Shown here: positions 1 to 33,475 of the stretch, in pieces | Numbering within the stretch: the first letter of the stretch is position 1 | Layout: each line of letters starts with the position of its first letter | NCBI GenBank assembly: GCA_004356895.1 | Contig: SMWK01000150.1 | Location: 1-33,475, forward strand | Reading direction: 5' to 3' | From: Gammaproteobacteria bacterium | GTDB taxonomy: Bacteria > Pseudomonadota > Gammaproteobacteria > Pseudomonadales > Azotimanducaceae | DNA: 33,475 nt | Made by a program: the position numbers and the translations under genes | The notes under the pieces: model-generated | What the model was told of the DNA's origin: nothing | Database searches by the model: none | What the model saw: the letters and a program-made list of their open reading frames with translations, nothing else

Positions 1-62
1 ACACAAAACTGCACACCACCTGAAGGAAAAATAGTTAAATTATTGATTTATAAAGAGATAAA

Positions 63-139
63 TGGCGGAGCGGACGGGACTCGAACCCGCGACCCTCGGC
101 GTGACAGGCCGATATTCTAACCAACTGAACTACCGCTCC
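63..139 (-). tRNA. tRNA-Asp (anticodon GTC)
   Basis: Read on the minus strand this is a 77-nt cloverleaf. The acceptor arm is GGAGCGG paired with CCGCTCC, the T-arm contains GGTTCGAGTCC, and the anticodon loop CTGTCAC carries GTC. The 3' CCA is encoded. It lies 21 bp downstream of tRNA-Val in the same orientation, so both are probably processed from one transcript. Confidence 0.97.
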
Positions 140-160
140 GTTTCTCGAATACCCGACAAT

Positions 161-236
161 TGGTGGGTGTTGCAGGGGTCGAACCTGCGACCTACGGCTT
201 GTAAGGCCGTCGCTCTCCCAACTGAGCTAAACACCC
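161..236 (-). tRNA. tRNA-Val (anticodon TAC)
   Basis: The minus strand gives a 76-nt tRNA. The acceptor arm is GGGTGTT/AACACCC, the D-arm AGCTCAGTTGGGAGAGC, the anticodon stem ACGGC/GCCGT enclosing CTTACAA (anticodon TAC), and the T-arm contains GGTTCGACCC. The CCA end is encoded. It is the first gene of a two-tRNA transcript with tRNA-Asp. Confidence 0.97.
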
Positions 237-257
237 TAGGGCAAGTCAAGGGGGCGT

Positions 258-285
258 ATCTTACTCGCTACCTTTTTACTGTCAA
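258..285 (-). promoter_or_regulatory. Sigma70-type promoter of the tRNA-Val/tRNA-Asp operon
   Basis: On the minus strand a perfect -35 box TTGACA (280-285) and a -10 box TAAGAT (258-263) are separated by 16 bp. They are followed by a G+C-rich discriminator (ACGCCCCC) about 20 bp before the tRNA-Val 5' end. Such discriminators are typical of stable-RNA promoters under growth-rate (ppGpp) control; that control is inferred here. Confidence 0.75.
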
Positions 286-366
286 TGAATGACCTACCTG
301 ACCCCACATCACCTTCTATGCGCGGGATTTCGGGTTCCAATCCCTCAAGTTGACCGGCAGGATCCT

Positions 367-1014
367 TCAGTCGGTAAATAATGGTCGTGTTTTGGTGAAG
401 ACGAGGCTTGGCTCGAGGGTTTTGAAGACCGCCACCGATTCCGGCGCCAGCCGAATCCAGCCGAGGCGGTCAAACACCTGCCCCTGCCATTCGATGCGCC
501 CACTCAAAACCAGTAGTTCCCGGATGAACTCCGTGGTGGGAAGTTCAACTTCCAGTTCACCGGCGCAGCTAATACTCTCTACCAGTTCCCCTTCGTGGGT
601 ATGTAACTGCGACGTTTGCCATCCCACCTCGACTGGCTCATCAACGATGCGCTCGACAAATTGACGACTGTCACCGAGGGAAAACTGCCGTAGTTTTACG
701 AAGATGAGACAACCCGGATCGCTGAACGGCGCGTGCGCAGTTCCGGGCGGGTTACGCACATAGCTCAATGGCGGATAACGCCCATGCTCATCGCCGAACT
801 CTCCTTCGAGAACGATGAACTCCTCACCCAGATCGTGTTTATGGGGCAGGAATTTCGAATGTTCCGCATAACGCACAAAACTCGTCGCAACAGCCACTTC
901 TTCGCCAACTCGGTCCAGCATCACCCGCTCCACACCTGACTCGGGAGACGGCTGCCAGCGCCAGGTCTCCGGTGTGACGTAAACGGTTTCGGCGAAGTCG
1001 GCGCGTACTTTCAT
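367..1014 (-). CDS. ChrR-type cupin domain protein
   Basis: This 215-residue protein has two cupin-like halves. The first holds the ChrR-like signature: a His-rich metal-binding stretch (LPHKHDLGEEFIVLEG, about residues 56-71), then DEHGRYPP, YVRNPPGTAH and a Lys-Leu-Arg segment. The second half (about residues 115-210) is more diverged and keeps little of the metal motif. In Rhodobacter ChrR this fold is the C-terminal part of a zinc anti-sigma factor that senses singlet oxygen. Here the N-terminal anti-sigma domain is absent and no ECF sigma gene is adjacent, so a stand-alone role in metal binding or stress response is more likely. The ATG at 1014 follows AAAGGA at a normal distance. It is monocistronic. 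Confidence 0.85.
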   Translation of the reverse strand: MKVRADFAETVYVTPETWRWQPSPESGVERVMLDRVGEEVAVATSFVRYAEHSKFLPHKHDLGEEFIVLEGEFGDEHGRYPPLSYVRNPPGTAHAPFSDPGCLIFVKLRQFSLGDSRQFVERIVDEPVEVGWQTSQLHTHEGELVESISCAGELEVELPTTEFIRELLVLSGRIEWQGQVFDRLGWIRLAPESVAVFKTLEPSLVFTKTRPLFTD

Positions 1015-1096
1015 ACCGTATTCCTTTACTCCTTTGTCTGGCCGTTTTGGTGTGACTCGTCGAGCACGACACCATGACTCGATTGAAAGGTTAATT

Positions 1097-1184
1097 CAAC
1101 ACGAGCGTAGCGCGAGTGCAACACGGGCGTAACGCGAGTGCAACACGAGCGTAGCGCGGGCGCAATACGGGCGTAGCGGCCGTG
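1097..1184. repeat. Four tandem copies of a 22-bp G+C-rich unit
   Basis: Units run 1097-1118, 1119-1140, 1141-1162 and 1163-1184. Each begins CAACACG or CAATACG and contains GGGCGTA or GAGCGTA followed by a CGCG- or CGG-type end. Copies differ at a few positions, mostly G/A and C/T changes. The block sits in the 250-bp gap between the divergent cupin and CYTH-CHAD genes. There are no spacers, so it is not a CRISPR array. The last unit contains a GTG (1182) that opens the downstream reading frame. Confidence 0.85.
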
Positions 1185-1265
1185 CAAACGCGCCATGACA
1201 GGTTGAGGTCAACGAGTCATAATCCATCGACAAGGGTTAGGGCCTCCCTCCTCCTAGGGCAAATA

Positions 1266-2813
1266 GTGCAAGCAGTACAAGAACTTGAAGCGAAATTCCT
1301 CATCGCGGCAGGCAAGCGCCCGCAGCGTGTGCTGCGTCGTGTTATTCAGGAGTTAAGCTGGGCGGGTTACCGGATTCGGCCGAAGGGCAAAGTACAGGTC
1401 CAGGATCGCTACCTGGACACCAAAAACTGGTGTTTGCATCGCACAGGTTGGACATATCGGTTGCGCGACGCGGACGGTAAGAAAACCCTGACACTCAAGC
1501 AACTGGGTAGTGGTCGTGGCGCGCTCTTCGAACGTCGTGAAATTGAACAACCGGCGCAGAAGACGCAAGTAAATCATCCCTCGCCGGGACCGGTGGCGGC
1601 ACAACTCGATGAGTTGCTTGGCAGCCATCGAGGCACCTTCAATGAACTGTTCGTTCTGAACAACCGACGTACTCGCTACCTGCTAACGCACCCCGATTAC
1701 CCGGGCGACATCATCGAGCTTTCCCTCGACCGCGTTTGTATCGAGGCGGAACATACACTGCGTTTTGCCGAACTCGAGTTCGAGTTGCAGCAGGGCAGCA
1801 GCAAATTCCTGGTCCATCTCTTATCGATCGTTCGTGAGCAACCCAGTCTGGTGATGGCACGGCTCGGTAAGTTCCAGCGTGGTCTGTTTGCAGCAGCGTG
1901 CGCTCCTCAGGAACGACGGCAAATCAAGCCTGTCGCCAATGCGGATTCACGGTGGCTGGATGTCGGTCGGCGATTTCTGACAATCCAGTTAGAACTGCTC
2001 AAGGCTTACGAGCCGTTCGCATTCGAAGCGATTCACCCCGAGAGTGTGCATGACCTCAGGGTGGTCACGCGGCGCATACGGGCTGCGCTCGATATTTTTA
2101 CACCCGTACTGCCGAAAGTGAACTTAGGCAAGGATATGCAGGGTTTAAGTCGAGTGCTCGGCCGCGTTCGCGATATCGACGTACACCTGGATCGTCTGGA
2201 GGGTTATCGGCAGAAGCTACCATACGATCGGCACAACGCACTGGGCGCGTACCGGCGCCATTTACAAGATAGAAGGTGGAAAGCGCATCGCCAGCTCATC
2301 GAATTCCTCGAGAGTTCTAAGTACACGAAACTCCTCACCGATTACGACATCCTACTCGATCAGAATCGGTCCCCGTCGGGACGTCAGCGGTTGCTGCGCG
2401 TGGGAGACGCGGGCCGTGCCTTTGTTAAACCACAGCTGAAAAAGGTTCTGAAAGACGGGGCGTCAATCACCCAAGAATCACCCCCCCAAGCCCTGCACGA
2501 CCTGCGCATCGAGGTAAAACGGTTGCGTTATCAGATTGAACATCTGGGTGTGCCAAAGCGTTTCATCAAACGGGTAGGTAAATCCCTCATAAAGTTGCAG
2601 GTAACCCTCGGTCGGCACCAGGACGCCTGGGTCGCCCGGGACCAGCTCGACAGCTATCGCAACAAGTCCGAACTGCACCCCGCCGAATCGAAAACGTTCA
2701 AGAAGCTCGCCCGATTGGAGCGCGACACGGCCGCACGATTGCGCAACCGTTTTGACAAGCACTGGCAGGCGTTCGAGGCGAATGCCAAGCGGTTAAAGAA
2801 AGCTCTGGGTTAA
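1266..2813 (+). CDS. CYTH-CHAD domain protein
   Basis: The 515-residue product carries an N-terminal CYTH domain (about residues 5-205) with the diagnostic E-x-E-x-K motif (ELEAK, residues 6-10) and the basic and acidic pairs of the triphosphate tunnel fold. A C-terminal helical CHAD domain (about 235-510) has its two hallmark histidine motifs, HDLRVVTRRIRAA near residue 262 and HDLRIEVKRLRY near residue 411. CYTH enzymes act on triphosphorylated substrates such as inorganic triphosphate; CHAD domains bind polyphosphate. A role in polyphosphate or triphosphate metabolism is therefore likely. The frame is open back to a GTG at 1182, but that lies in the tandem repeat. The GTG at 1266, preceded by AGGG and placing E-x-E-x-K at the normal distance from the start, is preferred. 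Confidence 0.88.
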   Translation: MQAVQELEAKFLIAAGKRPQRVLRRVIQELSWAGYRIRPKGKVQVQDRYLDTKNWCLHRTGWTYRLRDADGKKTLTLKQLGSGRGALFERREIEQPAQKTQVNHPSPGPVAAQLDELLGSHRGTFNELFVLNNRRTRYLLTHPDYPGDIIELSLDRVCIEAEHTLRFAELEFELQQGSSKFLVHLLSIVREQPSLVMARLGKFQRGLFAAACAPQERRQIKPVANADSRWLDVGRRFLTIQLELLKAYEPFAFEAIHPESVHDLRVVTRRIRAALDIFTPVLPKVNLGKDMQGLSRVLGRVRDIDVHLDRLEGYRQKLPYDRHNALGAYRRHLQDRRWKAHRQLIEFLESSKYTKLLTDYDILLDQNRSPSGRQRLLRVGDAGRAFVKPQLKKVLKDGASITQESPPQALHDLRIEVKRLRYQIEHLGVPKRFIKRVGKSLIKLQVTLGRHQDAWVARDQLDSYRNKSELHPAESKTFKKLARLERDTAARLRNRFDKHWQAFEANAKRLKKALG

Positions 2814-2821
2814 TTGAAGAA

Positions 2822-3946
2822 CTAGCTCAGTGGTCCCGGCTCGTAATCGTGACCAAGAAAGTGTCGTCCTACATATCCATAGTGGCTGAGTCGAGCTTGC
2901 ACATGTTGAGTGATCACGTGCAGGTCCTGAAAGCGTCGTTGCAGAGGGTTGTTCTGATAGATACTGGTTGATCCCATCACCGTATAGGCGAAATCCAGCA
3001 CCACGGCGGCTTCCCGGATTACATGGGTACCCGCCATCCGCAAAGCGATACGCTGTTCCTTGCTGATGCGATCCTGTGAAGCCAGCGCCTGCCAAACCTT
3101 ACTAACCGTGTCGTGCAGAAACGCACGTCCAGCTCGCCAGCGGATCTCCGCCTCACCCATCATCTTCTGCACATCGCCATCGTTTTTGAGCGAGGTCGAT
3201 GTGAACCTCGGGACCTTGCCCTGGGCGATTGCGAAGGTCGCATCCAGACCGGCTCGTGCAACACCCAGCGCCACCGACGCAAAGCTGACCGCAAAAACCA
3301 GACCCGTGGGAATTCTGTAAAACGGGCCGTCATGATTCGCCGGCTTAGCAATATTTGCCACCCAACGCCGTTCCACCTTCAGCTCCTCAACCGAAAACTC
3401 GAAGCTGCCCGTGCCGCGTAATCCCTGGACCTGCCAGGTATCGTGAAAGGTGGGGACATCCACGGGGAAAAACGCCGACACCCAACCGGATTTGTCGTCG
3501 AGGGGCGCCACGCCGATCATCCAGGTGGCATGCCGGCAACCGCTGGAAAATCCCCAGCGTCCCGTCAATCGGTGGTGGTCACCACAATCTCTGGCGACAC
3601 ATTTCCCCGGTGGGCCGTTGGCGATCGCCGCATCGGGGTCTTGCCAGATCACTTCTGCCGCCTCGGGTTCTAACCACCCCGTTATCGTTCCAATCACCGC
3701 TCCCTGGGTGATGCACCAGGCGGTGCTGGCATCGGCTTCGGCATAAATTTGTACGGTATCTAAAAACTCGGGGAGCGGCGTTTCCAATCCGCCAAGGGAT
3801 CTGGGGATCAACAGGCGAAAGGCGCCCGCCTGCTTGAGCGTTGCCACGAGCTCATCCGGCAATTTTCGCGTTTCATCGATCTCGTCAGCGCAGGTCTCAA
3901 TTTGCGAACGTAGCCCCTCGGCTATGGTCGCGGCTTTGTCAGGCAC
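2822..3946 (-). CDS. Acyl-CoA-dehydrogenase-fold flavoprotein, probably a monooxygenase-type member
   Basis: The 374-residue protein has the acyl-CoA dehydrogenase architecture: an N-terminal helical part (1-110), a middle beta domain (WGFSSGCRHATWM near 130; GLRGTGSFEF near 185) and a C-terminal four-helix part ending RRFQDLHVITQH. The W-x-S-G-C-x-H-A-x-W pattern, the G-x-R-G-T-G-S loop and the R-x-F-x-D-L-H-x-x-T-Q-H end resemble flavin-dependent hydroxylases (HsaA/DszC-like two-component oxygenases) more than beta-oxidation dehydrogenases. Those enzymes need a separate flavin reductase, and none is adjacent. The GTG start overlaps the end of the upstream amidohydrolase gene by 8 nt, so translation is probably coupled. 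Substrate unknown. Confidence 0.82.
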   Translation of the reverse strand: MPDKAATIAEGLRSQIETCADEIDETRKLPDELVATLKQAGAFRLLIPRSLGGLETPLPEFLDTVQIYAEADASTAWCITQGAVIGTITGWLEPEAAEVIWQDPDAAIANGPPGKCVARDCGDHHRLTGRWGFSSGCRHATWMIGVAPLDDKSGWVSAFFPVDVPTFHDTWQVQGLRGTGSFEFSVEELKVERRWVANIAKPANHDGPFYRIPTGLVFAVSFASVALGVARAGLDATFAIAQGKVPRFTSTSLKNDGDVQKMMGEAEIRWRAGRAFLHDTVSKVWQALASQDRISKEQRIALRMAGTHVIREAAVVLDFAYTVMGSTSIYQNNPLQRRFQDLHVITQHVQARLSHYGYVGRHFLGHDYEPGPLS

Positions 3947-5627
3947 GCAGAGTCTTGCCTGCCAGTACGCCGGTGGGCTCGCCGTTTTTCATGAAAATTT
4001 GCCCGTTTACCAGCGTGTAGTCATAACCCGTCGCCGTTTGCACGTAACGGCCAGCCTGCTCTGGAAAATCCAATCGATATTCCGGTAGTCCCAGCGAGAT
4101 GTTATCGAAATCGATCACGTTCACATCGGCATAGGCACCAGGGCGAAGAACGCCACGATCCGTGATTCCGAATAGCTCGGCCGTCTCAGTCGTCCAGCCC
4201 CGGATTGCCTGCTCGATGGTCATCGCGCCTTTCTCTCTCACCCAGTAAGCCAGTAGCCAGCTTGGCGAGCTCGCGTCCATGATCTGGCCGACGTGGGCAC
4301 CGGAATCCCCAAGCCCCATCACCACCGTCGGGTGATTCAGCATCTCTTCGATAGCCGACATGTTCTGGTTCAGCGCCGGGTAATACAGCACTACCCGCCC
4401 GTTGTGTTGGCGGTTGAGTTCGATGAACGCCTCGGCGACGGTCTGATTGTGGCTTTCCGCATATCCCAAAAGCGAGTTCTCACGAATGTGCCCATAGTGC
4501 ACGGCGCCATCGAGGAGGATGTAGGTCTGGGACAGATCGAGCTGTGACGGATGCGCTTCGGCATCGGCAAGCAGCGCCCGGCGCTGCTTCACATCTTCGA
4601 GCACTGCAAGTCTTTCTGGAAACGACTGCTCCGCGAGCGCCTGCCATGCCGGGGCCTGCCGCCACGGAGTGATGTGATCCAGCGCGAACAACACACCCAC
4701 ACCGCGCGAGGTTGTCTGCGGGCGCAAGTGTGCTCCTTCATCGTTTTCCGCATCGGCGAACTCGATTACCCGCCGATACAACTCGGGTCGACGATCGCTC
4801 TGTACGAGCCCGAAGGTCACCCGCACACCATTTTCTCTGGAAAGCTGTCCCATCCAGCTCACCTCGCGACGGGTGTTGTCCAGAGCGTCGTTGTCCCGCT
4901 CGCCAAGCCGCGCGGCCGCCTCGAAAACCCCCTTGCCGTGGCGGCCAAGGACCTGGCCGATGGCAAGGAGTTCATCCGGGTGAGCGTAAGTGCCAGGAAC
5001 CGGCCTGCCGTCGGGTACCTTATGCATGAAGGTGCGTGAGGTCGAAAAACCGAGCGCGCCTGCGCCGATGGCCTCATCAACCAGGGCGCAGATCTTCTCG
5101 ATATCTTCAGCGGTGGCCGGTGCCTCATCCATACTGCGCTCGCCCATCGCGTGGTAGCGCACTGCGCAATGCCCCACCATGCCGCCGACGTTCACTCCCT
5201 TAGGCATGGCGTCGATGGCATTGAGATATTCGCCGTAACTTTCCCAGTTCCAAGCCAGACCCGAAAGAATGCTACGTTTTGGAATGTCTTCCACGGATTC
5301 CATGAGCTCGGCGAGATATTCACGATCCTCCGGCTTACAGGGGGCAAACGTGACCCCACAATTGCCGAGCACCACCGAAGTGACGCCGTGATAACACGAC
5401 GATGAAGCGATTGGATCCCAGGCGATCTGGGCATCGAGGTGCGTGTGAATGTCAACAAAACCAGGTGTGACGAGCTTTCCGGTGGCGTCGATTTCCGCAT
5501 CGGCCGTGGTGGTGATCTCCCCCACTTCAACAATGCGTTCGCCGGAAATAGCGACGTCGCCTCGATACCCTTGTGCACCGGTTCCATCGATCACGGTGCC
5601 ACCCCGAATGATCAGGTCTACGCTCAT
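3939..5627 (-). CDS. N-acyl-D-amino-acid deacylase family amidohydrolase
   Basis: This 562-residue protein is a full-length member of the D-aminoacylase/dihydroorotase-like amidohydrolases. It opens with the typical small beta-sandwich strand (IIRGGTVIDGTG), followed by GFVDIHTHLDAQ with the metal-binding His61 and His63. Cys90 in GNCGVTFAP matches the metal-bridging cysteine of D-aminoacylase, and a late GLGDSGAHVG segment supplies the catalytic Asp. The family hydrolyses N-acyl-D-amino acids and related cyclic amides; the exact substrate cannot be read from sequence. The ATG at 5627 has a strong AGGGAGG site. It is the first gene of an operon with the flavoprotein downstream and is divergent from the alpha/beta hydrolase operon. 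Confidence 0.9.
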   Translation of the reverse strand: MSVDLIIRGGTVIDGTGAQGYRGDVAISGERIVEVGEITTTADAEIDATGKLVTPGFVDIHTHLDAQIAWDPIASSSCYHGVTSVVLGNCGVTFAPCKPEDREYLAELMESVEDIPKRSILSGLAWNWESYGEYLNAIDAMPKGVNVGGMVGHCAVRYHAMGERSMDEAPATAEDIEKICALVDEAIGAGALGFSTSRTFMHKVPDGRPVPGTYAHPDELLAIGQVLGRHGKGVFEAAARLGERDNDALDNTRREVSWMGQLSRENGVRVTFGLVQSDRRPELYRRVIEFADAENDEGAHLRPQTTSRGVGVLFALDHITPWRQAPAWQALAEQSFPERLAVLEDVKQRRALLADAEAHPSQLDLSQTYILLDGAVHYGHIRENSLLGYAESHNQTVAEAFIELNRQHNGRVVLYYPALNQNMSAIEEMLNHPTVVMGLGDSGAHVGQIMDASSPSWLLAYWVREKGAMTIEQAIRGWTTETAELFGITDRGVLRPGAYADVNVIDFDNISLGLPEYRLDFPEQAGRYVQTATGYDYTLVNGQIFMKNGEPTGVLAGKTLRA

Positions 5628-5684
5628 AATGTTGGCCTCCCTTCAGTTTCACGAGCCTAAAGATTCATCCAACCACTAGCAACA

Positions 5685-5711
5685 TTGACACCGAAAAACA
5701 ACGCACATAAT
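5685..5711 (+). promoter_or_regulatory. Weak candidate promoter for the hydrolase-RraA operon
   Basis: A perfect TTGACA (5685-5690) is followed after 15 bp by CATAAT (5706-5711), about 90 bp before the alpha/beta hydrolase start. The spacing is shorter than the preferred 17 bp, so this is only a candidate. The 176-bp gap separates two divergent catabolic operons. Confidence 0.3.
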
Positions 5712-5803
5712 TGAATCGTCGCGCTCGGTGAGTCGAGCTGGACAAGGCCGAACTCGTTAGCTGTTGTGGTAGTCTTGCGCGTTTTGTCGCAAAAGGCTCA
5801 TCG

Positions 5804-6757
5804 ATGGCTCATCCGCACTGGTATCAGCGTGCGTTAGATACCCCCTCGACCCCCGGGAACGTTGATGTGCAAGGCACCAACATCCACTTCGAAACCTGGG
5901 GCGAGGTGGGTAACCCCGGCATCGCACTGGTGCATGGCAGCAGTGCTCATCTGGAGTGGTGGCGCTTCGTCGCGCCTTTTCTCGCCGATCAGTTTCGCGT
6001 GGTCGCACTCGACACCTCAGGCAATGGCGACAGCGGTTGGCGCGAACGCTATACCGGGGAAAACTTCGCCCGGGAAGTGTGGAGTGTTTGCGAAGCAGCT
6101 GAACTTGGTGAAAAACCGTTCATTGTGGGCCACAGCTTCGGTGGCTTTGTCGTGCTCGAAACCGGCCACCTCTTCGGGACCGAATTAGGTGGCATCGTGT
6201 TTATGGATTTTACCGTAGCACCGCCAGAGCAATACGTCGAATGGGGCCGGCGAGTCGACCGTGAGGGGGTCAAGCCAAGACGGAAGCTGCGTGTTTATGA
6301 GGACAAGGCAACCGCATTAGGCCGCTTCCGGTTCATGCCGGAGCAGCCGATCACTCACCCTGAGGTTTTCGACTACATCGCTGATAAGAGCCTCCGCCAG
6401 GTAGAAGGCGGCTGGACATGGAAGTTCGATCCGGGCCTGTATGATCATTTGCAGATGGGCATCGATCAGCGCGACAAGTTCGCGGCACTGCGGTGTCGCT
6501 CGGCGGTGATCCTTGCAGAACAAAGTGACGACGAAGGCGCTTATCATGCCGATCACATGGCACAAATTAGCGCGGGCAAGCTGCCCATCTTCAAGATACC
6601 CGGGACTTATCACCACCTCATGTTTGATGAACCCATTGCTGTGGCAATGGCCACCAAAGGCATTGTGTTAAATTGGATTCGCGAGGATGGCGCAGACGTT
6701 ATGCAGGCCTCCCTGGCGAAAACTTTGCAAAACGAACAAGACGGAGAGGAGTCATAA
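5804..6757 (+). CDS. Alpha/beta-fold hydrolase
   Basis: The 317-residue protein is a canonical alpha/beta hydrolase. It has an oxyanion loop LVHGSSAH (about 43-50), the strand VVALDTSGNGDSG, and the nucleophile elbow VGHSFGG with Ser111. An acidic segment (AEQSDDEGA) follows, and the catalytic His lies in TYHHLMFDEP near the C-terminus. No signal peptide is visible, so it is cytoplasmic. The sequence resembles the epoxide hydrolase/meta-cleavage product hydrolase group, but the substrate cannot be assigned. The start has AAAAGG 7 nt upstream. Its stop codon overlaps the start of the RraA-fold gene (TAATG), so the two are co-translated. Together with the divergent amidohydrolase operon it may form one degradative unit. 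Confidence 0.9.
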   Translation: MAHPHWYQRALDTPSTPGNVDVQGTNIHFETWGEVGNPGIALVHGSSAHLEWWRFVAPFLADQFRVVALDTSGNGDSGWRERYTGENFAREVWSVCEAAELGEKPFIVGHSFGGFVVLETGHLFGTELGGIVFMDFTVAPPEQYVEWGRRVDREGVKPRRKLRVYEDKATALGRFRFMPEQPITHPEVFDYIADKSLRQVEGGWTWKFDPGLYDHLQMGIDQRDKFAALRCRSAVILAEQSDDEGAYHADHMAQISAGKLPIFKIPGTYHHLMFDEPIAVAMATKGIVLNWIREDGADVMQASLAKTLQNEQDGEES

Positions 6758-7461
6758 TGACGCAACTCAGCGAGGATCTGATGGCGGACCTGCAAACTTT
6801 GGATACACCAACCGTTTGCAACGCGCTCGAATTGGTCGCTCCCGAAAGGCGAGGTCACGGCTACACGGTAAACCCATTGGTGTGTACCCGTCCCGGGTTG
6901 CCCGCGCTGGTTGCCGTTGCCCGCACCGCATGCATTCGCGCCGCGCATCCAGGTGATCTCAAAGGTAAAGAAGCCCGCCAGATGAATGAGGGCTATTACG
7001 CCTATGTTGATGAAGGGCCGAAGCCCAGTGTCATGGTCATTCAAGACCTCGACGGCACACAGCGCGGTTACGGCTCCTGGTGGGGAGAAGTGAACAGTAA
7101 TATCCACAAGGGATTCGGCTGTCTGGGTGTTATCACCGACGGCAGCGTCCGAGATTTACCCGACATCGCGGACGGCTTTCAGATGTTGGCGGACCGCGTG
7201 GGTCCATCACACGCATTCGTGCATCCCGTGAGCTTCGGGCAACCGGTGACGGTGGCTGGTTTAGCCGTGCGCAGCGGCGATCTCGTGCATGCGGATCAGC
7301 ATGGTGCCGTGATCGTCCCCTGGGAGGTCGCCACCGAGGTGAAGGCCGCCGCAGATCTGATCGCTCGGCGCGAGCGGGTCATCATCAGTGCCGCACAGGA
7401 AGAGGGATTCGACATGGCGCGGCTTCGTAAGGCGTGGGGTGGCGCGGCGGAAGTTCATTAA
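6757..7461 (+). CDS. RraA / HMG-aldolase family protein
   Basis: The 234-residue product belongs to the RraA-like family (formerly annotated as dimethylmenaquinone methyltransferase). The key segment GFGCLGVITDGSVRD (about 119-133) contains the conserved G-x-x-x-D-G and Arg132-Asp133 that bind divalent metal and oxo-acid in HMG/CHA aldolases. GDLVHADQHGAVIVP (175-189) is the second family motif. Members are class II pyruvate aldolases/oxaloacetate decarboxylases or, in E. coli RraA, RNase E inhibitors. The catabolic neighbours favour an aldolase or decarboxylase role. The ATG at 6757 overlaps the previous stop by one base and follows GGAGAGGAG; the frame extends further upstream, but that part is inside the hydrolase gene. 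Confidence 0.88.
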   Translation: MTQLSEDLMADLQTLDTPTVCNALELVAPERRGHGYTVNPLVCTRPGLPALVAVARTACIRAAHPGDLKGKEARQMNEGYYAYVDEGPKPSVMVIQDLDGTQRGYGSWWGEVNSNIHKGFGCLGVITDGSVRDLPDIADGFQMLADRVGPSHAFVHPVSFGQPVTVAGLAVRSGDLVHADQHGAVIVPWEVATEVKAAADLIARRERVIISAAQEEGFDMARLRKAWGGAAEVH

Positions 7462-7558
7462 TTTGTGTAACCGATCCGGGAGCACCTCTATCTTTCATGT
7501 CATGCATTCAGGCTGCAGCTAGCTAACAGGTATTCGTTGCATCAGCACTCAGTGCTGT

Positions 7559-8824
7559 TCACTCAGACATTACCCGCGCCAGTATGATCTGTCGGCGGAA
7601 GGCAAGTATGGCGATGACCGTCACCAGTGTGATCACCGCCATGATTGGAAACAGTATCTGCAAAGTCAGCCATTGGCCCAGTATGGCCACCGGCATCGTC
7701 ATGAGTTGAGCAAACGCCATGTTGAGTTGAAAAATGCTCAGGATGCGACCCCGTACTTCGTTGGGTACGACTTTTTGAATAAGAATTGTGCTCGAAACCA
7801 TAGTGATCGTCATGCCCGCGCCCAAACCAAAGTTTCCGATCACCGCATTAACCACCGTGTGATCCATCACGAAGACAACGAAAGAGACCGAGAACAGAAG
7901 AGCCCCCGCGGCCACCACTGCGCCACGACGACTGAACGATGTATAACGGGTAAGTGCCACCGCGGCAAGAAAAGCCCCGATGCCCCAAGTCATGGCCACA
8001 AAACCAACATGTTTTATCTCTACGCCCACCACAGTCGTAATCCAGGTTGGCCCAAGGTTGGCGGTTACGGGGAAACCAAGCCCCATCATGGCAACGACCA
8101 GCACGATGACCCAGAGTATCAGTGGATGGTTGCGCGCATAGGAAATGCCGTGACGAACATCGCCGATGGCGTCACTGAAACCGAAAGGTTTGGAAGATTT
8201 ATCAGTTGCGAGTGTGCGGTAGGACATCAGTGCGACGAAGATACAAGCGATCAAATGCCCGAGAGAACTCAACAGGTACGCGCCGCCGAACCCCAGGGAG
8301 TCGATAATCAATCCCGTTGCAAACAGTGCGACCGGCATCGATAACTGACCGGCCGCTTGACTGAGCGACATACCTGCTGGTGTGAGATCTGGTCCCAGTA
8401 TATCGGGCACGATGGCAAGTCTCGTCGGGGCATCGATACTCTGCAGACCGGCAGACAAAAAGGTAATCGAGAAAAACAGCACAAACCCGATAACGCTGCC
8501 AACATTCAAGAACATCAGTACAGAGATCGCCACGGTGGTCAGAATCAATAAAGACTGAGTAACTAACAGTAGTTTTCGGCGGTCATAACGATCGGCAAGG
8601 GCGCCACCATATAGCCCGAAGGTCAATGCGCCCACGCCGCGACTGGCACCAATGAGTGCAACGAGGATCAACCATATATCATCAGGGGCGTTCTGCTGAA
8701 CCCAGATTATCTGGGTTATGAACTGCAGTGGCATCAGCATCTGACCGATTGCAAATCCGCAGATCAGAAGGCGGAAATCTCGGTTGCGAAGCGGAGCTAG
8801 CCCACGGGACGTGCTCGATGTCAC
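7559..8824 (-). CDS. MFS transporter, EntS-like exporter group
   Basis: The 421-residue protein has about twelve hydrophobic segments. The MFS loop 2-3 signature appears as GGALADRYDRRKLLL (about 75-89), and a second-half motif, VPNEVRGRILSIFQ, is typical of the EntS-like MFS_3 exporters that export siderophores or drugs. It lies in the inner membrane; substrate unknown. The start is a GTG at 8824 with only a weak ribosome binding site. It is transcribed alone, convergent with the RraA gene and divergent from the dioxygenase gene. A short palindrome (CAGCACT-C-AGTGCTG, 7543-7557) lies just past its stop codon; it has no T-run, so it is not a clear terminator. Confidence 0.88.
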   Translation of the reverse strand: MTSSTSRGLAPLRNRDFRLLICGFAIGQMLMPLQFITQIIWVQQNAPDDIWLILVALIGASRGVGALTFGLYGGALADRYDRRKLLLVTQSLLILTTVAISVLMFLNVGSVIGFVLFFSITFLSAGLQSIDAPTRLAIVPDILGPDLTPAGMSLSQAAGQLSMPVALFATGLIIDSLGFGGAYLLSSLGHLIACIFVALMSYRTLATDKSSKPFGFSDAIGDVRHGISYARNHPLILWVIVLVVAMMGLGFPVTANLGPTWITTVVGVEIKHVGFVAMTWGIGAFLAAVALTRYTSFSRRGAVVAAGALLFSVSFVVFVMDHTVVNAVIGNFGLGAGMTITMVSSTILIQKVVPNEVRGRILSIFQLNMAFAQLMTMPVAILGQWLTLQILFPIMAVITLVTVIAILAFRRQIILARVMSE

Positions 8825-9010
8825 GTACTAGTGATCCAACAACTCAACCACCACAACATCAGCAAACGGACGGCCCCGGGCCCTGACTGCAACGCCAAGG
8901 TTCGGTGTCAGTGCATTGATTGTCAGGCTGATGATCGTCATGCTCCACAGGTGCTACGACTGCCAATCTACCAAACTGAAGGCTTATTTATTAGAAATTC
9001 TGCAAATCCT

Positions 9011-9895
9011 ATGCTCAATGTAAAACCGTTATCGATTCACATCGGTGCAGAAATCCACGATGTCGATCTAACCAAGCCGCTGGCCACCGATCAGATTTCC
9101 GACATCAAGACAGCGCTGCTTCAATGGAAGGTCGTATTCTTTCGCAATCAACCGCTCAACCATCGGCAACACATCGACTTCGCCCGTCAGTTTGGCGAAC
9201 CCACTCCTGGCCACGTGGTATTCGGCGGCGACAAAACCTATCCCGAAATCTATTCCATCGCCAAAGAGCGTACGGCCAATCGGAATCGCCACCTGGCCCC
9301 GCTCAGGCCATGGACGGGTTGGCACACAGACATTACCGCAGCGATCAACCCGCCCTGGGCGTCTATCCTGCGCAGTGATGTGGTACCACTGTATGGCGGT
9401 GATACTCATTGGACTAATCTTGCGGCTGCGTTCGCAAGCTTATCGCCAGCGTTGCAGAAATTTGTCGAGACTCTCCATGCAGAGCACCGTCTTGCCCTGG
9501 GTGAGCAGACCCTTGCCAGCATTCATCCTCTCGTGCGCGTGCACCCGGAGACTGGGGAACGAGTGCTCTACGTCAGCCCCTCGTTTGTCAAATCCGTTAC
9601 CGGCCTCAAGCCTCATGAAAGCCAGAAACTGCTGGAACTGCTATGGGAACAGGCAATCCGGCCTGAATACACGGTACGGTTCAAATGGGAACCCGGCAGC
9701 ATCGCGTTCTGGGACAATCGCAGCACCGCGCATCTGGCACCCACAGACATCTTCGACTCAGACTTTGAGCGTCAGTTTTATCGCGTCACTTTAGTCGGCG
9801 ACGTACCCGTAGGCGTCGATGGCGAGCTCTCCAGATCCGTGGCCGGAAATCCCATCGGCGCCGCGGCCAAACCCTCGGTCGAGTCGAGTGCATAA
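9011..9895 (+). CDS. TauD/TfdA-family Fe(II)/2-oxoglutarate dioxygenase
   Basis: The 294-residue product shows the TauD family order: the N-terminal IHIGAEIHDVDLTKPL segment, GWHTDITA with iron ligands His105 and Asp107, YGGDTHWTNLAAAF, the third ligand His241 in STAHLAP, and the 2-oxoglutarate-binding arginine in FYRVTLVGD (Arg258). The family hydroxylates sulfonates, phenoxyacids or other small acids using oxygen and 2-oxoglutarate; the substrate is not predictable here. The reading frame is open to 8831, but the ATG at 9011 matches the family N-terminus and the upstream part looks non-coding. Its Shine-Dalgarno is weak. It is followed in the same direction by MATE and P450 genes. Confidence 0.92.
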   Translation: MLNVKPLSIHIGAEIHDVDLTKPLATDQISDIKTALLQWKVVFFRNQPLNHRQHIDFARQFGEPTPGHVVFGGDKTYPEIYSIAKERTANRNRHLAPLRPWTGWHTDITAAINPPWASILRSDVVPLYGGDTHWTNLAAAFASLSPALQKFVETLHAEHRLALGEQTLASIHPLVRVHPETGERVLYVSPSFVKSVTGLKPHESQKLLELLWEQAIRPEYTVRFKWEPGSIAFWDNRSTAHLAPTDIFDSDFERQFYRVTLVGDVPVGVDGELSRSVAGNPIGAAAKPSVESSA

Positions 9896-9937
9896 GACCT
9901 AACTCAACCCTTCGCATGGAAACCGACTAGGACCTAC

Positions 9938-11419
9938 ATGGCCGAAGTCAAAACCAGCTCAAGTGAAAGTTCCGCTATGGCGAAGTCGCTTAGTTTTACC
10001 GAGGGTCCCGTTCATACCCATTTGATCAGATTAACCGGGTATATGTCGCTGGGATTTATCTCGATCATGACGGCGAGCCTGTTGGAAACCGTTTACGTTG
10101 GCATCCTTGGCACCAACGAGCTTGCGGCAATTTCGTTTACGTTTCCCCTTGTGATGCTTTTGCAGGGCGTCTCGATGGGGCTCGGTATTGGTGCATCTTC
10201 CGTCGTCGCCCGGGCCATGGGCAGTGGTGACAAGGATCGGGCACGACGCCTCATTACCCACGGTTGTGTCCTGGTCATGGGGGTCATAGTCTGTTTTGTC
10301 GTCATCACCTACATCGCGCTGGAACCGTTCTTCGCTTTGTTAGGCGCTGGACCAGAGATCCTGCCCCTAGCGGTTGCCTATACAAAGATCTGGCTGTTCG
10401 GATTGCCGTTTCTTACGTTTGCCTTCGTCGGCTCCATGCTGATGCGTGCCACCGGAGATGCGGTAACCCCCGGCTATTTGATGACTGTTGGCTCTGCGCT
10501 GCACGTCACGATTGCACCTTTTTTTATCTTTGGCATTGCCGGTGTTCCGGAACTGGGCCTGGAGGGTGCTGCCATCGGTTTCGTCATAGCGAGAATCCTG
10601 AGTTCTGGCCTCTACTTCTATTACATGGCTTTTCGCGACAGTCTGTTACTGCCAAGTCTTGACGGAATCACTACGTCCTGCAGGCAAATACTGCACGTGG
10701 GTCTGCCCGCTATTGCCTCCAACCTCATCGGGCCGGTTTCAATGACCATCATCACCCGCCTGCTGGCGGGGCATGGCGCAGTTGTCGTCGCGGGTTATGG
10801 TGTAGCCACACGCGTTGAAGCCATGGTGATGATGATCATTTTCGCTTTGTCTATGAGTGTCGCTCCCTTTGTCGGTCAGAACTGGGAAGCGGGTCTTTAC
10901 GATCGGGTCAAAAAAGCGCTTCAGTTGGCTAACGGTTTTTCTCTGTCGTGGGGCTTGTTTGCATTTGTACTTCTTTCGTTAACCGCAAGATGGTTTGTCT
11001 CGCTCATCAACAGCGACCCGGGCGTTGTGGAGGCGGCATCTGTTTATCTGATCATCGTTCCGGTGAGTGTCGGATTCATGGGGATAATGTTGACCGCCAC
11101 CCAAAGTTTCAACGCTCTTGGCAAACCGATTCCGCCTCTGGTGATGTCGATCCTGCAAATGCTCGTGATCTACATACCACTCGCCCTGATCGGCGACTTT
11201 CTGTGGGGATACGTTGGGATCTACATCGCTTTTGCAACAACAAGCGTTATCATGGGCACGTTAGGCTTTTTCTGGATTAACAACGTGATCAAAAAAGAAA
11301 TTGGACGAAGTCTCCCACTGCAGATAATTGAGCATCCATTGAATGTGAGCGTTGAGCGGGAGCGCAGCAATGACCGAAACGTTACCGGACCATCAAGAGA
11401 CGTTAGAAGAGATCGATAG
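9938..11419 (+). CDS. MATE family efflux transporter
   Basis: The 493-residue protein has about twelve transmembrane segments in two repeated halves, with MATE-typical features. These are an ETVYVGILGTNELAAIS segment in helix 1-2, the GIGASSVVARAMGSGD loop, LMRATGDAVTPGY, and in the second half VAGYGVATRVEA and SVAPFVGQNWEAG. MATE proteins export cationic compounds or metabolites using a Na+ or H+ gradient. The start follows TAGGACC. The gene begins 42 bp after the dioxygenase gene. Its last 50 bp overlap the P450 gene in another frame, with a charged, poorly conserved C-terminal tail, so extension by loss of an earlier stop is possible. Confidence 0.92.
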   Translation: MAEVKTSSSESSAMAKSLSFTEGPVHTHLIRLTGYMSLGFISIMTASLLETVYVGILGTNELAAISFTFPLVMLLQGVSMGLGIGASSVVARAMGSGDKDRARRLITHGCVLVMGVIVCFVVITYIALEPFFALLGAGPEILPLAVAYTKIWLFGLPFLTFAFVGSMLMRATGDAVTPGYLMTVGSALHVTIAPFFIFGIAGVPELGLEGAAIGFVIARILSSGLYFYYMAFRDSLLLPSLDGITTSCRQILHVGLPAIASNLIGPVSMTIITRLLAGHGAVVVAGYGVATRVEAMVMMIIFALSMSVAPFVGQNWEAGLYDRVKKALQLANGFSLSWGLFAFVLLSLTARWFVSLINSDPGVVEAASVYLIIVPVSVGFMGIMLTATQSFNALGKPIPPLVMSILQMLVIYIPLALIGDFLWGYVGIYIAFATTSVIMGTLGFFWINNVIKKEIGRSLPLQIIEHPLNVSVERERSNDRNVTGPSRDVRRDR

Positions 11420-12629
11420 CATTCCCCTGGCGGATATTGCTCCGGGTCGAGCGGATCGGTTTCAAAAGAATACGATTTTTCCGGTTTTCGCACGGCTTCG
11501 CAAAGAAGACCCGGTGCACTATACGGCCTCGAGTGAGTGGGGACCCTATTGGTCTATCACCCGGTTCAGAGACATTATGGCGGTTGAACAAGATCACAAG
11601 AATTTCTCTTCGGAGACGGGCGGAATCGTGATTGGCGACCCTGAGGAAGACTTCAAATTTGAAAACTTCATCACGATGGATCCACCAAAACACGATGAAC
11701 AGCGCATGACGGTTACCGGCGTTGTTGCACCACGCAACCTGGTCAAACTGGAAGGAACGATTCGCGGTAGAGTTGCAACGATTCTGGATTCTCTGCCCCG
11801 TGACGAGGAGTTCGACTGGGTAGATCGAGTTTCCATTGAACTAACCACGCAGATGCTGGCCATACTTTTTGATTTCCCGTTTGAGGAGCGTCGCAAACTG
11901 ACGTATTGGTCGGACATGGCGACGGCAACTCCCCAGGTTGGTAACACGAGCGTCACTCAAGATGAACGCCGTACCGCATTGCTGGAGTGTCTGGAGTATT
12001 TCACCCGGTTGTTCAACGAACGTGGTGCAAAAGAGCCGGGTGAAAATCTCGATCTTATTTCTATGCTTGCACACGGTGAAGCGACCAAAAACATGCCGCC
12101 CATGGAGTTCCTGGGGAATCTTATTTTGCTGATTGTCGGGGGCAACGACACCACTCGAAACTCGATTTCCGGTGGGGTGGTGGCTTTGAACGAAAATCCT
12201 GCTGAATATGAAAAACTCCGCAACGACCCCAAACTGGTACCAAGCATGGTTTCTGAGATCATCCGCTGGCAGACGCCGCTCGCGTACATGCGTCGGACCG
12301 TCAATTCGGACCTGGTTTTTGCCGGTAAACAGATGAAAGCCGGAGACAAAGTGGTGATGTGGTACGTCTCCGGGAATCGGGATGAGGATGAAATTGATCG
12401 CGCAGACGAATTCATCATCGACCGGAAAAACCCGAGGCATCACCTGTCGTTTGGCTTTGGGATTCATCGGTGCATGGGCAATCGCCTCGCTGAAATGCAG
12501 CTGCGAATCGTCTGGGAAGAGATTCTGAAACGCTTTCACACGGTTGCAGTGGTGGGGCGTCCGGTGAGAACCGAATCGAACTTCGTTCGAGGGTTTCAGA
12601 AGCTTCCTGTGCGCTTGCACTCAGTCTGA
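11370..12629 (+). CDS. Cytochrome P450
   Basis: The 419-residue soluble bacterial P450 has all core motifs. The I-helix oxygen-activation motif is GGNDTTRN, the K-helix ExxR is EIIRW, and the haem loop is FGFGIHRCMGNRLAE with Cys368 as the iron ligand. FITMDPPKHDEQR near residues 100-112 is typical of the CYP124/125/142-like and terpene/steroid or branched-lipid hydroxylating families; that assignment is tentative. The ATG at 11370 has GGGAG 7 nt upstream. Electrons must come from a ferredoxin system, and none is encoded here. It shares an operon with the dioxygenase and MATE genes, suggesting oxidation and export of a related small molecule. Confidence 0.93.
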   Translation: MTETLPDHQETLEEIDSIPLADIAPGRADRFQKNTIFPVFARLRKEDPVHYTASSEWGPYWSITRFRDIMAVEQDHKNFSSETGGIVIGDPEEDFKFENFITMDPPKHDEQRMTVTGVVAPRNLVKLEGTIRGRVATILDSLPRDEEFDWVDRVSIELTTQMLAILFDFPFEERRKLTYWSDMATATPQVGNTSVTQDERRTALLECLEYFTRLFNERGAKEPGENLDLISMLAHGEATKNMPPMEFLGNLILLIVGGNDTTRNSISGGVVALNENPAEYEKLRNDPKLVPSMVSEIIRWQTPLAYMRRTVNSDLVFAGKQMKAGDKVVMWYVSGNRDEDEIDRADEFIIDRKNPRHHLSFGFGIHRCMGNRLAEMQLRIVWEEILKRFHTVAVVGRPVRTESNFVRGFQKLPVRLHSV

Positions 12630-12670
12630 GTTATTGGGTAGCTCGACCCGCGGAACAGCCCTCATGTAAG

Positions 12671-12685
12671 CCACACAGTGTGTGG
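12671..12685. repeat. Perfect 7-bp-arm palindrome after the P450 gene
   Basis: CCACACA-G-TGTGTGG, two perfect arms around one base, lies 42 bp past the P450 stop. There is no T-run, so it is more likely a protein-binding site than a terminator. Function unknown. Confidence 0.5.
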
Positions 12686-12725
12686 CGGACTGGGATCTTT
12701 TGTCGAACACTCAACACTCCGGCAG

Positions 12726-12743
12726 GGGATATAAATATATCCC
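12726..12743. promoter_or_regulatory. 18-bp palindrome, candidate operator
   Basis: GGGATATA-AA-TATATCCC has perfect 8-bp arms. It lies in the 309-bp gene-poor gap (12630-12938), upstream of a strong Shine-Dalgarno and ATG (12821-12833) that open only a 15-codon frame. Symmetry of this kind is typical of dimeric repressor sites; no cognate regulator is adjacent. Confidence 0.45.
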
Positions 12744-12830
12744 ACGGAAATTATCCTTGACGTTCGATTCGGCTATAGCAGACAGGTGGTTGTGCAGTGA
12801 ACCAGGCAGTTCACGGTCAAAAGGAGACAA

Positions 12831-12878
12831 ATGGACTACTGGCCGACACCCGGTAAAACATACCCAGGATTCGATTGA
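12831..12878 (+). other. Orphan gene start (strong RBS, 15-codon frame)
   Basis: AAGGAGA at 12821-12827 and ATG at 12831 form the best translation start in this gap, but the frame (MDYWPTPGKTYPGFD) stops at 12876-12878. It may be the 5' stub of a gene whose remainder was lost when the G+C-richer amidohydrolase/HNH patch arrived, or a leader peptide. The rest of the 12630-12938 gap holds only the two palindromes. Confidence 0.35.
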
Positions 12879-12938
12879 ACTCAAGCAGGTTTCTCAATGC
12901 CATACTGGACAGCGCCTTAGCACATCCGTCAAGCGCCC

Positions 12939-14462
12939 CTACTTGGCTGCGGCGACGGCGGCGGCTTCGAGCAAGTCGTCGAGTGCGTCCCTTGTGAAAA
13001 GGCGACCGTTCGCCATCACCGCCCGGACTGTCCGTGTGTTGCCGATGTCCTTGAGCGGATTGGCGTCAAGCAGTACCAGATCCGCCAGCATTCCGGGCGC
13101 AACCGAACCGAGGTCGGTGTCGAGGTCTAAATACCGTGCCGGTGCGGTGGTGGCCGCTGCAAGAGCAGCCGCCGGTGATAACCCCGCATCGGCGAGAATC
13201 CCCAACTCGTCGTGAAGCCCGGATCCTGGGTAGACAAGCAGGTTGGGCGTGTCGCTGCCGGCGAGAATCGGGATGCCACTCTGCTCCAGGGTGGCCACGC
13301 CTTCGTAAAGCCGGTCGAAGTACCGAGCGTAGAGCGTTCGGGTCGCCTCGTCGATCGTTTGCTCTTCGATCCACGTCTCCCAGAGACTGCGGATACGCGG
13401 CACGAGGTATCGCCTGCGGTCGTCGTCTTCCACCGCCGCGCGCAGATCGTGGTTCACGACGTTGTTGGTGTTGACCAAAAAGGTCGGGCTGAAGAACGTC
13501 CCGTTCTCCAACAACGCCGCCACCAGCGGCCCGCACTCCGCCGGATCGAATGCTGCGATCAGTCCTTCGAGGTAGGCCAGAAAGCCTCCCTCTTCGTAGG
13601 CCGCCCGGGCGCTGGCAACCTCTTTAGCAGAGCCGCAGGCTTCCAGCAACGACGGGGCCGCGTGCTCGATTCCTTTCTGGCCGGCGTTGGCCGCTTCGAT
13701 CAGTGTGACCCCCCTCGGAACATGGCCAGCGACAACGATGCCGAGGGCTCGCGCCTCTTCCACGATGGCATGGTAGACGTTGGAACTCATGCTGCAGTTG
13801 AGGATCTTCAGGAAATCGGCACCGCTATTCCGCGCCCAGCGTACCTTCTCCCGCGCGTCCTCGGGGCTCTCCAGCGTATAGCTCGGATAGCACTCCGTGG
13901 AGCCGTCAAACATCATGCTTGAAGAGACGATTCGCGGACCCACGATCGCCCGGCCGACTATCTCCTCCCGCCAACCGACGATCGTCCGGGGTGACGGGTT
14001 GCCCGGAGTTTCGTCCGTCATACAAGGTTGAGACCCAGGCTGCCGTGACACGTAGGTGGAATCGCAACCCGACATCACCCGAATGCCGGTGACTCCGTGG
14101 GCCAGGAACACGGGAAACTCGACCGTGCGCACCTGATCGGCATCACCTTGGAAATGCACGTGCATGTCCCAGAGGCCCGGGATCAAGAACCGACCCTCGC
14201 CGTCCACCTGCTCGACGCCCGGACCCAGAGCGATATCTCGCGACGGCAAGACATGAACGATTCTCTCCCTGGATACAACCACTGTCATCCCCGGGTGCAC
14301 GGATCCGCCGCTTACGTCGATGAGCGCCACGTCGACGAACGCGATCCCTTGGTCGACGCGTGTCACCGGTGCGCAGGCGACCGCTCCAACAGCCAGGAAG
14401 GCAAGCAAGACGGTCCGTATACCTCGGACGGGTGAATGTCGAATGATAAATACTCGCCGCAT
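12939..14462 (-). CDS. Secreted amidohydrolase, putative lipoprotein
   Basis: The 507-residue protein begins with a basic N-terminus and a hydrophobic stretch (TVLLAFLAVGAVAC, about 17-30). It ends in a lipobox-like Ala-Val-Ala-Cys, so export and lipidation are likely. The enzyme part is an imidazolonepropionase-like amidohydrolase: DMHVHFQGD supplies the HxH metal pair, FLKILN a lysine that could be carboxylated, AGHVPRG and EHAAPS the next histidines, and AGSDTPN the catalytic Asp. Relatives include periplasmic peptidases (prolidase-like) and cyclic-amide hydrolases; substrate unknown. The Shine-Dalgarno is weak. Codon and base composition look richer in G+C than the neighbouring P450 gene, and the gene sits between an orphan gene start and an HNH remnant, consistent with acquisition. 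Confidence 0.88.
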   Translation of the reverse strand: MRRVFIIRHSPVRGIRTVLLAFLAVGAVACAPVTRVDQGIAFVDVALIDVSGGSVHPGMTVVVSRERIVHVLPSRDIALGPGVEQVDGEGRFLIPGLWDMHVHFQGDADQVRTVEFPVFLAHGVTGIRVMSGCDSTYVSRQPGSQPCMTDETPGNPSPRTIVGWREEIVGRAIVGPRIVSSSMMFDGSTECYPSYTLESPEDAREKVRWARNSGADFLKILNCSMSSNVYHAIVEEARALGIVVAGHVPRGVTLIEAANAGQKGIEHAAPSLLEACGSAKEVASARAAYEEGGFLAYLEGLIAAFDPAECGPLVAALLENGTFFSPTFLVNTNNVVNHDLRAAVEDDDRRRYLVPRIRSLWETWIEEQTIDEATRTLYARYFDRLYEGVATLEQSGIPILAGSDTPNLLVYPGSGLHDELGILADAGLSPAAALAAATTAPARYLDLDTDLGSVAPGMLADLVLLDANPLKDIGNTRTVRAVMANGRLFTRDALDDLLEAAAVAAAK

Positions 14463-14535
14463 GGCTTGAGCTCTGTTCTGTAGTCCCTACTTCGGTTCAA
14501 CTATCACACGCCACATTACACAACAGTATTGTTAC

Positions 14536-14891
14536 TTGTTTTGCAAACACCCGGAGAGATTGACTCGGCACATCCATGTGCCTCGCGTCCTCACGTGGTT
14601 GGTTTGGGGTTTCGTTGAGGGTGAGGTACTGAACGTGGGGCGCAAGACGCGGGTCATTCCAACGGCCATACGACGGGCGCTGAGAGCCCGCGATCGGTCC
14701 TGCCAGTATCCGGGTTGTTCCCAAAGCCGCTACGTCGACGGTCACCACATCGTCCACTGGGCGGACGGGGGTGAAACGAAGCTCAATAATCTGGTTCTTA
14801 TCGTCGGAGACATCACCGACTGGTGCACGAGTTCGGTTATCAAATCATAAAAATGCAAACCGGGTTCGAGTTCGTGAAGCCAAGTGGTTAA
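14536..14891 (+). pseudogene. HNH endonuclease remnant (DUF222/13E12-type), frameshifted
   Basis: Only the C-terminal HNH part of a larger protein remains. From about 14617 the frame gives EVLNVGRKTRVIPTAIRRAL, then ARDRSCQYPGCSQSRYVDGHH and WADGGETKLNNLVL, the classic DUF222-linked HNH domain. At about 14800 the expected C/R-R-H-H-R-L-V-H end is found only in another frame: from 14802 RRRHHRLVHEFGYQII continues to a TAA at 14889-14891. One base loss (or two gained) therefore breaks the gene, and the N-terminal 250 or more residues are missing. Such genes are often multicopy and spread with mobile DNA. It is convergent with the GPH symporter gene. Confidence 0.8.
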
Positions 14892-14906
14892 GTCGTTGGC
14901 CCCAAA

Positions 14907-16238
14907 CTACTTCTTCGCGAGTTCCTGCACGATTTTCGCATGCGCCCCCGCATCGAGTCGGTACGCACGTGCTGCGATGATCAGCACAACCATGATACCC
15001 ATCGGCACCAGGGTCATGACCACGTGGATTGCCTCGGTCGTAGTTTGCGACTGTTCCATGTTAGCTGCGTACCCGGTAAACCCAAGCACCCACGCCACGG
15101 TTACGCCACCGATGGCTTTTGCGGTTTTCTGAAAAAAGCTCGCGAACGCAAAAATTGCTCCGTCCGCCCGCAAACCTGTCTTCCATTGCGAGTACTCAAT
15201 GGTGTCTGGAATCATCGCCCAGCCAAGTACCGCTATCGGGGTGCCACCAAGCGCCATCACACCCGACCAGATAAAAACCCAGGTAATGGCGTCATAGGGT
15301 GTGAAGTACAACCCGAGGGCGCCAACAATCGTGACCACGGCACCAATCGCAATGCCTCCTGCCTTGCCGAAAACGGCAGCGAGCTTAGGTACGAAGGGAA
15401 GCCCCACAAACATCACTGGCATCGTGACTAAGAAAAACAGCGGAATCAGATCCGCGCGTCCCAGATTGTATTCAAAATAGTACGGAGTAACGGCCTGCCG
15501 CACGGTGAATGACAACATTCCGCACGTAAACATGACTATAACAACCAGTAGAGGGGGATTCTCGAATACTGCTTTAAGCGAATCCTTCAACTTAAGCTCC
15601 TGCGAAGCAGGTGGTTGCACCTTCTCTTGCGTCATCACCACGGTGAGCCAGAGCAATCCAGTGGCGATTACAGAAAATATGACGAGCGACCACTGATAAC
15701 CGGCGGCTTCGGTTTCAAACAAACCTACCAACGGCAGCATGCCTACAGAGATTGCCAGGCCACCTGCAAACGCAAAAGCCATGCGGACCGTGGAAAGCAT
15801 CGTTCGCTCCTGATGGTCCATCGTCAACGACGCAGTCAATGCCGAGTAGGGAATGGAAACAACCGTGTAGGCGATACCGAACGAGATATAGGTGAGATAA
15901 GCCCACCATAACTTTCCTGCGTCGCTGAAATCCGGCGAGCTGAAAGTCAGAACGGAGATGATGCCGAGCGGTATCGCACCAAAAAGTATATGCGGTCGCA
16001 ACCGACCCCAACGGCTGCGCGTGCGTTCGGCAATTGCACCCATTATCGGGTCCGTTACAGCATCGATAATCCGTGCAACCAGCAACACCCCACCCGCAGC
16101 GACGGCAGAAATCCCCAACACGTCGGTATAGAAGTACAACAGATAAGTCATCACCGAGATGAAGTAGAGGTTGATCCCAAAATCACCTACGCCATAACCA
16201 ATCCGCTGGGTCGGAGCAAGTTTTCCGTTTTGCGTCAT
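14907..16238 (-). CDS. GPH-family (MelB-like) cation symporter
   Basis: This 443-residue inner-membrane protein has about twelve helices and the glycoside-pentoside-hexuronide symporter signatures. GYGVGDFGINLYF (about 14-26) opens helix 1. DAVTDPIMGAIAERTRSRWG, followed by RLRPHIL, carries the cation-coordinating aspartates of helix 2 and the cytoplasmic loop motif, and AMIPDTIEYSQWKTG is the second-half motif. The family imports sugars or other solutes with Na+ or H+. The gene starts 41 bp after the CoA-transferase stop in the same direction, so the two are probably co-transcribed and this carrier may import the acid that the transferase activates. The ribosome binding site is weak. Confidence 0.92.
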   Translation of the reverse strand: MTQNGKLAPTQRIGYGVGDFGINLYFISVMTYLLYFYTDVLGISAVAAGGVLLVARIIDAVTDPIMGAIAERTRSRWGRLRPHILFGAIPLGIISVLTFSSPDFSDAGKLWWAYLTYISFGIAYTVVSIPYSALTASLTMDHQERTMLSTVRMAFAFAGGLAISVGMLPLVGLFETEAAGYQWSLVIFSVIATGLLWLTVVMTQEKVQPPASQELKLKDSLKAVFENPPLLVVIVMFTCGMLSFTVRQAVTPYYFEYNLGRADLIPLFFLVTMPVMFVGLPFVPKLAAVFGKAGGIAIGAVVTIVGALGLYFTPYDAITWVFIWSGVMALGGTPIAVLGWAMIPDTIEYSQWKTGLRADGAIFAFASFFQKTAKAIGGVTVAWVLGFTGYAANMEQSQTTTEAIHVVMTLVPMGIMVVLIIAARAYRLDAGAHAKIVQELAKK

Positions 16239-16279
16239 TTATTGCTTATCATTTATTGCGTCAGACTTGTGAAATCGCA

Positions 16280-17458
16280 CTAAATCACACCGGCATCGTG
16301 AAACGCGGAAATTTGTGCTGTGGTGTAGCCAAATTCCACGAGTATCGTGTCGGAATCGGCGCCGGGATCGGGTGCCGCATTACGGAAACTGGGATCTTCC
16401 GGGAACAGCGAGAGGTTGATGGGTGAACGCACAAGTCCTAGATCGTCGAGTTCCGGGTGAGGAGCGGGTTTCACCATCTCGAGATGTTTCACCTGGGGAT
16501 CCTCGAACCCCTCGCCGATGTTGTTGATCGGACCACAGGGTACGCCCGCGTTATTAAGCTTCTCGACGAGTTCGGCAGTGGTGTATGCCTCGGTAATCGC
16601 GTTGATATCGGCATTGAGCTGCACTTTACGTTCCCGGCGTCTCCTTGGGGAGCTGTAGTCCGGGTTATCAGACAGCGTGTTCGCATCGAGCGCACGGCAG
16701 AAACGCTCCCACAACCTCGGGCTCGAGGCCGCGATGTTGGCAAGGCCGTCCTTTGAACGAAAAGCGCCCATCGCCGCTTGAGTAGGATGGTTATTACCCT
16801 GCTGATCGGGGATCTCCCCGTTCATGGTGTAACGCGCTCCTTGAAAATCGAGCTTCGACATCATAGATTCGAGGAGCGAGGTATGCACCCACTGACCTTC
16901 GCCCGTGCGTTCTCTATGTAACAGTGCGAGAAGAATACCCTGCCCGAGAAACATGCCAGCAGAGGTATCGCTGATCGCAATCCCGACACGCATCGGACCC
17001 TTGCCTGGCTCCCCGGTAACCGACATCAACCCGCTTAGTCCCTGAATGATCTGGTCTACACCGGCGCGGTCGCTGTACGGCCCATCCTGGCCGAAGCCCG
17101 AGATGCTTGCGTAGATAATTGCAGGGTTTACGGCTTTCACGGTTTCGTAATCAACCTTCAAGCGATGTTTTACGTCTGCCTTGAAGTTCTCCACCACCAC
17201 GTCCGCTTGTTTGGCGAGCGTCATGAAGATTTTATGACCCTCGGGTTCCTTCAGATTGATCGTCAAGCCACGTTTGTTGCGATGCAGGTTCTGTTCATCA
17301 GGTCCGCGTCGTGCACCGGTGAGAGCGCCCACGGCACGCATTGGTGGTTGCTCGACCTTGATGACGTCCGCACCCCAATCGCTAAGCAGGCGTACGGCAA
17401 CGGGACCCGCCCGAGCGTGGGTGAGATCCAGAACGCGAATGTGTGAAAGAGGTTTCAT
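16280..17458 (-). CDS. CaiB/BaiF (type III) CoA-transferase
   Basis: The 392-residue protein is a complete class III CoA-transferase. It begins with LSHIRVLDLTHARAGPVAVRLLSDWGADVIKVE in family order, then LHRNKRGLTINLK, IIYASISGFGQDGPY and VGIAISDTSAG. Asp164 in the last motif corresponds to the aspartate that forms the aspartyl-CoA anhydride in formyl-CoA transferase. Members move CoA between carboxylic acids such as oxalate, carnitine, mesaconate and bile acids; the substrate here is unknown. It lies 12 bp downstream of the truncated amidohydrolase reading frame and just upstream of the GPH symporter, so an operon of deacylase, CoA-transferase and importer probably existed before the deletion. 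Confidence 0.93.
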   Translation of the reverse strand: MKPLSHIRVLDLTHARAGPVAVRLLSDWGADVIKVEQPPMRAVGALTGARRGPDEQNLHRNKRGLTINLKEPEGHKIFMTLAKQADVVVENFKADVKHRLKVDYETVKAVNPAIIYASISGFGQDGPYSDRAGVDQIIQGLSGLMSVTGEPGKGPMRVGIAISDTSAGMFLGQGILLALLHRERTGEGQWVHTSLLESMMSKLDFQGARYTMNGEIPDQQGNNHPTQAAMGAFRSKDGLANIAASSPRLWERFCRALDANTLSDNPDYSSPRRRRERKVQLNADINAITEAYTTAELVEKLNNAGVPCGPINNIGEGFEDPQVKHLEMVKPAPHPELDDLGLVRSPINLSLFPEDPSFRNAAPDPGADSDTILVEFGYTTAQISAFHDAGVI

Positions 17459-17470
17459 CCCAAGTTTCGC

Positions 17471-17563
17471 CTAACGGATCAGACGGCCAGGGAGCGCGTC
17501 GGTCGCGATCCCCGTGCCGTCAATCACGGAACCGCCACGAATCACCAGATCGTGGTACGGCAT
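17471..17563 (-). pseudogene. Internally deleted N-acyl-D-amino-acid deacylase
   Basis: A 30-codon frame starts at an ATG (17563) with a strong GAGGAGGGG ribosome binding site. It begins MPYHDLVIRGGSVIDGTG, the start of the D-aminoacylase family, comparable to the intact gene at 3939-5627. It then jumps at about residue 19 to TDALPGRLIR and a stop, which is how members of the family end (compare TGVLAGKTLRA in the intact gene). Some 500 codons between the two ends are missing and the frame was kept. The control region and operon position, 12 bp before the CoA-transferase, look intact. Confidence 0.75.
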
Positions 17564-17675
17564 TGTTCGCCCCTCCTCAATGAAAACAACCATTGATTTT
17601 CGCACAACACCCCGAGTTGTCTACAATGCACTTCAAGTGGTGGTGCGCAGTCCGTTCGGGGGCAACGAGCCGGGT

Positions 17676-18200
17676 TTAAGATCGATTCTCCAACATCTCA
17701 CGCAGCGCGTAGAGAGTTTTCTGAGGCAATCTCTCAGAAGGGTAATAACGCGCGATAATTTCGATTGCTGAGGGGTAGCTTTCCAGATTGAGATAACGCA
17801 GCAGGAACCTCACGTCTTCTTCGTCATGGAATTCCTCACCGAGTCTCATTGCGAGACACTTCATCGCCAGTAAGTATTCGGGGCAAGCGATCGACACGCG
17901 CAGATTGGACCGCGCAAGATACGGGTGAAAATCGCCTTTGCTGCTCAGATAGGTTATGACCGCATCAGTCAGCCAGTCTTGCGGGTGACCCAACAGAACC
18001 GCGATCCGCTTGGCCGCAGAACGAAGGACTCGAGTGGGTTGGAAAAAACCATCCAGGTCCTTGGAAGAATCGCGCGCTTCGAAAACCAGGCACATCACAG
18101 CACCCCCAACCAAAAATAATTCACCCTGAACATCTATGTTGGCGAGTTCGTCGTTGAGACGTTCAAGAAGTTGATTAATGTTGGCTTTGTTAAGAAGCAT
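17676..18200 (-). CDS. DUF6036-type nucleotidyltransferase, putative toxin
   Basis: The 174-residue protein has the nucleotidyltransferase core: LFLVGGAVMCLVFEARDSSKDLDGFF (about 28-53, split here as GGAVM and KDLD) with the Gly-Gly loop and Asp48/Asp50 as likely metal ligands. A helical part follows with CPEYLLAMKCLAMR and EEDVRFLLRYL, as in DUF6036 and AbiEii-like families. Such enzymes are known toxins in type II/IV-like toxin-antitoxin modules, acting by nucleotide transfer, for example to tRNA. Its ATG overlaps the stop of the upstream RHH gene by one base (TAATG), the tight coupling typical of such modules. Toxicity is inferred from family and context. Confidence 0.8.
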   Translation of the reverse strand: MLLNKANINQLLERLNDELANIDVQGELFLVGGAVMCLVFEARDSSKDLDGFFQPTRVLRSAAKRIAVLLGHPQDWLTDAVITYLSSKGDFHPYLARSNLRVSIACPEYLLAMKCLAMRLGEEFHDEEDVRFLLRYLNLESYPSAIEIIARYYPSERLPQKTLYALREMLENRS

Positions 18201-18691
18201 TACCCTCGCTCCCCAACGTGGTTATCGGTAAAAAGATTGCGCCTGCGGAAGGCAGGTGGAGATCGAGTAAGCAGGCGTAAACGCCGGCTTATCAACGAGG
18301 ATGCGAACCATGGATTTGGCAGCGGTTCGATGTCCGTGAGCCAGGCCGGTACCTCGACAGTTTTGGCTACGCATGTCTGTTCGATCATCGCTGCAAGGTA
18401 ATTGGCCTCAAAAGATCCAAGGTCCGCTCGCGGAGCCAGTCCCACGGCTTGCACTAACGAAGTTGCACTCAAGCCCGTTAGAAAGTCATTTATCTCGGCA
18501 AACCTGTCTGAGGGAGGAGTCGGCGAAGTCGCCAATACCCCGCACAATGCCTGGAAACGTTCTTCGGCTGGGGGAATTAACTGTCTCAACACCCAACTGG
18601 AAACGTCCTCATTGGCCTGCCTGGCGCGAGCTTTTATCTGCGCCTTTTCGCTTGCAGTCACGCGTATCTGGAGCTGTTCGGTTTTCGCCAC
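18200..18691 (-). CDS. Ribbon-helix-helix protein, putative antitoxin and autorepressor
   Basis: The 163-residue protein starts with a ribbon-helix-helix motif (LQIRVTASEKAQIKARARQA, about 6-25, followed by the second helix to about residue 42). An alanine/leucine-rich middle follows, then a distinctive basic C-terminus (EPLPNPWFAS ... SPPAFRRRNLFTDNHVGERG) that may bind the partner enzyme. The gene is first in the two-gene unit with the nucleotidyltransferase, the usual order for antitoxin then toxin. A GTG at 18691 is used; the nearby ATG at 18699 is out of frame. A perfect palindrome lies 29 bp upstream and is the probable operator. The cognate role is inferred. Confidence 0.75.
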   Translation of the reverse strand: MAKTEQLQIRVTASEKAQIKARARQANEDVSSWVLRQLIPPAEERFQALCGVLATSPTPPSDRFAEINDFLTGLSATSLVQAVGLAPRADLGSFEANYLAAMIEQTCVAKTVEVPAWLTDIEPLPNPWFASSLISRRLRLLTRSPPAFRRRNLFTDNHVGERG

Positions 18692-18719
18692 GTGGCCATG
18701 GTAGCTGACGGTTGGTTAA

Positions 18720-18740
18720 TGTCAATACAGCGTATTGACA
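18720..18740. promoter_or_regulatory. 21-bp palindromic operator upstream of the RHH gene
   Basis: Perfect 9-bp arms TGTCAATAC and GTATTGACA flank AGC. Each arm contains a consensus -35 hexamer (TTGACA), one on each strand, so a bound RHH protein could block divergent promoters for the toxin-antitoxin pair and the ABC exporter. It sits in the 121-bp intergenic region. Clear -10 boxes were not found. Confidence 0.65.
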
Positions 18741-18812
18741 ACGTCGTCTGAACTCGCAAACCCGAATAGGCCTCGACAGAGTCTCAACACGCAGTTTGGT
18801 ATTATCAGAGCC

Positions 18813-19667
18813 ATGATCGAAGTACTTGGACTGGTCTTTGCGTACCCGGGTTCGAAGGAGCCGGCCGTGAACGATCTGGAATTCTCAGTCAAGGATGGCG
18901 AGATTTTCGGGTTCTTAGGGCCCAACGGCGCTGGCAAAAGCACTACCCAGAAAGTGCTTACCGGCTTACTGCGCGACTACCGCGGCGAGGTTAACATCCT
19001 CGGGCGCGAGGTCCGCGACTGGGGCTCGGATCTATACGAGCAGGTTGGCGTTGGTTTCGAACTTCCCGTTCACTACGGCCGTCTCACGGCGCGCGAAAAT
19101 TTGCACTACTTCGCTTCACTGTATCGGGATAAAACCGAGGACGTGGACGAACTACTCGAGCAGGTGGATCTGCTCGAACACGCCGATATCCGGGTCGAGC
19201 GCTTCTCGAAAGGCATGCGTGTACGCTTGAGTTTTGCGCGCTCGATACTGTGTCGGCCACGGCTGCTGTTCCTGGATGAACCCACCACGGGGCTGGACCC
19301 GCTCGGCGCACGGCTCGTCAAAGATCTGATTCTCAAACACCGTGAGCGCGGCGCAACGGTTTTCCTCACCACCCACGACATGGCGACGGCCGACGAGATC
19401 TGTGATCGCGTTGCGTTCCTTGTTGACGGAAAGATCGCTCTGATCGATGCACCACGCGAACTCAAGGTTCGTTATGGAGAAAAACGTATCCGCGTGGAGT
19501 ACCGTGTTAACGGAACGCTCGAGGTGCGCGACTTCCAACTCGAAGGCTTGGCTGAGAACGAAACGTTTCTAACCACATTGCGTGAGCCTTCTCTGCAGAC
19601 AATCCACACCCAGGAAACTTCGCTTGAGAACATCTTCATTCGCGTAACCGGCCGGGAACTCGCATGA
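18813..19667 (+). CDS. ABC exporter ATP-binding protein
   Basis: The 284-residue ATPase has Walker A GPNGAGKST (36-44), the signature FSKGMRVRLSFAR, Walker B LLFLDEPTTGLDP and the H-loop TTHDM, followed by a C-terminal extension of about 70 residues as in DRA/CcmA-type exporters. The frame is open to 18735, but the ATG at 18813 gives the normal family N-terminus. It is the first gene of a three-gene operon with two ABC-2 type permeases, each joined by a 4-nt overlap. The ATPase plus two different small permeases is the layout of the mycobacterial Rv2688c-Rv2686c fluoroquinolone exporter, which is a reasonable but unproven analogue. Confidence 0.92.
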   Translation: MIEVLGLVFAYPGSKEPAVNDLEFSVKDGEIFGFLGPNGAGKSTTQKVLTGLLRDYRGEVNILGREVRDWGSDLYEQVGVGFELPVHYGRLTARENLHYFASLYRDKTEDVDELLEQVDLLEHADIRVERFSKGMRVRLSFARSILCRPRLLFLDEPTTGLDPLGARLVKDLILKHRERGATVFLTTHDMATADEICDRVAFLVDGKIALIDAPRELKVRYGEKRIRVEYRVNGTLEVRDFQLEGLAENETFLTTLREPSLQTIHTQETSLENIFIRVTGRELA

Positions 19668-20371
19668 GGCGGTTATTCAACACACTGCGACTCGATTCGC
19701 GGCTCCAGGCGCGCAACAAGGTATATCTGATCATTGCAGGCGCGGCCTTTGCACTGGCGTTCGCATTGAGCGCTCTTTTTACACCCGAACAGCTGCACTT
19801 TTTCATGCCGCTGGTGGTCCTCGCGGGCGTGAGCCTGACAACCGTTTTTCTGGTTGGCGTGTTGTTACTGCTCGAGCGGGGCGAAGGCACGCTTGAGGTA
19901 GTGCTCGTCTCGCCGCTGCGGCCCGGAGAGTATCTAGCTTCGAAACTGATCACGCTGACTGTGCTCGCACTGGTGGAAAGTACCATCATCGCCATCATCG
20001 CCTATGGCCTCGGCTTCTCGTTCGGCTGGCTTGTGATAGCGGTGGTAATGCGCGCAAGCATGGGTGTTGCGGTTGGTGTGGCCGTGGGGGTGCGCTACCG
20101 CTCCATCACACATTTCCTGTTACCGGCGATACTCGTCTCCTTATCGTTTGATTTGCCGAATATCTGGTACCTCAATCTCTCATCCAGCCCGTTGTTCTAC
20201 TTGTGGCCTTCGATGCCACCCTTGCTTCTTGCCAAGGCTGCTTTCATGCCGGTAGACCCAATCCAGTTGGTTTACGCTTTTATTTACGGTACGTTGGCCC
20301 TTGGTGCCGCCTTGTTCTGGGCGTCACGCGCTATCGAGCGCTACGTCGTGCGTGGAGAGTTCACCTCGTGA
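19664..20371 (+). CDS. ABC exporter permease, first subunit
   Basis: The 235-residue protein has about six transmembrane helices. A cytoplasmic coupling segment, LLERGEGTLEVVLVSPLRPGEYLASK (about 68-93; core ERGEGTLE), is characteristic of ABC-2 type permeases. ATGA overlaps the ATPase stop, so translation is coupled. It should pair with the next gene product to form the membrane channel. Confidence 0.88.
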   Translation: MRRLFNTLRLDSRLQARNKVYLIIAGAAFALAFALSALFTPEQLHFFMPLVVLAGVSLTTVFLVGVLLLLERGEGTLEVVLVSPLRPGEYLASKLITLTVLALVESTIIAIIAYGLGFSFGWLVIAVVMRASMGVAVGVAVGVRYRSITHFLLPAILVSLSFDLPNIWYLNLSSSPLFYLWPSMPPLLLAKAAFMPVDPIQLVYAFIYGTLALGAALFWASRAIERYVVRGEFTS

Positions 20372-21111
20372 ACACACACGTAATCAGAGCCATGCGGGTA
20401 CTCGCACCCAACGATCTGCGGCTGATCTGGCGTGATGGATTCCTGCTGAGTTTTATTGCGTTCTTGTTGCCACTTGCTTGTCTGGGTTTGCGCTGGCTGG
20501 TTCCCTACGCCGGGGAACTGGTGGCTGAATGGGTCGTGCTCGAGCCTTACTACGGTCTAATTCTGGCCAGCCTCATCGTCGGCGGGCAGCCGGTGATGCT
20601 CGGCTTCGTTATCGGCATTCTTTTCATCGAGGAACGTGACGAGGGTACGCTGCTGGCGCTTCAAGCGAGCCCCTTATCGCTCAGGAGTTTCTTAGGATAC
20701 CGGCTGCTGGCGGCGATGGGACTCAACGTCGTGTTGACGACGCTCGGTGTGTATTTCGCAGGATTGGTTTCAATCTCCCTGTTCGAGATCCTTGCGTCCG
20801 CAACTCTGGCCTCGCTTGCCGTCCCGCTTATTGCGCTCGTCTACGCGATCTATATCAAAAACAAGGTTCAGGCGCTGATGATGTTGAAGCCGGTGCAGAT
20901 CTGGGGTGGCTTGCCGACACTGCTGTTCTTCGTCCCCACGCCCTGGCAGTGGATCGGAAGTGTGCCGGGGCCACTTTATTACCCGATGCGGCTTTTCTGG
21001 GGCGCGGCTGACGGCCAAGCGGAATGGTGGCTGATCCTTCCGGGCCTGATCATTCCGGGCGTGGCGTTGCTGTGGCTGCTGCGCCGCTTCGAGCGCACGG
21101 TTTACGCTTGA
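20368..21111 (+). CDS. ABC exporter permease, second subunit
   Basis: The 247-residue membrane protein has about six helices and the same coupling pattern as its partner (EERDEGTLLALQASPLS, about 90-106). The start is a GTG at 20368 overlapping the previous stop (GTGA); the frame continues upstream within the first permease gene, which is not coding in this frame. It ends with a basic anchor (RRFERTVYA). The two permeases are homologous in layout but clearly diverged, indicating a heteromeric exporter. Substrate unknown. Confidence 0.87.
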   Translation: MNTHVIRAMRVLAPNDLRLIWRDGFLLSFIAFLLPLACLGLRWLVPYAGELVAEWVVLEPYYGLILASLIVGGQPVMLGFVIGILFIEERDEGTLLALQASPLSLRSFLGYRLLAAMGLNVVLTTLGVYFAGLVSISLFEILASATLASLAVPLIALVYAIYIKNKVQALMMLKPVQIWGGLPTLLFFVPTPWQWIGSVPGPLYYPMRLFWGAADGQAEWWLILPGLIIPGVALLWLLRRFERTVYA

Positions 21112-21126
21112 GCACTGACCCCAAAC

Positions 21127-22164
21127 TCAGGAGTAACCGATAGACAGCAGATTTTCCAGCGGCTCGTACAGCTCCTCCAGATAAGCGACGTCCTGCGCTT
21201 CAAGAATGATCTCTGCCGCTTCGATGAGTTGTTGCAACTGCGCAACCCTCGACACCCCAACAATCGGTGAGTAGACGCCGGGTTTGTTCATGAGCCAGGC
21301 AAGTGAAATCTGCGCGGCCGACTTCCCGTACTTCTCCGCGATCTCCCCAACACGCTCGGCAATTTTAAAATCCATTTTGCCGCGATAAAGACTTTCCGTA
21401 CGTATCTTGTCGTTGCCTTGCGAACGTTTTGAGGAGCCTCCATCGAACCCACCTTTATAGGTTCCTGTGAGAATGCCACGGGCAAGGGGCGACCATGGAG
21501 TGAGTGCCACACCGGTTCTCGCGCAATATCGGTTCATCTCGCGCTCTTCTTCCCGGTAGATCAGGTTGTAGTGGTTCTGCATGGAAATGAATTGGGTCCA
21601 GCCATGCTTCTCGGCAGTCAATTGTAACTCTGCAAACTGCCATGCAAACATGGAAGACGCACCCAGGTAGAGGGCCTTGCCTGCTTTGACGACATCGTGC
21701 AGGGCTTCGAGGGTTTCCTCAATAGGCACTTCCACATGCCCGGGAACGCCGTGAGGGTGCCGGGGGATGACAAGGTGATCGACGTAACTGTGGCCCAGCC
21801 GTTTGAGCGATGCATCCACGCTTTCCATCACGTGCTTACGCGACAAACCCCTCTGGTTGGCACCTGCCCCCATGGGCATGCTGATTTTCGTCGCAAGCAC
21901 ATACTCATCGCGGCGCGCCAGTGACTTCAGCAGGCTGCCAACCACTTCCTCACAAGCCCCGATGCCGTATACATCGGCACAGTCAAAATAGAACAGCCCA
22001 TGCTCCAGTGCTGCTTGAAAAATAGGGCGCGCTTCGTCTTCACCGAGCGTCCAATCACCCTGATGTCCACGCCCAGGCAGGCCGAAATTCATCGTACCGA
22101 GGCACAACTCGGAGACGAGCAGGCCACTGTTTTTGCCAAGCTGAATGGGTTTGAGCATGGTCAC
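21127..22164 (-). CDS. Aldo/keto reductase
   Basis: The 345-residue protein is an NAD(P)H-dependent TIM-barrel oxidoreductase of the AKR superfamily. It has GTMNFG near the start, FDCADVYG with Asp61 and Tyr66, and Lys93 in LATKIS. WSPLARGILTG and a late VGVSRVAQLQQLIEAAE segment bind the cofactor phosphate. The usual tetrad histidine (I-H-R) is replaced: the segment reads YVDHLVIPRHPHG, with Pro134 in the His position. Activity may be altered, or one of the nearby histidines may substitute. The GTG start at 22164 overlaps the stop of the MFS gene (GTGA) and has AGAGGA 8 nt upstream, so it is preferred over the ATG at 22158. Confidence 0.9.
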   Translation of the reverse strand: MTMLKPIQLGKNSGLLVSELCLGTMNFGLPGRGHQGDWTLGEDEARPIFQAALEHGLFYFDCADVYGIGACEEVVGSLLKSLARRDEYVLATKISMPMGAGANQRGLSRKHVMESVDASLKRLGHSYVDHLVIPRHPHGVPGHVEVPIEETLEALHDVVKAGKALYLGASSMFAWQFAELQLTAEKHGWTQFISMQNHYNLIYREEEREMNRYCARTGVALTPWSPLARGILTGTYKGGFDGGSSKRSQGNDKIRTESLYRGKMDFKIAERVGEIAEKYGKSAAQISLAWLMNKPGVYSPIVGVSRVAQLQQLIEAAEIILEAQDVAYLEELYEPLENLLSIGYS

Positions 22165-23387
22165 GATACATTTCCTCTGGTGGATAGGAGCGCCTTGGCG
22201 GAGCCGTAACCCCAGTTTACCTCGTTGCCGGGAGTCGGTTTTTCAGGGACGTTTTGCGCTAACACCAATGAGCAAACGGCAAAGCCGGTGCCAATCAGAA
22301 AGACGACGGAGTGGGAGTGAATCCAGACGAGACCAAGTACTGCGGGAACCACCACTGCCGCGATATGGTTGATGGTGAACGACACCCCGGCTGAACTCGC
22401 CATGTCGGCCTGGTCCGCGATCTTCTGAAAGTAGGTGCTGATCGCAATTGCCAGTGCGAAGAACATGTGGTCGATCACGTAGAGTCCGGCGGCGAGATAG
22501 GCGTTTGTGACATATGCGTAACCGGTGAACACAACAATCAGCCCGACGTATTCCAGAGTGAGTGCAGTCCGTTCGCCAATCCGACCGATCAGCGCACCAA
22601 TTCGTTCGGCGAACAACCAGTTGAATGCGTAATTGATCAGAAAAAGCAGCGTCACCTGCGCGGCGCTGTAACCGAACTTTTCCACCATCAGAAAGGCGGC
22701 GAAGACCATGAAAATCTGCCGGCGCGCTCCGGAAAAGAAGGTCAACCCATAGTAGAGCCAATACCTTTTACGCAATATCAGATGGGTGTGCTGTTTCGTG
22801 GCAGATTCGAAATGGGGAAATCCCCGCCACATGCACAGTGCCAAAACGACACATACACCACCGCCCAGCATGAAAATCCAGATGTAATCGACCGCGAAGA
22901 GTTCCAGCAGCACCCACAAAACAGCGTAAACAACCAACGAAGTGATCGCCGCCACCGAGATGAGCTTGCCGAGGACCTGGGGAGCCTCGGCTTTGGACAG
23001 CCACTGTAACGCCAGGGATAGTTTCACCGCCTCGAAGTAGTGAAAGCCGACAGACATCAGCACCGTGGTGAAATACAAGCCGTACTCGAACGGGAAAAAT
23101 CCAGTTATAGCGACACCGAGACCAAGGAGCGCGAGCGCTAATACGGCAAACGTCTGCTCCTTGAGAATCAACAGCACAAACACCGTCGTGAACGCCAGAA
23201 AACCCGGCACTTCCCGCAAACTCTGCAAAATGCCGATTTCAACACCCGTGAAGGCGGCGCGTTCCACAACGAAGTTGTTTAACAGTGCGGACCAGACGCT
23301 GAACGCCACTGGCATGGCAACCGACATCAAAACCAACAACGTCGCCGGACGCTGCCAGGTACGTTCTTTCACCAACCCCACCTGCAC
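22161..23387 (-). CDS. MFS-like membrane transporter
   Basis: The 408-residue protein has about eleven to twelve hydrophobic segments in two halves separated by a charged loop (about 188-215, containing HFESATKQHTHLILRKRYW). Motifs are weak; RIGALIGRIGERTAL resembles the MFS loop of the second half. The substrate class cannot be named. It is upstream of and translationally coupled to the aldo/keto reductase gene, suggesting transport and reduction of one compound. The start is uncertain: GTGs at 23387, 23381 and 23372 are all possible. It is divergent from the AEC permease, with about 115 bp between them. Confidence 0.75.
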   Translation of the reverse strand: MQVGLVKERTWQRPATLLVLMSVAMPVAFSVWSALLNNFVVERAAFTGVEIGILQSLREVPGFLAFTTVFVLLILKEQTFAVLALALLGLGVAITGFFPFEYGLYFTTVLMSVGFHYFEAVKLSLALQWLSKAEAPQVLGKLISVAAITSLVVYAVLWVLLELFAVDYIWIFMLGGGVCVVLALCMWRGFPHFESATKQHTHLILRKRYWLYYGLTFFSGARRQIFMVFAAFLMVEKFGYSAAQVTLLFLINYAFNWLFAERIGALIGRIGERTALTLEYVGLIVVFTGYAYVTNAYLAAGLYVIDHMFFALAIAISTYFQKIADQADMASSAGVSFTINHIAAVVVPAVLGLVWIHSHSVVFLIGTGFAVCSLVLAQNVPEKPTPGNEVNWGYGSAKALLSTRGNVS

Positions 23388-23503
23388 AGACTCGAAAGGC
23401 CGGGATTCTACCGGCTTTGTGCCCCAAACGCCCAGTGGTGGGCTTATGAACCCGGTTTAGAATAGCTCCCACGGTAAATCGTTTTGATGTGGGCTGGAAC
23501 TCC

Positions 23504-24400
23504 ATGGTGTTCGGAGAAATTGCCACGGTTATCGCGCCGGTATTCATCGTTACCGGCATCGGTTACCTGTGGATTCGACGGGGCTTGAGCTTCGACAACG
23601 AGACCATAGGTAATCTGGTGATGATGGTGGGGACCCCGTGCCTCGTCTTTTCCACACTCACCAGCATCGACATCGATCTCAGAACCTTTGGCCAAATGGT
23701 ATTGGCGAGCGTCAGCATCATCGGTAGCTGCATCGTATTGGGTTGGTTGTTGCTGAAGTTGACCAACTGGCCGGTCAACACCTACCTTCCAGCGCTGATC
23801 CACCCCAACACGGGTAACATGGGCTTGCCGTTGGTACTCCTCGCCTTCGGTGAGCCAGGTTTGGCGCTCGGTATCTCCTATTTTTTTGTGAACTCCGTGT
23901 CCCAGTACACCATCGGCATGGGGATCTCCTCCGGTTCTTTCCACCCGTTGCAGCTTCTCAAGCAGCCGATCATCTGGGCTGTGTTGCTGGTCTTCATCGT
24001 GCGAGGCGCGGACTTGTCTGTGCCGGTATGGATCGCTTCCACAACCGAAATTCTGGGTGGACTGGTCATTCCCGCGATGTTACTCATGCTCGGCACCGCT
24101 CTGGCTCGTCTACACCTTGTTGACCTGCACCAGAACATCGTGATTGCGCTCGCCCGTCTGGGTTTCGGGTTGGCGACCGGGTTGTTCGTCATCTGGGCAT
24201 TTGGCCTCACGGGCACAATCGCCGGTGTGGTATTCCTTCAGGCAGCAATGCCGGTCGCCGTTTTCAACTTCATCTTCGCCGAACGTTATGGGCGTAATCC
24301 CGAGAAGGTTGCGGCGGTAATCCTGCTTTCCACCCTGATTTCGTTCGCCACACTGCCTCTGTTGGTCGGATTTGCACTGCAGCTTGCTTCCCCGGCCTGA
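23504..24400 (+). CDS. AEC (auxin efflux carrier) family permease
   Basis: The 298-residue inner-membrane protein has about ten helices in two five-helix repeats and the family motif HPNTGNMGLPL (about 105-115), with the broken-helix Asn and Pro residues. A second-half equivalent is LQAAMPVAVFNFIFAERYG. Bacterial AEC proteins carry malate, malonate or other dicarboxylates; the substrate is open here. The ATG at 23504 is chosen over the upstream in-frame GTG at 23489, which has no ribosome binding site. It is monocistronic and divergent from the MFS/aldo-keto reductase operon. Confidence 0.88.
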   Translation: MVFGEIATVIAPVFIVTGIGYLWIRRGLSFDNETIGNLVMMVGTPCLVFSTLTSIDIDLRTFGQMVLASVSIIGSCIVLGWLLLKLTNWPVNTYLPALIHPNTGNMGLPLVLLAFGEPGLALGISYFFVNSVSQYTIGMGISSGSFHPLQLLKQPIIWAVLLVFIVRGADLSVPVWIASTTEILGGLVIPAMLLMLGTALARLHLVDLHQNIVIALARLGFGLATGLFVIWAFGLTGTIAGVVFLQAAMPVAVFNFIFAERYGRNPEKVAAVILLSTLISFATLPLLVGFALQLASPA

Positions 24401-24439
24401 CGGCTGACTTAATCTTTACCAAATTTTTTGGAGCACAAC

Positions 24440-24469
24440 TTGCCAACTGGTGTTGTAGTAATGTATAAC
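24440..24469 (+). promoter_or_regulatory. Promoter of the GntR-ABC operon
   Basis: TTGCCA (24440-24445) and TATAAC (24464-24469), 18 bp apart, form a good sigma70 promoter about 60 bp before the GntR start codon. An inverted repeat covers the spacer and the -10 box. Confidence 0.6.
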
Positions 24470-24474
24470 ACCAG
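24447..24474. promoter_or_regulatory. Inverted-repeat operator of the GntR regulator
   Basis: Perfect 8-bp arms CTGGTGTT (24447-24454) and AACACCAG (24467-24474) are separated by 12 bp. The element overlaps the spacer and -10 box of the operon promoter, so binding of the GntR product would block its own transcription. This is the expected autoregulation of YtrA-type regulators; it is inferred from position. Confidence 0.6.
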
Positions 24475-24530
24475 ATCAGTACCGTGAAACATCTGCGAAA
24501 CAACGGAGTTGACCTTTTCGGTAGCCACAA

Positions 24531-24893
24531 ATGAGCGACTGGAACGACCACGAGCCAATCTACCTTCAGCTGAAGAACCTCGTCCTGCGCCAAATCGTAC
24601 GGGGGATTCTTCCAGAAGGAGAAGCCGTGCCATCCGTTCGCCAGGTAGCTGCCCAGGAGCGAATTAATCCCATTACCGTGTCGAAGGCCTATCAGATGTT
24701 GGTGGACACCGAATTACTCGAAAAACGTCGCGGGCTCGGCATGTTCGTCCGCCCCGGTGCCCAACAACAGGCGCTCGATCAGGAACGCGACCGGTTCATC
24801 AAGCAGCAATGGCCCGAAATCCTGACCACGATCGCCGTACTCGGACTCGATCCAGCAACACTCCTCGCCGATAGTACTGGAGATTCCTCATGA
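24531..24893 (+). CDS. GntR-family regulator, YtrA subfamily
   Basis: The 120-residue protein has the GntR winged helix: PIYLQLKNLVLRQIVRG, then PSVRQVAAQERINPITVSKAY and the wing ELLEKRRGLGMFV. It has only a short C-terminal tail of about 40 residues and no effector domain. This short form is the YtrA subfamily, which usually controls a linked ABC transporter in response to envelope stress or antibiotics. The ATG at 24531 is the first start after an in-frame TAG. Its stop overlaps the ATPase start (ATGA). An inverted repeat over its promoter suggests autorepression. Confidence 0.93.
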   Translation: MSDWNDHEPIYLQLKNLVLRQIVRGILPEGEAVPSVRQVAAQERINPITVSKAYQMLVDTELLEKRRGLGMFVRPGAQQQALDQERDRFIKQQWPEILTTIAVLGLDPATLLADSTGDSS

Positions 24894-25744
24894 GCCTTAT
24901 CAGCGCGCAAAACCTCCGCAAATCTTACGGGGATACTGCGGCGTTGAACGGCTTTGATCTCAACGTGGAGCCTGGGCGCATCGTCGGGCTGATCGGGCCG
25001 AACGGCTCCGGTAAGACGACAGCACTGAAGTCCATTCTGGGGCTGTTACATCTCGACGGCGGTGAGCTGAACGTGCTCGGACTCGATCCCTATAAGCAAC
25101 GTAAAGAACTCATGACGCGCACCGCCTACATCGCAGACGTCGGGATTCTTCCCCGGTGGATGCGCGTTGACCATCTACTCGATTTCATCGAGGGAGTACA
25201 CGCCTCCTTCGATCGTGCAATTGCTGAAGCCGCTCTCGAAAAGACCGATGTCAAGTTGAACAAGAAAATACACGTACTTTCCAAAGGCATGAATGTACAG
25301 CTGCATCTCGCCATCACGTTGGCGATTGATGCAAAGATCCTGGTATTGGACGAACCGACCCTCGGGCTCGACATCCTCTACCGGCAGCGATTCTACGATT
25401 CGGTGCTCAACGACTATTACCAGGATAATCGCAGCATTCTGATCACCACGCATGAGGTGCGCGAGATCGAACATATTCTGACGGACGTTGTATTCATTCA
25501 TCGGGGTAAGGCTTGCCTTTCGTTGACGATGGACGATCTGGCAAAACAATTTTGCAAACTCACCTCTGGCCAGGAATCGGCGCAGAAGATCCGCGAGTTA
25601 AAACCAATTGCCGAAAGAAAAACTCTGCAAGGTAGCGAGTTTATTTTCCGCGAGGCGAACACCGAAGAGCTCGCCCGCTACGGCGAGATCGCAACACCTA
25701 ACCTGGTAGATCTCTTCATCGCCGTGATAGGAGAGCAGCAATGA
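24890..25744 (+). CDS. ABC transporter ATP-binding protein (YtrB-like)
   Basis: The 284-residue ATPase has Walker A GPNGSGKTT (36-44), the signature HVLSKGMNVQLHLA (LSKGM in place of LSGGQ), Walker B ILVLDEPTLGLD and the H-loop TTHEV. It is followed by a C-terminal segment of about 70 residues. It is coupled on both sides by 4-nt overlaps with the GntR regulator and the permease, the usual YtrA-YtrB-permease layout. It energises export across the inner membrane; substrate unknown. Confidence 0.93.
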   Translation: MSLISAQNLRKSYGDTAALNGFDLNVEPGRIVGLIGPNGSGKTTALKSILGLLHLDGGELNVLGLDPYKQRKELMTRTAYIADVGILPRWMRVDHLLDFIEGVHASFDRAIAEAALEKTDVKLNKKIHVLSKGMNVQLHLAITLAIDAKILVLDEPTLGLDILYRQRFYDSVLNDYYQDNRSILITTHEVREIEHILTDVVFIHRGKACLSLTMDDLAKQFCKLTSGQESAQKIRELKPIAERKTLQGSEFIFREANTEELARYGEIATPNLVDLFIAVIGEQQ

Positions 25745-26709
25745 GCACCGCCACCGCATTGATCAGGCGAGAATGGCTCGAGCACAAAACCGGGTTTGGC
25801 TGGGTTCCAATCGCTGTACTTGGAACGCTGGTGATGTTGACCGTGTTCGTGCTGATGCTCGCCAGCACGACGAGCGCGACTATAAACGTTTCTTCTAATC
25901 AAAGCTCGAACGGGGTAAACATCTCTCTTGGAGACCGTGCCCAGGATACGGATGTTGTGTCATTTGTTCTCCAAGAAGGGCTGCTTACCTTGTTCGACTA
26001 CACCGATTGGAGTGACGAGGAGCTAACCGATCGCATCGATAAGGCGCGTACCTCCGTGGCGTTGCCATTCCAGCTCGTTTATTTCCTCGTCGCTGTTTTT
26101 GCTCTTTTAGGATCGCTGCACGAAGACCGTAGAGACCGCACGGTGCTGTTCTGGAAATCCATGCCTGTCAGCGATTCGGAAACGGTGCTCGCGAAACTCG
26201 TACACATAGCCTGGTTAGCACCGGTGGTGACGATCGCTGCGATTCTCGCCTACCAGATTTTTATTCTGCTGATCGTGTCGATCGCAGGTGACGGCGGCTT
26301 CTTGCGGTTGTGGTCCCATTCCGGGCTGATCATGGAATTCATTGAGCTTGCCGTCGGCTACTTCATTCAGGGGCTCTGGGCATTGCCAATTTATGGCTGG
26401 TTGTTATTGGTCTCGGCCGTCGCAAATCGAGTACCTTTTGTCTGGGCAGTGCTCCTACCTATCGTGCCTGCCGTTCTAGAGCCGGTGCTCTTTTCTTCAT
26501 CGATTGTCAGCGATGGTGTTGCTAACCACCTCCGCTTCGCCGCCCTGCCGTCTGCCGCGAACATGAGCCGGGCAGGGTTTGAACCTGCCGTCCACATTGG
26601 TGAGCAGTTGCGGCTGCTCGCCAGCACCGATCTGTGGATCGGCGTTGTGATCGGTGCTGGCTTCGTCGCCGCGGCCATCTATATGCGCCACCGCAACAAC
26701 GAAATCTAG
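25741..26709 (+). CDS. ABC-2 type permease of the GntR-linked transporter
   Basis: The 322-residue protein has an N-terminal helix (about 19-42) and then a polar, probably periplasmic segment of about 65 residues. Five further hydrophobic helices follow from about residue 100. The segment LGSLHEDRRDRTVLFWKSMPVSDSETVLAKL (core HEDRRDRTVLFWKS) is the ABC-2 coupling region. ATGA overlaps the ATPase stop. With one permease gene the transporter is probably a homodimer. Confidence 0.88.
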   Translation: MSTATALIRREWLEHKTGFGWVPIAVLGTLVMLTVFVLMLASTTSATINVSSNQSSNGVNISLGDRAQDTDVVSFVLQEGLLTLFDYTDWSDEELTDRIDKARTSVALPFQLVYFLVAVFALLGSLHEDRRDRTVLFWKSMPVSDSETVLAKLVHIAWLAPVVTIAAILAYQIFILLIVSIAGDGGFLRLWSHSGLIMEFIELAVGYFIQGLWALPIYGWLLLVSAVANRVPFVWAVLLPIVPAVLEPVLFSSSIVSDGVANHLRFAALPSAANMSRAGFEPAVHIGEQLRLLASTDLWIGVVIGAGFVAAAIYMRHRNNEI

Positions 26710-26713
26710 TCCG

Positions 26714-26743
26714 CTGCAGATTAACTACAACTTAATTCTGCAG
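26714..26743. repeat. Imperfect inverted repeat after the ABC operon
   Basis: CTGCAGATTAA and TTAATTCTGCAG, differing by one inserted T, flank a 7-nt loop just past the permease stop. The T-run lies about 12 bp further on (GGTTTTT), so a terminator role is possible but not typical. Confidence 0.4.
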
Positions 26744-26848
26744 ATCGAGTCGCGGTTTTTGGATGCGTAGCTTTAATTCGAGCAAGTTATGTTCCCCTCC
26801 AAAGTGATATCATTTGTTCTCAGTTGTGAGTCAATCAGTGGTTTTGAC

Positions 26849-27061
26849 ATGAACCCCGAAGCAGTAAAAAGACGCGAATACATTGGCATCGCGTGTTTTC
26901 TCGGCGGTGTCTTTCTGTGCATCGTGGGAATCGCCGGGTTCTTTTTGCACTGGACAGCGGCGCTAACCATCGTCATTTTCGGCATAGCCACCGGCGGTGG
27001 GGGCATTGCAACGCTTTCGTCCATTCCGGATCTGATTCATACCCCCGACGAAAGCTGGTAA
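26849..27061 (+). CDS. Small two-helix membrane protein, hypothetical
   Basis: The 70-residue product has a basic N-terminus (MNPEAVKRREY) and two hydrophobic segments (about 12-31 and 36-55), the second glycine-rich (ATGGGGIATL). The C-terminus is short and acidic. I recognise no family. The frame is open to an ATG at 26789, but the extra 20 residues do not look like a natural N-terminus, so the internal ATG is preferred; both have weak ribosome binding sites. It is convergent with the CoA-transferase gene, separated by 7 bp. Confidence 0.55.
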   Translation: MNPEAVKRREYIGIACFLGGVFLCIVGIAGFFLHWTAALTIVIFGIATGGGGIATLSSIPDLIHTPDESW

Positions 27062-27068
27062 TTTCCCG

Positions 27069-28259
27069 TCACTTCGGCAACGCAACCGCGCCTGCACGCT
27101 CGAGTTCACTGAATTCAGCCTTCGATATTCCGGCACTTTCGAGAATTTCCAACGAGTGTTCGCCCAGTCGTGGTGCAGGGCTTTTCACCTCGCTCGGTGT
27201 ACCCTCAAAAATCGCAGCGGGGCGCGCCTGGCGGATTTTGCCATGCCCTGCGAACTCGTATATCTGGATCGTGTGGTTTTCATGAATCTGAGCATCGTCC
27301 AGTAAATCGAGGCGTGTCAACAATGGCGCGGAGGGTACACCCTCCGCATCGAGGCGCTTAAGGATCTCGTCGCGCTCCCACTTCATGATTTCCACCGCTG
27401 TGAGCTGCTTGCGCTCCTCGGCGTTTCGAAAACGGGCGGTGGTCGTGGCAAAACGCTCATCATCTATCCAGTCGGGTTTGCCAAGCACCTTACACATACC
27501 CTTCCACTCGGAATCGGAGATCGCACCGGCTGTGATGTAGCCCGTTTTGGTCTCGTAAATAAGATCCATCGTACCCTGGTATTTGGTGACATCGATCTCA
27601 TCACCAACAAACGTGATGCCGGACATACCCTCGGGCCAAAAAAAGGCCACCATCGTGTCGAGCATCGAAAGTTTGATGTGCTGGCCACGTCCTGTGCGTT
27701 CGCGAGAGAACAGTGCCGAGGAGATCGCCTGCGCGGTGGTGATGGAAGTGACCTTGTCGGCAATGATGATGCGGAACATCTTCGGCCGACCCGTGTCGCG
27801 ATCGGCTTGTATATCGGTTGCCCCACATAACGCCTGGATCACCGGGTCGTATACCCGTTTGTGGGCATACGGACCCGTCTCACCAAAACCACTGATCGAG
27901 ACGTAAATGATGTCGGATTTGATTTTTCTGACAGCGCTCTCGCCAAATCCCATCCGCTCCATCGCGCCGGGTCGAAAATTCTGCACGAGCACGTCCGCGG
28001 TGCCGATGAGCTTGGCGAGGGCCTTTTTTGCCAGCTCGTTCTTGAGATCGAGGACCAGAGATTTCTTGCCTCGGTTGCAAGAGAAGAAACCGGCCGTGAG
28101 ACCGTTGCGGGCGTTGCCGATCTTACGCATCTCGTCACCGGCCGGAGACTCTATCTTGATCACATCCGCACCCTGATCCGCGAGGATGGCTGTCGCCACC
28201 GGCCCGGAGACCATGGTGGAAAAATCCAGAACACGTATTCCGTCAAGTGCACCCGGCAT
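27069..28259 (-). CDS. CaiB/BaiF (type III) CoA-transferase, second copy
   Basis: The 396-residue protein has the complete class III layout: LDGIRVLDFSTMVSGPVA, ADVIKIESP, CNRGKKSLVLDLK, IIYVSISGFGETGPY, and IIIADKVTS with Asp168 as the predicted catalytic aspartate. It is clearly diverged from the copy at 16280-17458 and is not a recent duplicate. It follows the metallo-beta-lactamase-fold gene by 29 bp in the same direction and may share its transcript. Together they could hydrolyse and then CoA-activate an ester or lactone; that is inference. Substrate unknown. Confidence 0.93.
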   Translation of the reverse strand: MPGALDGIRVLDFSTMVSGPVATAILADQGADVIKIESPAGDEMRKIGNARNGLTAGFFSCNRGKKSLVLDLKNELAKKALAKLIGTADVLVQNFRPGAMERMGFGESAVRKIKSDIIYVSISGFGETGPYAHKRVYDPVIQALCGATDIQADRDTGRPKMFRIIIADKVTSITTAQAISSALFSRERTGRGQHIKLSMLDTMVAFFWPEGMSGITFVGDEIDVTKYQGTMDLIYETKTGYITAGAISDSEWKGMCKVLGKPDWIDDERFATTTARFRNAEERKQLTAVEIMKWERDEILKRLDAEGVPSAPLLTRLDLLDDAQIHENHTIQIYEFAGHGKIRQARPAAIFEGTPSEVKSPAPRLGEHSLEILESAGISKAEFSELERAGAVALPK

Positions 28260-28288
28260 CTAGCTCTCCGTATTGGTGAAAATTCACG

Positions 28289-29221
28289 TTAGTTGGTGAG
28301 GCTGGTGTATGCCCGGTTGATCAACATCAACGGATCGCCATAGGTTTCGTCATATTCCGCCGTTGGCTTGGCGGCGATCACCGCGTCGAGATCCGCACCG
28401 TTATCGATGAGCTTGACGATGCGATCGCGCACCATTTTCAACATGTCGATGTAGGCCGATAGTGTTGCGTAGTCGGTCACCGGCCCGTGCCCTGGTATGA
28501 CAACCGTATCGGTATCAATCACAGCCAGTACCGCTTCACAAAAACTGATGACGCCGTTGATTTCGCCCCCATTGTCGGCATCGATAAACGGGAAGCCGGA
28601 ATTGTTGAACACATCACCTAAGTGCACGGCGTTTCGACCTCGAAAGATGACCGCCGTGTCACCGGTGGTATGTGCGGGGCCAAAGTGCAACAGTTCGATC
28701 TGCTCACCGTTGAAATGAAACTGCATGCGATCATCAAAGGTAATCACAGGTAAGGCAGCCGCGGGATACACCTGTTGTTTGTAACTCAGAGCAACCAGAT
28801 TGATCACGTGCTCACCCATCATCATGTCCCGTGAATTCGCCTGGGAAACGAGCCAGGTCCCTTCAGGGCCTAATGCCAGATTGCCTTCGGCGTGGTCGAA
28901 ATGCCAGTGGGTGTTGACAGCGAAATCGATTTCACCTCCGCCGAGTTCAGCAATGGCAGCGTTGATCTTCGGTATCATCTGTGGGAACTGGTCATCCACC
29001 ACGAGTACGCCCTGTGAACCGATGCTGACGGCAATATTGCCGCCGACTCCGAACAAAACGTAAAAACCGTCGGCAATTGTCTCAACCTCGATTTCCGCAT
29101 CAAAACTCCAATCGAATGCGGCCATCATTTCATCCAGCGATAACGTATCGTCAGAGTGGCTTGGCACTGCCGCCAGCACAGCCGTTGCTAAGACAAAAAA
29201 TCCCAATATTTTTTTGAACAT
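28289..29221 (-). CDS. Secreted metallo-beta-lactamase-fold hydrolase
   Basis: The 310-residue protein has a Sec signal peptide (MFKKILGFFVLATAVLAAV, then a polar PSHSDD). The mature MBL domain carries NTHWHFDH (His105, His107, Asp109, His110), His184 in GPAHTTGD, Asp203 in HLGDVF and His245 in IPGHGP, giving the full two-metal site. It is therefore an active periplasmic metallohydrolase of the broad SoxH/lactonase-like group; a true beta-lactamase role is not indicated. The ATG at 29221 follows GGAGGGG; longer frames start upstream without support. It is first in a possible operon with the CoA-transferase and divergent from the selenoprotein gene, with 120 bp between them. Confidence 0.9.
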   Translation of the reverse strand: MFKKILGFFVLATAVLAAVPSHSDDTLSLDEMMAAFDWSFDAEIEVETIADGFYVLFGVGGNIAVSIGSQGVLVVDDQFPQMIPKINAAIAELGGGEIDFAVNTHWHFDHAEGNLALGPEGTWLVSQANSRDMMMGEHVINLVALSYKQQVYPAAALPVITFDDRMQFHFNGEQIELLHFGPAHTTGDTAVIFRGRNAVHLGDVFNNSGFPFIDADNGGEINGVISFCEAVLAVIDTDTVVIPGHGPVTDYATLSAYIDMLKMVRDRIVKLIDNGADLDAVIAAKPTAEYDETYGDPLMLINRAYTSLTN

Positions 29222-29341
29222 CCTAATCCCCTCCATCGAGACTGAAAGCTGCACCCAACATAAAGGTTTTTCCTTCGAGCGCAAGGTGTGTGCCTAAACC
29301 AGTGCTAACATGACGACTCTACTGAGGAATAGTCAACTTCC

Positions 29342-30217
29342 GTGATCTCCTACATCGAGCGAACACGCAACTACTATGGAACCCTGGGATATCCGCCTTA
29401 CACCTGGGCGCACTTCGACACCGTGCCGTTTGCGTCGCCAGCCAGATCGGTCAACAAAGCCAGGCTTGCGTTAATCACCACCGCCGCTCCTTATCAATCC
29501 GGGCTTGCTGATCAGGGACCCGGCGCGCTGTACAACGCCGCGGCTAAGTTCTTTCGCACTTACACCATGCCGGTGACGCCCGTACCCGATTTGCGAATTT
29601 CCCATCTCGGCTACGATCGTAAACACACAACCGCAGCCGATCCCAATAGCTTCCTGCCAGTAACAAGACTGGCTGAAGCCGTAACATCCGGCGAGCTGGG
29701 GTCGCTCGCAGCGGAACTTATCGGTGTGCCGACAAACCGCAGCCAGCGTGTGACACTGCAACAGGACGCGCCGGAGGTGCTCGCAGCATGCCGCGAACAA
29801 GCGGTGGATCTTGCGCTGCTGGTACCGAGTTGACCTGTCTGCCATCAGACCGTGAGTCTGATCGCGCGCCATCTGGAAGAGAACGGATTGCCGACGGTGA
29901 TCATGGGTTGTGGGCGGGATATCGTGGAACATGTGGGCGTACCGCGGTTCCTGTACAGCGAGTTCCCACTTGGCAATTCCGCCGGTAAACCCGATGACGC
30001 GGATTCTCAGCGCGAGACGCTGCACCTGGCGCTGGCACTTTTCGACGCAGCTACAGAGCCACGAACGACTTTCCAATCGCCGCAGCGCTGGGCTGACAAC
30101 GACAACTGGCAGTACGACTTCTTGAATATCGATGCGCTCACTGCCGACAAAGTCGCCGCGCTCAAGGCGGATTTCGCCAGGCAGAAGCAAATCGCCAATC
30201 GCCTTAAGCGTGCTTAG
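29342..30217 (+). CDS. Selenoprotein of the glycine/betaine/proline reductase B (GrdB/PrdB-like) family
   Basis: One frame of 292 codons is interrupted only by UGA at 29831-29833. It reads ALLVPS, UGA (residue 164), PVCHQTVSLIARHLEENG, so Sec would form a U-x-x-C redox motif with Cys167. Both sides show the family: the N-terminal half has YYGTLGYPPYTWAHFDTVPF and ISHLGYDRKHTTAADPN, the C-terminal half PTVIMGCGRDIVEHVG and FPLGNSAGKP. Known relatives are substrate-binding or catalytic selenoprotein subunits of anaerobic amino-acid reductases; in other bacteria the role is unknown. No partner subunits are present. A hairpin 10 nt after the UGA fits a bacterial SECIS. The GTG at 29342 follows an in-frame TAG, with GAGGA upstream. 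The end overlaps the convergent acyl-CoA dehydrogenase gene by 4 nt. SelA, SelB and tRNA-Sec must be elsewhere. Confidence 0.88.
29844..29862 (+). promoter_or_regulatory. Bacterial SECIS-like hairpin
   Basis: ATCAGAC and GTCTGAT form a perfect 7-bp stem around the loop CGTGA, starting 10 nt after the UGA. The loop contains the G-U that SelB recognises in known bacterial SECIS elements, and the distance matches the E. coli fdhF upper stem-loop (about 11 nt). Confidence 0.72.
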
Positions 30218-31398
30218 TCCGGTAACCCGAGCACGCGCTTCGCCAGAATGTTCAACTGGACCTCAGACGTGCCCCCTTCGATGGAGTTGGCCTTGGAGCG
30301 CAACCACGCCCGGGTGTTTTCGAGTTCCGCTGTATCAAACGACTCCCCTCCCCAACCGAGGCCCTGAGTACCCATGATAGACAACAACAACTCATGACGA
30401 CCCTTGTTCTGTTCGGTGCCGTAATATTTGAACATCGACGACACGGCTCCGGGCGCTCGCCCGGTCGCTGATTCTTCCACCGAGCGCTTCATGGTGAGCG
30501 CGTATGCGGAATCGTTCATACGATGGCGGGTAATGTTCTCTCGCAAAACGGAATCGGCAATGATGCCATTGTCGAGTCCAACATACTTCGCGGCAACCTC
30601 TTCTAACGTCGCCCCACGCTGGTTGCCCCCGCCTATGCCCCCGATTGACGTGCGCTCGTACTGCAACAACCGTTTTGCAACCGTCCAGCCTTTGTTGACC
30701 TCACCGACGACGTTTTTCCTCGGCACCCGAACGTCGTCCAAAAACGTTTCGCAAAACGGTGACAACCCGCTGATCAGCAGGATCGGTTTGACCGAGACAC
30801 CTGGTGTCGCCATATCAAAAAGGATGAAAGTGATCCCTTGGTGTTTCGAAACATTCGGGTCTGTGCGGACCAGGCAAAACATCCAGTCCGCATTGTCGGC
30901 ACCCGAGGTCCAGACTTTCTGACCATTGATGATGTAGTCATCGCCGTCTTCAACTGCCTGGGTGCGCAAGCTCGCCAGGTCCGAGCCCGCGTTCGGTTCG
31001 CTGTAACCCTGACACCACCAGATTTCACCCCGGGCAATCTTCGGAAGATGTTCGGTTTTCTGCTCCTCGGTACCATATTCAAGAAGTGCAGGGCCAATCA
31101 TGCTGATCCCCATGCCTACATGGGCGGGACGTGCATTGATCAGCCTGAGCTCTTCGTGCAAAACGGCGTTTTCATCTTTGTCTAACCCACCGCCACCGTA
31201 TCGTCGTGGCCACATAGGTACCGTAAACCCGCGTTCGGCCATGCGTTCCAGCCACACTTTGGTATCCGAATTTCGGTATCTGGCACGACGTCCACCCCCC
31301 GGGTACTCGTTCGTCGCCATGGGCGTACGCATGCTCGCCGGGCAGTTCTCCTCGAGCCAGTGTCGTATGTCTTCTCGAAACGCCGCATCCCCGGCCAT
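30214..31398 (-). CDS. Acyl-CoA dehydrogenase
   Basis: The 394-residue enzyme has the standard three domains: N-terminal helices with PMWPRRYGGGG, the FAD/substrate motif QGYSEPNAGSDLASL (about 130-144), GQKVWTSGADNADW, and the C-terminal EGGTSEVQLNILAKRVLGLP that contacts the FAD of the neighbouring subunit. It oxidises an acyl-CoA to the 2-enoyl-CoA and passes electrons to ETF. The sequence resembles the FadE-like branch for bulky substrates such as steroid side chains, which is tentative. The ATG has AAGGTGG upstream. It lies 57 bp after the broken aminotransferase and overlaps the selenoprotein end by 4 nt. Confidence 0.93.
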   Translation of the reverse strand: MAGDAAFREDIRHWLEENCPASMRTPMATNEYPGGGRRARYRNSDTKVWLERMAERGFTVPMWPRRYGGGGLDKDENAVLHEELRLINARPAHVGMGISMIGPALLEYGTEEQKTEHLPKIARGEIWWCQGYSEPNAGSDLASLRTQAVEDGDDYIINGQKVWTSGADNADWMFCLVRTDPNVSKHQGITFILFDMATPGVSVKPILLISGLSPFCETFLDDVRVPRKNVVGEVNKGWTVAKRLLQYERTSIGGIGGGNQRGATLEEVAAKYVGLDNGIIADSVLRENITRHRMNDSAYALTMKRSVEESATGRAPGAVSSMFKYYGTEQNKGRHELLLSIMGTQGLGWGGESFDTAELENTRAWLRSKANSIEGGTSEVQLNILAKRVLGLPD

Positions 31399-31455
31399 GT
31401 GACCACCTTCAGCTTACCAAGTCGCAAATACTAACCTGTTCCAGTCCCGGTAATT

Positions 31456-32901
31456 CTATTTTTGGTCACTCCCAACCGATAATCCGCAGATTAGCTTCAT
31501 CGCCCTGCAGAACTCGGCAACCGCCTCGCGCAGATCATTTCGACGTTGCTCACCGACGCTCTCACTAAAACAAAACGACAAACGCAGTTGATTGTAACCA
31601 GCGTTCGGGTCTCGGCGTCGCGCATCCGCCGGGTAGAAGTCGTACATGGGGATTACGACTAAACCATGATCGGCTACCAGCCGGTTGATGAACGCATCGT
31701 CCGTGCGCACGTTCGCATCAAGCAGCGTGAATACCGTAAAAAATCCAGCTTGCGGTATCGTCCAGGAAAAGCGCTCTGGGTAGTCGCCCAATCCTTCGGT
31801 GAGCCCATCAAGCATGATCCGCCGATTCTCCCGATACACCTCGAGTTTCCCTTCGGCAACCGGCCATAACGACTTTCGCTCAACATATGCCTCTTGGCCC
31901 TCCACGGCTTCATGAAGGAGCGCTTCGAAGCCATACAACGCGCCCGGATTCTGAAAAAGGATGTCTGAACTCGCTTCCGTCAGCGCAAGCTCTGTAAACG
32001 ACACCGTTTTGCCGTCGTAAATATCCAACTCGGCCTCGGAATAGAGAAACCCGACGCGCGGACCCGGAAAGCCGATCTTCGAGCCGGTAAAAAGATGTAT
32101 CGTCTGCTCGGGCGCCATCGCGAAAAACGGCCGCGCGCGTTTGTCTGCCGCCACGAAGCTGATGTAGACGTAGGGAGCGTCCTCCACGATCAGCAAACCC
32201 TCGTCTTGAGCCAGCTTCAGGATCACCTCGCGACGCGCCTGGCTGAACGAGAATCCCGCGGGGTTATGCCCATCCGGCACGGTGTAATAAAAAGGCACAA
32301 ATCTTCCATCCTCACGGGCTCGATTAATGCTTGCGCGAAACCCGTCGGGTAACGGACCCTCTTCATCCATTTCCACACTATAGATTTCAGCGTGCTGACA
32401 CAGCGCTGAACGGGCCAGAAACCCCGCATAGGTCGGCGCATCAGTAATGTAAGCAACATCAATCCCGGCACGCTCAAACATCGAACAGGCAAGGTTAATA
32501 CCGCCAGTAGCACCAACCGTCGGAATCAACTTTGCCGGGTCGATCTCAATACCCCAGTCGTGGCCATATACGCGAGCGAACGACTGACGCGTACTTAAAG
32601 GACCAAGCGTATCGATATACGAAAACGATTCCCGCAGGTACTCCGGTAACACACTCGGATCGTTCAACCCTTCACGTTCCTCGAGATAGCGAAAATAACC
32701 CGCTTGATGCTCGAGAAAATCCCGTGGATCAGTCACCTCAGGATGCGGGTAGCCAGCCCCCAGGTGATGGATCTTCAACCCCTTCTCCTGAGCAAGACGG
32801 CGCAATCCAGGCAACTACGCCGACATCTTGCGGGTAACCGACACGGGCTGGAGCTGCACGCTCGGAGCTTTCAGATTAACCATACAGTCAGGGTAATGCA
32901 T
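31456..32901 (-). pseudogene. PLP-dependent aminotransferase (fold type I) interrupted by an amber codon
   Basis: About 452 codons encode a nearly complete class I/II aminotransferase. VGATGGINLA binds the cofactor phosphate, PDGHNPAGF and VEDAPYVYIS hold the ring-binding Asn and Asp, FTGSKIGFPGPRVG contains the Schiff-base lysine, and QLRLSFCF supplies the carboxylate-binding arginine. The frame has no ATG start: TAG at 32815-32817 directly precedes LPGLRRLAQEKG. Upstream of it the same frame continues with MVNLKAPSVQLQPVSVTRKMSA from 32883, or from an ATG at 32901 with AAAGG in place. A CAG to TAG change would explain this. Restart at the TTG of 32814 is possible but has no ribosome binding site. 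Confidence 0.75.
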
Positions 32902-32952
32902 TTGCTGCCTTTGGAGCGAGGGCACGCAAAGAGTTGCTGCATGGTTGATCAT

Positions 32953-33067
32953 GAGAAGCGAGGGGGAAGTCATTTTCCAGGGACGCCAGTAAGACTCATC
33001 CTTGAGGGCTTGCACTCGCCATCCCTGGCTCGTGACACCCTGGAAAATGACTTCCCCCTCGCTTCTC
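32953..33067. repeat. Repeat element with perfect 30-bp inverted ends
   Basis: 32953-32982 (GAGAAGCGAGGGG ... TTTTCCAGGG) is the exact reverse complement of 33038-33067, with a 55-bp core between. The core contains CCATCCCTGGCTCGTGACA. The same core and ends recur, inverted and diverged, in the element at 33340-33475, so this is a dispersed family. Open frames across it are artefacts of the repeat. No transposase is present. Confidence 0.9.
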
Positions 33068-33130
33068 CTTGAGATCCTTCCAAAATTCGAGGATGGGCTT
33101 CGATGGGATACGGCGCAAATTGGCGTGTAG

Positions 33131-33337
33131 TTAGTGGACTTGAAATACCGCGCTTCCATTCGGTAACGGATCCCCAAGCAATGCGGCACGAAGAGCCATC
33201 CAGTGCTCGGCAAAGTCGAGCGAACTGGAAATAACGGCCCCACCCTCCCCAAGGCGAAAAGCGTCCTGCCTTATACGGTACCGCAATTGTTGAGAGGCCT
33301 CGGAGATCGTCGGAATCTGGAAAGATGTGAGGGAACC
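33131..33337 (-). other. Possible 3' gene fragment between two repeat elements
   Basis: A frame without stop runs for 68 codons to TAA at 33131-33133. It contains a protein-like stretch (ISEASQQLRYRIRQDAF; SSSLDFAEHWMALRAALLG) but has no good start codon. It is flanked by copies of the inverted-repeat element and may be the tail of a gene cut off by it. I recognise no family. Nothing else is visible in 33068-33339. Confidence 0.22.
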
Positions 33338-33339
33338 GC

Positions 33340-33475
33340 GGGGATGGAGGGGAAGTGGTTTCCAGAGTGTCGCGAGCCAGGGATGGCGGCCATTCGCTCT
33401 GCGAATGGCTTAGGAGTTCGCAAAGCGAACTCCCGAGTGCCAAGTCCGCATGGATGCGTCTTACCGACGTCTCTG
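33340..33475. repeat. Second copy of the inverted-repeat element, cut by the window edge
   Basis: From 33340 the sequence matches the reverse complement of the element at 32953-33067. TTTCCAGAGTGTCGCGAGCC then AGGGATGGCG differ from the first copy at about two positions. Later GAGTGC, ATGGATGCGTCTTACCG and CGTCTCTG match its other end. An insert at 33389-33433 adds two hairpins. The final arm is expected just past 33475. Confidence 0.85.
33389..33433. repeat. Two adjacent perfect hairpins inside the second repeat element
   Basis: GCCATTCGC-TCT-GCGAATGGC (33389-33409) and GGAGTTCGC-AAA-GCGAACTCC (33413-33433) each have perfect 9-bp stems and 3-nt loops. They share the TTCGC/GCGAA stem end and are absent from the first copy. 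Confidence 0.85.

Follow-up and report, generated by a model that had tools for sequence, protein, structure and literature searches.

A probable PrdB/GrdB-type selenoprotein gene, split at an in-frame UGA, in a gammaproteobacterial genome

Positions 29342 to 30217 of the window, the 33,475-nucleotide stretch of DNA analysed here, very probably form a genuine gene whose product is a selenium-containing enzyme; standard gene callers cut it in two at a UGA codon. Comparison with related genes strongly supports selenocysteine (Sec) as the residue at this codon, number 164. Taken whole, the explanation we favour, with high confidence, is a selenoprotein of the PrdB/GrdB type whose UGA is decoded through SelB, tRNA-Sec and a downstream hairpin, and which is probably not a D-proline reductase but would carry out reductive chemistry of its own. 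The features concerned are as follows.

29342..30217, plus strand: PrdB/GrdB-superfamily putative selenoprotein gene, 291 aa, GTG start, predicted Sec at residue 164
29831..29833, plus strand: in-frame TGA, putative selenocysteine codon (codon 164), motif U-P-V-C-H-Q
29844..29862, plus strand: candidate bacterial SECIS-type hairpin, 7-bp stem, loop CGTGA, starting 10 nt past the TGA

The reading frame and conservation of its UGA codon

The frame runs from the GTG at 29342 to a TAG at 30215-30217, and its sole interruption is the TGA at 29831-29833. Both sequence and coordinates match what had been claimed from the letters of the window, namely a single frame broken only by this UGA. The same sequence-only reading held that the gene is hidden from standard gene calling, and the ORF lister does give it as two pieces, 29342-29833 and 29852-30217. 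A TGA with more than 70 open codons on each side was found at 25 places in the window, the present gene included. As such frames are common, an open frame alone is no evidence and the case rests on comparison.

Each half of the gene alone matched the PrdB model TIGR04483 (E 2.5e-7 and 1.9e-6), which agrees with the GrdB/PrdB-like homology proposed for both sides of the UGA, and the joined halves matched it at 2.1e-23. The protein scored 83 bits against a cut-off of 300, so the PrdB equivalog threshold was not reached. With the Pfam family GRDB (PF07355) it scored 27.7 bits, above the gathering cut-off of 22, in a match limited to profile positions 208-344 of 347.

An orthologue in a genome of the same genus (G002) is 82% identical and retains the TGA. 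Homologues were found in 55 of 97 genomes, the window's own among the 97, and amount to 142 stretches. Exactly one TGA was present in 139 of the 142, the position of the TGA being read only in the loci taken. The three exceptions have no TGA (G028), a TGA and a TAG (G010) and two TGA codons (G017); the G010 stretch (G010:C137:7783-8607), which is PrdB-like, is possibly decaying. Genomes of family f1 carry up to six PrdB/GrdB-like stretches with TGA each (G021, G045), a paralogue expansion.

Among the 30 best loci, window included, codon 164 is TGA in 29 and TGC in one. Named homologues, of which the best 80 of at least 559 confirmed were read, have TGA in 21, TGC in 49 and TGT in 10, or Sec in 21 and Cys in 59. 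One of the two search patterns behind this named set contains CPVCHQ, which favours Cys forms, so the set is not an open sample of residue 164 and, being also the best 80 of at least 559, does not give a natural ratio of Sec to Cys. Within these 80, Sec forms come from Rokuibacteriota (7), one Methylomirabilota MAG, Reyranella and other Alphaproteobacteria, and Gammaproteobacteria MAGs, and the Cys forms include those of Bradyrhizobium, Belnapia, Siccirubricoccus and Candidimonas. An alignment check on residue 164 had been proposed together with the Sec assignment; the residue was Sec or Cys in every homologue in which it was read.

Residues U164, P165, C167, H168 and Q169 were invariant in 31 aligned rows and again in 52, with Cys counted as U. 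Downstream of the TGA, C167, H168, Q169, R176, E179, R202 and W250 were invariant in the 52 rows. On a tree of the quick kind, with long branches flagged and with the states of two loci (L080 and L087) assigned from their TGA, at least seven changes between Sec and Cys are needed, and the window falls within a starred clade of six rows.

These results bear on the simplest alternative, that the TGA is a real stop, arising by nonsense mutation, pseudogene formation or assembly error, with a dead downstream half. That the Sec machinery other than selD was not found in the window's 73% complete MAG would fit such a stop. We nevertheless consider it extremely improbable. The same codon is TGA in 28 of the 29 other loci read in relatives, and 21 homologues in the named set (best 80 of at least 559) share it, Rokuibacteriota and Alphaproteobacteria included; seven residues downstream are invariant; and the hairpin, described below, is specific to Sec forms. 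Sec insertion rather than nonsense mutation, as originally argued, is the reading with which the comparative tests agree: conservation of the TGA, Sec or Cys at residue 164, and a hairpin that goes with Sec.

The hairpin downstream of the UGA

The predicted hairpin consists of ATCAGAC (29844-29850), the loop CGTGA (29851-29855) and GTCTGAT (29856-29862). It had been described as a perfect 7-bp stem with a GU loop beginning 10 nt after the UGA, and this is what the sequence contains, the loop reading CGUGA. When synonymous codons were drawn at random with the window protein fixed, the full 7-bp stem appeared in 2.2% of 20,000 draws; in 0.43% of 3,000 draws the minimum free energy (MFE) was as low as that of the real sequence or lower.

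The comparative evidence for the hairpin appears stronger than this random-codon test. With L087 excluded from the tables, all five inner pairs were intact in 47 of 51 Sec genes, the full inner stem being missing in the other 4, compared with 2 of 60 Cys genes; six or seven of the seven pairs were present in 45/51 and 19/60, respectively. Median MFE was -11.8 kcal/mol for Sec genes and -5.3 kcal/mol for Cys genes. Codon choice differed in the same way. Where the peptide is PVCHQTVSL, its Ser is encoded by AGT in 39/39 Sec genes and 4/42 Cys genes, against a background, taken over the frames of 30 loci of the family, of 73 AGT among 519 Ser codons. A further count of the Ser codon gave AGT in 43/43 Sec genes and 4/56 Cys genes. 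In one pair of loci, L160 (Cys) and L159 (Sec), PVCHQTVSLVAR is encoded by differing codons, with three of the five inner pairs in the former and all five in the latter.

Changes within the stem were also recorded among the Sec genes, in counts where related rows are not independent. Both bases of a pair were altered in two genes at 18-28, in two at 19-27 and in eleven at 15-31 (C-G to T-A); mismatches were T-T at 19-27 in 4 genes and A-C at 14-32 in 21. A strict phylogenetic sign test had only two independent Sec/Cys contrasts on starred branches, of which on average 1.8 to 2.0 went as expected and about none in the opposite direction; with two contrasts this test has no power, and the hairpin association cannot reach significance in it. 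Overall, the hairpin looks like a signal kept at the level of RNA and not a by-product of the protein.

Probable selenocysteine decoding in the host genome

The window's own MAG comprises 3.07 Mb in 319 contigs and is 73% complete. SelD was found above cut-off (268 bits) within one 734-residue frame (L016, G000:C185); the region ahead of SelD in that frame is presumably an NADH-dehydrogenase-type domain. Searches of this 73% complete MAG found neither SelA nor SelB nor tRNA-Sec, and no selenouridine synthase either. A 48-bit tRNA-Sec match was rejected as a tRNA-Ser with anticodon tga, and the top SelB match, a 396-residue frame at 195 bits and below cut-off, was set aside, as its length and score suggest EF-Tu.

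In the same-genus genome G002, selA, selB and tRNA-Sec lie together on contig C185, 6318 to 9657. Since the three genes are adjacent there, one assembly gap could have removed all three from the window's MAG. SelB, SelA and tRNA-Sec were each above cut-off in 55 of the 97 genomes. Among 36 genomes of the order outside the family, SelB was above cut-off in five, and the only one of the 36 with a PrdB-like gene, G081, is one of these five. Its gene (L087, G081:C2:16822-21183) has a TGA and the motif UPVCNQ, and adjoins tRNA-Sec, selB and selA. Four genomes of the family (G016, G035, G036 and G058) have tRNA-Sec but gave no match to a PrdB-like gene.

Two further loci of the window's own genome contain a TGA of this kind. 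A second PrdB-like paralogue (L080, 450-1205, G000:C243) is 35% identical to the window protein and has the TGA and 7/7 hairpin pairs. A SelW/Rdx-type gene on the minus strand (L176, G000:C41:1719-1928) reads CVQ-TGA (CVQU) with a hairpin after it, and by these sequence features is a second candidate selenoprotein family in the MAG.

A different reading of the codon is that a reassigned or suppressor tRNA inserts Trp or Cys at UGA, and Cys is indeed the alternative residue in homologues. This too we regard as highly improbable. TGA also serves as an ordinary stop in this organism, being the last codon of nine of the 20 window genes checked; of the 55 genomes with a PrdB-like gene, 47 have tRNA-Sec above cut-off; and the hairpin goes with TGA. 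The preferred reading, which the comparison of genes supports, is that SelB, tRNA-Sec and the downstream hairpin would together let the ribosome insert selenocysteine at UGA 164.

Neighbouring genes, possible function and relation to known reductases

The genes next to the selenoprotein gene are those named in the sequence-only reading: acyl-CoA dehydrogenase, metallo-beta-lactamase (MBL) and CoA-transferase.

30214..31398, minus strand: acyl-CoA dehydrogenase, convergent neighbour, 4-nt overlap
28289..29284, minus strand: metallo-beta-lactamase-fold hydrolase, divergent neighbour, adjoining the gene also in G002 (85%)
27069..28259, minus strand: class III (CaiB/BaiF) CoA-transferase, outside the group paired with PrdB-like genes elsewhere

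NCBIfam names for the neighbour genes were all below cut-off. Two tRNA genes (Asp, Val) lie at the contig end (window 66-236). In the window's clade, an acyl-CoA dehydrogenase homologue (74-78%) lies near the orthologue in three of five other members, and an aminotransferase homologue likewise recurs in three of the five, some of the contigs being short.

In 35 of the 80 named loci (best 80 of at least 559) a class III CoA-transferase gene of the same orientation lies no more than 400 nt downstream, namely in 18 of 21 with Sec and 17 of 59 with Cys, one Cys locus having no room for it; among unnamed loci the count was 2/19. All but one of these 37 downstream enzymes fall into a single group of 36, every one having a median identity of at least 52% to the others (58% as the overall median, with a range of 31-99). 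The exception, at the Sec locus L108, has a median of 33% to the others and was excluded, which leaves one orthologous CaiB-type CoA-transferase as the next gene in 34/80 named loci (best 80 of at least 559). Paired and unpaired CoA-transferases are about 31-34% identical (medians). The CoA-transferases of the window were rejected as part of the pair, being 28-37% identical to the paired enzymes, and a direct search of the window's own genome for the paired type at E <= 1e-60 gave nothing above 39%. The window's own clade lacks the pair, and in two named plasmid records the neighbours of the Cys form are of other kinds. On one of these plasmids, that of Roseomonas (L172, 6965-9350), the Cys form is followed by an opposite-strand gene annotated SelO. 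For some members of the family a CoA-linked role is therefore a lead; for the window gene itself it is only a guess. The pairing with a PrdB-like gene was not found in print in the open literature searched and is new here.

The partner family PF09338 (the PrdA/GrdE-type pyruvoyl subunit) was found neither in the window's own genome nor in 59 of the 60 genomes searched, 35 of which carry a PrdB-like gene. The sole PF09338 gene, in G017, shows that the search is able to find the family; its neighbour is a GrdB-like stretch that contains two TGA codons (L171, G017:C195:55529-58110), and this locus is perhaps a true glycine/betaine-type reductase. The original description of the window gene as standing alone holds in that no PrdA/GrdE-type gene was found in the 73% complete genome, but the gene is less unusual than was thought, as the marine UxxC PrdB family has long been described and Cys forms are named in RefSeq.

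These observations weigh on the name given by marine surveys, under which the product would be a true subunit B of D-proline reductase. PrdB is the best NCBIfam model (E 2.1e-23) and Sec occupies the homologous position of PrdB; the score, however, is 83 bits against a cut-off of 300, PF09338 was not found in the window's own 73% complete genome and was found in 1/60 genomes searched (35 of them gene-bearing), and prdB of Terrisporobacter, by contrast, adjoins prdA. With no gene for a pyruvoyl subunit found, the product is probably not D-proline reductase, and we judge that name very improbable, if by a hair less so than the two alternatives for the UGA.

The AlphaFold model of the window protein has a mean pLDDT of 95.7 and places a strand at 157-161 and a helix at 165-180, with Sec164 directly preceding the helix. 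Among solved structures, sequence searches returned no convincing relative (lowest E 0.64 and 0.26), and Foldseek gave nothing at E <= 0.001. VIA-align reached a best Z of 8.6, to LacI-type and other Rossmann-like chains, a likeness that may reflect no more than a common arrangement; the VIA-align matches listed included no thioredoxin-type chain.

We propose that the selenol of Sec164 would attack a small substrate at an activated carbon or sulfur, that Cys167 of the motif UPVCHQ is the likely resolving thiol and would resolve the selenium intermediate as a selenenylsulfide, and that a thioredoxin-type donor would recharge the enzyme. The reaction, we infer, is reductive Sec/Cys chemistry free of pyruvoyl, on a substrate that may be a CoA ester or an acid derived from one. 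A broader proposal, which we put forward tentatively and think rather less than even in likelihood, is a class of Sec-dependent reductases of the PrdB/GrdB fold that lack a pyruvoyl partner and act on a CoA ester or its free acid together with a dedicated CaiB-type CoA-transferase, whose gene follows directly in Rokuibacteriota, Alphaproteobacteria and some Gammaproteobacteria. The variant in the window would have lost the transferase or never had it.

Also possible, though doubtful, and a rival on function only, is a housekeeping selenoprotein of thiol redox (a disulfide or peroxide reductase) in place of a metabolic reductase. The UxxC motif, the varied neighbourhoods and the Cys forms in Bradyrhizobium and Belnapia, which are aerobes, are consistent with it, whereas the orthologous CoA-transferase next to 34/80 named loci (best 80 of at least 559) suggests that some members of the family have a metabolic substrate.

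Selenoproteins of the PrdB type with a UxxC motif were described before and have been known from seawater for twenty years. The Sargasso Sea survey of 2005 counted 42 PrdB sequences with the motif UXXC (PMC1088965), and the GOS survey of 2008 counted 235 (as pfam07355), with the term PrdA absent from its main text (PMC2398784). Proline reductase or PrdB is among the bacterial selenoproteins of other surveys and reviews (PMC1794560, PMC9312934, PMC5029168). Searches of the open literature on the gene with Rokubacteria, or on PrdA in Alphaproteobacteria, gave nothing relevant, and further searches gave only known reviews and clostridial papers. The present analysis adds a well-documented Sec/Cys case, in which the same peptide is encoded by differing synonymous codons and the SECIS hairpin accompanies Sec but is lost with Cys. 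A second suggestion from it is that a selenoprotein widespread in the sea and filed as proline reductase lacks the subunit that this reaction needs, and it offers the CoA-transferase gene pair as a lead to the real function of the marine PrdB-like selenoprotein.

Compared with known systems, the window gene resembles the marine 'proline reductase PrdB' selenoproteins, reported in the surveys as UxxC proteins abundant in marine samples with both Sec and Cys forms, in a likeness of description (name and motif). To clostridial PrdB of Peptoclostridium acidaminophilum the window protein is 31% identical over 168 residues, and Sec151 of that protein aligns with Sec164. D-proline reductase, which opens the D-proline ring reductively (PMC13188914), differs in its 237-aa PrdB, shorter than the 291 aa of the window protein, and in having PrdA, of which no gene of that type was found in the 73% complete MAG. 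Selenoprotein B of glycine/sarcosine/betaine reductase (PF07355), for which the same source gives the motif UxxCxxC in GrdB, is the family whose Pfam cut-off the window protein passes; that enzyme has a GrdE/PF09338 partner, and none was found for the window gene. Two proteins on Roseomonas and Haematobacter plasmids, called 'glycine/sarcosine/betaine reductase selenoprotein B family protein' in RefSeq, are 52% and 50% identical over 100% and 93% of the protein and share the CP(V/I)CHQ motif, with Cys (TGC) where the window gene has its predicted Sec.
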